Source of the DNA: Sanghuangporus weigelae
Lineage: Eukaryota; Basidiomycota; Agaricomycetes; Hymenochaetales; Hymenochaetaceae
Reading direction: 5' to 3'
NCBI GenBank assembly: GCA_033182465.1
Contig: CP137323.1
Coordinates: forward strand, 2,649,099 to 2,713,098
DNA: 64,000 nt
The position numbers were made by a program, and so were the translations under genes. Below the pieces are notes generated by a model. That model searched no databases. It was not told where the DNA came from and saw nothing but the letters and a program-made list of their open reading frames with translations. Below, one piece after another: positions 1 through 64,000 of the stretch (the stretch's first letter is position 1; the number at the start of each line of letters is the position of its first letter).

Positions 1-1057
1 AGACCGTAGAGAATGATGGGGGCGGTTTCACTTTTGATTCAGCTGTCAACTCGCCTTCCGCATCAAGCAGCATAGCAAGAAGTGCGCGGAAAGGTCTTGT
101 ACTGTTATCTTGTCTCTCAATGGCTGAGTACGAGATGAATGGGCCGTCGTCACGAGGGTGGAATCGTAAAAAGACCCATTTCTCATGGGAGGAGAGAGCA
201 AGCCAACGAGCATGATGAGAGCCCATATGAAGACAAGCCTTCATTTGAATGAAAATGCTCAGTGCTCCAAGGTAACATGGAGGAATGAGGCACACCTTAC
301 TGATTATCTTCTCTTCAGTTGAGCGAAATGAAGCTAGACGGATGGAAAAGCTAGGACGGTCAAGCAGAATTTCGACCCTATCAAGGACAGCTGTGGCCTT
401 TATCTCCATCAAAAACTTTCCGTTAGGGCCTTTGATGATAAAGTCCACTTGCGATACAAAATTGCCATTGTCCGGCCTTATGGATCTCTCGAGGACCTGA
501 ATGTTGCTCCGCAGAAGTAGTTTCGATATTGCACGTAATGCATTGACTGGACCATCCCTTACAATATTCATGGCCTTTGACGAATAGTGGTTGTCAACTA
601 TGGTCATTGATCAGGGTACCAGAGCACTCACCATCATTTTATCGTCATTCCGACACCAGATACTCTTCAGTCCCAAAACGTTTCTTTCTCCATCAACCTC
701 ACTCTGGAGGTCACCAAGAGAAAGCATTTCCTGCTCTATCAACGGTTGGAATAGTTTATCGAGTTCTTCATCAGGTATCCCCAAGTCACTCTGTGCAAGA
801 TACTCCTCTAATGCGTGGCAGAGATTATCTACCATTTCGGGATCACGGACGCCTAGTCTGGCACGCCATCGCTGCTCGAGAAGTCGAACATCCGTCGGTG
901 ACAAGCCGCTGGAAGATTCAAAGGTGGATTGAGATGGCGGGACGTAAAATTTTGCCTTCTCGGCGAGATAGTCTCTAAGGATCCCCATTGCCGCGGCTAA
1001 TGAAGTCTCACAGGGACAGGGATTACTTATAACCACCTTTATTATGTAATGTGTCAT
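1..1057 (-). CDS. Hypothetical protein with possible PD-(D/E)XK nuclease-like core (partial, runs off the left edge)
   Basis: Two exons, complement(join(<1..574,632..1057)), joined by a 57-nt GTGAGT...AAG intron in phase 0. The frame stays open to the window edge, so the C-terminus is missing. Exon 1 starts MTHYIIKVV and is acidic and Leu-rich, with no domain I recognise. Exon 2 contains SQVDFIIKGPNGKFLMEIKA, where an Asp followed about a dozen residues later by Glu-x-Lys resembles the active-site pattern of restriction-endonuclease-fold proteins. Such proteins are abundant as uncharacterised families in Agaricomycetes. I see no signal peptide or membrane segment. The splice is supported because only this acceptor keeps frame. 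The nuclease assignment is inference from one motif. It could instead be an unrelated lineage-specific protein. Confidence 0.6.
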
Positions 1058-1249
1058 TTTTGAAGTGTGCTGTTATTTCTTTTACCTACTTCACACATTT
1101 TATACATTTTATTCGCATGTAAGTTGATAAAGCTGATGGCAGCAACGGTTTACAGGCTTATACACTCTTGACGAGAAAAAGATAGACAACGAGAAGAAAC
1201 GAAGAACCGGAGGTACGCGAAAGCTACAGTATAACCGACCAACGTATTA

Positions 1250-2549
1250 TCATCGCTGCGGAGGCGGAGGAGTCATATTCATAGCCATTCCTTGCTGAGG
1301 AGCTCCATAACCAGGCGGCAGTGGAGGCATTGCCATTCCTTGTGGAGGAGCGCCGAAGCCAGGAGGCGGAGGCGGATGCATTCCCATATTCATTCCCGGG
1401 GGTGCATTGTACGAGGCAAACCCAGGAGGCGGTGTGGGCATACCAGGCATTCCCATAGGCATCCCACCTGGCATCGCTCCGAATCCAGGTAGTGGTGGCA
1501 CACCCATGCCCATTCCTGGAGAAGTCGAAGGCGCCGGCGGGGCAGCTGCGAGAGCCCCAGCGAACTGGCCCTGATAAGGACCAGGGGCACCGTAAGGGGG
1601 AGGATTGGACGCAGGGTGTCCTGACACGGCCGAAGCAGGTGTTGTCGCAGAAGGGCCGAAAGCGGCGAGAGCGTTTAATGTTGCAGGGGGAGGTCTAGCA
1701 GAGGCAGGTAAAGCATTGTTCTTACGAGCCTGTGCTGCGAGGAGACGTTCAGCAGGAGTTCCATGCCGTTCCCCCTTTCCGTCCTTTTTAAATGCGTACT
1801 GCACGGTGATGGATTTGTTCATGAGGAATTGCCCGTTCATAGCTTCGGTAGCAGCATCCGCAGATTCGAAATCGATGTACGAAACGAAGCCGTAGCCTTT
1901 CGATTTGCCAGTCGTCGGGTCTCGAGCAATCTGTATGGCACCGAGGAAGCAGCACATTCAAAAAACAAAGCTATGACGGCACACGTACCTTGGCAGTCGT
2001 TGCTAACATACCAAACGCACTGAACGTATCATACAACAATCGCTCGTCCACGTTCTCGTCCAAGTTTCCTATGAACAAATTTGCACCGACATCGAGCTGC
2101 TTCTTGTCGGATGATGCCTGAGGTAGGATAAGAAATCAGCACCGCGTCGAGAACGCAGGTTGGACAGGGACGCACCTTATTGACACGTATGGGTTTACCC
2201 CAGAGTTTTATTTGATTCATGATTTTACAGGCGTACTCAGCATCCTCTTCCGTCAAAAACTCACAAAATCCGTAACCCTGATGGGCCATTGATATCCTGT
2301 CCTTTGGTAGATGGACGTTGACTGGGATAATAAGATCAGGGATTGTCGGAATGTTAATGCGGCCGAGAGAAAGAAGACGTACCGACTGGGCCAGCCTGCA
2401 ACATGAGCTCCCAAATGATTGCATCAGTTACTCGCTCATCCAGGTTTCCCTGTATGATTTCATAAGATAAACGCATGCAATATGAGTATTAGAATGAGAC
2501 CTACGAGATATACTGTGGCTTCCTGGTTTCTGTCATCTTGTCTTGACAT
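1250..2549 (-). CDS. SF3B4: Splicing factor 3b subunit 4 (SF3B4/Hsh49), two RRMs
   Basis: Five exons, complement(join(1250..1930,1989..2117,2176..2321,2383..2449,2505..2549)), encode 355 aa. All four introns are short GT-AG. The product starts [20 protein letters not shown], the hallmark N-terminus of this U2 snRNP subunit, which binds pre-mRNA upstream of the branch site as part of SF3b. RRM1 (about residues 13-90) has the RNP2 VYLGNL and RNP1 GYGFCEF sequences. RRM2 (about 100-178) has [22 protein letters not shown] and KGYGFVSY. The [18 protein letters not shown] block that follows RRM2 in the family is present, followed by RLLAAQ and a Pro/Gly/Met-rich tail of about 150 residues with PPPGFG-type repeats. 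The gene is complete and looks functional. Confidence 0.96.
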
Positions 2550-3372
2550 GACGAACAAAGTCAAAGAAAAAGTTTACGCAATGTTATTTTCCTTCCCGGA
2601 TATCTCCGGAGAAAGAAGCGACGCCTCTCTGTCGCGCGCGCAATGAATGAATAAACAACGTTTTCGCTGGCAATTCGAGCTAGTTAAATTCATCTACGGG
2701 TTCAACCCAAGTCAGCACGCGTAGTGCAGTCATATTGAAGGCATGATTACTTCGGATCATTTCTCAGGCCAAAAAGCTCTGATTCCTCTCTTTCGGACTA
2801 GGTCTCAAACTTCAATAAGTGGTCTTGAACATGGACCGATACTATGAGTCCCATCTCGTTCAATCAAATCCCGCTCCATTGCTAGAAAACACCTTCTTAT
2901 ATATTCAAACTCAGCCCAGAATATACTGTATGACAGGATAGTCAAAGGAGAATAAGGAACGTGGTCGAAGCCCTCGAACAAATGGGGCTTCAAAAGATCG
3001 AAACGAAAGTCCACTGTAAGAGTATGTACAGTCCGAAGGTCGAAACAACAAATGGCACACATATAAAGCAAGAAAACAAGGAAGAATGCATGGATCGACT
3101 GATACGACAGTGAAGGGTGCAATGGGAAAAGAATGTGTAAATCGCAACAGATCCTATGTTCCAGGACGAAAGAAGAAATGGGAGAGAAAGAAGAAAAGAA
3201 AAGAAAGGTAATCCAAGAACATAACAATAGATACTCTACACTACTTGTACATGTACAATACTAACGCGGGTATGAAGGGAAGGGAAGACAACAATTCTGT
3301 ATGGGAGACCGAATGTGCATCGTTCGTACAGTATACAACTTCGGGGAACGGAAAGGGATATGGTGGCCACTC
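2550..3372. other. Intergenic, no gene seen
   Basis: This 0.8-kb stretch lies between the start of SF3B4 and the end of the long low-complexity gene, both on the minus strand. It should hold the SF3B4 promoter and the 3' end of the upstream transcript. Open frames here are short, lack splice-consistent partners and match nothing I recognise. Confidence 0.6.
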
Positions 3373-6300
3373 TTAGGCGGCAAGGTCCAACTCGATGCTC
3401 TTAGCTGGTACGACGCTCGTCCTCGCCCTCCGTACACGTCTTATCGTTGGGCGCTGTGTGCGCGGACCACTCCGGAGAACAATATCCGCATCAGCTTTGG
3501 TTCCAGCATCGATTTTCATGACGTCGTCGATAGCGGTAGGAGTGTCATCGACATTTTTGTCCGAGGCCGTGGGAATGGCGGCATGGCCGCTGGAATTAAG
3601 CCGAGTACGCAGAGCAGAGCTAATACCAAATTATTATCAAAGAAAATAAGTACCATCGAACAAGAATGACAACAGCACATATCAATGCACGGGGATGGAT
3701 GCTCACCCTCCGAAGAAACTCCCACCGGACATCTTCAACTTTGACCTCAGCGTCTGTGTTGCGCTCGAGCCAGAACCGGTCCTTGCGTGTCCGCGAGTAA
3801 TAACATGCACAACAGTCGGACTCTGTGAGCCATTATTATTTCCCGAAGAACCGACAGCGGCTGCACCAGCAAGGGGTCGGTTCCGTGAAGCAGCAAGAGC
3901 AGCGCGCTTCTGTCTTACGCGCGCGACTAGCGTGGCGGCTGCAACAGCGGCTTCGCCCATCGGACTCCTCGGATCCGTCAAGGTCAGCCTGTTCATCTTC
4001 CTCATCCCAGTCGTAGTAGAAGATCTTTTGGCCGATATGACGCTCACAGCACTCGCATTCCTCGAATGCCCGCCTGCTCCAAAAGCGGACATAGTCGACT
4101 TGGTCGAAGTAGCCGAAAGTGGCACACTAGTCGCAGGGAGAAGAACCGTTCCGCCCTTGAACTTTGTGACGACTCGCAATTTTGGTAGGGGCGACGGCCG
4201 TAGACCGAATCGGTGATAGTCAGCGCCTGCAGCTTGGGCACTCAGATCGGTTGCGACGCTTCCTCCACTATCTGGTGTGGGAAGCGGGAAAGTGTTTGGG
4301 TCAGGGAGCGCACGGATGGCGGCGCGAATCGCTGCGGCGGAACGCGCGGAGTGGCGCTTCTTTGACGAGCTGATGCTTCGCGTTTTACTCTTCCTCCTCT
4401 CGGTTATGCTGCCCGTTGCGCTAATCCCGGAAGCCATGCTCTTTCGTACGGTCTCCTGCCTTCTCAGTGCACCTTCGTTCGGACTCGCGTTCCTATATCC
4501 CGTACCATTCATGTTGGCATCCTCATCATCGATATCTACAAAGCCATCATCCTCCCTCGTCCGACTCTCATCAACAAGAGGCACGAAAAATCCTGCATTG
4601 TAGCTCGAGGCATGGTGCTCCGTGTTGATACTACTAGCAATCGTCAACAAACTCCCCATCTGCTCTTCCTCGCTCGCACCGGCCATGCTCTTGATGAGAT
4701 CCGCAAAGGCAGGGTCGATACTTATATGCGTTTGTGCGCCGGAGGTGGACTGGTGCAGGATGCTGAAGGAGGTGGAGGTATTATTGGTGTTGGAACTCAG
4801 GATGGAGAACGCCCCGGCTGTGCTGCTGATCGTACGGTGCTGGTGCCCGCGGGATTCATTCTCGTTCTCGTCTGGCATCTGTGCTTCGACGACGTTGGGT
4901 AGAAGTGCGTTAGTCGCTGTGGGAGTTGTGAGGTGGTCGCTCTCCGATTCCTCAGAGCCGTCTGTCTCGGAGGACTTGCGGTCTAAAGCTGGAGCAATGT
5001 TCTCCTCGTCCTGATCCTTCTTTTGCTGTTGCTGTTTCGTAGAAAACAGGATTGAAGGAACAGCTCCAATGGTCGAGCTCCGCGCACGCGAAACGGCTTT
5101 GCTGGTCTTAAACCTCAACGGCGCAACACCACCAGGAGAATCCAACGAACTCGGCGAGATGCAGAACGACGTCGCGCGTTGAGCGCGTGCGCTGCTCTTC
5201 CCCTGCTTATCAGAACAAGCGGTGATATTAAAGCTTGTCTTTACGGCCTCAGCACTCTGCGGATGCGGTACTGTCATTGGTACACGTCCACGTGCATTGA
5301 CCACCTCCATACGACGACTCGATGAGCTCCTAATCTTCAACGGCGCCACGGGCGGTTGCGCAAGAGCAGGAGCAGGAGCGAGTTCAGGCGTAGTGTAGAT
5401 AATCGTCGGCTTGTCCAGCTCGAACGTCTGATTATCTGGCGGCGCAGAACTCGATCCAGGTGTGACCCTTCCGAGGCCGCTGAATGAAGTGGGAGGAGGG
5501 AGAGCGTTTGCAGTGTGCACGTCAATTGCCGGTGGGATGGGGAAAGCATGTTTCTTCTCTCCGTTCGTCCGGGATTCAGGATTATTTGGGGCGTTAAAGG
5601 CGGAGGTGGAGGTGGAAGTAGACTGAGCACGTCGACGCGGAGGGACAGGGAACCCGAGTAACGGTACACCTGATGGAAACATCTTCACAATTCCTTTGTT
5701 CCTCACCGATACTGGGAAGGTGAACTTCGGAAGTTCGGCGACGCGGTGTTTTAGGTCTGCGATGGCCTCGCGCGCGGTGATGTGCTTCGGGTGACTCAGA
5801 GTCTGCGTTGTGTGCATCAGCATTTTACGTCGGAAGAAAAGAGAGAAGGAATGAAATTGTAATAAGTGAGCGGTACATACCACTTCGTCGTTTTTCGCTG
5901 CGGTCGTAGTGGTGATGCTCATACCGGGCAACACAGCCCTCTCAGCAGGACTCTTCCCAACGTCTAGAAGACTTGGACTAGGCGGGACTCCAGTACTGCT
6001 CGCGCTCGGGATGGGCATCTCAGCTGCTCCTACGGCACTTGGCGCGGGTATGAAGAGAGGTGCGACGGGCGGTAAGGGGAAACTCGTCAGGGAGAACGCG
6101 TCGGTGTCACTTGGTGTGAGCGCAGGTGATTGGGCTGTGGAGGAGGTGGGCGGAGGTGGAAGTTGGTTGCGAGCATGAGATGATTGAGGGAGAGGATGCG
6201 TAGGTTTGGGAGGAGGTGGAGGCGGTGGAGGCGTAGCGGAGGCTGCATTTGCTGAGTTCTTGGAAGATCCTGGGAGAGAAGTAGGCTGACGATGGGGTGA

Positions 6301-8811
6301 GTTGCGCGGAGTAGCAGCCGGTGTTGGTAGACCAATACCAGTAGTACTGGTGCTACTGCTATTCTTAGCTGTTACGCCAATACCAATTCCTACGCCGATA
6401 CCGATGTTGATCCCGAGATCCTCAAGTGTTGCAGCCGCACCGCGTCTCTCCCCGCACGGGACATTCACAACGCTCCGACTGCACGCGAGTGCTTCGCCCA
6501 TATCGATCTCTTCTTCCCCGTCTTCCACTTCCACGCCTTCATTTCCTTTCTTGTCATTCCCTGTACCGATTACGAACTTTCTACCAAAGGCAGAAGAGTT
6601 GGAAATCCTCTTCCCCCAGATACCCAATGCGGAACCAGGAACGGAGCCGGGGAGCGGAGTAGTCAAGAAGCTCTCCGAGCTCGAGCCCGACCCTGAGGCA
6701 GAGTTTGTAGAGCCGGGACTGTCGTCCATGGAATCGAGGATCCGGACGAGCTCGTCTACATCTGGGACGAGGAACGTCGAGCGTGCGCTGCGCGTCGAGG
6801 TGCGTGATGCAGCACGGCTGTATGGTTTCTGTGCTCCTGCGTTCCTCCCTGCAACCCCTTCGTCCACTTCGTTAAGCCCAGCCCCAGACCCTTCGCTATC
6901 GTTCACTCGAGAGAAGACTCCGCGCATACCCACGCGGGCAGCGTGTCCGTACCCAATCGTGCTATACCGCGCGTTTGAGCTCCTCCGGCCGCGAAGGTTG
7001 AGCGGCGACGTTGAAACAGCGGAAGTCGGGGAGAGGAACATGCTGTTGGAACGCACAGGTCCCGAGCTGGGTGGTGCTCCATATCCACCAACATTCACAT
7101 TGTCGTTGGTGATGTCGGAAGCTTGTCCTTCGAGTATGTCAGGTAAGTTCGAGCTTGTTGCGATGGTTGCGCTAGGTGTGCGCGGGAGCGGACGTGGCGC
7201 GCGTCTCGGACCTCCGACAGTTGCAGTGCCGGAAGAAGAGTTTGGATCCAGAGAGGTTGAGCGGGAAGGAAGGCTGACGCTCCTGTCCCTCGTCAAAGTC
7301 TGCGAGGAGGGTGTAGCTGATATGGGCGTCGGTAATGGCGGTAGTGGCCGCCTTCCTGATCCCGACCCCGAATTTGATCCCACGCTTCCACTCCTTGTGC
7401 GAGTCGAAAGATGGATGCCGCAGTGCTGGATCCTATCAAGCGCGCTGGGGCGAGGGAGCCAGGGCAACGGTGCCACTGGTCTTCCTCCATCACTCCCACT
7501 CCCACTCCCGTTCCAATTCCCACTAATGGAGGTGTTATTGTTGCTATAATTACCGTGATCCCCATCAATCAGCTGCGAGGCACGGGAGCCGTACGTGAGT
7601 ACGCTGGAGCCGTATGTTTGCACGCTCACGCGGAGCGGATCGTAGTCGTAGTCGTTCGTCGTGGCCATAGAGTATACGCTGTCCCGCTGTTGAGCCTGCG
7701 GGACGAGGAGGCTTGATGTCCGAGTTTCATTTCCCGCAGAGACAATAACCTCCGGCTCGCTGTAGACTGATCCAGAGCTCGCACTTGCGAGCGTGATAGC
7801 GCTCTGCCTCGCAAGGAGGGCGTTGCGTGTGAGTCGACGCTGGATGATAGAATCCGGATCCGCGCGGTCGTCCGACCTATCGAGATCATCGAGTTTGTAG
7901 TCCACGAAGAAGCTCGCACGCTGCAAGTCGGAGAGGTTCTCCCGCGCAAGGGAGAGGGTGCTGAGCGCTTCGGCTGGGAGGCCCGAGAGGTTGGTATCTC
8001 TGAAGGACGACTCGTACGGTGGAGCGTTATCGATTTCTTCCTGCACTTCTGGAGAGGACGAGGAAGGGTGGCGTTGTTGAACCTGGAGAGACGTTAGTGA
8101 AGGGTCCGGATGGATTTTGACTTTAGGCATTAAACGTGAAATGAATGAGTGCCTCGAGACTTTTGTGCCAGGGACGCAGGGAAGGATGAAGGGACGGGGG
8201 CAATGGGAAGACACGAGGCGGCGAGGGAAAAGAGCATAAGTACACAGGGCGGAGGTACATACCTGAAACACCCCGCCACTGTACTGAGCCATCTGGTACT
8301 CCTTCTGCTCTTGCTGTCCTCTAGCATGTGAGAAACCGTGGTCGGAGGGTGTGGTGAAGGACTCGAAGGACGGGCGAGCTGTTGAAGTGGAGCATGAAGA
8401 GGAAGACATGGAAGCCGGACCACAGCCTGTGACTGTGTTTGATGATGAAGAAGTAGTGGATGAAGTGGAAGGATGGGCTGCGTGAGAGGGATGAAGAGGA
8501 TAGACGAAGTTGATTGTAGAGAACCTGGTATACTTGGGTGGAGGAGACGGTTCGCTAGTGCTCTGTTCGCCACTCATTACATGTAAGGATGATGATATTG
8601 ATGTTACCCCGTTCCGGCATACCTCCGAGCCACAGTTATTCTGGGAGACCGAGTCGGTGTCTGAGTTTCCGTTCCCCATTGGAATAGTATTGGATATCTT
8701 CGATTTGGACTGTTGCTGGAGGAGGATGTCCGATAAGTCGTCCGGTCTGAGCCGGAGGAGCGGTGGGAGCTCAGATACAGCTGCAACAGGTCGAGGACTG
8801 GCCACAATCAT
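3373..8811 (-). CDS. Very large Ser/Pro-rich low-complexity protein of unknown function
   Basis: Four exons, complement(join(3373..3619,3707..5802,5881..8082,8263..8811)), give about 1697 aa in one frame. The 180-nt intron at 8083-8262 and the 78-nt intron at 5803-5880 are free of stops, so an uninterrupted frame also exists, but both have good GTATGT donors and branch-like sequences. The last exon (82 aa) restores coding after an apparent stop at 3703. I chose ATG 8811 (MIVASPRPVAA). An upstream ATG at 8916 adds 35 residues of poor coding character. The protein is almost entirely disordered: Ser/Thr/Gly runs, a Pro8 tract in a PxxP-rich segment, a PPKY motif near residue 90, and basic Arg/Lys patches towards the C-terminus. 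There is no recognisable folded domain. It may be a scaffold or cytoskeletal/signalling adaptor, but that is a guess from composition. Confidence 0.8.
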
Positions 8812-10643
8812 CCCTCCTTTCCACCCTCGACGAGGAACGAGGGCGAGAAGACCAGGGTAGGAAGAGGGATGATAAGGGAGCACTAGGAGTGATAGAGGAC
8901 ACAAGTTTATAGACATATATCATCATCCATCAATGATCAACATCAAAAACCCAGTACGTACACTACACGGACTTGCTCCGTTAGGATATAAATCATATCG
9001 GTCTCAAGTCCTTCTTCGATTGTTGATATTATTGCATTATCTTTGCGAACATTATCGCATATCTCATAGTTTCCATCTCTCCAGAGCAGAAAATGAAGTA
9101 TTTCTGTACATGAAGAGACGAGCTTGAGTGGCAAAGAGAAGGAAGAGATACGGAGACAAAGAAAATATGCCGATCAGGGTAGCTTTTCCACGTGTGCCCG
9201 TCCCTGATCGATTACGTACGACTTCTCTCCTCCTCGCCTCCTCGCCCACCGTGACCGTCGGTACGCTACGTCACGTCAGCTGCGACATTCCTGACTCTTG
9301 CAAGGACACGGAGTCTGAGCACCGTTTCAAAAGATGAAGAGGACAGAAATACGTATCCTAGGATGGCGTTTCTTACGAATTCGGGTGCTTTTCTCATACA
9401 AATTAAATCCCCATCAAATTGAGGTTCGAATTCAATATCCAAGTCAGGCGGTCCGACGGAATCTGCACGTTCCAAGACCAAGATATCAAGATACTCTCAG
9501 ACCTCATGAACACATTTTTGTATCATTTCCTCTCATTTATGGAAATGATGTTCATCGCCCTTCCATCATGCGTTGTATCATCAGTTTGTATCTCTTAGTC
9601 TCGATCCCGATCAGAATGCACTTTGAGGCACTTTATTATTGATGTATGGATCACGATTATTCTTCCTCGTGCATTTTACTCCCCCTCTCGTGTCGATCCA
9701 TCCCATCACTCTCGTCAAATCACTGCACATTTCGATACCATCAGACATGTCTGCCTTACGGACCATGAGCAAAGTTTTTTTCTCAACAGAAAGGGTCTTC
9801 CCCGAACCTGCCCTCCTGCGCTCCCGAGCCGGAGTTCCCGAGTCGTAGTAATTCAGTTCGGAGACTGGTATAAACTGGGCATAGAGCCCGCGCATCAATT
9901 ATCAGCAACGATAAACAAACGACGAGAACATCCTCGGACGTCCAATGGTCCATGCGAAAGTCCTCACGGACATTCTGATTCAGTCTGATTTTCGTTTACT
10001 TACAATATGCATTCAATACATCTACAGTTAGTTGCGTGATGCTATTGATATCGTTTACTACCATCAGCGCAGAACGACGGAAGGAGGATATACATGCACC
10101 GATGAGGTCTTCGACCGGTTATCTAGGCCAACTCCGGACACCGGGTCCCGTTCTCCCTCATCTGTCCCGCATCATCGTATACAATACTGACAATATTGCA
10201 GTCCCACGATTCCCGAAGAGCATTGCAGATTCTGCGAACCTCTGGGCGCTGTTTTTCCTTGATTGAACGATTTGTTTTCTTGAGTTTTGATGCCATTGCC
10301 AATGCTTTCCTGGTTCACACGTGTTGCGGTGTTCTCGGACACTCCGGAACCTTGCCTAGCCACTGATTACTGTATTTCTGCCCGAAACGCACAGTCTAAG
10401 GGTTTTTCCCTTCCTCAAATTCTCCCTTCGTATTTTTCATTGCAAAAACTCGATTATAAGATAATTGTGCATATTAGAATTACATTTCAGTTATTTTTAA
10501 AGCGAAAAATGGTGTTGTAAATATTTTATTGAATTTATGAGAGGAGGAGGTCAAAACGTGGGTGCTCGCTGCTCTGTGCCCGAAACGCACACACCGTGGG
10601 AACAACCCCTGTCGCGTCTTGACGGCTCTCCTCTCACTCACTC
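8812..10643. other. Long intergenic region, no gene seen
   Basis: This 1.8-kb stretch lies upstream of the large minus-strand gene and is expected to contain its promoter. Open frames on both strands are under 125 aa, show no conserved motif, and do not chain through splice sites. Its right part runs into the ubiquitin relic. Confidence 0.55.
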
Positions 10644-11110
10644 ACTCTCATCTTTGCTGGTAAACAGATCGAGAATGGTCGCACTATGCCCTATTTCAGT
10701 GCCCAGAAGAAATTCCCGGATGGCCATGCATACATATAGGCTTCGATAATGGTTAATTTCACAGTGGGACATGCGTAGTTGTGCTGACTTGAACGAGACG
10801 GTGAAGAATAAGATCCAGGACAAGGATTGGTGCGTAACAACGTGCATCTTCAATACCTCACCTAACTGACGTGTTATTTAGATTCTGAATGAGTATATCT
10901 CTGTGCTTAAGACGTCCGTTCCATGTCAGACTACAACATTCAGAAGGAATCATCGAATATCTCTGCACTGGTCTATGGGTATAGTAATCCTACGATGAAT
11001 GGGATTCTGTGATGCGTCTTCAGTCTCTCTGCATGGTGGAATGCAGATCTTTGTGAAGACACTTACAGGAAAGACAACTTTCATGCTAGATTAGTTGCGA
11101 TCCGACTCGA
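10644..11110 (+). pseudogene. Decayed polyubiquitin relic
   Basis: Three successive pieces on the plus strand read as parts of ubiquitin monomers. At 10644-10690 TLIFAGKQIENGRT matches the mid-region, then becomes corrupted and stops. At 10786-10830 DLNETVKNKIQDKDW matches the helix region. It is followed by a GTGCGT...TTTAG intron-like gap to 10880 and then SDYNIQKESS at 10926-10955. At 11035-11081 GGMQIFVKTLTGKTT is the junction between two head-to-tail monomers, followed within a few codons by a stop. The order and spacing fit a polyubiquitin gene whose units have accumulated indels and stops. No unit is intact, so I call it a pseudogene. The identity is secure because of the near-exact MQIFVKTLTGK and SDYNIQKES blocks. 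Confidence 0.85.
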
Positions 11111-12652
11111 GGCTCGTTCGAGGGCGCTTCAGAATAAGAATTCCGATGTTTTTTAAGCATTACAATTGCAATTACAATAATAATTCACCACCATGGATTA
11201 CCAGGCTCATATTTCATATTTTGCTTTCTCTGATATTGAAAAACCAAAGTATGTAAAAAGTTTGGTGATTGTGTCTCGGAAAGCCACGGAAAAAAATAAT
11301 GAAGTCTGTTGATGCTGATTTCTTACATAGTCATATTCTGAAAATGAGTGCATTACCCCGGGAGCTCTAGAATTCCCCGGAACAACTTCCAGATCCTCAA
11401 ATTTCATACATGGCTTACAGCAACCATGAGACACCTTCTCACCAAGTTTCATCTCGAACAGAGGCTAGACAAAATTAATAGCAAGGATATATAGTGTGGG
11501 AACGATTTTGGTTCATTCAATTTGCTCAATTTACTGAAAAGATGAGATTGCGTGCACGATTACTCGACTTGTACTGGATATTTTCCCGCCGTTTTTGGAT
11601 ATATTGTAGATAAGATGCTACGCTATCCATGTACAAATTTTCATGAATTTTGAGTAAGAATTGAGTGAGAAACGACAAGAGTGTGCGTTAGGGGGTCAGT
11701 GTGCGTAAGGGGCAGAAACACAGTATATGAGATCAATTTAATGTGCAGGTACACAGGACAATGCCAGTCCCTCGAACATTGCATGTTTACCGTGCTCTTG
11801 TCCAATCGAGTCCGACTACTACCGACAGCATATCACGATCATGGATAGTAATCACAGGGATGCTGCGAGTGAAGTTCCCTCAAGTCGACGTATACCAACA
11901 ACTTGTGCAGTGCGTATAGTACCAAATTGCTAAGGTGTGACTCGGAGTAACCTCGTCTTCGATGGAGCAACTAATGACTGTGTTGCTCCATCTCTAGTAT
12001 CTTGGGATCCCGTCTTGTAGTGTAGTCTTCTGCTTCGATTTGAATCTGTCTCGTGAGCGCGGTACCGAAAACCATGGGCAGATCGAGCGAGAGGCCATAA
12101 AATATATGTGGGAAGTTGTGAAGTCGTTATAACACTCACCTGAGTTGATCACTCTGGCTGAAAACAACATCAGCGCTGACGGTTGCTTCATGCGGGTGAT
12201 ACTATCAATTATCAAATAAACAGTCAGTGAAGTCCAAATATGAAATGCAGATAGCACCTCACATGCGAAGTGAAGTTAACAATATTTAGAAGATATTACG
12301 AAGTTGTCTATACAACCTTTCAAAGTTGTGGTCGTATTGCAAAACGCGAAAGAATAATCACGTAAGTAATTACATACGTACCGGTAGATTAGGTAAGTTA
12401 TTCGCACATACCGGAGACTGGTTCACCGGGACAATTATGAATGAATGAATGATTGTCTAACCAGTAAGTGAGTATCGTGCTTCAAAGGTCAGATCAGTCA
12501 GCGGTCTCAGGTCTTCTTACAGATCATTCATCGCTATCTATGCTTCCGCCTGTATAAACATTCTCGGTAAAATATAAATGGAAGGGAAGTGTATCTATCC
12601 CCTTTGCCATGATTGGTTACAACTGGGTTCTTTTTATTCAGCGTATGAATCT
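11111..12652. other. Intergenic, no gene seen
   Basis: This AT-rich 1.5-kb stretch lies between the ubiquitin relic and the aldo-keto reductase pair. I find no frame with recognisable motifs. It may contain further unrecognisable ubiquitin decay at its left end. Confidence 0.5.
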
Positions 12653-13655
12653 TTAGTTCTCGTCGGTGTAGGCTCGTTTCTAAAAAGCAGCAAAATGGGG
12701 ACTCTGTGGCGAGAAGGGGATATTCAAAACGTACCGAAAATCTATAATGCGTGCCTTCTGCAGTTTGATCAATCGCATTTATCTCATTCTGCGACAGGTC
12801 CGGAATGCTTTCAGCATCGAGGTACTCCTTAAGACGCCATTCTTTCGTAGACGTCGTTACAGCGATCATGTTCTTCGACTCTACCCACTTGAACAATAGC
12901 TGATTCGGTGTCGCCGCTTCGCCGCGCGCGTTTGCTATTGACTCGAGAACGGATTTGATCTGGGCACATATCGGCAGGATTGCAGAGTGCTTGTCGGGAT
13001 CGGGGAACAGGGGACGTAAAGATCCCCAGGAGGCAACGATGATACTGTGCTTCTTGCAGTAGGAAAGCAGCGGTTCGAGGTGACTGGATACGAGAAGGTG
13101 GTATTCTATCTGTCGTGTCTGATTAGATCAAGAGAAATGTGTGATGACGCTCCCGAGGCTCACCTGATTTATGACAGGCTTCTCCAATCCAAGTTCTATG
13201 ACTTCGTCGAGATCCTTAACATTGAAGTTACTAACTCCGATACTACGGGCAAGGCCTTTCTTTTTTACGTCAATCATTTCGAGCCAGGCTTGCTTCATGC
13301 CTCCCGGACGGTCTCGTACAAGATACGGAGCATGTACAAGATACAAATCGACATACTCCAGCTGGAGCTTCTTCAAACTATCGCGCAGATTTCCTTCAAC
13401 AGTACCCCCCGGTGGTATCGCATCGAGCTTAGTCGTAATATAAAGTGATTCGCGTGGTACTCCCGACGATGCGATTGCATCTCCAACGTCCTCTTCGTTT
13501 TTGTACATTGCTGCAGTGTCAATGTGCGTGAATCCCAGCGAGAGGGCTAAAGCACAGGCATCTTTGCAACTTTTCTGGAAGAATGCTGTCCCAGTACCGA
13601 AGGCAATCCAGGGGATCTGAGCACCGTCTGAGAGTGAGACGGTTTTGACTGGCAT
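12653..13655 (-). CDS. Aldo-keto reductase (copy 1 of a tandem pair)
   Basis: Three exons, complement(join(12653..12679,12735..13109,13164..13655)), encode 297 aa, typical for the AKR superfamily of NAD(P)H-dependent carbonyl reductases with a TIM-barrel fold. The catalytic tetrad is visible: Asp46 and Tyr51 in HIDTAAMY, Lys76 in ITTKLD and His108 in LYLVHAP. The barrel motif ARSIGVSNFNVKDL and the cofactor-loop segment IAVTTSTKEWRLKEYL (normally IPKS-like) follow. The last intron is 54 nt and adds a short tail ending YTDEN. The neighbouring copy at 14314-15317 has the same exon phases and nearly identical exon lengths, so the two arose by tandem duplication. The substrate cannot be told from sequence. 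This copy has no lesion. Confidence 0.93.
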
Positions 13656-14313
13656 GGCGAAGACGAGGACAAGTTTACTGCGAAAAGGAGGTGGTCATTA
13701 GAATCCGAGAATCAGGCGACCTTTTATACTATACAAAACTTTCCATAGCGAAAGGTAGAATATAAGTCACGGAGCTTTTGCGACCAATCAATCGTTCAGT
13801 TGAGCTCTCGGAGAAGCTGAGGCCATCTGTAGCAACAACCAATGAGAAAATCGATACGAAAGTCACGGTTTGATGGTCATGGGACGCGAATATTGGGTGT
13901 ATCCATATCGCAACATTGCGTTGCCTTTTGCAAAGGCTACATCCAATCAGGGCGCTTGCCATTATTTGAATCGACAAGAAAATACATTTTCTTTGAATGC
14001 GATATTGATCTCGCTCGCAAGGGACGCAGGCCAAGATAAAAGGCATCACCGTGATCAAAATTGAAGACGAGGATGGCATAATATGTATTATAATATCGGT
14101 GTTCTGATCATGCGTGTGTTCCAGATTGGATCCATCTAGGCGTTTAAACAGACTTAACAAACATACACTAATTTCGTCTTTGGCAAAGTACGTCAAATTA
14201 AATCCGGCCACACTACTCCTACTGGGACAGTTCTTGGCTAAGCCGCTATAGCAAAGGAAAAGAAAGGAAAAGAAAAGATCAGGATCCTTTAACTACAACA
14301 ACAAGCATACCCA
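13656..14313. other. Intergenic spacer between the tandem aldo-keto reductases
   Basis: This 0.66-kb stretch should contain the promoter of copy 1 and the terminator of copy 2. Open frames on both strands are short and unrecognisable. Confidence 0.5.
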
Positions 14314-15317
14314 CTAACACTCGTCGATGAAGGACCCGAGTTTCTGAAATTCATTAGTCAGGAGTATCGTCACGAATGAGGGAGAATTGAACAAACCTCA
14401 AAACGATAATGCGCGCCTCCCGTAGATTGCTCCATCTTATCTATCTCTTCCTGCTAGAGGTCGCTAAGGTTATCAGTCTCGTGATACTCTTTCAAACGCC
14501 AATCCTTAGTGGAGGTCGTTACGGCAATCGCGCCCTTCGCCTCGAGCCATTTGAACAAGACTTGATTTGGAGTCACAGAGTCTCCGCATGCTTTTGCGAT
14601 CGAGTCGAGTACGGACTTCAGCTGGGCACAGGTCAGCAAGATGCTAGCATCATTCGTACGGTCTGGGAATAGAGGGCGCAATGAACCCCAGGCGGCCATT
14701 CTGATCCCGTGCTTCTGCGAAAAGGCAAGGAGAGGTTCCGGACGCTTCGCGACGAAGACGTGATACTCCATCTAAGTTCCACTGTCAGTGGCTGGAACAA
14801 ACAATATGTGCTGTGGCAACCTCACCTGATTAACAACAGGTTTCTCAAGTCCAAGTTTGATGATCTCCTCGAGAAACTTCTTACTAAAGTTGCATACACC
14901 GATGCTGCGTGTGAGACCCTTTTTCTTTATCTCCACCATTTCACGCCAAACCTGCTTCAAGCCACCGGCGCGTTGAAGGAAAAGGATGGGTGCGTGAATA
15001 AGATACAGATCGACATATTCCAGCCGTAATTTCTTCAGGCTATTGCGCAGGTTCCCTTCCACCGTTCCGTCTGGCGGTATGACGTCAAGCTTGGTGGTCA
15101 CATATAAGGACTCGCGTGATACGCCCAAGGAAGCGATTGCTTCACCAACGTCCTCTTCATTCCCATATCTCGCCGCTGTATCAATGTGAGTGAAACATAA
15201 GGAGAGGGCCATCGCGCAACCATCTTTGCAGCTTTTATGATTGAAAGCCGTCCCAGTACCGAAGGCGATCCACGGGATTTGGGAGTTGTCTGAGAGGGTT
15301 ATGGTCTTCGGCGCCAT
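14314..15317 (-). pseudogene. Aldo-keto reductase (copy 2), interrupted by an in-frame stop
   Basis: The structure mirrors copy 1: complement(join(14314..14343,14397..14771,14826..15317)). ATG 15317 (MAPKTITLSDN) aligns with the copy 1 start. A further in-frame ATG at 15347 is less likely. Asp46, Tyr51, Lys76 and His108 are all conserved. Codon 270 is TAG (14454-14456), exactly where copy 1 has the Ser codon before NEINAIDQ. Beyond the stop the frame continues as QEEIDKMEQ...GGAHYRFE, through an intron with a weak GTTTGT donor, to a 30-nt last exon ending at a stop. The coding potential downstream shows that the stop is recent. The product would be a 269-aa protein lacking the C-terminal tail that normally contributes to the substrate pocket. 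It could retain partial function, but more likely it is a young pseudogene. Confidence 0.85.
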
Positions 15318-16614
15318 AATGAAACTATTTCGACTACGATATGCCACCCGACTCCCACCGAAGCATATATGTACTTTCTCCTTTAAATGAGGTCCTTCAG
15401 TGACGTAGCTAAATCAAAGGAACGTACCGGAAAACGTTCCATAAAGAGGCAATTTGTGAAGTCATGAAACTTTGGGGATACCAATAGCTCGTCGAATTCA
15501 AGCGCTCGAGTGATCGGTGCCTTGCAAAATTGGGAAAGTGAGCCAATCCAAAAACCATCTTTGAAAGTCACGGTCTGGGATAACCTCAGTACCACAAATC
15601 AGGCCATCAGGGCCGCCTTGGACACGGAGGAGGACGGGTTGGAGATAGTAGCAGTAAATCTGCCAAAGGACTCGTTCCGTGTATAGAAATGAAGGAATGT
15701 TTCAGACCAATTCGCAGTCATCAGTTATGATCACGTCGCCATTATCCGCAACAGCAGTTCTGCAAGAGCACAAGTAGATCATCTGAGTCTGAGCAATAAA
15801 GGGCAGCACAGGTAAACTGATATGAGCGGCGAGGATACCCAGACAGTCGAGAGAAATGTGTCCTCCAAATCGAAGCGTTCCAGCCCTTGGAACAACAGAC
15901 GATACATCTGTAGCTTACCGACGACCGCCATGCTTGCACTTCCCGCAAGAGATGATGGACGAACTTCCCGTATAAGTACCTTCAATCCTGTCCATTGTTG
16001 TAAACACGAAATGAACCATCATTGATCGAATGGGTCTGTACTGCTGGGTCTCGACGGCGGTGAGACTACACGCAATTTGCTTGATGATGCACTTGATGCA
16101 GAGGCAATGAACAAGATACTGTGAAATCAAGGTAGCATAGAACAGAGTTTCGCCCCATATGTGGCTAAGTGAAGATGTCGTCTCGTCAATCCTCACTTTA
16201 CATAATGCAGATACTCTTTTCGGTATTTCGAGAGCGATCACGAGTCGTCCTGGCCCTACCACCGTAACAATCCCCACACCATTTTTACACCGTGCTTCGA
16301 GATGCTGTGTAGAGTCTCTACCATACTAGGGGCCCTCTTTTGCCATATTTTGGACTTAAGGGCATCTCGTCATTCTACTACCGGGCTCGGATACATTATC
16401 GATGATTGATTGTTACGATGAATGAATGTCAGGAGGCTCGGTTTGAACCAACCTTGTAAGTCTTGTACAGAGGAAACAATGTCTCCCACAGAACATGGGG
16501 GATAAGCTACTGCTATATAGTCTGGATCAAGGAGCCTGTAGAATCACTGCCTAAGGCGGATTCTCATAAATATTCGATACCGGTATTGCCAAACCTTCAC
16601 CCACCAAGCCAGCA
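15318..16614. other. Intergenic, no gene seen
   Basis: This 1.3-kb stretch separates the divergently transcribed aldo-keto reductase copy 2 and the RNase III-like gene, and should hold both promoters. A minus-strand frame near 15780-15985 is open but unsupported. Confidence 0.5.
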
Positions 16615-17686
16615 ATGTCTTCTGCGAAGCTACCTCTTCCGCCTTTAGTAACTGGGGATAGACTCCTGGAAATTTTCTCTCATATGCTGCTTCAGAATGA
16701 AGTGATAGCAGATAATCAGTCTCTCTTCGAAATGGGATGGACAGCACTTGATCTTGCGACTACAATGTACATTTTATCGAAGAAGCCAATGGTCGCTCCG
16801 GACGAGATTCCTGTGTGTCATTTCGTAATATGGAAATAGTTTTAATTTGCTTATCTTTTTTCCATTTTCCGTTTGTTTCTTCAGACATTTCGAAGCGTCA
16901 TTTTATCAGATGAAAATTTCGAGGCATGGGTGGCGCATTATGGCCTGCGTCAACAGCTTCACAATCTCCAAGAAATCAATACAGCAAACGCAGAAGTAGT
17001 GAGCAATAGATCTTTGTAACCCCATCAATTACAATCAGATCCCCATTATTCTTTGATCGCATCAGGACGCCAAACATATTTTTCAAGCATACATTGGTGC
17101 TGTCGCAGCGCAAGCTGGAATTGACGTTGCGACAAGTTGGACCATCGAGCTCATGAGTTCTCAAGATATGACTCTGCCTGTGGCTCCTGCGGGTAATCGT
17201 CCTCGAGCAGAACCAGCAACAGTTGAAGGTATTTCTTGTCTGTAACTTCATCTTCACTTCTGATCCACTTGGTCTGTCGCTTGTACCCCGGAAGACTTCA
17301 ATATGGAACAGGGTAGAAACACAGTCGATATAGTGCAAGGTAAGGTTCCTATGTTGTAGGAGCTAACTTGGCTGAAATTTCGAGTGTAGAAGTTAAAAAT
17401 TTCCTGGAAGAAGTCAATAAACAGTGCGGTCAAGAGCATCTTTGCGTCAAATATCAAGCCGAGAACCATGCAAGTCAGCATACTCCGCTTTGGGTTGTCA
17501 TATGCATTAGTTAGTATATCAGCCCCTCTTGTTCTTCACACACCAGCAGCCAATGGGACAATGTACTGATGACTGTATATCCTAGTAAATGGCGTGGTCA
17601 AAGGCGAGGGACAAGGATCGAGCAAACGCATCGCCAAAGAAGCAGCAGCTAAACAGGCATATGCCGCTATGGGATGGGCAGCATGA
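16615..17686 (+). CDS. Small RNase III-like plus double-stranded RNA-binding domain protein, probably catalytically dead
   Basis: Six exons, join(16615..16812,16885..16998,17066..17228,17295..17339,17390..17509,17586..17686), encode 246 aa. The first half resembles an RNase III domain: LFEMGWTALDLATTMYILS is in the place of the family signature LEFLGDAVL. It continues with a region like the helix after it (TFRSVILSDENFEAWVAHYGL) and then DAKHIFQAYIGAVAAQAG, in place of DxFEAxxGA. The C-terminal 65 residues (VKNFLEEVNKQCG to KEAAAKQAYAAMGW) are a dsRBD with the basic SSKRIAKEAAAKQA helix. The signature Asp is replaced by Trp and the second-motif Glu by Gln, so metal-dependent cleavage is unlikely. 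The architecture recalls mitochondrial ribosomal proteins of the mL44/MRPL3 type. An RNA-silencing accessory role is the alternative. Confidence 0.8.
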
Positions 17687-18013
17687 CACTCGCTATCCCA
17701 TGGACGTGGTTATTACTATTCCTCTTTCCATAGACTAGCTAGCCGCGTTTCATTAATATTGGTGGTCAAGTTTGGTATTCAGTCACAAATTAAGATACGT
17801 AAAGTTATCCAAACCTGACTCCAAGCAAAGTGCCTCAAGAATAATAAGTAATATGATGCTCCTAAACCGTGGGAGGGAGGTTGGTAGTCACCTAAAAATG
17901 TAGACAAGCTATTTTGGGCCATGCGTAAAATTAAATGTTCCGCAAAAGCAACTTGGCGCCACAGACCGATGAGCGTCATCAAAGACTAATTTAATGAACT
18001 AGTACTGCGAGGT
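17687..18013. other. Intergenic, convergent 3' ends
   Basis: About 330 nt between the RNase III-like gene and the F-box/LRR pseudogene, which converge here. No gene seen. Confidence 0.6.
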
Positions 18014-21000
18014 TTAATGGGAAGATCCTGGAGCAGCTTCGTAACCCTCTTCGGTCGTCCGATACTTCATCAACCAATAAGCATCAAAGCTGCAAAAATC
18101 CCTTTCTGTGCGCCACGCCGCCCGTGTCAGGCTCCAGGGCGTGATGACATCTTCTTCGTCAGGACCGAACAAGGTGATATCGTACATCTGTCCATCCAGA
18201 CAAAATTGCTTCAGACGGCATCCACTGTGCAGAAGCACCAGTTCTTCTATACAAGGCGTGTGATATGTCTTTAAGACGGTTTCTTCCGGACGGCCTGAAG
18301 ATAGAGAAACGAACGAACAATTCTGAAGCCCTGTCGTCCAACCTTCCATTGGAAAGTCGGAAAGGCCTCCTAATCGCAAAGCTGTACACGACCCCTTCAA
18401 CTGCGCATGCTCGCTTATCCTCTCCAGCGCCTTACGCATGTCGATTTTAGTCGACTTGGGCATGATGATTCCAAGTGCTCGCACACCCTCTAATGTACAT
18501 ACAGCATCTACGATGTCAGAGAACCACATGAAATTCCTAGATATGTTGTCACTGGTGCCAATGTCTTCGAAGTCATTCGAGCACGAAAAATCAAAACCGG
18601 ATAGATTTCTATGAAGACGGACGAATTCGAGAAGGTCTTTTGCCACCATTCGCATATTTGGGGACACGCCGTATGGATCGTCATCATCAAGTAGATATGC
18701 GACTCTTCGTTCGATCCAGATTTTCAGGTATTTAAGCCGAGGAAGCTTATCTGCTGCGCACGGCAACCAGTTCAAAGATCGAGCGTCCAGTAGAGTAAGG
18801 ACCTCGAGGGCGGACGTCTCCTGAAGCAATGTTTCAAGCTCGTGAAAGTCGCCAACTTCACTGACGGCCAGGTGCGTTAGGTTAGCCGCAATGCCTGTAA
18901 GCAGCGTGCAAATATTCCGCATGGCATCACCACAGAGTGATAGTCTTTTCAAATAGCTCTGGTTTCGATTGAGGACGTCCCAGAATGCAGCATAGACGTA
19001 ACGCTGTGTAGTTGAACTTTCTACGTATGTCCTGCAGTCATAGACAGTCTCGATTGATTGAAGGCGGTTTAGTGTGCTTAGATCATGTGCAAATACCTCG
19101 TCGACGCTGTGAATGCAATGAGCTCTATAATCACAATAGAGAATGGCAGATCATGCTCACCTATCAACTTGCAGCGATAGTGATATCTTATCAGGGATAT
19201 TGTTCGCAATTTCGGCTGGAAGACGGAATCCAATCCAAGCGAAACGACGTAGATTCGCAAGTCTCTTCAGAGAGTGGTGGAGACAATCTAATCAACAATG
19301 TTAATATGTATGGGTGTCAACAAAAGCTCGAAACTTGCATTTCTCTTCAGAGAAACATCTCTTCTTGTTAACCCATATTATTCGAAGTTCCCGAATGAAG
19401 TGCGCAAAATCGAACTCGGTGCCGTCCACCAGTGGATTTGCTATTTTCTGAAGAACCTGTACGGACATATGTGCTAGGGCTCCGCACGTATCCGTACTTT
19501 ACGGGTACGGGCCGCATCGTATACGGATACGACCGTGTCCGTACTACTCTCTGGGAGGGGAATATACGGGCCGTATATGTGCGGCCGTGTCCGTCCCACA
19601 ACTTGCCAGAAATTGACGTATACGCCGTATACGCCGTATCCGGAGACTACCTATCACTCGGTAAGTCCAACAAGGAAATCGCATAAAATCACAGAGTATT
19701 TTATCCGGTGCTCATTCATTTCATCCTTATCTAGGCAAAAGGTCCAAATCAAGCATTTCTCGGACCAATTCAGGCCTTGCTAGGGTCCGACAACAGTTTT
19801 CTCATGGTATTAGGTAAATGATTCCTTATCTAATCTCTTTTCAAATCACTAGTACTTACTAACCGGGCTCGAAGTGAACTGATTTTACACCAATCTGTGT
19901 TGATAATGTAATATAGATCAATCAAAATAATTTTCTAAATGACCCTTCGGTTGAAATGAGATATTATAGATGGATTTGCCGTATATGGCGTATACGGTGT
20001 ATCTGGTGAAGAGTAAGACTAAAGCTTGGGAGCGTACGAAGTCGTTACGACCAGTTCCGCGGTATTCCGACTGGTTTCGCCCGGTTCCGACTGGTTTCGC
20101 TGGAGCGAGGGGACTTAGCAAGAACGCCATAGTCTAAATGGCACGTGCACCGTTCCGTGATCGGCCATCATATAAGACATGGCGGAAGAATCACGCGACG
20201 ATCCTACACACGTCAATCACAAGTCTCCGGATCCCGGATCCGTACTCCTGACAAAGAGATTTGACCCTGCAGCGTCGTCCACAGTCCCTCTCCCATTCAA
20301 AACGTCGCAGATTTGCCCTGTAAGGCTAGCCGAGGTCTTTCCAAGTCTTTTCCCCAAGTTCCGACTCGTTCCGCTCAAAGACACCCGGTTCCGAAGGCTT
20401 CGCTTATGATCTCACCTTTCTATATGCGTCCCGTTTATTTCTTTATGCTCTCGTTCCGACCATGCTTAGTATTGTTTCTTTCTATTTTATGTGTCCCTTA
20501 ACCATTCATATGCGCCCCTCTCCATGGTGGATAAGTGATATGCGTTCCCCTTTTTCTTACGGCTTATGTTTTCTGACCGATGGGAGGCTCAGTTTGGACG
20601 CTTAGTATAAATTTAGCACGACTCTCATAGTGGGCGGGAGAGTTCTGAGACGGTCTCTAGTCCCCCAGCTTCGAGTTCTTCTTGTTCATAGAAAACTCTC
20701 TCGTCTCTAAAGCATAATATACGATATTTCGTGTTCGGTACAGTCGATCGGTGACCTCTCTTCGCAGCAGAGCCGTTCGTACGTTCGTATAGTTCGCCTG
20801 GTTCGTATATAGGACCCATCCTGTCTCTGTCATCCGGATCGAAACTTCATTGCGTGTTCCGATCGGTTTCGCTGGTTTCGCCCGTAACCCAGTTACTTAG
20901 CGCGCCGCGTGCTTTCGGTCTCGTGACACCTTCCCCTCACCACTGTCGTCGGAAAAGGACACCATATTATCCCTTTCCATCACCGTAAAGTCCCTCCGTC

Positions 21001-21832
21001 TCTTGTATCACGTTAAGGTCGCTCAGTTACCGTCCCCGTCCTTCATATCGCGTTTCGAATCATTATGCCGCGTTCCGACACTTTAGACTCCGAGTGAGAT
21101 CGGCTGCCGTCGCTTCCCAGTGAGTTAGCACAGTCGATTAGTCACGTTCGAGTTGGTGGTTCGACTAGCGTAGCCTTAGTTAGATTAGTTTTTGTGCCTT
21201 GTGTAAGTCGGCTTTAGTCCAGAGCTCGCAGTTGAGCCGGAGAGTCGATTTAGCCTTTGCACCGCCACCATCAATCTCGGGAGAAGCCCATCCTCGGAAT
21301 CCTTCCTCGAGCGCTTCCCACGTGTTCCTCAGCCCTCATACAACCCTTCTCTCGTATATTCCATTATCCCTTCGTTTCCACTTGCCTTTGGTCTAGGTGT
21401 ATCTCTCTGCAAACTACTCAAAGGTATTCTAGGACAGCCCCTCGAACTTTATATTCCCTGTCCGGTATCAGAACGCACAAGGGAGTTTCACCGGGCATCC
21501 CGTAACTGTATCAGGTCCCAGAATCCCTTCATACGGCCCGTAAAAATACGACCGTCCCCACATGCAGTCTTCCTTTATACGGCCGTCCCCGTATACGGTT
21601 ACGTGCGGAGCCCTAATATGTGCTCGTTCTTTCTCAGTGTCCGAGGCATTGTCATCCATTACTCCAAAGCAGAGGGAAATCGATTCAAAGAGTTTCGGTA
21701 GTGTGAGAGCTCACAATCGGCGTGATGCAGATGAGATTCTCTCGAGATCATGCTTGTTCAGAAGCTCTATTATGGTATACAAGATGTCTGAAGGTATCGC
21801 AGAGTATGCATAAAACTGGAAGCGGTGGTCAT
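18014..21832 (-). pseudogene. F-box/leucine-rich-repeat gene disrupted by a hAT-like insertion
   Basis: The 3' part (18014-19280) reads as an LRR-type protein of the expanded Agaricomycete F-box family: SLKRLANLRRFAWIGF, LPAEIANNIPDKISLSLQ, SIETVYDC, then YLKRLSLCGDAMRNICTLL and further repeats to ...APGSSH. An intron lies at about 19130-19182. The 5' part lies beyond the 2.1-kb element. IPSDILYTIIELLNKHDLER (near 21797) is an F-box, followed by ISSASRRL, a TGA at 21711-21713, then ALTLPKLFESISL and MDDNASDTEKERAH up to the element at 21616. Removing the element and one target copy joins ERAH in frame to MSVQVLQKIANPLVDGTEFD. Besides the insertion there is the TGA (CGA expected) and an apparent one-base frameshift between ATG 21832 and the F-box. 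An intron starting GTGAGC at the TGA is the alternative reading, but it would remove the conserved LTLPKLFESISL block. Confidence 0.85.
19475..21615. mobile_element. hAT-like DNA transposon (non-autonomous), inserted in the F-box/LRR gene
   Basis: The 2141-bp element has perfect 16-bp terminal inverted repeats, TAGGGCTCCGCACGTA at 19475-19490 and its complement at 21600-21615. It is flanked by an 8-bp target duplication ATATGTGC at 19467-19474 and 21616-21623. The TAGGG start and 8-bp duplication are typical of the hAT superfamily. The sub-terminal regions are crowded with short palindromic motifs built from ACGGCCGTAT and GTATACGCCGTATAC, as expected for transposase-binding sites. The interior has internal repeats of the type GACTGGTTTCGC (about 20050-20105 and 20870-20890) but no frame that looks like a transposase. 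It would therefore depend on an element elsewhere. Perfect ends and target copies suggest a recent insertion. Confidence 0.9.
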
Positions 21833-21857
21833 GGCGACTCCAGAAAGGGATGAGTAT

Positions 21858-22632
21858 CCCACCCTCTTCTTCGGCTCCCGGCCCCACAGTGGGTCAAGGC
21901 GCGAGCCGCCCAATTACTTACCGCTTGCTGACGTTTCAGGGACTACTTCCACGAACGACATATTGCCGGCCTCAGTTACAGGTGCCGTCAGTGCTTCCTC
22001 CGCTTCCCGCCACTCGAAACTTGCACACATATCCTTTTAGACTGTGTGGTGACTGTTGACATCTGGTCCAAAGCTTGGGATGGGGACCCACCCTCAGATG
22101 AAGAGGTGTGGCTCCACCCGGACAACTGCGACCGCTTACTATGGTTCATCGCCAACTCCCGTCCTCTGGCCTTAACTGCGGCCATAGAGAATGAGTTGAC
22201 GGCCGACCTACCTGATCCTGGACCTCCTAAGCACCGTGACCGCCCTAACCCAGCGCTCGAGGCAGCCAGGACCCAGATTCGCGAGGAATTTCTCGCCGAA
22301 GGGAGAGCTCTTGAGGGCCCCTTCTTCGACCAAGCTTTCTTTACAGCACGGGTTCACATGATCTACTGGGCACACGGACCGCTCTAGGGCGTATGCAGGT
22401 AAGACCACCCCCTTCACCTTCTAATGACTATGGGCGAGCACCCATTTATGTTTGCTAGTATTTAGTTATAGACTGTCACCTCTACTATCAAGCTACTTTT
22501 ACCTTCACCACCTTCAGGCAGGCCTCCCTTGGACTTAGTAGTCTAGTCAGGCGGGAACTCTGTATCCCTGTGCACATGTATCTATTATAGCATCTGACGT
22601 GCAATACAAATCTTACTCAAAAAAAAAAAAAA
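21858..22632 (+). mobile_element. 5'-truncated LINE (non-LTR retrotransposon) 3' end with poly-A tail
   Basis: A 14-bp direct repeat AAAGGGATGAGTAT flanks the segment (21844-21857 and 22633-22646), and a run of about 17 A precedes the right copy. This is the signature of target-primed reverse transcription. A frame from about 21932 to 22387 encodes the C-terminal end of an ORF2-type polyprotein: CRQCFLRFPPLET then CTHILLDC gives the cysteine/histidine knuckle found after the reverse transcriptase in many fungal LINEs, followed by about 115 residues ending YWAHGPL. The reverse transcriptase core and endonuclease are missing. The copy sits about 25 nt upstream of the F-box pseudogene ATG on the opposite strand, so it probably also displaced that gene's promoter. 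Confidence 0.88.
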
Positions 22633-22646
22633 AAGGGATGAGTATG

Positions 22647-24498
22647 TATTCAGTTTCCGTGGGATAATCGACGGTCTCTTACGTAATAATTGCATACATA
22701 CCGAAGTTGAGGAGCAATTTAACTCGGGTCTTATGTTTTATTGAGCCGGAAGGCGCTTCAAAATGTTTTAGTAGAAGATAAAAGGAAGATACCTTAGACA
22801 AGCCTATGCAGGGCGAATCCCCGTTGACCAGTGTGTCTTCGAGTCAAAGTTGCAAGAGTCGATTTTGAAGAGACTATTTGGTTGCTCTATTCTCCAGGGT
22901 TTCGTGACAGCCTCGTCCCTGTCAGCACTGAAAGCAAAATTATTGAAATCGTACATCATTCTGTTGACGTGAGATTCATGGGCTAATAGCTCTCAAACAC
23001 AAAGCAGTTCTGATACGATATGTAGATTCAGATGTAATTCAAAGCCGCGAACTCCATTTGGAGGAAGCTGGGCAAACGCGTCCCCCGCGCATAAATGCAC
23101 CAGTTTTGGGGGGCAGACACGTTGGCCAAGTGTCCAGCATCCTCTAAAACGGTGATACGAGGTGGTACACAACGAGCGTAGAGTGACAGTCAATCGCACC
23201 TACCTGGTTGCAAGATGCTTGGAATCAACACGTTCGAATTGTTTGGTAGCTGAATAGGACCTTAGCAGGAAGGAAGCACTAAGTAAGTAATAAATATTAA
23301 TGACATTCCGGATGAAGAGGGAAGATACTACACGAGCTAGAGTAAGAGTCCATCGAGCAAGTCGACTACGACTAAAATCGAAGGTTTAGTCTGAGAAAGA
23401 TCATCTACTTCCAGTTTCCAGTAGATAAAAAGCATAGACAGGTAAATGGAAATAGGAGAATTTGATAACACCGAGGATCGAGTCGAACGGCCATCGTATT
23501 CGCTATGAAATGAGATATCAATTTGAAATTTGGACTATTTGCACTAGTCGCTCAGACTCGTCTGGATAGTGGAAAGATTGCGGGAAGACGTTCACGTTGT
23601 CTTGCCTTAGTGAGTTGAAGCTGCTAGATCCATCACCGCCAACATCCGCGGACATAAAGACGGTCTTGGCATGCGTATGACATCGGTAGCAAGTACATCC
23701 GAAAGCGCATTCAGTCGCTGATGACAGACAGCCAGCAGTAGCAAGTAAGAGTGGCGTTCGTCGGGAAGGTCCCGAGCAAGAATACATAAGCGCACAGGGC
23801 GCGGCGGGAGGTGCCCATGTGTGTCGTTTGGTGTGACGTGCGACGTCCACGGAGCGGCGCCATCGGCTAACAGCCAGACACTCGGCTGGAACGTCGTGTA
23901 TGTATTGCGCTCGAGACTAACTGCAAAGTGCGATCGGTCCGCATGGAAAGTGTCTGTCTGACCTCTGAGTCTGTATGCCCATTACTAACCCCAGTCGTCG
24001 AAGAAACTGCCGATAGGACGCGTACGCGAGCGCTTGCATTGTCTGTTGTGCGACCGGCAGAAGTGCGGAGGGCGCTGACATATGCGACCCTGGGTAGGAC
24101 ACGATGCACGGCCTGTCAAGCTTTGCTCTTTGGACACAGCATGTCACAGCATTGACTGAGTTACCGAGGTGGTGTATCTAATCGATCATTATTGCCTTTC
24201 TTGTCGAGTAGAGTATTGAGCCTCTCCAGGTAGGAAAATAGAGCTGCATGTCTTGTGCGCAAGAGTAGGCGTGGAAACCGCAGCATCGAGGAGAGTCGCT
24301 CAAGACCGGGTGTGTAGAGGACGGACGAGAGAAGAAAGGAGTGAATATTATTGCTTGAAATGGACGAGGAACAAGGTTGTAAGAACATCACGTGCTGATA
24401 TACCCGATATGGGATACATGCGACTGTAACTTACTGTAGAACTTAGAACTGCTTTCGTTCTCTCATCTTCACTTCACCTTTCCAGAGTAGCACCCGCA
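22647..24498. other. Intergenic, no gene seen
   Basis: This stretch runs from the LINE insertion to the region upstream of the G-alpha gene. Its left end should contain the original promoter of the broken F-box gene. No frame with recognisable motifs is found on either strand. GC content rises from about 23.6 kb. Confidence 0.5.
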
Positions 24499-24540
24499 CG
24501 ACGCTGACGACGACGACGACGACGACGACGACCGACGACA
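24499..24540. repeat. GAC trinucleotide microsatellite upstream of the G-alpha gene
   Basis: A GAC repeat with minor interruptions lies in the 5' flank of the G-alpha gene about 430 nt before the start codon. A pyrimidine-rich tract (CTCC and CTTCC repeats, about 24865-24897) follows. Such CT-rich tracts are common in core promoters and 5' leaders of well-expressed fungal genes, so this stretch is probably promoter or 5' UTR. Confidence 0.7.
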
Positions 24541-24973
24541 TTGTCTAACGGTAGTGTTGTACAACAGCTGCCGCGACTCGCGCCAGCCTCGCTCACGCCA
24601 CGCCACACTACACTCTGATCTCGTCGTACTGCCATTACACACATCCTGCCTACTCTGCGTGGCCTCTATTGCTACTTGCATCGTACTCCGACTGTCCTTC
24701 GAGACCGGGTTTGTCGAGAAGAATTGTTTAAACCGAGTGGCGGAACCCGAATACCGGAGATCAGGCTCCAGGCGTGGGTTTGGTGAACCGCAACTTTCAT
24801 CTATCTCCTGCCTGCCTTTTTGGGCAATAATTAATTTCTTCCGCCCATTCACCCCTCCCATCACTCTCCTCCCTCCCTTCCTTCCTTCCTTCCTCTGTAA
24901 CCACATCCACCAACGTCCCACTACGACGACGACATAATCTGGAAGTGTCGACTTTGAGAGCCGCGCTGCCAGC

Positions 24974-26203
24974 ATGGGCGCCTGCGTCAGCACCCAGCAG
25001 GACCGTGCAGAGAAGGAACGCTCAGACGATATAGACAGACAGATAGAAGAGGACTCGCGAAGATTTAGAAAAGAATGCAAAATTCTCTTACTCGGTGCGT
25101 TATTGTCTGTACTCTGAAAAATCATTCGTCTGATTGTAACGTGACGCAGGGAGCGGTGAGTCGGGCAAATCAACGATTGTAAAGCAGATGAAGATCATCC
25201 ATCAAAATGGGTATACACGAGAAGAACTGGCCAGCTATCGACTAACAGTCTATCGAAATCTACTCGAGAGTGCACAGGCGATCGTCCTTGCCATGCGCAA
25301 ACTCGCTATCGATCCCGTCCTTCCCGCGAATCGTGCACACGCCGACATGATCCTTGCTTATAAAGTCGACCCACCGTCATCAATTGCAGCTGCATCGTCG
25401 TCAGCCGCCGGTGCGAGCGCGGCTGCGGCCAGCTTCGAGTTCAGCGAAGAGGTGGCTGCTGCTATCGACGCACTCTGGAGCGATCCGATCATTCCGAAGA
25501 TCATGGACCATAGCAGCGAGTTTTATCTCATGGACTCGGCGAGCTATTTCTTCAGTGAAGTCAAGCGAATTGGTAAACCGGGTTATGTACCGACGGAGAC
25601 GGACGTGCTACGAGCGCGGCAGAAATCGACAGGAATTGTTGAGACGAGGTTCAACATGGGCCAACTCAGCATACACATGTTCGACGTAGGCGGGCAAAGA
25701 AGCGAACGAAAGAAATGGATACATTGTTTCGAGAGCGTGACGTCCATTATCTTTTGCACAGCCCTTTCGGAGTACGATCAGGTGTTACTGGAGGAGGCGG
25801 GTCAGAATCGGATGGTCGAGAGCTTAGTGTTATTCGAATCGGTGATCAACTCGCGATGGTTCCTGCGAACGAGTATCATCTTGTTCTTGAATAAGATTGA
25901 CGTCTTCAAGAGCAAGCTTCCGAAGGTACCTTTGGAGAAGTATTTCCCAGAGTACACAGGTGGTCCGGATATCAATAAGGCGGCCAAGTATATTTTATGG
26001 CGATTCATGCAGGCGAACAGAGCAAGGCTGAGTGTTTATCCTCAGTGAGTTCGCACTTGGCTTCCCTTTCCTTTTGCTCTCTGACATTGACTTTGTGTGC
26101 TAGTCTGACTCAAGCAACGGACACTGGGAATATCAGACTCGTATTCGCAGCAGTAAAAGAAACGATATTGCAGAACGCGCTCAAGGACTCGGGGATCCTA
26201 TAG
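24974..26203 (+). CDS. Heterotrimeric G protein alpha subunit
   Basis: Three exons, join(24974..25094,25150..26044,26104..26203). The N-terminus MGACVS fits N-myristoylation at Gly2 and palmitoylation at Cys4, so the protein should sit at the plasma membrane. The GTPase motifs are in order: P-loop GSGESGKST spanning intron 1, switch [13 protein letters not shown], switch [18 protein letters not shown], and TQATDT in place of the more usual TCATDT. A low-complexity Ala/Ser insert ([20 protein letters not shown]) lies in the all-helical domain, where standard G-alphas have none. The switch I Thr that contacts Mg appears as Ser in KSTG. The C-terminus KDSGIL has no Cys at position -4, so pertussis-type ADP-ribosylation is not expected. 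The gene is complete. Its receptor partner is not known, and a seven-pass protein lies at 51.9-55.2 kb. Confidence 0.95.
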
Positions 26204-28716
26204 CACCCGACCTCATCGCATCGTCCAGCCATTTATCATCACGACACATCTCTAACGTCTCCTTTCTGACCCCTCTACGCTGATCTCCGTCGCCTCTCTC
26301 CTAATGTCGTTTCGCATCTGCAACCTTCAAGTAACGCCGCCTGCCTGATTACACTCTTCTCCTTGTCATTGCCTTCGTCGCTCTATGGAAGCCCTCCCGT
26401 CACAATACCGCCGTCATTTTCCCCCATATATCAGTTGATTCTTGCTTAGCTTTTATCCCATGGTTTGGTCTCGCTTTGTCACCTGTGTCTCTTACGTACC
26501 CATCACGCCTCCATCTTAACGAACTCATCTCAGCTATTATCGTTATAATCATTCCTCCCACCCTCCTTCCTCTTCTCACCCTCTTATCCGTCCATTTCAT
26601 TGATCTCGCTTCATTTACCCGATGTCGATGCATTTCTCGATTCCATTTACTTCGTGAGTCTTGTTCTTTGGATCTCATTCGAAGAGGCGATGCTGATAAA
26701 ATGTTGTGTGTGTAGCCATATCAAACGCTATAGGAGCGTTGTATACTATTGACTAGTTTATTTCGCTTTGCCGAATGAAATGCATTTCTTTCGCGATTCA
26801 AACGCCTGCTCGTTTGGGCTTTCATCAAATCAAAGAATAGAGTGCTGCAAAGCAACGAACAAGGCTGATATGACTCTTCTATCGATTTTCAATGCCATTA
26901 CGAGGCAATTCGGAGCAAGACAAGGTTAGAATGTTTTACGATTGCTACCAACAGATGGGATGCAAATAGGGATGAATGGCCGATAGCCGTGTTGCCCGAG
27001 ACACCGGCATATATCACTCCTCATCACTTCGCATTGCTATCTAACGCTATTTATCAGTGGATCAAGCGACGTGTAGTTGATAGATGGCTGGTCGGTTTCG
27101 GCACCTTTCTGGACATCAGCTTCAACATTACGATCATTAAGGGCATGCCATCAATAGGTCTGTGGTGGGGCATGAATTTTTTGACCTTGCAGGACAGAAC
27201 CGCGCACGTGCGCCGACTTCTCCACAGTCAATCAGTCAAAGTTGGAGATGTGGCGTCCTGAAGCGCCGTGCTCTCCGGTTGGAAGTATGACGACTAGTGC
27301 GGATGAACATGTGCAGGTGGTACGCACCTGTGCCTGTGTTACCCGGGGTTAATATCGGCGTCCGAGTCTCTTGGGGAGTAGTGCTTAGTCTTGGACTCAA
27401 GCTCGGATGGACGTACGCGAACAGAAACTGTGGGTGCAATGGTGAACAGTACTGAGAACCGCCGCCGGCGACTGCGATGCCTGGTGTTCGACGAATAAGG
27501 GGTCGTTGTGCCGCATACTACAAACGTGCCGGCGACTTATGCTGTGCAGGCCACTGGCCACTTCGACAAGATCTCTCTGAGGGTGATGGTAGTATATGTG
27601 CGCGTCACTGCCGACAGCACATTTCTATTCTTGGAGGCAGAGTCACGGATTAGACTTCTCGCTCGCTTGGCCTTTTGGAAGTGGTTGGGAATGGCGGTGT
27701 CACTGGCATGTCGTCGATTTCCGGTGGCGAGTGCGTCCCCCACTCAAGTCCGTGATTCGCTTTCTTTTTCGGTGCAGGTGTGACAGATCACGGTAAGAAA
27801 GGAAAACGCAGGGAGTTTCTTAGTGCATTTGAACCAGACCCAAAAGGCAAAGATGAACAAGGAACTTCGAGGTCTACTTCATCGAGTAGGGGTTAGGCAC
27901 CTCTTTGCTCGAACTTGTCTCTCCATCTCGCTGCACTTCGACTACGTTTCGTTTCGCATTACCCTTCTGCTTCAAAATCACCTATCGTTACGCTTTGGTA
28001 CTTCAGCATGATCAAAATTCTTTCACGACCAGGGATGAATTCAATTGATTCGAAATTTCTCTTTGTTACAACTCTATCGCAAGAGTAATATGCACCCACT
28101 AGAGACGACCCATATGAAGAGCCGAAGATGGATTTCCGACGGTGCGATGAAGAACATCTAACGATTCGTGTCAACAGAACGATGCTTGCTACGGTGACCT
28201 TCCAGGGGAAAAGTATGTATTTTCTACGCTCGTATGCTGATCTGAGGACGAGCGTCATATTGTTCCGCGTGAAGAGGTAATAGCGCGGAGACAAAAGTCC
28301 GAGAAGATAAGTAATCAAGGTTCGGAACAAATATCCTTTAGATCAATACCAAGATGAGAAGGGTAGGTGACATGCGGTGAGATGACGAAGGTCCACTTCA
28401 AAGTTTACCTAGCGCTCTTTCCAGCGAATTAGATATAGAAAAATTTCTAATTCAAAAGTGTTTTTGGCGAGATAACACCATTGCACTTGTGATCCCGTTC
28501 GATAGTTTTCGGGACATAATCGAGAGCCATCAAGACAACCGGAAAGCAAATAAGGCTACACAGAAACTGAACCATACATTCATCGGCAATACCCGCCAGC
28601 TCAGGAGGAGGCAGAGGAGAAGGAGGACGTCTTTGACTAGTTAATAAATACGAAGGTACTAAGCAGGAAAACATACTACGAAAAGTGTTTAACAGTACAT
28701 GGAACACGCGTACCAT
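26204..28716. other. Long intergenic region, no gene seen
   Basis: This 2.5-kb region lies between the convergent G-alpha and FAD monooxygenase genes. The longest frames (for example near 26989-27261 and 27508-27783) are under 95 aa, without conserved motifs or splice partners. The first few hundred bases are pyrimidine-rich and probably 3' UTR of the G-alpha gene. Confidence 0.5.
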
Positions 28717-30297
28717 TCATGCGACAAGCGCTTCATTCTCTCGGGACTCGCGAAGCGAGGCTTCGCCTTCCTCCTTCCACCATATCTCTGCGACCTCGTC
28801 CGCATCGTACGAAAACTGCTCAATGTTGAGACTCTGGTCTGCCCATTGATTTGGGTTCCCCTTCGTCACATTCTCAAGCTGCGTCAAGTCTCCGTCCTTC
28901 ATACATTCGTTTTCCAGCTCCATGGCCTCGCGCATCAATTCGTCACGCGCTTGTTGCTCGGGACCATCTGGTAGATGGAAGATGCGCTGATTGAGACGGG
29001 AGCTCGCCTGAGTCTTTGCCGTACGCTCTAGCCGTAGCTTCTCGTATGCCTTAAGGAGAATCGGGATCTGCGAGATATGGCTGAGGTGAGAGAGAAGGGA
29101 GCCAAGGACGGCAGCATCCTCTATTGCCATGGCTGCACCCTGTGCACGATAAGGCTGAGAAAATATGCGAGTTGAGCCTTGTTCTTGGGGCTTGATAGAA
29201 TTGAAAGCGCTCACTAGCATGGGATGGCAGGAATCACCGAGTAGCACGACACGATCATCCGGATGCACCCACGTTTCCAAAGGCTTGCGATCCATTAGTC
29301 TCCATTTGAGAGTAGATTGAACAAATGACAAGAGTTTGTGAATGCTAAAACGATCTTTGATGAGAAGGATCGCCTCGCTAAAGACGTCCGGGCCTTACCG
29401 TGGGTCATAGTCCTCAAAATCCTCGCGTAGTTTCTCTGCGCTTCCTTCTGCTGTCCATGATTCTACTGAACCGTCGTCTGGGTGAATCATGACCAGATTA
29501 AACTCCTTCTTCGCTTTCTTTAAATTGCAAATAAGCAAGGCAGCAGCGGTGATAAATCTTAAAATACTAACAATGCAATAGGTCATCAGATGTCTCCTAG
29601 GAGCCATCCAAGCTGTCATCTCTGGATGGTCCACGAAGGGCTTCAACTCGGGATCTTCAAGCATTAAACTTGTAGGAATAATAGCTCGATACGCGGCGTC
29701 TCCAGTGGGCTCGGCTTTGTCGGGCCTTCCCAGAACGAGGGTCCTAACGATGCTCTTCACGCCGTCCGCCCCAACTATTATGTCTCCTGAGATCACTTCT
29801 CCGGAAGTCAGAGTGACGGAGACTTGCGGTTTCGGTGTCGGATCGACTGTTTCAACAGTCGAGTTCAGTCGCAATTTAACGCGAGGCGAAGCTATGGCGG
29901 TGTCTTTAATCAAATCATGAAGATCCGCTCGGTGCACATGATAATATGGGGCGCCGTGTCTGCGTCGCATAACTTCACCCCAGTGAGAGCGACCAACGAT
30001 GTTGCCATTGTCATACCGACGGAATACGATGGATTCGGGCTCTACGCCTACTTCTGCAAGTCTGTCTTTTAGACCCCACCGTTCGAGAAGACGAGTTACG
30101 TTCGGTGAGACCTGTATTCCTGCACCTACTTCACTAATGCGTTTGGCAGCCTCGATGATTGTCACTTCATGACCCGCTTGTGCTAGGCAATGAGCAGCAG
30201 CAAGACCACCTAGACCGCCACCAATGACAAGAATATGCAACCGCAGAGGCGCCTTTTGTCCATAGTAAGGATGCTTGGTAGTGACTGACTCTGGCAT
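28717..30297 (-). CDS. FAD-dependent monooxygenase, salicylate hydroxylase-like
   Basis: Four exons, complement(join(28717..29154,29215..29344,29399..29517,29572..30297)), encode 470 aa, normal for single-component aromatic hydroxylases. Residues about 20-50 carry the Rossmann dinucleotide-binding motif VIGGGLGGLAAAHCLAQAGH ending with an acidic residue. The DG motif that contacts both FAD and NADPH is IIVGADGVKSIVR. The second FAD motif is VVLLGDSCHPML, followed after an intron by QGAAMAIEDAAVLG. These features define the group that includes salicylate 1-monooxygenase and 6-hydroxynicotinate monooxygenase. The substrate is not determinable. The introns of 54 and 60 nt have no stop and were placed by family alignment. 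The gene is divergent from the class V aminotransferase, about 560 nt away. Confidence 0.93.
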
Positions 30298-30861
30298 GTC
30301 GAGTGGGTGATCAGCAGAAGAAGAAGCAGTTTTCGTTAACGGGAGAGAGATGCACAGAAAATATACGTTGCGCGGGCAATGGTCTGAGCTGAGCTAAAAT
30401 AATCTGCCTGAGCAGTTCATCCGTCCCATGACCATCATTATTCACCGAGGAGGACAGTCGGACAACAGATTAGATAATCATTCACTTATTATCAGCGCAG
30501 GCAGGCACAAGATGACAAGTAATGCAAATGCAAATAAAAAAATGCCCGGTAGAGAGGAAATATCTTTGATCCGAAGCAGAGATTGGAACCAGTGTACATA
30601 CATTCATGCTGACTGGCGATCTGAATCAGGCCGGGCTGGATGCCAAGAAAGTATCGAATATTGTCAAGGACTCGGAACAGAAGAAGATTCATAAAATCAA
30701 AATCGCGCAAGTCTCAATCATTCACGAAACGGAAACAATATTTGTCCATCGTGTGAGCATTCATCACGTGCCATTGCACACGCCATCATCATGATTCACC
30801 TACTACACGCTCATCGATTCAACATGACTTCCTCTGCTATCTGTCCTCTCACAACTTTACG
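30298..30861. promoter_or_regulatory. Bidirectional intergenic promoter region
   Basis: 564 nt separate the start codons of the divergent FAD monooxygenase and aminotransferase genes and must contain both promoters. I cannot identify specific factor sites with confidence. Confidence 0.5.
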
Positions 30862-32393
30862 ATGTTGGACATCGACAAGGTCCGCTCGAGCTTTCCATCG
30901 CTAAGGGACGGTTACATCTTTGCTGATAGTGCTGGAGGATCGCAATGCCTAGAATCTGTTGCTGCAAAAGTCTCTGATTATTTGATGAATACGAACGTGC
31001 AACTTGGTGATCATTTATTTAGGCTAAATGCTCTCCCTAATACAATATGCTCATCTATCACTCACTTATCAAGGTGCCGACTACGATGTCTCAGTCAAGA
31101 GCACAAACAGAGTCGCCGAAGGAGCGGAGACAACTGCGCAGCTTATAAATGCTGCTTCTCCGGACGAAGTGACGTTTGCATCAAGCTCAACTCAGGCAGC
31201 GGAGAATCTTGCGAGAGCAATAGAGAAAGACGTACTTGATGATGAAGAATTGATATTAACGGGTGAACATGAAGGTACATGCGCTGCCTTCCTTTGGTTA
31301 CCAATGTGAGCCGATTATTGAAAGATGTATTTCAGCGAATGCTGGCCCATGGAAGAAACTTGCTGTCCGTCGAGGTTTGACTATAAAAACCTGGCCGCAC
31401 ACTCAGTCGGCCTCGGCTCCGAATAATCCGTACAGCGTTGAGCTCGCAATTGATGCTCTCCTTCCGCTCATCACCGCAAAGACTCGTCTCGTCGCATTCA
31501 CGTCATGCTCCAACATCCTTGGGACAATAGTTGATGTCGAAAACGTTATCAAAGCTATCCGCGCTGAAGCCGCTAAACACGGTGCTCGGAAAGTCGAAGT
31601 TTCTGTAGATTGTGTCGCTTATGCTCCACATCGTCGAATTGATGTCAAAAAATGGGACGTAGACTATTGCTTCTTCAGCTACTACAAGGTTAGATTGCAA
31701 CTGTCGTCCCCCCCCCCCCCCCTAAAAATTGACTGACATTCTCTCAAGGTCTATGGTCCGCATATATGCGCTCTCTATGCCCGCGCAGGATCTTTGGCTA
31801 ATTCCTTAAGCGCGTTAACACATCACTTCCTGAGTGTCGACAAGATTGCCTACAAGATCAGTCCTGGAGGTGCTGGTTATGAACTCACCTATGCCGTCTC
31901 TGCAGTCCTCCCATATCTACAGTCTCTCTCTCCATCGGGAAACATTGATGATAGCTTCGCCCTTATTGCTGCGCACGAACAGGGACTATTGAAGCCGCTC
32001 ATTGGCTATCTTACCAGCGATGAGGCTAGAGCTCGTGGCATACTAATTGTCGGAAGTGAGATTGTCGATGCGTGGCGTGCACCGACGATAAGCTTTGTAG
32101 TTTCTGGAGAGCGTCCTATTCCGAGCTCGGATATAGTAGCGCAGTTTGACAAGAAAGGAAAGGTGAGAGTATTCAAGTGCGACCTTGGATAGTACATTCT
32201 TATTTTGTTCATCCTCTTACAGATTGGTATCCGTTACGGCCATTTCTACGCGTACACCCTCGTCGACACGCTACAACCAAGGATAAATGTCGACGATGGA
32301 GTCGTTCGTATCTCTCTCGTCCACTACAATACTATCGAAGAAGTGAACACGCTTGTCTCTGTTTTAAAGGAGGCCCTTCAGACCCTCTCGTAG
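30862..32393 (+). CDS. PLP-dependent class V aminotransferase, cysteine desulfurase-like
   Basis: Five exons, join(30862..31006,31074..31274,31336..31688,31749..32162,32223..32393), encode 427 aa. The start MLDIDKVRSSFPSLRDGYIFADSAGG matches the aminotransferase V fold. ASPDEVTFASSSTQAAENLARAI is the cofactor-phosphate region. VSVDCVAYAPHRRIDVKKWDVDYCFFSYYKVYGPH contains the Asp that pairs with the pyridine nitrogen and the Schiff-base lysine, Lys233, the last codon of exon 3. The overall pattern is that of the cysteine desulfurase-like VC1184 subfamily rather than mitochondrial Nfs1. No active-site cysteine loop is evident, so desulfurase activity is doubtful. The third intron contains a run of 15 C (31708-31722). 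The gene shares its upstream region with the FAD monooxygenase, which may mean co-regulation. Confidence 0.9.
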
Positions 32394-33711
32394 TGTATAG
32401 GGTAAGGGGCTAGATATAGACAGGAGTCGTTTGAAATGGGAGAAATTCGTAGAAATTGTAACGCAGTTTGGAGTGCAGGTAAATCTTAATATTAAAAACA
32501 GGACTTTTTAACACAGCCACCGCTGACTAAATTCGGACCTTGAACTTGAGCGCTTCTTTTCTCATTTCCCGCGTGATGCCAAGGTGATTCTACTACATTA
32601 AGGAGTTTGATCGCCGGTGATCTGCAGATCAATCTGCCTCCACACCACTTCATCAACACATTAATTCATTCCTTGAGGGAAAAAAAACCAGAAAAAAAGC
32701 AGGGGGACTCAAAGCATGTATGCATTACATGGATGTGCTCATCAGCCAAAGCACTATTCAAGCCTTGCTGGAAAAAAGGAAAAAAACTAGGAAAATTTCG
32801 GACATGTATGCAATGAACAAGTGTGATCAGCATCCAAAAACTCTGTTCCTCCTTGCATAATCCAATTCAGTGTGTCCCAGTAGACTGATTAATTTGGGTA
32901 AAGCTGTGAAAGTTTCTGCTAAATATGAACAGATCAGATAAGCTCAATGGAGTTCCTTTCATTTTCTTATTTCTGTACAATACATGCACAAATCAGTGCA
33001 CCTGACTTCAAGCGTACATACAACTGATGTGTTGGATTAATCTCAAGTTGGATAGACAGAATAACTAGTGACAAAGACTATGACTTATGGCCAGCAGGGT
33101 TTTCGGCGAAGCCGAAAACGCGAGTTGCTGGTTTGTGATCCATTTGGCAGTTAGTGTAAAGGAATAAAGCATTTGTTTTCAGCGGTGACGACAGGTAAAT
33201 CACGTGACTAAAGGCTATTTTGAATGCCGGTTTCCCTGGAAATCATGTTATTATATTATCATCTTCTTGCAGACCGTTGGCGATATTCCGCGATATTCCG
33301 TTGTAATGAACTGGGAGAAAAGGTTTCCAGAATTCGAGGAATGCATGCATGCGAAGGATCCTTCCTTCAATTCATGTTTTGTTTGCTCATGCTTCTGCTT
33401 AGATACGGCAAGATACGGTGTATCATAATAATGCTGTTTGATTGAGCGCTCTGTTACTTGTGCTCGTCTAATGGATTTGGTTACGCGGTCCCGACGGGTC
33501 ACTGATACGTGATCGGAACGGCCAATGGAAGGCGGCGATAAGTGGGATTGTATGGTACCTGCTTATCGTCCAAAATCTCTCACTCCAGACGCGCGGCGTT
33601 CTCACCTATTCCATCAAAGTTTCCGTTCCCTCGCCATGCCAGCAATACATATGCTCGCGACCTTCTCGAGGGGTGCCGGCAGATATTGTAACGCCATAGC
33701 GTATCACCGCC
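32394..33711. other. Intergenic, contains one strong hairpin
   Basis: This 1.3-kb stretch lies between the aminotransferase and the DUF3602 gene. The only notable structure is the inverted repeat at 33091-33131. Otherwise there is A-rich sequence around 32680-32790 and short unsupported frames. Confidence 0.5.
33091..33131. repeat. Compound inverted repeat / hairpin
   Basis: Outer arms CCAGCA and TGCTGG enclose a perfect 9-bp inner stem, GTTTTCGGC and GCCGAAAAC, around a GAA loop. The position, about 580 nt before the DUF3602 gene, and the unpaired sides do not fit a bacterial-type terminator. It may be a remnant of a small inverted-repeat element. I see no target duplication. Confidence 0.65.
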
Positions 33712-35749
33712 ATGACCTCTTCACGCGACCAAGGTGAGGAGCCTGGTGCATCGCGTCCGCGAATACGTCTTTCCGTTCCAACGTTGAACATATCGCGTCT
33801 TGCGAGTCCGTTATCAAGCCCGCGGAAGGAGAAAGAAAAGGGCAAGGTAATTAAGCTTTTCATCCGTACTCGTCATCTCTGAGTATGATAACGTTGTAGG
33901 TGTCGTCATCAGGACGCGGAGGTTTGGGCAACATTCGTGCCACAAAGTCTCAGCAATTTGACAAGTCCGGGTCCTCGGCTCTTCATCCACCACTCTCGCC
34001 GACTTCTTTATATTCCTTCTCTGCTCAAACGGTCTCGGCATCGGAATCTGGATCAAGCGGGGTCTCGCTATATTCGGTATCCTCTGGCGTCGATAAGCGT
34101 GTTAGCACCAGCACGACTCAATCGAAACGGTCTTGGAATAGGAGCACAGGTTGCCTTGTTTCTGATGATGTTGGTACTTCTGGATATACCCGCTCCGAAG
34201 AGATGTCTTCGCAATTTGGTTCTCCGAGATCTTCGACTTTCAGGAGCCAGCTTCGCGAGTCTTTATTCTCTATGAACTCCGTAAATACCTTTGGGATCCC
34301 TCGTGTACCAAAATCCAGTGTGTCGACAGGTTCGAAATCGCCATCCCAAGGCCGGTCGCCCATGAGTCTGGAGTATGCGAAACATATTGTCACGGATACA
34401 GCCATGCGAGCGGAGGAGAAACGCTTACAGGCCGCCGTTAATAATCAGCTTATAGGGCAGACTAGCGGGACGAAAACGGCTCCCGTGGAGAAGATTCGTA
34501 CGGGGCGAGGTGGTGCTGGAGCTTATACGAAAGTCAACAAGGACATTGATGCAGGTGAGCTTTCCTTTTCGCTTTTCATACCGTAGCATGCGGATTGTCG
34601 TATCATTTCTTCCTTCTATATGCAATTCTTTTTCCTTACTTCTGTTGGCTGCCGTACGAGTTCCGTCCAACGGAAGAGAAATTTTCAGCTCTATGGACGT
34701 TATTTCACCCGTCACTCCGCCTTGATTTCAGATGATAACATCCTTCATCTTGAATAGGACTATTCCCTACAACTGCGGCCTTAACACGCGAACATGACCT
34801 TCGCCTTGCTGCTCAGGAGCGGCAGATCATTGAAACATCGCGATTACGATCGTCAGTAGTGCGCAAGACAGGTCGGGGTGGTCTCGGAAACGTCAGTACT
34901 AGGAAGGGAAGAGAGCGGCAGGAAAAGCGAAAGTCGAGTGCGGCCAACAGGAAATCCGATTCTGAACTCGCGAAGATGGCGAGTAGAACCAAATCGAAAC
35001 GAAGACGGAGTTCCATCACTCTTGAAGATGGCGAGATTGACGGAGAACGAGTAGGAAATCCCCATCGTGCCCATCCGCGAAGTGGTAGCACATCATCGCA
35101 CGCCGGTTCTCTCAACAAAAGGCACTTTCACGTGCGAAGAAAGGGGATCAATCGTCTGTGGTCAGCTGTCGCGAACGTCGGTGCTAAGAGCAACCGGACA
35201 AAGAAAAGAGAATACACCGAATTTGAGATCGTAGAATTGAGTCCAAATGTCGAGCACGACGAGGAACATGCTAGTCCTCTCTCTCCCGAGGCCGCCGCAG
35301 TGTCTTGTATCATGTCGGCCTCAGCCGCAGCTAGTGCCAATAGAGCGCTTGCATTAGCACGCTTGGAGCGGCAGAGTCGCAAAATTCAACTCGGTGAAGT
35401 GCGCGAAGAGGAAGCCTGGATTGATGAGGACAGACAGGATGCGAGTACTACTCCCATCATTCCTAGAGAGGACCTCAAGAGACACCTCCAGTCTCTACCA
35501 TCAGGTAGCAGCGACACGGAAAGTCGCTCATTGAACGCCGGCCATATGTCCCGAATCCAGTCCAGTCTAGACCATAGGGCGGATTCGAACAATACGATGC
35601 GGAGACATCCATTCGCAAACGCAGAAGGAGGAGCAACGGTCTCTAGAGAATCGATCGGGACCTTTGGAATGAGAAGGAATTCCTTTGTTTATGAGAAAGA
35701 TGAAGACGACACTGAAAGTATTATCGATCCTTATATACACTCCCCCTGA
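33712..35749 (+). CDS. DUF3602-type protein with GRGGxGN repeats
   Basis: Three exons, join(33712..33846,33900..34554,34758..35749), encode 593 aa. ATG 33712 (MTSSRDQGEEP) opens a short exon that runs in frame to the repeat region. The defining motif occurs three times: GRGGLGN just after intron 1, GRGGAGAYTK before intron 2, and GRGGLGN in exon 3. These are the short repeats of the fungal DUF3602 family, whose function is unknown. Between them the protein is Ser/Thr-rich and disordered. The last third has basic Lys/Arg runs (KSKRRR), an acidic stretch and ends DPYIHSP. Intron 2 (203 nt) is longer than the neighbours and could conceal a tiny exon. There is no signal peptide or membrane segment. 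It is probably cytosolic or nuclear. Confidence 0.85.
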
Positions 35750-36062
35750 AACATCCTTTATATACCCCGTTCTGTGTCCGCTTGTTCGCTTCGCGTCGGA
35801 GGTCTTTCTTCGTTGCTCCCCTCATGTTTCTACTCGCAGACCCGATATTCTCATCTGTCCTCGTTTGTTTGCTGTCAGTCGTTCCTCCGCCCCAGATTAT
35901 TCTTCCTTTTCTTCGTGTGTAAAAGTAGGATAGAATTTTGTCCCGATAGACCCGAGAGCTCTTTTGGGATTGTATAAATCATTTTTCCCACGCGTAAGAA
36001 TATGTCGTGTCGTGGGCAACACTCCGATTATCTCATTTCACATGATTGAGCATTCTTCACCT
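35750..36062. other. Short intergenic region
   Basis: About 310 nt between the DUF3602 gene and the acyl-CoA dehydrogenase gene, same strand. It is pyrimidine-rich with no gene seen. Confidence 0.6.
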
Positions 36063-38051
36063 ATGACCACAATGATACATACTGCTCTAAAGCGAAGCGC
36101 CCTGCGCATAAGATCACAGATACTTGTAAACCACAAATCGGTGATCCGTGCATTCAGCGGAATGAGCTCGTCCGGCCTTTCCGAGGCTCAAATTGAAGTG
36201 CGAAATTCAATACAGAAGATCTGCGAAAAGTTTCCGGACGAATACTGGTCAGAGAAAGATAGGTAAATGGGGGAACCGTCTTTGCACCTTTTCTTTATTG
36301 ACCATGCTTGAATGTGATAGAAAATCGGAATATGCTGGAGATCTTCATCGAGAGCTCGCTAACGCAGGATACTTGGGCATCTGCATGTGGGGATTCTATC
36401 TACTTTTATGTCTTTCATAAATCTTACACCTCTTTAGGCCGAGCGAATATGGAGGTAGTGATTTGGGAGTGTCAGAGGCAACTATCATGTTCGAAACTAT
36501 ATCTGAATCAGGCGCAGGCATCGCAGGATGCCAGACGGTACACGCGAAGTGACTAGTTTCTCAAAACCGTCTTCTTAGCTCTAATCAAGCTCATGCTAGC
36601 GTGTATGCAACCGTACCGATATTACGTTTTGCATCTCGCGAGCAGAAGGCTCGGTACTTACCCAATATCATATCCGGGAAGGAGCGTACTTGCTTCGGAG
36701 TGACGGAACCAAACACGGGACTTGATACTCTGAAGTTAAAGACTAAAGCAGAAAAACGAACCGATTCGCAGACAGGACGGTCCTCATATGTCGTGTCTGG
36801 CCAGAAAATGTGGGTCTCTTCAGCTCGTGATCATTGTATGACGTTGATTCTCTCTGCTAGATGGATCACGAATGCACAGGCTGCAGAAAGGATGGTCCTT
36901 CTTGCGCGCACGACTCCGCTGGAAGAAATTCCAAAAGAAGAAAAACAGAATACAGGTCTCTCACTATTCTATTGTGATATAGCCCGAGGAAAGCGAGAAG
37001 GAAGCGTTATCGCCCTACCAATCCACAAGATGGGCGGTCGTTCTGTAGACGCTAATGAGGTACTCGATCTAGCTTACTTTATGGTTTTCACTCATACAGC
37101 GCATTTCAAGGTTTTCTTTGATAACTTTGAGATTGCTGCAGACGACCTTAGTGCGTACTTTCATGCACTCCAGCTCATTTGAAATGTGTTTACTCTCCAA
37201 AAAACTCGTAGTTGGTTCCGAAGGGGATGGTTTCAAGATTATACTTCATGGAATGAAGAAAGTCATCCGAAGTTTCTCGCCTTGTCTCTATCTCACAGAT
37301 TCTGTGCAGTGCCGAACGCTGCTTCCTCGCAGGAGAAGCACTGGGACTTGGTTATGCCGCACTTCGCCGTGCAACGGAGTATGCTAAGGCTCGCCACGTA
37401 TTCGGACGTGCGATTGGACAAAACCAGGCCATCCAACACCAACTAGCGCAGTCGTGGTGTGCACTTGAAGCAGCAAAAATGCTTACTCTTCATGCTGCTA
37501 GACGGTTTGCCTGACTTTTATTCCACTCGTGTATTCACTTCCCTGATATGGCATATACTGTCCACATTGGGTACCAGATACGACGAAGTCGTCGGAATCG
37601 GAGATACTTATGACAGCAGCCGGACATCTAAATCAGATGAGAGAAAAGATGGTATACAAGCAGAGATTGGTGCATTATGCAATGCAGCAAAGTACGTCGC
37701 AGCCGAGGCGGCTTTCAAAGCTTGCGAGCGGGCAGGTGAGCAACTTTGCACGCCCATTTCTTGATCTGCACTGACAATATTCAGTAATGACACACGGTGG
37801 AATGGGATACGCTTCTGAATTCCATGTCGAAAGGTGTAGACGGCCCTGCGGTAACTCATGATGACGTTACTATACTAAATTTTTCATAGATACTTGCGAG
37901 AATCGTTGGTTCCTCGCCTAGCACCCGTATCACGGGAGATGATTCTCAACTTTATCGGACAGAAAGTCCTCGGTTGTAAGTAGATAATCGCCCGCTTTTT
38001 CCTGCTTTGGCATGCTAATAAACCTTGTTGAAAGTGCCCAAGAGCTATTGA
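36063..38051 (+). CDS. Acyl-CoA dehydrogenase, mitochondrial-type, with two irregular introns
   Basis: Highly split gene. Exons I can place are 36063..36262, 36321..36386, 36438..36548, 36600.. about 36826, about 36887..37059, 37111..37150, 37212..37257, 37310..37504, 37578..37735, 37785..37833, 37890..37975 and 38035..38051. The N-terminus (MTTMIHTALKRSALRIRSQI) is a basic amphipathic presequence. Family blocks follow in order: PSEYGGSDLG, GVTEPNTGLDTLKLKTKA, QKMWVSSA, HKMGGRSVD, VFFDNFEIAADDL, GSEGDGFKIILHGM, AERCFLAGEALGLGYAALRRA, VFGRAIGQNQAIQHQLAQ, and near the C-terminus THGGMGYASEFHVERYL and QKVLGLPKSY. It should bind FAD and oxidise an acyl-CoA in beta-oxidation or branched-chain catabolism. 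At 36827 a canonical intron works only by dropping a conserved AAE. At 37258 the donor reads GA rather than GT. The gene may use non-canonical sites or be starting to decay. Confidence 0.82.
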
Positions 38052-38195
38052 TGTCAATGAATAATGGAACGGAATAACGGTCACCCTTTCTAATCAAGGC
38101 AGTGGAGCTCTGTCATCTTGAAAATGCTATAGGTTCAATGCTTTTTTTTTTTTTTTCATAGCACCATATCAAGGGCAATTAAGTTAACGATAAAG

Positions 38196-38726
38196 TTACT
38201 GTCCCTGTACTACGTGTTGCTCGACTGCGTGATAGAGAGCCTGCATCGCAATCTCTGCAGAACTATATTCTTTGCGAAAGAGTACGTAATCAAATTCTGG
38301 CTGTTTATCGAAGACGTGGAACTTGACTCCGCTGTGCTCCTCCGTTTTCGATGATTGCTTTGATGTTTCCGGGCTCGCATTAGAAACCTCGGCTTCGTCC
38401 TTAATCTCTTTAATGTCCTTAATTACTTAAACAATGGCAACCGTGCCTGGTTGTTATCATTAGAGACGTATCAACGGCCTAAGACTTACCAGCAAAGCAG
38501 AATATTTTGCCCCGGGCTGGAGCATTCTTACGATATATGTACGGGTAGACCGTGTAACCTCTGACAGTGGCATCTGACCGGATAGCATTATTATAACCCT
38601 CATTTTTATGGGATCCATTATCGTGCACTCACTTCTAGTGGCGATTTCGAGCATTTCCTTTCGAATTGCCGAAGCATGCTCCTTGCGCTCTTTCTGGTTT
38701 TTACTAAGTGAGCTTTCCGCAGACAT
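38196..38726 (-). CDS. Small unknown protein
   Basis: Two exons, complement(join(38196..38417,38490..38726)), encode 152 aa from ATG 38726 (MSAESSLSKNQKERKEHAS). The 72-nt intron has a consensus GTAAGT donor and ends TTAAG. Residues 1-79 are Lys/Arg/Glu-rich then hydrophobic (KMRVIIMLSGQMPLSEVTRS). The second exon is acidic and ends in a compact segment with QPEFDYVLFRKEYSSAEIAM, followed by a helix to the C-terminus. Codon use and the splice fit argue that it is a real gene, but I do not recognise a family. It converges with the acyl-CoA dehydrogenase gene, whose stop is about 145 nt away. Confidence 0.6.
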
Positions 38727-39239
38727 CTTGCACAAAGCTCAGTTTCGGGATTCCAAAAGAGCTCTGCATCGCATATTTATAGCTGAGAATATCTTCGCAG
38801 CAAAGTAACCTATGTTTTCTTCCAAAGCATTATTACCTTTGGGCGGCGTGGCATATTTTCTGACAACCGAGTGGCGTGATCGACAAGCCAGGAGAAAATT
38901 GCGTACTTTGCACTCAAGCACAAGCTCTACCTTTTCGGAGTTTCAAATTCTTGGACTAGCAGCGCAAACGAGTATTGTCACAGTCATCGGTCGTGGAATG
39001 ATACTCTCACGACGTCTTGCGTTCATTGAAAAGCACTACGTCTTCGGAGATCGGGACCACCTATAATGCAGGAGACTATACGGCAATGCTTTCACATTTG
39101 ATACTTTGCAACAGTGACATGGCCAAGCAGCTGGCTATTATGAAACTTTGGCATGATTTCATATGATCCAACGAATTGACAAACTGTCCCAGAGGTCGCC
39201 TAAAGATACAATACAGACCGGATGGAGCGTTGAGTTACA
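38727..39239. other. Intergenic with one small unsupported frame
   Basis: Upstream region of the small unknown protein and downstream of the CFEM gene. An 84-codon plus-strand frame (38812-39066) begins MFSSKALLPLGGVAYFL and has a possible hydrophobic start, but I have no splice or family support for it. Confidence 0.4.
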
Positions 39240-40241
39240 CTAGAAGAGGAGGGAGTTAAAGAAACCCAATGACAAACAAGCCAAGGACACGCCAAGTCTG
39301 GAGCCGGGATGACGTTTCATAGCAGCCGAAATGGTACTCGTCGGCGAGACGAAACGTGTGCTCGTTATCGTGTCCACAACGCTCAGAGAAGCAGACGAGC
39401 TAGATGGCGGAGGAATAGTGACTGTCGAGCTTATCAACGTGCTTGCTGTAGATACTGAAGTTTCAGTACTCAGGACCGGACTTTGTGTCGAAGAAGCGGA
39501 GAGAGTGCTGGTGATGGTAGATGTGATCGGAGGGATATCGAACGTCGCCGTGATCGTGGTAACAGGCACATTCGTTGATGGAGAGGAAGTTACTGAAGGA
39601 GAGCTTGGTTCAGATGTCTCTGACGATGTCACTGATGGAGCCGTACTAGAGCTGCTGTCCGTATCACTGATAGTACTACTCGAGCCTGAAGATGTTGTCG
39701 GCATCGTGACCACAGCAGACGTAACTAAGGATCACAAAATTAGTTCGATCGGTAATTCATGAGTAGTCAGACTCACAAGCAATGCATTGCGCCGTTACGA
39801 TATCCTCTCCTCTCTCTTGATCGTCTTCATCACACGAGAAACTGAAGCATTGTTGGACATCGGACATGAATGTCGGTGATCTGCATGTACATGGAAGATT
39901 TTCTCTGATTCATGAAAGTCATGTTAAAGTAGTTCGAAATTGATTCAGGGTATCGTTCGGACATACGAGCTGATGCATCCTATATCAGATGCGACGTCGT
40001 CGACACGCATAGTGGTATGTTTCCTTGTGCTACCGCGCCATGAATGAAAAGCAGAATGAGCAGAGGCAACTCTGAAAGCATTTAGCTACCTCCTTCGTCG
40101 GTAGAGGCTCTGTGGTGGAAGGCAGACAAGGAGCGCAGAGCAGCCGACAGCGTGCGGTTGAAGGAGAAGTAGATAGGAGGCGAGAACATCCGGAGACACG
40201 AGGAAGAAGCAAGCAATACGTGGCGCGTGTCGGACGAGCAT
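39240..40241 (-). CDS. CFEM-domain, Ser/Thr-rich GPI-anchored cell wall protein
   Basis: The 3' exons are clear: 39240..39724 and 39777..39904, with further coding upstream to about 40100. The segment PLPTKEVAKCFQSCL (before an intron) and GCISS/ENLPCTCRSPTFMSDVQQCFSFSCDEDDQERGEDIVTAQC give the eight-cysteine CFEM pattern, including C-x3-C and C-x-C. CFEM proteins are fungal surface proteins, some of which bind haem. The rest is a Ser/Thr/Pro-rich stalk of about 110 residues ending with a hydrophobic C-terminal segment (VSLACLSLGFFNSLLF) typical of a GPI-attachment signal. The first exon, with the signal peptide, is uncertain. ATG 40241 (MLVRHAPRIACFFL) is the best candidate, and one internal intron boundary near 39975-40070 is unresolved. 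Confidence 0.78.
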
Positions 40242-40805
40242 TACTGTAATAGCCTTGAGAAGCTCACAAATATATCCGGTTATAATGGACGAAGATGACA
40301 GCGAAAAAGTAGCAGCCCGCGTAGAACAAGTCAAGAATAGAGATCTCTGGAGGATAGTAATGCACAAATAGACGTATTATGCGTGCTACTGTTGATTCCT
40401 TGAGCCTGATGCGGCTTAGGAGACTCGTGTTCCAGGGGATGGATAGTAGGTTCAACTTGAAGGCGAACGAAATGAAAAGCAGTTCATAGACCTTACGTTA
40501 TCCATATCTCACGTAATCAATATTCATGTATTCGCTTTACCTTGGCAGTGGCGATGTCGACAACTCCCAATGCACCAATGGATATGTTGCGGTTCATGCT
40601 CTCAGAACAGAATCAGTTGAAGGCCGCCGGGAGACGACGACGACGAGGGGCAACCGACGACCCAGGATCACGTTGATGCGAAGCAACTGCTGAGCCATGT
40701 GCCGCCTTCCCACTTTCCCAGCCTTTTCCTGTATTCCACCACACCACACTCAGCAAGCCCTTCTTCTGCGCACTCCATTGTGCAGGACTCAACAGCTCTG
40801 AAAGG
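40242..40805. promoter_or_regulatory. Divergent promoter region between the two wall-protein genes
   Basis: About 560 nt between the CFEM gene (minus) and the Ser/Thr-rich GPI-type gene (plus), to be read as a shared promoter region. I see no specific element I can name. Confidence 0.45.
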
Positions 40806-41517
40806 ATGACTCTCAGCTCCTCCATTCTGATGTTCATCTGCGTTGCTGCTATCTTTGAGAGTGTAAACGGGCGCCTCGGCGTGGAGAATGACTTGTTCGT
40901 GCGGCAGGCGGAAACGACCTGTGAGTGTCAGACGAACAAGCTCTAGATGTATCTGCTCAAGTCTGCGCTGTGAAGCTCTTTCTATATCCTCGGATGACGC
41001 GACAACGGTGACCGTCACCGTGAGCGTTCCAATCACCGGTTCGACTTCCAGCTCTTCGGATCCTTCTTCGGACACAACAACTGTGTCCAATGGACCAACA
41101 GAGACGATCGGGCACAGTTCGCTCTCTCTTCCACCAGGACCCATTTCAACGAGTGCTATTCCATCGCTCACGACATTCACGACGACATTCTCCGAACCGC
41201 CCGTAACGACCATCGTGACAAGCACACTCGCCCCTTCCAGCACATCGTCCTCTGCCGCGTCAAGCTCGGGATTGAGTACTTCTACGTCGACGTCAACTTC
41301 ACGTGCACTTTCGAGCTCGACGTTAACAGTGCCAGCGAGTGCAACTTCGAGCAGCTCGCCCAGCGTTGTCGCGACTGTAACGAGCACTCGCTCTGTCGCT
41401 CCTGTGTCTATAACTAGTAGCGCAGCGGTCCCCCTCAGAGGCACTTCATGCTCGCAACCCTTTGCTTTCGTCGCAATACCCTTTTTCTCCGTTCTTTTCG
41501 GTTCATTCTTGCTCTGA
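40806..41517 (+). CDS. Secreted Ser/Thr-rich GPI-anchor-type surface protein
   Basis: Two exons, join(40806..40920,40976..41517), encode 218 aa. The N-terminus MTLSSSILMFICVAAIFESV is a signal peptide. A 55-nt intron interrupts after about 38 codons. The mature chain is about 60 percent Ser/Thr/Pro/Val with TVTVTVS, TTTV and SSSS runs, expected to be heavily O-mannosylated. It ends in a hydrophobic segment (FAFVAIPFFSVLFGSFLL) after a small-residue region, the layout of a GPI-attachment signal. The stalk and tail resemble the neighbouring CFEM protein (TSTRxVxPxSxxSAA in both), so the two probably share ancestry, but this one lacks the cysteine-rich head. Confidence 0.85.
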
Positions 41518-41976
41518 TGCGCCCTCATTTTGCGAACGTGTCCACGAAATAGTCCAGGTGACGACACTTTTGGAAGCCATTAATTCTGTATTTGTAATCT
41601 CCTTTGCGCTCCTTCATTCGTTCTTGTCAGGTTCTAGTCTGGTATCGGAGTTTCTGTGTGTTCCCATCTTGTTGTGTAATGTACCAATATAACATCGCAA
41701 CGCGAAAACGGTGCCATCATGTCCGATTTTGATAAGTACTATTTGTGGTGTGTATGATATAACCATCTCTGATGTATGGAAGATCTACTAGATATGAGGC
41801 AAGGCAATAAAATAAAATAAAATAAAAACGACCTCATTACATTTAATGACGGTGAGAACCGGTAACCGCAACACAGATGGCCTACTGAACCGGAAGCGAA
41901 AACTTGGTGTAACACAGCAAATAGAAACAGACAAAAAACGACTCCGGCCTTGAAGCACAGACTAAACCAATATAGC
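41518..41976. other. Intergenic, convergent 3' ends
   Basis: 459 nt between the GPI-type gene and the first saccharopine-dehydrogenase-like gene. It contains a short AATAAA-like run (AATAAAATAAAATAAAA, 41807-41826), a plausible polyadenylation region. No gene seen. Confidence 0.5.
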
Positions 41977-43411
41977 TCATTTGCCGCCGTCATCCCGAAT
42001 GCGGCTCTCAAATTCAAATTTACCGCTCGCGGAGAGGCGTTCTATCAAGAGAGGACCAAGCGCAGTCATCGACGTCAGGACACCACCCCGTTGTGCAAGC
42101 GGTGGAAGTTTCTTCTGGGGCGCCAGCACCGCCAATGCTACTTCGGAAGCCATAACTGTAGGACCGGGCGACCAATTAATTTGAGTCATATAATAACAGA
42201 ATGAAGGAAGTTGCTCACCAGCCGTAAGAGCATATCCTGGATCGCCGTGCCCACGTAAATGAGATTCGATCACGATCGGTTTACCAGTAGTAGGCAACGG
42301 TGTCGAAATGCTAATATTATGCATATTCAAGAAGCCTTTTGAAAGAGTTCTGCATGACGCAAAGTGTTTAGTTTTCGCCACACAAAGACAGATGGGAAAT
42401 AATTCACGCGTCTGATGGCCCTTGTCCAGGAGCAGGCAAGACGCGTTTGGCAAGCTGGCGGAAAGGCCGGAGCATCAGGAGCGCGCCAAAAAGCGCTACG
42501 CCGAGGCTTATGGAAAACGCAGCGAACCTATTCGATGCGGCCCATGATTCTGTATATGAATAATCATCTGAGTATGCCGGAAGCAGATTTACGCTGTTCG
42601 CAGCGTTTTTGTCGTATTTCTCCTCGTTGGTCTGGAACAGAGCACGCGTGCGTTGGACGACGGAGATGTTGTAAGGCAGCAGAGGAAAGAAACTCCCGTA
42701 TTGCTTTGGTCGAACGACCGGAAGCGAAGAAACCAACTTGATGCTATGCGGAGATCGAAGCTCGATAGGACTTATGAAGTCCGGGGCTTGAGAAGCAACC
42801 AAATCCTTGCAAGACACCGCCTCAAGGAGGTTGAGAGACGAAGCAATCGTACCGCCTGAGACCCCACTTCTCGCTCTGATTCTCGTATGCGACTCTGCTA
42901 CTCCGACGTTCGCAGCACCGCCTTGATGCATTGATCTCAGAGTAGTCCGAAGGGTAAGTGCGGAGAGGTAGGCGATAACGTCAGACGGTACAGAGTCGAA
43001 GCCGCAGCTCGGCACCAGAATCGTCTTGGTCTTTGAGGCGAGCGTGTCGAGTTCGACAATGATGTCCTTCACGAAGGGTGCTTCCCCACCAATGTCCACA
43101 TAGTGCACACCGCTCCGTGCACATGCACGAGCCAATGGTTTCCCCCATTTTATATACGGTCCAACGGTAGTCAACACAGCTTTCGGACTGGCCTTTTCGA
43201 GTAGTGCCTTGATAGATTCGTTATCAGCAACGTCGACTGTGAATAACTGGACACCAGAAAGGTTGAAATCGGAGACTAGCTTGTCAAGCTTGGACTTTGA
43301 ACGCGCTGCAATGCCGAACTTGAAAGAGTCGCGTTCTCGATGCGTCGCAAGGTATCGGGTGACAAGACGACCAGTATAACCGGTTGCACCTACGAGGAGA
43401 ACGTCGACCAT
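41977..43411 (-). CDS. Saccharopine dehydrogenase-like oxidoreductase (copy 1)
   Basis: Three exons, complement(join(41977..42155,42219..42349,42408..43411)), encode 437 aa. The N-terminus MVDVLLVGATGYTGRLVTRY is a Rossmann NAD(P)-binding fold with GATGYTG. The family block TVGPYIKWGKPLARACARSGVHYVDIGGE and PSCGFDSVPSD follow. Near residue 300-320 there is a hydrophobic segment (FSISLGVALFGALLML), a likely membrane anchor, then a soluble C-terminal domain. This matches the saccharopine dehydrogenase-like / trans-acting enoyl reductase group, several members of which sit on lipid droplets or membranes. It is not the lysine-pathway enzyme. Tandem with the copy at 44196-45626: identical length and intron phases. 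ATG 43411 was preferred over 43429 because it aligns with the paralogue. Confidence 0.92.
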
Positions 43412-44195
43412 GACGGACTGGAGAATCAACGCAGGAATGGCTCGAGTCGCGTCTGCATTTTATAGAGCAAGATCATGGTTACGGTCGTCCGGACTTCTTT
43501 CTTTCCGGATTCTTTATGCTGATCAGGTCCAAATGAATCAATCCGGATTAATTTACCTACAGGTAGGTACAAAAAGTGTTCGTCACCCCTGTCTTAAGAA
43601 GGTAGATTTGTATGCTTTGTATGGGAGTATAAGCGCCGGATAGCATCTCGCAGACTTCTTCATGTCGGCAAAGATGAGGGATCACCTTGGCTACTTCCTG
43701 AGAAGGCATGCAAATGCGCCTTCCAAATTCGGGGGTGACGAACACTTTTTGTACCCACTTGTAAAGCATACTGGTACTGTATTTGCTGTGTGGGGAGGCT
43801 TACTCAATCATCTCAACCCTGACGAATTCTATCTATTCTTCTGCTCAGTATTGTTCTAATTTTGTGATGACCGTTCGAAAAACGTCATACCTTTACTCGA
43901 TATTCCGGATTTGTGTATGTTTTCCGACATCTGCCTCTTATCGTTCTGAAATGCTATACGTACGTGAGAGGGGCAAAGTTATTCTTGTTGCTGATATTGC
44001 GATCCTCGGTACTTCAGCTGAGCTTGATTTGGATAGGACCGGCCTACGTATGTCCAACGAGAGCAGATTCTTGACCGAGAGATGACACATAAGAGAGCTG
44101 GATTGAGGAGCGATGCAACATCAGAATCAAAGCCGATAAAGTATGACGAAGAGCGTAGCCAAGAAAAGGTTGATGTATGAAAGAAATGTCTGTAA
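43412..44195. other. Intergenic spacer between the tandem oxidoreductases
   Basis: About 780 nt containing the promoter of copy 1, a mariner-type MITE and the 3' end of copy 2. No gene besides the MITE is seen. Confidence 0.6.
43560..43761. mobile_element. Mariner/Tc1-type MITE
   Basis: This 202-bp element has about 30-bp terminal inverted repeats. The left end starts CAGGTAGGTACAAAAAGTGT, and the right end is its complement with two mismatches in the first ten positions. It is flanked by TA at 43558-43559 and 43762-43763. The TA duplication and the GGTACAAAAAGTGTTCG terminal motif are typical of Tc1/mariner-derived elements. No transposase frame is present. It lies between the two tandem oxidoreductases and upstream of copy 1. 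Confidence 0.88.
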
Positions 44196-45626
44196 TTACT
44201 CGATCGTCCCGTCATCACGCACACCGCTTTCTATCTCAAACCTTCCACTAGCCGATAGACGTTTCAGGAGAATAGGACCAAGCGCCGTCATTGGAGTGAG
44301 GACGCCACCTTTACGAGCAAGCAAAGGAAGCTCCTCTTGGGCTGTTAATAGTGAAAGTGCAACCTCGGAAGCCATAACTATACAGATATACAGTCAATAG
44401 TGCAGAGAAGTGCAGACACTAAATTGCTATTACCAGCAGTAAGTGCATAGCCAGGATCCCCACGACCACGCAAATGGCTCTCAATTACAAATGGCTTTCC
44501 GGTCGTCGGTAATGGCGTGGAAATGCTAATGTTATGCATCTTCAAGAAGCCTTTCTCGAGAGCTCTATAGACGTGGGAAGTCCATTAGATAATTTTCGCT
44601 CCGAATTAAGATGATCAGAACTTACTCGTCAGATGGACCATGTCCTGGATCAGGAAGAATCTTCCTGGCAAGCCAGCGAAGCGGCGGAAACAAGAGAAGG
44701 CATGCACCACCCATTGCGATACTAAGACTAAAGAAAAATGCTGTGAACCTATTTGATGCCGCCCACGATTCGGTGTACGAATAATCTTCTGCGTAGGCCG
44801 GAAGGTCTTCACTATCACCGTCCTTGTCGAATTTGTCTGCATAAAGCGTAAACAACCCACGCGTACGCTGGACAACGGAGATGTTGTAAGGAATGAGGAA
44901 AAAGATGCCTCCGTAACGTTTCGGGCGAACAATAGGCAATGAAGAAACAAGTTTGAGGCGCTGTGGCGATCGAACTTTGACTGGGCTAAGATAATCGGGA
45001 GTTTGGGAATACATTAAATCCTTGCGCGATAATGTCTCAACGATGTTCAAGACCGAAGAGGCCGTGCCACCAGACATACCGCCTTTAACTGCGATCCGTG
45101 TATGAGACTCCGCTATCCCAACATTCTCGAGGTCGTGTTCATGCATTGTTTTCAGAGCAGATCGAAGCGTCTGAGCGGCAAGATATGCGATGGCATCAGA
45201 CGGCACAGAATCCAGTCCGCAGCTCGGAATCAGAATCGACTTGGTTTTGGTAGCGAGGAAGTCGAGCTCTATAATGAGATCCTTCACAAAGGACGCCTCC
45301 CCGGCGATGTCCACGTAATGGACACCGTTGTGAGCACATGCGCGAGCTAGGGGCTTCCCCCACTTTATATACGGACCGACCGTGCTCAAGACAACTGTCG
45401 GCCTAGCTTCGTCGAAGAGAGCTTTAATGGAGCCATCATTGCTCACGTCGACCGTGAAGGACTGGACGTTGGAGAGGTTGAGCTCAGAGACAAGTCTGTC
45501 GAGCTTGGACTTTGACCGTGCTGCAATGCCAAGCTTGAAAGAATCCCGTTCACGATGGACCGCGAGATAGCGGATGATGAGGTGGCCTGTGTATCCTGTT
45601 GCGCCGACGACGAGGACGTCGACCAT
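44196..45626 (-). CDS. Saccharopine dehydrogenase-like oxidoreductase (copy 2)
   Basis: Three exons, complement(join(44196..44377,44434..44564,44626..45626)), encode 437 aa, the same length as copy 1 and about two thirds identical by eye. MVDVLVVGATGYTGHLIIRY, TVGPYIKWGKPLARACAHNG and PSCGLDSVPSD are conserved. The hydrophobic segment before the C-terminal domain (FFFSLSIAMGGACLLLF) is retained. Intron 1 uses a GTAAGT donor. No stop or frameshift is seen, so both copies look functional. Exon 2 (131 nt) is the same length in both, while the other exons differ by three nucleotides. The upstream ATG 45644 would add only six residues. Confidence 0.92.
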
Positions 45627-46009
45627 GATGATAGCCGGTAGCAAAACGCTACCTTCGAGTGTGCAGTGCTGCGCACATCATCATCATCCTCCCGGTCAGA
45701 CCAGGCTTCCGTTCTTGCACGTGCAAGAGAATCGACTAAAATTCCTTACATAAGACGCATTCAAGCAGTGGATGGATGAACTCCTTCAGATTGACGAACA
45801 AAATTAGCTTCGGAAGCATTGCAGACAGTACAGAAGAAATACTTCTGGAAAAATCAAGAAGTCCAAGTCAAGCAAAGTCGAGTCATATTGCTCTACTGTC
45901 CTTTGCATCGCGTTACTGAGCAGGCAAGTCGTCATCCAACGCTCACATAAATTAACCCAGTTTCTTTCTTGTTTGTCGTTCCCTTCATGCTTTCACGGAA
46001 GCTGACCAG
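45627..46009. promoter_or_regulatory. Divergent promoter region
   Basis: 383 nt between oxidoreductase copy 2 (minus) and the small basic protein gene (plus). It must hold both promoters. No recognised element. Confidence 0.45.
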
Positions 46010-46583
46010 ATGGAGAAATCCAGGATTGAGAAGCAGCCACGGGTTTCGATAGAGTCCGTTATAAGCTTAGGAGATGACATGGAATATCGGAGTGACCATC
46101 TGGGGGATGCAGAAAGACGTATGCCTCACCTCCTATCTGCCCATAAATATGCTGGCCTAACTCTGCTTTTATTTTCTAAATTCTTAAATGCGTGGGCTGT
46201 ATGTTCTCTTTCTTCTGTTTTCTAGTCGCTCGAAAATATGGATACACTGTCAAGATTCAAAAGGCGACGCGGATTGGCTTCATACACGGAACTAATGTCA
46301 GCCGTAAGTCTTCCTCTTATCTGTTTCTGAGTGATCAGTTGCTGCTAGACCACGCGCTCCAGTTGCTCCGGTAAAAGGAGTTCACCCGAAAGAACGTTTG
46401 GATTTTTCGAAGACAGTGAAGCTTCCGTCAGTCTTTCAGATAGACAAGGCATTGGCAGAACTTCATGATTATTTGACCCGGGAAGACCAAAGAAGACAGC
46501 GACGAAGACAGGAGAAGGAGATAGAAGAGAGAAACAAAGTGTTGAGGCAAAGAGGGAAACTTAGTAGAATGAAGAAGCGATGA
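46010..46583 (+). CDS. Small basic coiled-coil protein of unknown function
   Basis: Three exons, join(46010..46118,46226..46303,46339..46583), encode 143 aa (MEKSRIEKQPRVSIESVISL...). The middle segment is LARKYGYTVKIQKATRIGFI. The C-terminal half (LHDYLTREDQRRQRRRQEKE and on to SRMKKR) is a charged helix, likely a coiled coil with nuclear-localisation-like basic ends. The second intron is only 35 nt, but only this acceptor keeps the C-terminal frame joined. I do not recognise the family. The basic C-terminus would fit a ribosome-biogenesis or nuclear factor, but this is only composition. Confidence 0.6.
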
Positions 46584-48545
46584 AGCGAGGGAATGGGAGG
46601 ATAGAAAGGTACGAAACGATGCAAAGTCTTCGAGATCAGCGATATACATGCACCATGCAGTAAATACCGAATATTGTGTTGGATCTGTAAAATTGTCTGC
46701 ATCCTCGGCTAGTGATGATATTCGGCACATAGAAGCTCTTCAGAGAAGGCAGCAACAAAAGGTCCATATCCGGTCATCAAGCGCTCTTGCCCAATCGCGA
46801 ATCTTCAAAAAGGAAGCAGGGTAGCGGGAGCTCGTTAAGCTTTCAATATTAATGCAAGACTAGCGGTAAGGTACGACTGTGCACGTAGTATATAGTTGAC
46901 TATCACTTGCCGGGAACGTTTCGATGGCCCTAATGCATGAGCTGCTCTCGGAAAAAATACATTGAGATGGTGTATTCCTGGAGAAACCGAAGTGCGGTGT
47001 TCAGAAGGATCCCAGTAATTCTCTGTATTTAATCATCTATATCCGGGGATCAGTCCAAGTTCTCCTATAAGTCCCAAGTGATGAGGATCGAGGGCATGTG
47101 TTTGTGGAGCGAAAGAAGAACACGAGTAACGGAGTCAGGCTGGAATCATGGCGGCGATTCAGCTAGAGAGTTCTAAGAGACGGAAGTAATTCAATGTATA
47201 TGGCTTAGGCTAAGAATCCAGGATCCAGTTTGCTATGCGGTAAAATCACAAGGAAATACATCTGGATATTTGTAAAGACTAAAATCGCGATAGATAGCTC
47301 AAAGGCACAGCAGGATCGACGACGGAGGATAACTGGAAAGCCAATCACAACTAAGCATTCACCAGAATGATGGCTTTTGGTTTGGTCTACGAGAACTATA
47401 TCCGGCTATCAGTCTTGATTTTCTTGGAAATCCAGGGCAGTGGAAGGGGCTGGCAGATTGAAATGACGAGGTGCGCCGAGTCGGAGCCAGCAGTATTGGG
47501 TCCAGCATCGATGATATAATCCGAATTCGAGAAGTGACTGACTAGAATCGAGGATAGGATAGGAGCTACAGGTTCCTTGCCGCAGTTACATTGCATGGTT
47601 GCTTGGGGACGCGCGGCGCTAAGAAGGAGGTCGGGATAAGAGAGTAGAGTGACATACGTACAGGGATAGTCAGATGATTAATTATGACGAAGAGAGGGCG
47701 TGTATGTGGCGAATGAAGCGCATGAGAAAGGAAAGATAGCATAGGATAGGGATGGGAAACGAGATGTTTCGTGATAGAGGCGTAAAATTAAGGAAAATAA
47801 AAATACATGTGAGAAAGGAGAACAAGAAGGCCATCGCAGCGAGCGAGCACGAATCAGAAGACGAGGGAGATGACCTCATCAAATAAATATCATTATAACC
47901 AGTTAAAATCAAACAAAATTGCATGCAATATTCGCAAGGTATTACTTTACTATTATTATATAGAGACTCCGAGTCCTTATCTCCTCCCTTATCCTGCGCG
48001 TAAAAAATGAAATGAAATTATCTATCTAGTGCCACTATCCTAGGCCTCTCTCCCTATCTCTCTCTCTCCTTTATCTCTCGTCCTCTCGATCTCGATCCTC
48101 CCGGTTTTCATGGCTCTTCCAACCATCGTCTCTCCAATAGTCATGCATCCCGTTCCAAAATTCAAAGGAACAACGGCAGCTTCCACAGCTGCACCCACCT
48201 GCACACATACCTTTGATGCGTGGCGCAATTTCGCTGTGTCCTATGCCGCACAGCGAAACGTATCCGGAAAATACGGCGTCGACTTTCGTTTCGCGCCTGA
48301 ACCTACCGGTGGAGACCGCAGGACACTCAAGCTTTTGGACACCGCAGCGAGATGCCTCGGCCCAAACACACTGAAGAGAAGTGCAATGCAATTTGATTTC
48401 GTGCGTTTTTTTTTTCTTGCTTCCAGCAGTGCTTTCTTTACTCGGCCGGGTCGGAATCTGATTCTGCGCATAGATCGAAAATACAAACGCACGGGTGCAG
48501 CATAATCACCCGTGTGCGCAGCCGAGCGCCCACGTTGCTCCATCC
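46584..48545. other. Long intergenic region, no gene seen
   Basis: 2 kb between the small basic protein and the Ser/Gln-rich gene. Frames on both strands are short. A plus-strand frame at 48110-48505 (MALPTIVSPIV...) overlaps what is probably the 5' leader of the next gene and has no independent support. CT-rich runs near 48045-48075 suggest a promoter there. Confidence 0.5.
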
Positions 48546-50120
48546 ATGTCTTCGCAGCCCTTCCCAAGTCGTATCCAAACCCATGCACAGCCGCAAATCC
48601 AGCAGACGATCTCCACGTCCTCCTCAGCAACGCCACGTGCTTCGCCGGAACAGGAGCGTCCTCAAGTGAGGCTACAGCATAACGGCCCGCAGCAACAGGA
48701 CCCGCTGCATGACATATTCTTCAACTTTGACCTCGCATCCCCTTCCGAGGCATCCGCACCGCCGGATACAGATGGAGAGCATGAGCATGACACGGAAGGG
48801 ACCGACACAGAGAGTGAGAGGGAGCTCAGGCTGTCAGACCTAGAAGGTCCGGTTGCGCTGAGGCGTAGGACGATTCGTGGAAGAGGCACGGGAGCCAGGA
48901 GGGTAAGGGCGGGGTCAATATCCACGAATAGTACAAGCTCGGGTCCCGGCATGTCTCCAGTGTCTCCGATAGCCATGCGCTCAGGCGGAAATGTACAGGC
49001 GAATCCAAATGTGCCCGCGTCGGCTCTTCGCCCTGTTTATGCTCGACATTCATCAGCCCTGTCGTCCACTCAAGACCAGGGACTCAACCAAGCTCCAAAT
49101 CGATCCCAGCCTGTTTCTGGCGTGTCGCCGCACTTTCCAACCTCCATATCTGAGTCGGGAGTCGGGATAGTCGGCTCTGGCACGGGTGCCAGCCCAAACG
49201 GCGCGGGCGTCGGATCGATTGGCCTGTCCGCTGCAGCGCGTGCGAGACTGCGCGGGCGCGGAATCGGGGCATCAAAGAGCGAACCAGATCCTGAGGTGAC
49301 TCCTACAAATACCGCGGGAACGTCTAACGGGCCCGGTAGCGGAGCGATGCAGATGAGAGGAGACTATAGTGTCGGTCCGTACGGTTACCGCTATCCTGTC
49401 CATCCTCCGTATCCAGGTTCTGCTTTGGATGCTTCAGCGTCGCATATGCATGTGCATGCGCAAGAGTATGCGCCGCCGTCCGTTCTCGGCACAGTCAAGG
49501 AGGAGACACCAAACTCGATTCTCAATTGGCAAGCGTCGACGAGTACAGTCGGAATGGGTACGAGCATGGAGATAGACTTGGACTTGGGAGGATGGGGAAA
49601 GATGTCGGAGCCTCTACCCGGGATGGACCTCAGCTTTGGGATGCACTACACGTCGCCGTATGGAAACCAGAGTCAAACACATACACAATCACAAAGTCAG
49701 GGAAATGGGACGTACCAAAATCAGACGTACAGTCAACAACAGTATCCGTACTCGCCGCAGCAACACCAGCAGCAGAACGGGATCCCGGGGACGTTTAGCG
49801 CTCAGATGCCGTACTACACGTCGCCAACGCTGACGACTCACGCGCAGACCAGCACGACTGCTAACATGGGGATGACGGTGAACCCGAGCTTGAATATGAG
49901 TCCATCAAAGTGAGTCTCAGTTGTTCTTATGTTTGGCTGAGAGACGGGCTGAATGCAGTGAACGAGTAGATGGAAAGGAACCAACACAGGCTCGGGCTCG
50001 GACTCGGGCTCGGGCTCACCGTCGAGGAGGAACAGAGCACTTAGCCTGAGTCACGTGCAGGGGCACGATACCACCACTGGCAGCTTCTGGTCATCGAGGA
50101 ACGGAACAGCTCTTCAGTAA
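48546..50120 (+). CDS. Ser/Gln/Gly-rich protein of unknown function
   Basis: Two exons, join(48546..49909,49970..50120), give 504 aa from ATG 48546 (MSSQPFPSRIQTHAQ). An in-frame ATG at 48495 adds 17 residues. The chain is low-complexity: Gln-rich stretches, an acidic TEGTDTESERELRLSDLEG region, a basic RRRTIRGRGTGARR patch, then Gly/Asn/Tyr-rich sequence with many YxSPQ and YTSP motifs. The second exon adds SGSGSDSGSGSPSRR and a Ser/Thr tail ending TALQ. Such composition is common in fungal transcription regulators and RNA-granule proteins, but no DNA-binding domain is visible. The neighbour at 50487 converges with it. Confidence 0.75.
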
Positions 50121-50486
50121 AACAATATAATATAGTAGTGGACTGGACTCGGACACGTTAATGCACTTTCTTTTCGTGATCCGCTTGCTCGTGTTCCATG
50201 CTCATTCCGATAGACAGATATTAGTTAGACAGTTCTGTTCCTTGCGCCTGCATTTTGCTCTGTGTGCGATCCGCTTGTATGTCCTAGTTTTCGTTGTGCT
50301 ATACTTCGCGTCGTGTATACTCTGATGATACATGCATTTTGTGTTATACGATGACGAATACAGCGGATGAAAGGATACATTGAGATAGTGAGATCTATTC
50401 CAATCTCAGTGTTCAGATGTGTACAATGTCTGCGACTAGCGTACCTTTCCGAAAGCACGAAGGAATCGTTACTCACAAGGTTAAAA
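50121..50486. other. Intergenic, convergent 3' ends
   Basis: About 365 nt between the Ser/Gln-rich gene and the ankyrin gene. No gene seen. Confidence 0.6.
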
Positions 50487-51236
50487 TCATCGAGCAGGGG
50501 TATCCTCCGAGACGCCAAGTCGTGCCAGACCTATCTCTATTTTCTCCTGCTCCTTAGCATCATCCTGACAGGTTACAGTATCTGCCTCGCGAACACCCTC
50601 GACGGACGTTTCGGAAACGGCCTGCAGATCCATAACGCTCACAAGCCATCGTGCGCCTTCCTCCCATCCGGCCCTCTCAGCTTCACCAAGCGGCGTCTGG
50701 CCTGCGCTGTTGCGCACCAAAACTAGAGCGGGACCTAATGTTACCGATTCCTCTGCCCTGATGGGATCGGGCTTGTAGGTGACAAGACGCTTGACACACT
50801 CCAAATGTCCGTTCAGACAAGCCCAGTGGAGCGGGGTGTTGCCAGCATCATTCGCGGATGTGAGGAGTGATACGGGGATCTGGGATAGCGAGAGAAGATA
50901 CGCGAGGATTTCTTTGAAAGGGAGCTCAGTTAGCATCGAGCTGGCTGTACTGGAACGGAACGACGTACCGTGGTGTCCATTTGCTACGCACATATGCAGT
51001 GCAGTATTCCCTCGTTCATCGCGCGCCCTCAGGAGTGCCTCCGTACTATATCTGTCGACAAAGCTGCACACGCAGTCCAAATCACCATAGCGGCAGTCTA
51101 ATAACAGCTCTTCAATGTCGTCTGGAGATGGCGATTGCGAGGCTGGTAATCGGGAATCATCTTCTACCGGCCGCTGGAGCGGAAGTGAACCGAGACCTGA
51201 GGGGAAATGCTCGATTTCATCAGATATGGTGGTCAT
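50487..51236 (-). CDS. YAR1: Ankyrin-repeat protein, YAR1-like ribosomal chaperone
   Basis: Two exons, complement(join(50487..50911,50969..51236)), encode 230 aa from ATG 51236 (MTTISDEIEHF). ATG 51269 would add 11 residues. A 57-nt intron without stops separates GHH and EILAYLL. Two ankyrin repeats are clear: GNTALHMCVANGHH and GNTPLHWACLNGHLECVKRL. The layout (N-terminal DDIEELLLDCRYGDLDCV, the two TALH/TPLHWA repeats, a C-terminal acidic region with an EIGLARLGV end) closely resembles budding yeast Yar1, a dedicated chaperone of ribosomal protein uS3/Rps3. By homology it would escort Rps3 during 40S subunit biogenesis. It could be another short ankyrin protein. Confidence 0.85.
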   Translation of the reverse strand: MTTISDEIEHFPSGLGSLPLQRPVEDDSRLPASQSPSPDDIEELLLDCRYGDLDCVCSFVDRYSTEALLRARDERGNTALHMCVANGHHGTSFRSSTASSMLTELPFKEILAYLLSLSQIPVSLLTSANDAGNTPLHWACLNGHLECVKRLVTYKPDPIRAEESVTLGPALVLVRNSAGQTPLGEAERAGWEEGARWLVSVMDLQAVSETSVEGVREADTVTCQDDAKEQEKIEIGLARLGVSEDTPAR

Positions 51237-51874
51237 TCCGGGTTTGAGGAGGAATGCCAACTCATGCAAGCGTAATGTAATAATGAAATAATATAAAATA
51301 AATGGGACAAAAATTTTTGCCGATCGATCGGCACTTCGGAGGCCTTTCCACTTCGGGTAATGAGGATTCGCTTGGTTTCACATTTCTTTTACTCGGGACT
51401 CGGAAACCACACCACACATCTCCCTGAGTACTCAACACTCCCGGCCCAGCAGTAGAATACAAAATTACCGCGAATAAGAAATCGACCACCCGCATCAGAT
51501 TCACAGAAAGTTGCGTGGGTCACGTTAGAGGAATGCAAGCATGTGCTTGAGGCCGAGCCATCAATGGCTTTGATCTCGGTTTCGGTTTCAATTTACTTGC
51601 AAGGTCTGTCCCTTCGTCCGCTTGCTCCAGTTGGCAATAAGTCCTTCCCTTCATCCCCTTCGACCCCGAAGCAAGCCCCCGTCGTACAACTTCACTTCTC
51701 CCCCCGACGTTCACGGCCGTAGGAAGCACCTTCGAGCCCACCCAGCTTCTCCCCTGCACACGCGGTCTCGCTCTCTCTCTTTTCTCGGTACCTGGCGATC
51801 AAAGATCACGCACCACTCTCTTCAACACAGAATCTTATCCTCATACAGCACTTGGAACTTGAACTATCGCAGAC
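51237..51874. promoter_or_regulatory. Divergent promoter region
   Basis: About 640 nt between the YAR1-like gene (minus) and the seven-pass membrane protein gene (plus). It is CT-rich in its right half, with no recognised element. Confidence 0.45.
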
Positions 51875-54800
51875 ATGACGCATACATCCCCTACTACCTT
51901 CGCAGTCTGGTCTGTCCTGTCCTTCAGCGTACGTGCATTTCGATCCATCCGTATTCTATCATTCTTCCTTTGACTGACTGATTCTGATGCACCCTTCGCA
52001 CGCCGTTGAATCTGGCGTCTGTGTCCTTTGATCTGCTCCTCCTTGCACCGAAAACTGAATTCATCCATTGTCGATCGGCGATGTACAGCTCGGCGCCTTC
52101 CTCCTAGGTCATCTTTGGCGATTTGACAAATTCAAGTGCCTAAAGTGCGTGTCTACATGCGTTGTCTAATCGCACTGGTACGAGAAATGACTTATCATCG
52201 ACGTTTCCTTTCGTAGATGGTCCAACGCTCCCTACTCGGGTGCCTTCAAGCGAATCATGACGTACACCTATCTAATAACAATACCCCTAATAATGATATA
52301 TTCCTTCGGGTTCACATTTATAAAATATAAGGAAGGCTTCATTGACGTCGGAGGCACAAGTACGTGTTCTTACTGCTCATCCTTTGTTCGTTTCTGGACC
52401 TGGTTCTGATGTGACGTTAGTCATGCCTAAACCATACACATTCTGGGGCATGGGATACCGCGATGCCATTTTCCCACTTATGATGGTCTTTTCGTTTGCG
52501 TGGTCTTTTGAAATGTGCGGTTGTCCGAATTCTGCTCTAATCGTGCCTCTGCTTACTCCATTTTGGACACAGGGTGACACATCTGGAAGGTATGTATTCA
52601 CCTATTCGCTCATCTTTCCCCCCCCTGCTAACAGACCTCCCTTTCCCGTTCCGATACTGCGTGATTTCAGAACTCTGCTTCTGGTACTTCCTCATTACTG
52701 CCGGACCAGCGCAACCAGACTGGTTCCACAGCCCGTACTTCCGAATCTGGATCTTAGGTTCCATCGCTGCAGTGGTCTATGTGCCAGCGGTAACAATCGT
52801 ATACCGGGATAATCCTCTTGGTGTACGTATGACCTCTGTATGATCAAGGACGTACCGACTAACAATAATATATAGTGCGAAGCACGGATGTTCACCTCCG
52901 GCAGTGTCGGTGATCTTGTTCTCACACTTGCATTCATTCCGATCTTGTTTCGTTTCCCTGGGTTCATCCGGAAAGTGGTGTGTACTGCATCATCGTTCAT
53001 TTAACAATTCCTTACTCACTGAATGTTTTCCTCGTTTTCCGTATAGAAAGCGGAAGGCGTCGACTCCTCAATAATTGTCCGGTTGAGAAAATTTTATGAA
53101 CTGAACGTGAGTTTTTGGCAACCTTCTAAAGTTGCATGCAAACAGCGTAATTCTTGAATAGGTGATTCGTATTGTATTTCGTTTCCTCATGCAAGTACCT
53201 TTATTGTCGCTTGGCGTGGATGGTTTGAAACCACATGATCACGAACTTAACGAGTCCCTGTAAGACTCTTGCCTTTAGATCTGTGCAGAACATTGCATAC
53301 TAAAGCCTATACCTTCCGACAGCTTCTGGACGGACTTGCTCAGTATCATCGCTGCCTTGGGATGCGTGTTTTCATCCGTTTGTACACTGCTTGTAAGTAC
53401 ACACTTTCGGTAGCTTGCTTTTCTAGTGCTCAAGAGCTGCGCAAGATATTCTTTCCGCGATCATACGAAGCAGAGTATCATGCCAAGGAGTTGTCGCACC
53501 GGCGTTCCGTGCAGTCCATGTCTTCGCGTCAGTCTCACGAGCCTCAGCCTGCATACTCACAATACGGAGATGACGATCGTCACGAGTTTGAGCCTGAATC
53601 TATCAGTAAATCAGCATCGTTCAACACGCACAAATTCTCTGGAAACGATCATTACGAAGACGGCTTTGTGAAGTTTGACCGAACGGAACGAAGAATGGGC
53701 ACAGGGCTCGTAAGGGAAAGGCTCAGTTCGAAATTAAGAGAACGCGAGCGACGTATCGCAAGAGGCACGCGGAAGATGGGAGTTGAGTTACAGCATGTCC
53801 TGACAAGGCGGCTCATGCGTCTCTCGCTCCCGAGACGAAGGCACGTAGAACCAGAGGGAAGCAGCGGCATTTCTCTGACCCCCGGGATTCTATCATTGAC
53901 TCATGGGGAGCAAAATGCGAAAGATGAGAAAGATACGGTGACACGTCGAACGACGCCAAGCGCTCGCTCCGCCGCACGGCAGAGGAGCGAGAGCAATGCG
54001 GCCGTATCCGAAGAGAGTATTGGTGCGGATTTGAAGAGAAAAGGAACCTACTTGCTGACGAACTCGCCCGTGTTACGGGCGCGCAGAATGTACGAGCAAG
54101 AAATGAGTGGAGGACCCGTTGGCGCCGTGTCTGTAGAGACCCTTGAAGCCGCCTATGACGCAGGTGCAGGTGTAGGATTCATCTCTGGCGAGGAACATCC
54201 GGCCGTTGAGAACAACGAAAGAGAGGATACGACCCGCTTCGGACACGGTCCGTCCGCAATGCAATCTTTCAGTGACAGAAGGGAGATCAGCCAAACTCAG
54301 GAAGACGGCGATGTACCGGCCTTTGCACTGGACTCCCCTCCTCCATCTTTCTCCGTACCTCCATATTCTCACGCTACAGGGATAGAGAATATAACGACAG
54401 CTCAAAGTCATATCTATGGCCCAAGGCCGATAAAGAAGTCCCTGTCGTTGAGCACGACTGGTACGGTTGCGACTCGCCGAGCTTTGCCGACGCCTCCAGC
54501 AGGCGATCCTTTGGGCGCAGCACCTGCATACTCCCCTCCGCAGGATCCATTGATTGTACCTATGCAAATTCAAGAGCAGAACATGAAGCGGAAGGAAAAC
54601 AAAAGGGCGGGAATCACCGTCAACGTCGCTACAGGCTTGCGAACCCACCCGTTCGCATCGGCGTCTGCGCCCCTTGACCTACAAGAAGCCGCATTAGCTT
54701 CTCGTCCAACGCATATGCGTGAGCAAATTGATACCCCACCCGTCACCGTTGCGCTGCAGTCAGACATGCTACAAACAGCAAGTGGGCGGCACGGATTAAA

Positions 54801-55165
54801 TTACACATCGCCTCATTCTAGGTTGACCACGGCCAACACCGCGGATCACTCTTATGGAACAGACCTAGAGAGGAATGTAGGACCATTACCTGGTGGCCGA
54901 GTACTCGGCTTGACAGCAGCGAACCTTTCACGGTTGAACTCATCGACACGGGCGTCCCAGGTAAACCCACTCGTGAGAACGTTTACCTCGCCTATCGGTG
55001 AGCATATCCTCTGTCGTTATCAATTTTGGTCGGACGTTTTGCTGACATGGAAATGGCTCTTTAATAGACTTTCTGGACCGAATACAAGAAAGCGGTGGTT
55101 CAGGTCCCGATTCCAGAGGCGCTGCAGCGAACGCAAGCCGGACACAAATTGGTTGGGCGGTCTAG
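51875..55165 (+). CDS. Seven-pass membrane protein with long cytoplasmic tail, GPCR-like
   Basis: Twelve exons, join(51875..51928,52089..52144,52217..52359,52421..52514,52573..52589,52671..52822,52876..52977,53047..53106,53162..53259,53323..53392,53446..54997,55068..55165), give 831 aa in one frame. All junctions are GT-AG. Seven hydrophobic helices lie in the first ~310 residues: AVWSVLSFSLGAFLLGHLW, MTYTYLITIPLIMIYSFGFT, AIFPLMMVFSFAWSF with CFWYFLITAG close by, WILGSIAAVVYVPAVTIV, GDLVLTLAFIPILFRF, IVFRFLMQVPLLSLG and LLSIIAALGCVFSSVCTLL. The remaining ~520 residues are hydrophilic, Ser/Arg-rich and disordered. This is the layout of a fungal seven-transmembrane receptor, although no named family signature or RGS domain is evident. 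It may signal through a G-alpha like the one at 25 kb. The 17-nt exon 5 is noteworthy. Confidence 0.82.
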
Positions 55166-55640
55166 AGGAAGTGATGGAAATGTGGATGCCGAATAAAGAC
55201 CACCCGTATTCTGCTCCTCGGCTCGCGACATAACTTATTTTTTCTTGGTTTTTTCCTGCTAGCATGGATGTGTTACTATCGCTACCTTTTACTACGCCTT
55301 TTTTTCAACACGTCGTTCCACGGTCACCGTACCACAAATGCGAGTATGTTTTCTATTTCAGTACTAATTCTGCCACTCACCCTCTTACAAGAGGCAAAAG
55401 CAAGTTTCAGTCTTTTTGAAATAATCATGAGCCTCTGCAACGTTAGGTCTCATTTGTGCTACAAGCCTGAACGAAGCTGGAAACCTTCTGCTTCCATGAT
55501 ATGATATGAGCCGCCGTGTGGACATGGTCGTAAGAAATAATATGATCAGTTTGAGATTACAAATACAATATAATTTTGGATCTCAATTCAATACACAAAT
55601 CTGAGCAAATTTCAACAAAATATTGGTAAAATTGGCAGCC
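55166..55640. other. Intergenic, no gene seen
   Basis: Downstream of the seven-pass protein gene. AT-rich, with no recognised gene. Confidence 0.55.
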
Positions 55641-55654
55641 CTTCATCCAAATAC

Positions 55655-55811
55655 GGCGGATACGGCGTATCCGGTCTTTTTCTCCGACGGGTACGGCCGT
55701 AAAAATACGGCCCGTATAATCAGCATCCCAAGCCAGTATGGACACGGCCGTATGCATATACGATGCGGGCCGTATCCATAAATTACAGATACACACGTGC
55801 GGAGCCCTACC
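55655..55811. mobile_element. Solo end fragment of the hAT-like family seen at 19.5-21.6 kb
   Basis: The right edge reads CACGTGCGGAGCCCTA (55796-55811), matching the terminal inverted repeat of the 19475-21615 element except at one position. The preceding sequence has the same sub-terminal palindromic motifs (TACGGCCGTAAAAATACGGCC and TACGGCGTATCCGG types). No matching left end is found upstream, so this is a truncated or decayed copy. Confidence 0.75.
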
Positions 55812-56084
55812 TCTGACCACAACGTCTCTGCTGCCTGTCGCCGCCGTCCTCATCCACGGGATTGGTGTCCTGATTTCTGGTGGAAAACATCCTGCAGGTC
55901 CTTGTTTGGTTATAAAGGGGGGCTAGAGCTGCTAGGCTCGGATCCCTAGGCAGGAGGGTTGAAGGTGAAATTGAGTAGGGTCGTAGGGTTGGACTTCAGA
56001 GGAGACAGACCAGGCTCTGAGGCTATTGCCTGGCTGTCTGGATAATCTGGACACTTCAGCATAAGACAGTTGAGCATGTCAAAT

Positions 56085-56716
56085 GTCCCTAATTCGGGGA
56101 CACCTGTGCATGGGAAGCAGGACATGCCAAAATTCACTGAGATAGCCTCCCTCTCAGAAAAAGTGTCTCTGATTCGGGGACACCTGGTCATGGGAGGCAG
56201 GACATACTAAAATAAGCTGAGATGGCCTCTCTCTCAAGCAAAGTGTGCCCAATTCGGGACACCTGTGTATGGGACCCAGGACATGCCAAGCCAGCCACAT
56301 TGGTATGTCCTCCCTCTTGTGCAGAAAGTGTCCCCGAATCGGGAACACCTGTGCATGAGACCCAGGACATGCCAAAACACTGGCATGTACTCTCTCTCGT
56401 GCAGAAAGTGTCCCCAAATTGGAGACACCTGTGTATAGAAAGCAGGACATGCCAAAATTCACTGAGATAGCCTCCCTCTCAGAAAAAGTGTTTCTGATTC
56501 GGGGACACCTGTGTATGGAACCCAGGACATGCCAAGCCAGTCACTGGCATGTCCTCCCTCTTGTGCAGAAAGTGTCCCCAATTCGGGGACACCTGTGTAT
56601 GGGACCCAGGACATGCCAAGCTGACCACACTGGCATGTCCTTCCTCTCGTGCAGAAAGTGTCCCCAAATTGGGGACACCTGTGCATGGGACCCAGGACAT
56701 GCCAAAACACTATACA
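56085..56716. repeat. Subtelomeric minisatellite, about 80-86-bp units with internal palindromes
   Basis: About eight tandem units, each starting near GTGTCCCCAATTCGGGGACAC, an inverted repeat. Each continues CCTGTGNATGGGACCCAGG and ACATGCC. Several units then have CACTGGCATGTCC, which pairs with GGACATGCC, so each unit can form two hairpins. The end of each unit is CCTCCCTCTCNNGCAGAAA. Units differ by a few substitutions and short indels. Unit boundaries are near 56164, 56242, 56327, 56408, 56488, 56571 and 56657. No coding function is seen. Because of the internal palindromes, many spurious frames appear on both strands. Confidence 0.9.
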
Positions 56717-56731
56717 TATTCCTCCTGGGAT

Positions 56732-56780
56732 CTTGGTCAAGATCCCGGGGGGCCCCCCAGCTGGGGGGGCCCCCCACCTT
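56732..56780. repeat. G/C-run palindromes at the end of the minisatellite
   Basis: Immediately after the last minisatellite unit a short hairpin (GATCTTGGTCAAGATC) is followed by GGGGGGCCCCCCAGCTGGGGGGG and then CCCCCC. The second structure is an extended palindrome around AGCT. Together they form an unusual, strongly foldable block separating the two satellite arrays. Confidence 0.8.
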
Positions 56781-56836
56781 CCTCTTTCGGTAATATGCTT
56801 AGGTTATCTCCACCCCTTTTAGGCAACCCCCCCTAG

Positions 56837-57352
56837 GATCACGTCACGCCCCCCCAGCCCGTCACGCCCCCCCAGCCCGTCACGCCCCCCCAGTCCGTCA
56901 CACCCCCCAGACCGTCTCGCCCCCCAGTCCGTCACACCCCCCAGTCTGTCACGCCCCCCCCGGCTCACGTCACGCCCCCCCAGTCCGTCACACCCCCCAG
57001 TTCGTCACGCCCCCCCAGCCCACGTCACGCCCCCCCCAGTCCGTCACACCCCCTAGTTCGTCACGACCCCCTAGCTCACGTCACCCCCCCCCTAGGATCG
57101 CGTCACGCCCCCCCAGTCCGTCACGCCCCCCAGTCTGTCACGCCCCCCAGTCTGTCACGCCCCCCAGCCCGTCACGCCCCCCCAGTCCGTCACACCCCCC
57201 AGTCCGTCACGCCCCCCCAGTCCGTCACGCCCCCCAGTCTGTCACGCCCCCCCCCCGGCTCACGTCACGCCCCCCCAGTCCGTCACATCCCCCCAGTCCG
57301 TCACGACCCCCCAGCTCGCGTCACGCCCCCCCAGCTCACGTCACATCCCCGC
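56837..57352. repeat. C-rich subtelomeric satellite, about 18-bp unit, ~28 copies
   Basis: Tandem units of roughly GTCACGCCCCCCAGTCC, counted as about 28 copies, with variants GTCACACCCC, GTCTCGCC, and inserted CACGTCACG units. Each unit has a run of 5-9 C on the plus strand, so the minus strand has repeated G runs compatible with G-quadruplexes. The unit length varies with the C-run length. No gene or promoter is implied. Confidence 0.93.
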
Positions 57353-57360
57353 ACTCCCGA

Positions 57361-57870
57361 CAGCTATCCTCGCCATCAAGCGCAACTCCCAATTGCTGTA
57401 AGAAACTTCGCTCGCCACCGTCGCATCTCGACTCAACGACTTTCTAGATTTAATCAAGAAGACATTCGCAAAGTTTTAAATCCTGTACCTTCTAGAGTCG
57501 AGTCAGATGGGTCGCCGGGGAAGATTGCGGAAAATGACTACTTGATGAAATGTGCGTGTGCGACTTTTGTCCTCCGGCTCTATCTGACTTACTCCGTGTA
57601 GGCTGCCCGTATAACACACGTCCCCACCTATCGAAATCCTCTGCAACGTTTGATTGGCATTCTTGGTGCAATCGCGACGACACGGCACCAAGCCGCTGCA
57701 GATGTTTTGCGTGCCCTTGTTGCAAGCGGATATGCTGCAGTTACGACAGAAATTGTTCTCAGATGGATCGGATTAAGCTTACAGGAGTATGCGGCCGATC
57801 CGCGAGGTGAAGATAGCTGGAAGCGGAAAGATCAGGGTGTATATCTTCTCACTGCTGTCGCGACGCTCAG
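57361..57870 (+). pseudogene. CSE1 exportin fragment, copy 1 (scrambled)
   Basis: Two out-of-order pieces of the nuclear export receptor CSE1 (which returns importin-alpha to the cytoplasm) are joined. The first piece (57370-57670) covers ILAIKRNSQLL, then FNQEDIRKVL and PGKIAENDYLMK with a retained intron, then LQRLIGILGAIA. It is fused directly to RHQAAADVLRALVASG and on to EDSWKRKDQ and YLLTAVAT, which in the parent protein lies before it. A stop follows ILAIKRNSQLL. The DNA-level copy keeps an intron (GTGCGTG...), so it is not a processed pseudogene. Identity rests on the match to the conserved CSE1 blocks seen again in copies 2 and 3. Confidence 0.8.
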
Positions 57871-57899
57871 GTAAGATGCTCTCTTCCTGTCGACCTGCT

Positions 57900-59800
57900 G
57901 CCCTCATTCTTTAGCTTGTTTCCGTTCTTCCACTTCTCCTGCGCCATCTCGGTTCTGTCAATTGCGTCATATGCAATCAATCTCTCAATTCTTGAAACTG
58001 CGCACTCTATATTTGGACGATGGCGGTCTGAGATGCGCACTGACGAGTTATGCACAGTCATCAACTTCGTCCTGGCCCAGTTCACGTTCCTACAAGTTCT
58101 CCGTTACACTGGAGAGATGCTCCTCGACAGCCCATTGCCTCCAAACAAAGACGCGGAGACTGTCGCGCAAGCAATGCTTGTCCTCCTCAATATTTTCGAT
58201 GACCTTGTGTGCCAGAGCCTCTCGCGTTCGCCTATATGGCCTCGTAAGACAGTCACTCCGTTTTCTTAGCACGGCTATCCGCTCTGGGAATTATCGAGTA
58301 ATTATCGAGAGCCGGGAGACTATCGAGGCCTTGTTGAAGGCGGTGTCGTACCGAATGTGTTGCTGGGGACTCATGAAGTAGTGCAGTTTGAAGACGACAC
58401 TCTGGAATATGTGCGTCTCGATCTCACATTTGCTAGTGCGAGTTCGGCTGCGATTGCTGACGGTCCGACTGCAGAAGGAACGACACGACGCCAAGCCGCT
58501 GCAGATGTTCTGCTTGCCCTTGTTACAAGCGGTCATGCTGCAGTTACGACAGAAATTGTTCTCCGATGGATCGGATTAGGCGTACGGGAGTACGCGTGCG
58601 ATCTGCAACGTGAAGATAGCTGGAAGCGGAAAGACCAGAATGTATATCTTCTCACTGCTGTCGCAACGCTTGGAGCTACCGGTCAGGTAAGATGCTTTAT
58701 TCTGTCGACCTGCTGCCCTCGTTCTTTAATCATCTCGCAGCAAGGAGTGACGAGCACAAATGCTCTGGTTGATGCCGTAGACTTCTTTTCACGAAACGTG
58801 TTCGAGGACCTACAAGCCGATTCTAACGCGGTGCATCTGATCCTCCAAGTTGACGCGATTCGCTTCTTATACTGTTTTCGAAATCAGGCAGGTTTATTAT
58901 ACACCTCTTGACCTTCGAAGAATTTTATTGATGGTATCATTGCAGCTCACAAAGAAACAACTTGTTTCCGTCCTTCCACTCCTGTGCCGACTCGGTTCTT
59001 CCGATTGTGTCACGTATACGTACGCCGCAACAACTATCGAACGGATCCTCGTCATCGAGTGCAACTCCCAATTACTGTAAGAAACTTTGCTTGCCACCGC
59101 CGCATCTCGACTCAACGACTTTCTAGATTTAATCAAGAAGACATTCGCGAAGTTTTAAAAGCTGTACCTTCTAGAGTCGAATCAGGCGGTCGCCGGAGAA
59201 GATTGCGGAAAATGACTACTTGATTAAGTGTGCGTGTGCGGCTTTTGTCCTCCGGCTCCATCTGAATTACTCCATGTAGGTGTCATGCGTGTCATACTTA
59301 CTGCCCGTTCGACGCTCGTCCCCATCTACCAAAACATTCTGCAACGTTTGATTGGCGTTCTTGGAGCAATCGCGAAGAGTCCGAGCAATCCAAAAATTTA
59401 CCAATATATATTTGAAGCCGTATCTGCTCTAATAAGGTACGTGGACATGGAGATTCCGTACAAATCGTACTAGACCTGTGTGTAGGTTTACTGTCGCAAC
59501 ATCTCTGGCGTCGCTTTCGACCTTTGAGAAAAATCTTTTCGGACCGTTTACGATTATCTTAGAACAGGACATCGACCGTCAGTCATCACCACCCCTGCGA
59601 TTTTCCTGACCGCACACTGACTGCTCAGATAGAACTCACTCCTTACGTGTTCCAAGTTATCTCGCAAATGCTGGAACTACACTGTGGAGAAATTCCTGCC
59701 GAATATTGGTCACTTTTTCTATTTCTTCTTCAACCGTCAAGTTGGGCGCAGAAAGGAAGTATTCCTGGTCTCGTTCACCTCCTAAAAGCTTTCTTGCACC
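57900..59800 (+). pseudogene. CSE1 exportin fragment, copy 2 (longest)
   Basis: Order is that of the parent gene. SILETAHSIFGRWRSEMRTD and INFVLAQFTFLQVLRYTGEM, then MLLDSPLPPNKDAETVAQAM, then LVCQ, then FLSTAIRSGNYRVIIESRET, VVQFEDDTLEYVRLDLTFAS, RRQAAADVLLALVTSG, EDSWKRKDQNVYLLTAVATL, a retained GTAAG...CGCAG intron, GVTSTNALVDAVDFFSRNVF, AATTIERIL, VMRVILTARSTLVPIYQNIL, YQYIFEAVSALIR, FQVISQMLELHCGEIPAEYW and GSIPGLVHLLKAFL. The segment between LVCQ and FLSTAIRSG is missing, and there are frame changes and stops. The 3' end at about 59800 runs into the BAG-type fragment, so the copy is truncated there. Confidence 0.88.
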
Positions 59801-59829
59801 TATCAAAGCAGTGGATGCGTACGCATCCG

Positions 59830-60500
59830 AGTTTTTGAAGCTTTTCCCACGACCGCACGATCTGCGCCCAGCCTACCTCAGCCGGCCCCAGCGCCCCTCG
59901 CACAACGTGCAGTCCATCTGCGCCTGCATACTCATGCGCAAGCTCGTATGCCTACCCAGAGGGTCGTGACGCCGTCTTCCCTTTCCCTGGTCCTGCACCC
60001 ACATTACATCAGCGCGAGCTCTATCTCCGCGCCTTGGAGCAAGAACGTGAAGAAATTTTGGCTACAAAGCGTTCCAACTCCAGCCCGAGTGCTTTGGTAT
60101 CTCCTTCCGCCGAGGCGTACGTTCGCCCAGATTATGACGTCGACGAGGATGACTCCGATTCTGACGATGATGAGATGCGACCTCGATTCGATGACCGTGG
60201 GCGTCAGCTTATCTTCCGAGAGACGGTCCGACAGCGATAGGCCCGACTGGAGTACCTCCGCCGACAGGACTTTGCTAGGCGTATTGCACACCGAGGGCTA
60301 GAAGATTCCAGAGCTTCTGCATACGCCATCAAGCGTCTTCCGCCTCCACGAGCTCGTCCGATCGAACACGTCAATGCTGCTATCAAGATCCAACGCGCGT
60401 ATCGTCTGCACAGAACTGTCAAGGGCTTGAGCGACTTGACGAAGCGCGTATACGAAGCTCATGAGACGTTCTTGAACGAGCCTTGCGTGTCCGCGCGCGT
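59830..60500 (+). pseudogene. Fragment of a BAG-type co-chaperone gene fused to the CSE1 fragment
   Basis: The frame is SAGPSAPRTT..., then YAYPEGRDAVFPFPGPAPTL, HQRELYLRALEQEREEILAT, YVRPDYDVDEDDSDSDDDEM, RPRFDDRGRQLIF, a TAG stop near 60238, then LEYLRRQDFARRIAHRGLED, AIKRLPPPRARPIEHVNAAI, KIQRAYRLHRTVKGLSDL and YEAHETF. The aromatic/acidic linker and IQ-like helix KIQRAYR resemble the N-terminal half of basidiomycete BAG-domain proteins, Hsp70 nucleotide-exchange factors. The BAG domain itself is not present in the fragment. The family label is from memory of fungal proteins and is less certain than the CSE1 and SAC3 calls. The TAG (expected CAG) makes it non-functional. Confidence 0.6.
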
Positions 60501-60504
60501 GAGC

Positions 60505-61450
60505 CTGCAAGTAGAAATCGTAGTCATAAACGCTCGTCACGCCCTGGTCCACGTTCTCATCGTGACGTGCAGGATGGGTCTACGCACTGGTGAAGCACGG
60601 CGGTGCGCCTGCACCCCGAAAGATCCGGACGACGGTTATGTGGGGCGACCGAGGCGGAACCCCGATAAATGCAACGGAAGACGAAGATGACGGTGCTGCG
60701 TCAGCTTCCGAGGCAGGTCCTTCGCGCTTGTCGACGCCTGCTCCTCCTACGTCGAACGGTACTGGAAAGACATGGGAAGAGGTGTGTGCTACACGTTTCT
60801 TCTTTGATTGTCGTGCTTGCCGAATTCTGCTTTCGTGAACTTTAGCTTTTCACAGCGCGGGAAGAAGAACGTGCTCGAGCCATACGTGAAGGCAAGATGG
60901 ACGACCCGACGAAGCCGCAACGACTCGAGGGAGCTATCACTATGGTCGGAACCTGTCGAGACATGTGTCCCGAGTTCGAGCGCTACCGGCGAGAAAGGGA
61001 GAACAACCTCGATAAATCGGAATGCGTGCGTCCATGTTAACTCCTGAGTGATGTTGACTTTAAGCTGTACTTACGACTTTGCTATTTTGCTTGCGGGCGT
61101 TAGATTATCGGAACTCTCGACTACCTCTTCCACGACCTCATTCCAAGAGGTGGCTTCGCAGAGACTCAAGCATTTGTCTGGGATCGCTCTCGAGCTGCAC
61201 GCAACGATTTCACGATTCAGCAAGACAGCGGACCAATAGCTATCGAGTGTCACGAACAATGCACGCGTTTTCATATCCTTTCACTCCACCTCATATACGA
61301 CGTACCTACGTTCAATCGAGCTTTGGAGGTCCAGCAGCTTATGAATTGTGAGTCCTCGACCTTGTCACTCACCACTTTGTTGTCTGAATCTTTACGCCTG
61401 CAAAAGCTCTGCCGTCTCTGAAGGAGCTCTACGACGATCAAAGAGGAAGG
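60505..61450 (+). pseudogene. Fragment of SAC3/GANP mRNA-export factor gene
   Basis: After a junction at about 60505 the frame gives GPRSHRDVQDGSTHW, a stop, then MWGDRGGTPINATEDEDDGA and TSNGTGKTWEE followed by an intron. It continues LFTAREEERARAIREGKMDD, PTKPQRLEGAITMVGTCRDM and CPEFERYRRERENNLDKSE: the GTCxDMCPEFER motif is the signature of SAC3. A stop (TAA) follows within a few codons of VRPC. A further piece, YLFHDLIPRGGFAETQAFVW, HILSLHLIYDVPTFNRALEV and LPSLKELYDDQRGR, gives the SAC3 helical domain, again with a retained intron. The middle of the gene is missing. At about 61450 the sequence switches to CSE1. Confidence 0.88.
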
Positions 61451-63225
61451 GATGAATCATCTAACGGCTGGTGTTTCTTCTCAAATAAAGACCGGTATTT
61501 TTCAGCTCGCTGAAGCGTGTGCTCATCGGTATCCGGAGCTGCTTATTAGCTCAAATTCAGTTGAAGCTTTCGGTCGTACTCTCTGGGGTCTTCTGAGTGG
61601 CGGTGTTAAAGGCGTTGTCGTGCCGAATGTATCGCTGGGGACTCATGAAGTAGAGCAGTTTGAAGACGACTCTATCGAACGTGTGCGTCTCGATCGATCA
61701 TTTGCTTGTGCAAGTTCGGCTGCGATTGCTGACAGTCTGACCACAGAAGGAACGACACGGTGTCAAGCCGCTGCAGATGTTCCGCATGCCCTTGTTGCAA
61801 GCGGATATGCTGCAGTTACGACAATATTGTTCTCCGATGGATCAGATTGAGCTTACAGGAGTATGCATGCGATCTGTGAGTGAAGATAGTTGGAAGTGGA
61901 AAGACCAGAGTGTATATCTTCTCGCTGCTGTCGCGACGCTCAGGTAAGATGCTCTCTTCTGTCGATCTGCTGCCCTCATTCTTTGATTATCTCTCAGGAA
62001 GGAGTGACGAGCACAAATGCTCTGGTTGATACTATAGACTTCTTTTCACGAAACGTATTCGAGGACCTACGAGTCGATTCCGACACCGTGCATCCGATCG
62101 TTCAAGTCAACTCGATTCGCTTCTTATGCTGTTTTCGAAATCAGGCAGGTCGTTTAAGCACCTCTTGACCTTCGAAGAGTCTCATTGATGTCACTATTAC
62201 AGCTTACAAATGAACAGCTTGTTTCCGTCCTTCCACGCCTGTACCAACTTGGTTCGTCTAATTGCGTCACTTATGCGCATGTCGCGACAACTATCGAACG
62301 GATCCTCGTCATTAAGCGCAGCTCATAATTGCTGTAAGAAGCTTTGTTCGCCACCACCGCATCTCGACTCAACGTCATTCTAGGTTTAATGAAGAAGACG
62401 TCCGTGAAGTTTCAAATGCCGTACCTTCTAGAGTCGAGTCAGGTGGGTGGCTGGAGAAGATTGCGAAAAATGACTACTTGATGAAATGTGAGTGTGCGGC
62501 TTTTGTCCTCCGGCTCCATCTGAATTACTCCGGTTAGGTGTCATGCGTGTCATGCTCATTGCCCGTATGACGCTCGTCCCCATCTATCAAAATATTCTGC
62601 AGTGTTTGATTGGCATTCTTGGAGCAATCGCAAAGAAATCTGAGCAATCGAAAATTTGACCAATGTATATTTGAAAGCAATATCTGCTCTAATGAGGTGC
62701 GTGGACACGAAGATTGTGCAAAACTCGTATTAGACCTGTGTGTATGTAAACCATGACAACGTCTCCGGAGTCGCTTTCGAACCCTGAAAAGAATCTTTCC
62801 AGACCGTTCACGATTATCTTACAACAGGACATCGACCGTTGGTTATTAGTGCCCGTGCGTTGTTCCTGACCATATACTGACTGCTCAGATAGAATTCACT
62901 TCTGGCGTGTCCCAAATTGCCTCGTAAATGCTAGAACTACATCACGGAGAAATTCCTGCCAATTACCGATCACTTTTACCATTTCTTCTTCAACCATCAA
63001 GCTGGGTGCAGAAAGGAAGTATTCCTGGTCTCATTTGGATCTTAAAAGCTTTCCTGCGTACAGATGCTGCAATATTAGTAAGCATGGGACAATTCACAAG
63101 GATTTTAGCTGTTGTGCAGCAGAAACTGTACTCGTCGAAAATGAATGATACTTGGGGCCTTGAGCTGCTTGAAGTGATAGTTTCATATATTCTAACGTTG
63201 CATTTGACCAGTACATGAAGAGCAT
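61450..63225 (+). pseudogene. CSE1 exportin fragment, copy 3
   Basis: Starts IKTGIFQLAEACAHRYPELL (earlier in the parent than copy 2's FLSTAIRSG), SSNSVEAFGRTLWGLLSGGV, VVVPNVSLGTHEVEQFEDDS, then the same blocks as copy 2: AAADVPHALVASGYAAV, GVTSTNALVDTIDFFSRNVF, then HLIVQVNSIRFLCCFRNQ-type sequence, KIAKNDYLMK, VMRVMLIARMTLVPIYQNIL, MLELHHGEIPANYRSLLPFL, GSIPGLIWILKAFL, then VVQQKLYSSKMNDTWGLELL. It continues past the end of copy 2 towards the CSE1 C-terminus. Frameshifts and stops occur throughout. Copies 2 and 3 share nucleotide similarity across introns, so both came from DNA-level duplications. The SAC3-proximal boundary is at about 61450. Confidence 0.85.
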
Positions 63226-63852
63226 TGTAACTATGCGGCTATAGACTACTTGCATAGACAACTATGTATATCTATTTATTCTTTACGATGGCTATAGATG
63301 TGAAAGGACTGACACCGGATTTCCTTATCCGTGCAATAGAAGAGGTGCAGCCTCAGTAAGTATTGTACTGCAGTGGATAAATTGGACACTCGGTAGGGAT
63401 ACTATGCAGAAACCAAGATACAATATGTGCAATGTATATTACTGTAATAACAATATGAGGTCAGATCTAAATATCACAATAGTGATACCACTCTGTCAGG
63501 CTTAGGGTTAGGCGGTGAAGCAAATATCCCAATAGCAAGCTAAAAGACTAATCAGCAATTGGTGAGTGGGGGAACACACACCTCCAATTTCGCCTTTTTA
63601 TAAGGCTCGTCAGGCTGTACTTAGTCAGTCATGTTAGTCAGTCCGTTCCGTGTCGGAGTCGGGGTTAGTCAGTCAGTTGTCAAAAATTATTACTCACCGA
63701 TCTTTCTGATTGGTTGGAGTATCACGTGCTGTCATGTGAACGGGCTGAAACGTAATATCGTCAGTGTAAACACTTAGTAAGGCCACGTACCTTTTTCCGA
63801 TCACGGGTTTGTGATCGGATCTTGATCCTATCATGCCGGTGCAGACCCGAGT
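63226..63852. other. Subtelomeric spacer with a short exon-like segment
   Basis: Mostly non-coding. At 63288-63355 ATG starts MAIDVKGLTPDFLIRAIEEV, ending QPQ directly before a GTAAG donor, which looks like the first exon of an unidentified gene fragment. An isolated TTAGGGTTAGGC unit occurs near 63503-63514. Short AGTCAGT repeats occur at 63620-63680. Confidence 0.5.
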
Positions 63853-64000
63853 GATGGGTTAGGCTTAGGGTTAGGGTTAGGCTTTAGGGTTAGGCTTAGG
63901 GTTAGGCTTAGGGTTAGGCTTAGGGTTAGGCTTAGGGTTAGGCTTTAGGGTTAGGCTTAGGGTTAGGCTTAGGGTTAGGGTTAGGCTTAGGGTTAGGCTT
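63853..64000 (+). repeat. Telomere-like array, alternating TTAGGG and TTAGGC
   Basis: The last ~150 nt are a tandem array of TTAGGG with TTAGGC variants, most often as the 12-mer TTAGGGTTAGGC, with occasional TTTAGGG. The G-rich strand is oriented 5'-3' towards the right edge, the polarity expected for a true right-hand chromosome end. TTAGGG is the standard repeat of most filamentous fungi, so this is either a terminal telomere with variants or the variant-rich proximal telomere zone. The array continues to the window edge, so its full length is unknown. Confidence 0.93.

Follow-up and report, generated by a model that had tools for sequence, protein, structure and literature searches.

How do scrambled, intron-bearing pieces of an essential gene come to fill the DNA beside a telomere? 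The window, meaning the whole 64,000-nucleotide stretch analysed here, ends in such an array, which an initial annotation had read as three copies of the exportin gene CSE1, one of them internally out of order. Protein-family matches bear out the resemblance to CSE1 (Pfam Cse1, E=9.6e-26; CAS_CSE1, with E as low as 3.9e-18), which disposes of the case that no such relationship exists, and the internal disorder is confirmed. The copy number is not: nucleotides 57366-63378 combine seven CSE1 segments with fragments of SAC3 and of an IQ-motif-like gene in one mosaic, whose parts share a single orientation (Table 1). The feature is also larger than described, as CSE1 similarity reaches 63378 instead of 63225 and the leader begins at 56710.

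Composition of the mosaic and its coding status

By blastn comparison and a predicted exon model, C12:1609410-1612946 is an intact CSE1 parent gene, the one identified here. It lies 38 kb from the C12 end and encodes a protein of 1006 aa, residues 6-965 of which match PDB chains 1wa5_C and 1z3h_A ('Importin alpha re-exporter', E ~2.5e-161). Alignment of the window to this locus by blastn mapped the break-points of the seven segments, which are 80-94% identical to the parent, scrambled in order and still in possession of their introns. As had been proposed, the break-points join non-adjacent parts of the parent, for example 1822|508. A single intact gene, once correctly spliced, is excluded by the scrambled order, by frameshifts and by the intact gene on C12. 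A processed pseudogene or retrotransposed mRNA was rejected because the alignments pass through the parent introns. Between the CSE1 segments, the open reading frame at 60241-60690 gives a weak IQ-motif match (E=0.011, under the Pfam cut-off). The SAC3 fragment has relatives at C11:577k and C9:1.72M and is 80% identical to the former over its first 80 bp and 90-92% beyond.

Table 1. Features of the window from the attachment site to the telomere (parent, CSE1 gene on C12).
Feature	Position	Strand	Basis
80-bp/330-bp satellite, attachment site of the unit, broken at 56710	56084..56711	.	tandem repeat finder
Fixed inner edge CTATACATATTCC (commonest form CTATATATATTCC) and leader with palindrome-like GGGATCTTGGTCAAGATCCC	56710..56841	+	15 genomic copies
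C-rich minisatellite, unit ~17 bp (CGTCACGCCCCCCCAGTC)	56842..57350	.	tandem repeat finder
CSE1 fragment, parent 1855-2201, 80%	57366..57680	+	blastn to C12 parent
CSE1 fragment, parent 1287-1535	57677..57913	+	blastn to C12 parent
CSE1 fragment, parent 1766-1822	57913..57969	+	blastn to C12 parent
CSE1 fragment, parent 508-771, after junction 1822|508	57968..58225	+	comparison with C12 parent
CSE1 fragment, parent 1033-2620, introns retained	58228..59797	+	blastn to C12 parent
Fragment 90% identical to C10:698k	59859..60473	+	sequence comparison
SAC3 fragment, two internal deletions relative to C11:577k	60582..61466	+	Pfam SAC3_GANP E=1.9e-24
CSE1 fragment, parent 879-1019, at SAC3|CSE1 junction	61464..61604	+	comparison with C12 parent
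CSE1 fragment, parent 1133-2962, terminates within intron 9	61598..63378	+	blastn to C12 parent
Telomere-adjacent satellite stub, longer at other ends	63379..63498	+	comparison of ends
Interstitial telomere stub GGCTTAGGGTTAGGC	63499..63513	+	
Solitary terminal-repeat copy of Penelope-like element	63505..63856	-	97-98% to copies at C1, C5, C9, C12
Hammerhead-ribozyme-like motif (CTGACGA-GCC..GGC-GAAA)	63538..63631	-	regular expression only
Telomere, TTAGGG/TTAGGC alternating	63859..63998	+	

CSE1 fragments are present at 14 of 26 contig ends and point toward the telomere in every listed match; in the stretches read, 119/119 segments share one orientation. The same stretches contain the window's junctions elsewhere, as the initial annotation had anticipated: 1822|508 in 19 copies at 12 ends, and the junction of SAC3 with CSE1 879 in 11 copies at 10 ends. 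Sequence overlaps at 12 distinct junctions (overlap of at least 0) average 2.5 nt against a random expectation of 0.68, a figure possibly inflated because alignment ends tolerate mismatches. Three of the 15 distinct junctions have gaps of 2-6 nt and were excluded, among them 771|1027, which is blurred in one block type; scoring them as 0 brings the mean down to 2.0.

CSE1 and SAC3 are nuclear-transport factors, and their co-occurrence in the mosaics would suit a selected protein family, for instance a meiotic driver derived from a truncated nuclear-transport protein. We find this barely credible. Fragment-private substitutions fall on codon positions 1, 2 and 3 in the numbers 125, 145 and 125 (p=0.61; 32 segments drawn from 10 end stretches, with near-identical duplicates elsewhere set aside), so that selection is not keeping the pieces as protein, and the same 32 segments contain 96 frameshifting exonic gaps in total. 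Fragment-private changes affect 84/2088 intron positions (4.0%), above the exons (2.8-3.1%). Parent-private changes are fewer in introns (3/335) than at third positions (27/695), a pattern not expected if introns were simply evolving neutrally.

Chromosome-end leaders share one inner edge

Upstream of the mosaic, the inner edge of the leader (CTATATATATTCC) starts at window position 56710 and the C-rich minisatellite comes next. Fifteen leader copies occur in the genome with 0-1 mismatch over the 25 bases searched, all of them outward-pointing and no more than 21 kb from a contig end. A whole-genome pattern scan found no internal copy, the 15 copies being distributed over 13 of 26 ends. Leaders are 100-140 bp long and, in the copies inspected, are followed by a minisatellite of the window-type or a variant unit. 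The edge aligns at the identical nucleotide in 15/15 copies and is joined to 15 different breakpoints; only one of 105 flank pairs is similar, both members being telomere-adjacent satellite. The top-strand base preceding TATATA is C in all 15 copies and the next base is C in 11 (base frequencies were taken as 0.25 in the flank tests). Thirteen copies read outward to a telomere or to the next unit; of the other two, the C13R read ends within the minisatellite and the read at C5L covers part of the outer side, which has other repeats.

The interrupted DNA is recognizable at several ends. The sister satellite repeat reads on as ..AAAACACT|GGCATG where the window instead has ..AAAACAC|TATACATATTCC, and no copy of the 80-bp satellite was found on the outer side of the window unit. 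The C7L unit interrupts a broken reverse transcriptase (RT) gene (97%) and the C6L unit an older CSE1 fragment (91%). Where the interrupted sequence is clearly identified, in three cases, it has 1-6 nt in common with the leader edge. The distal remainder of the interrupted sequence was not found on the outer side of the units in the window and at C7L; this comparison does not apply to C6L and the satellite-flanked copies, where the cargo contains the same sequences. Because the same edge nucleotide meets 15 breakpoints, always facing outward and in 13 copies reading on to a telomere or another unit, the units occupy chromosome ends whose original tips are gone.

Helitrons insert at an A/T site and carry a 3' CTRR after a hairpin. 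The terminus found here is ..ATATATAG (..ATATAG), not CTRR, the flank base is mostly C, not A or T, and no second terminus bordered by host DNA was evident, 13 of the 15 copies running into a telomere or another unit. All copies lie near contig ends and in one orientation. Capture of gene fragments by a Helitron or another rolling-circle transposon, one of the two origins put forward in the initial annotation, would explain several intron-bearing gene pieces in one orientation and a hairpin-like sequence close to one terminus, and Helitron gene capture is reported in Pleurotus (PMC4289320). Since termini and flanks misfit, we rejected this highly improbable origin.

Spread of the units and the source of the copying

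All unit comparisons draw on one assembly. In long alignments, a unit of 7534-7820 bp recurs at six ends (C2R, C3L, C4R, C6L, C7L, C11L) with 99.06-99.93% identity, its outer ends lying at differing satellite positions with the telomere directly after. Leader and SAC3/CSE1 cargo are 99+% identical there and hence spread jointly. At other ends, the leaders resemble one another more than the cargo does, indicating that cargo can change separately: one leader type differs by 0-1 base in 139 at 8/10 copies, despite cargo of ~90% identity or a different gene. The inner C1L unit has cargo only ~90% like that of the six-end unit behind a leader with one base different, and the outer C1L unit carries another gene behind a near-identical leader. 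One cargo open reading frame, with two matches genome-wide, includes an OrsD domain in its longer (C5L) copy. The window-type block displays the reverse pattern, with 99+% identical cargo and gaps of up to 18 bases in leader and minisatellite (84-91%, minisatellite included), which points to exchange of cargo and argues against an RNA-based model. In some units, leader and cargo have had different histories. Units are also layered; at C11L a SAC3/CSE1 unit is stacked outside a window-type block, and at C7L an older layer contains a telomere run ~2.1 kb inward of the unit's edge.

Such layers, the 99+% identical blocks at different ends, the telomere-ward orientation preserved in the listed matches, the subtelomeric position of the parent CSE1 gene itself and the greater likeness of cargo than of leader plus minisatellite in the window-type block are what ordinary subtelomeric exchange would leave, if break-induced replication and gene conversion, as for yeast Y', had spread a mosaic formed once. 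Break-induced replication had already been suggested for this locus; this or other exchange among ends explains copying and telomere-ward orientation and probably acts, but does not explain the same leader nucleotide at 15 unrelated breakpoints. Exchange requires shared flank or telomere sequence at the inner border, yet homology between ends begins at the leader edge or within 7 bases of it, the flanks are unrelated and the seven SAC3/CSE1 units read have no telomere run of at least two units there. We regard spread by exchange as rather unlikely; it is weak as a sole mechanism, and as the only cause it was rejected on the identical inner edge at unrelated flanks.

We favor, at a probability of about 0.43, a reading in which a chromosome-end leader, attached terminally and templated by RNA, carries the CSE1/SAC3/IQ-like mosaic behind it as non-coding cargo. 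The unit consists of the fixed inner edge, leader, C-rich minisatellite, cargo that varies and an outer end that also varies and is capped by telomere. An exposed 3' end of the host strand may form a few base pairs with the 3' end (..GGAAUAUAUAUAG) of an RNA running inward from the telomere side; a reverse transcriptase would then copy outward, halting at variable points, and telomerase would complete the end. The subtelomeric CSE1 gene, SAC3 and IQ-like loci were probably the first sources of cargo, which may later have been rearranged through microhomology jumps and through exchange among chromosome ends within or close to the minisatellite. The retained introns are compatible with an RNA step, as a telomere-inward RNA is antisense to CSE1 and hence unspliced. 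The initial annotation's intron-retaining duplication is supported, though not its inference that retained introns exclude reverse transcription. Against RNA templating, the CSE1, SAC3, IQ-like and OrsD pieces all lie sense toward the telomere, so that capture of mRNA would yield the wrong strand.

The same sense orientation of intron-bearing cargo agrees with end capture by DNA alone, in which tips break repeatedly at the TATATA/palindrome leader edge and a telomere-bearing fragment or replication copy is joined through microhomology to broken ends elsewhere. The short microhomologies at the joins, the palindrome-like leader, the single orientation and the location at chromosome ends fit as well. 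End joining should nibble the edge, however, whereas the same base is found in 15/15 copies, and joining relocates a fragment and does not copy it, whereas a near-identical block occupies six ends. We consider DNA-only capture rather unlikely.

For RNA-templated attachment, a candidate enzyme acting in trans would be the intact Penelope-like RT encoded at other chromosome ends, where eight intact open reading frames of 1173 aa each are present. All 10 RT matches in the genome lie close to contig ends and have their 3' end facing inward. None is inside a leader unit, the C7L match being the flank that carries the attached unit. The RT contains PKIHK, LRPIV and YIDD, which we take, by eye, to be Penelope-type motifs; a Pfam search returned no family at E<=0.1 and a PDB search no relative at E<=10. 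A telomere stub marks the join of the RT element or its terminal repeat in the window, at C1R and at C5L. Two observations argue against a link between this RT and the unit: no sequence common to the RT element and the unit edge was found, and the terminal repeat in the window joins a telomere stub, not non-telomeric DNA. A hammerhead regular expression gave eight matches, all in the Penelope-like terminal repeat, in the stretches scanned and none in the leader stretches, where a looser ribozyme could escape it. Rfam detected no hammerhead in window 56000-64000 or L086, and the fold of the minus strand at 63536-63634 (z = -1.79, 8/200 shuffles equally good) is not a clear hammerhead. The Penelope-like copies at C1, C5, C9 and C12 are a family separate from the CSE1 unit. 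A fuller version of the RNA-templated reading is tentative and, taken whole, somewhat doubtful: a borrowed Penelope-like RT may copy a non-coding, retroelement-like unit of shredded host genes onto broken non-telomeric ends, forming a rescue cap that works alongside telomerase and is recent on at least six ends.

Repair of lost tips and the build-up of subtelomeric gene debris are often inferred from yeast recombination. Here, layers, exact attachment points and a candidate enzyme are readable in one genome, which makes end-capping of the retroelement type directly testable. The genome also illustrates how parts of an essential gene can accumulate at chromosome ends while serving no purpose there.

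Comparison with known chromosome-end elements

A literature search yielded no report of this unit by title or abstract start among the matches listed. According to PMC6431247, endonuclease-deficient Penelope-like elements and Terminons attach to chromosome ends with the RNA 3' end inward, have outer ends cut by telomeric repeats, often trap host genes between copies and carry a hammerhead motif. The RT copies at C1R and C5L and window 63505-63856 share this location, being telomeric with the 3' end inward and telomere repeats at the join, and have a hammerhead-like core by pattern only. The CSE1 unit does not belong among Penelope-like elements, as it encodes no RT and has no hammerhead in a terminal repeat in the stretches read. 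Relative to Terminons, it is alike in end attachment, outer ends that stop at telomeric repeats, trapped host genes and, presumably, an inward RNA 3' end; it differs in the lack of RT in the copies read, in joining non-telomeric DNA and in a predicted AU-rich RNA tail instead of telomere-complementary repeats. The Ustilago elements UTASa and UTASb are subtelomeric with a telomere-linked RecQ helicase, and UTASb can carry an OrsD domain (PMC10532341). The unit resembles them as a subtelomeric repeat family with an OrsD-domain open reading frame as one cargo (C5L copy) and differs in the host gene debris of most units read.

Yeast Y' elements form near-identical telomere-adjacent blocks on many ends and spread by recombination at flanking telomere tracts. 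The unit likewise forms near-identical blocks beside telomeres at many ends, but the inner borders of its seven SAC3/CSE1 units have unrelated flanks without a telomere run. Drosophila HeT-A, TART and TAHRE attach terminally to broken ends in one orientation and are truncated at their outer ends; telomeric retrotransposons of the HeT-A kind use an RNA intermediate that is reverse transcribed onto the end. Unlike in Drosophila, short-repeat telomeres are also present in this genome, and the units read through to the telomere contain no gag or RT; in broken-end attachment, single orientation and truncated outer ends, the unit is like these elements.

CSE1 fragments at contig ends

The genome comprises 33.87 Mb in 13 contigs, with the window at the right end of C6. 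Its gene content suggests a fungus, probably a basidiomycete. Family searches returned a single gene-like full CSE1 (the parent), located on C12, 38.3 kb from the contig end (Table). In the predicted exon model, 11 exons encode 1006 aa and are separated by 10 introns, each 48-58 bp long (one GC-AG); the protein contains CSE1 domains and matches two PDB chains of importin-alpha re-exporter. Genome-wide, 83 matches to PF08506 and 35 to PF03378 were found. Inspection of both lists places all of them <=45 kb from a contig end and directed to that end. They occupy 14 of 26 left (L) and right (R) contig ends: C1L, C2R, C3L, C4R, C5L, C6L, C6R, C7L, C9R, C10L, C10R, C11L, C11R and C12R.

Pfam assigns the window ORFs to Cse1, CAS_CSE1 and SAC3_GANP; an IQ-motif match is weak and falls below cut-off. 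Comparison with the parent identifies seven CSE1 segments. Two other pieces lie between them, one from an IQ-like gene, 90% identical to C10:698k, and one from SAC3, whose best relatives are at C11:577k and C9:1.72M. The initial annotation, which described three duplicated CSE1 copies, one of them internally out of order, was right about the kind of structure and captured it incompletely. In the end stretches examined, the parent's own stretch excluded, 119/119 CSE1/SAC3/IQ-matching segments have one orientation. Junctions recur in these end stretches (parent positions, slash marking the join): CSE1 1822/508 occurs 19 times, spread over 12 ends, SAC3 1375/CSE1 879 and CSE1 771/1027 occur 11 times each, and CSE1 1019/1133 occurs 10 times. 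At C11R the telomere begins <=2 bases from CSE1 position 1752, a join that looks like a healed break. Longer unscrambled pieces on C1 and C5 may represent older layers of the original duplication.

Fragment-private substitutions at codon positions 1, 2 and 3 amount to 125 of 4494, 145 of 4620 and 125 of 4238 (p=0.61), and those in introns to 84 of 2088, somewhat above exons. The three codon positions are hit equally, and the CSE1 pieces show no function at the protein level. Differences separating all fragments from the parent number 8, 5 and 27 at the three codon positions (p=2e-5), a pattern of parent-private changes expected where a gene has been maintained; in introns they number 3 of 335, below our expectation. 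Transitions are about 1.8 times as frequent at CpG as at other C/G and therefore give no sign of strong repeat-induced mutation.

Positions of the parent gene, end-associated features and side observations
Feature	Contig	Position	Remark
Parent CSE1	C12	1609410-1612946	
Copia-type RNase H-like frame	C12	1608458-1609400	directly upstream of intact CSE1; read by eye
Unscrambled CSE1 piece	C1	10900-13700	parent 1058-3465
Unscrambled CSE1 piece	C5	25500-27000	parent 2173-3500
SAC3-like sequence away from chromosome ends	C11, C9, C5, C7	577k, 1.72M, 2.65M, 1.78M	several apparently partial internal copies
Open frame	window	53251-55233	660 codons; no Pfam match at E<=1
80-bp satellite adjoining the unit	window	56084-56711	palindrome-like words such as GTGTCCCC..GGGGACAC
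Inner edge of the unit	window	56710	
Telomere	window	63859-63998	12-base alternation TTAGGG-TTAGGC, likewise at the ends of 14 stretches
Intact RT elements at C1R	C1	4482000-4491666	99-100% alike, together with those at C5L, C9L and C12L

Inner edge, leader and cargo of the terminal unit

The fragments lie in a unit that points outward and consists of a fixed inner edge, a leader, a C-rich minisatellite, variable cargo and a telomere cap. Blocks at six other ends start at the identical base with identical words, against unrelated DNA inward. A genome pattern scan allowing <=3 mismatches found 15 leader copies with 0-1 mismatch, seven at right ends and eight at left ends, and no internal copy. 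The edge reads C/TATATATATTCC in 14 copies and is one base off in the window copy. Position -1 is C in 15/15 and is therefore probably part of the unit; position -2 is C in 11/15 (p=1e-4) and -4 is A in 10/15 (p=8e-4). Two leader types, ~73% alike, are present. Eight leaders of the type of ten differ by <=1 base in 139, C3L by 5-6 and C5L by 3-6, while the type of five shows 0-2 mismatches and gaps of <=18 bases.

The cargo following leader and minisatellite consists of SAC3 plus CSE1 arrays, of CSE1, IQ, SAC3 and CSE1 (window, C9R and inner C11L), of CSE1 only (C10R), or of an ORF that carries an OrsD domain in its longer copy (C5L, E=6e-14) and is telomere-truncated at outer C1L. In the part of C5L read, outside 5.3-14.5 kb, other repeats, including a gag-like frame seen by eye, follow the OrsD ORF. 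Leader and cargo are both 99+% alike at six ends, so the whole had spread together. At inner C1L the leader differs by one base and the CSE1 cargo is only ~90% alike, at outer C1L the same leader precedes another cargo, and in the window-type block the cargo is 99+% alike and the minisatellites differ. Of the unit's parts the leader is therefore the one that stays constant, and cargo also undergoes exchange, with the minisatellite or its vicinity as the probable site.

Attachment to chromosome ends

The unit at C7L is joined within an RT gene that belongs to a different element (97%) and whose relative continues ..CACTATAT/CAAG, the one at C6L within an older CSE1 fragment (91%; ..AAGCC/AGTC) and the window unit within its own 80-bp satellite (..CACT/GGCA). 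These targets share 6, 1 and 2 letters with the edge, respectively, counting C as the unit's first base. Outer C11L and outer C1L units are joined within telomere-adjacent satellite. The lost distal part of the target was not found on the outer side at C7L and in the window, where this can be judged; elsewhere the cargo contains the same sequences as the interrupted target. Six SAC3/CSE1 units of 7534-7820 bp are 99.06-99.93% identical. For a seventh relative at C12R (5217 bp), identity is ~97-98% over the inner 4.2 kb and drops to 93-94% further out. In all seven the telomere follows immediately, and the satellite position at which the unit stops differs from one to the next.

We propose that units would be attached terminally, by RNA priming, onto chromosome ends, since such attachment predicts one orientation, an end-only location, outer ends that vary and an edge that stays exact although the breakpoints are unrelated. 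The main rival is capture of DNA ends at a fragile edge. Recombination between chromosome ends surely acts as well, but alone does not yield a fixed edge.

Telomeres and a candidate engine

Telomere arrays are present at contig ends among the matches listed, and C13R, where the contig ends within the minisatellite, terminates without one. At the 14 ends examined, the terminal 125 bases contain 18-19 neighbour pairs, of which 15-19 alternate. A telomerase template covering two different hexamers would be unusual, and a literature search for the joined 12-letter repeat gave, among the matches listed, no title on telomeres.

At C1R, 4.4-kb elements form an array; their ORF, 1173 aa long, is oriented toward the centromere. 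This RT element forms a family separate from the CSE1 unit. Of the eight intact RT-like ORFs found, five lie at C1R, while C5L, C9L and C12L have one each; partial ones are at C1R and C7L; from the likeness of the intact elements (Table), the family was probably active recently. The ORF has no match in Pfam or PDB, and its motifs, read by eye, are what we take to be Penelope-type. In the window, the 350 bp adjoining the telomere are the terminal repeat of this element, joined to a telomere stub and containing a hammerhead-like core by pattern only. We infer that this putative Penelope-like enzyme may drive attachment of the CSE1 unit.

The literature searched, with most subscription journals outside its coverage, yielded no report of a unit of this kind. 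Endonuclease-deficient Penelope-like elements and Terminons, in the description of PMC6431247, resemble the RT element found here. We rate the CSE1 unit as belonging with telomere-attached elements, as a variant of them.
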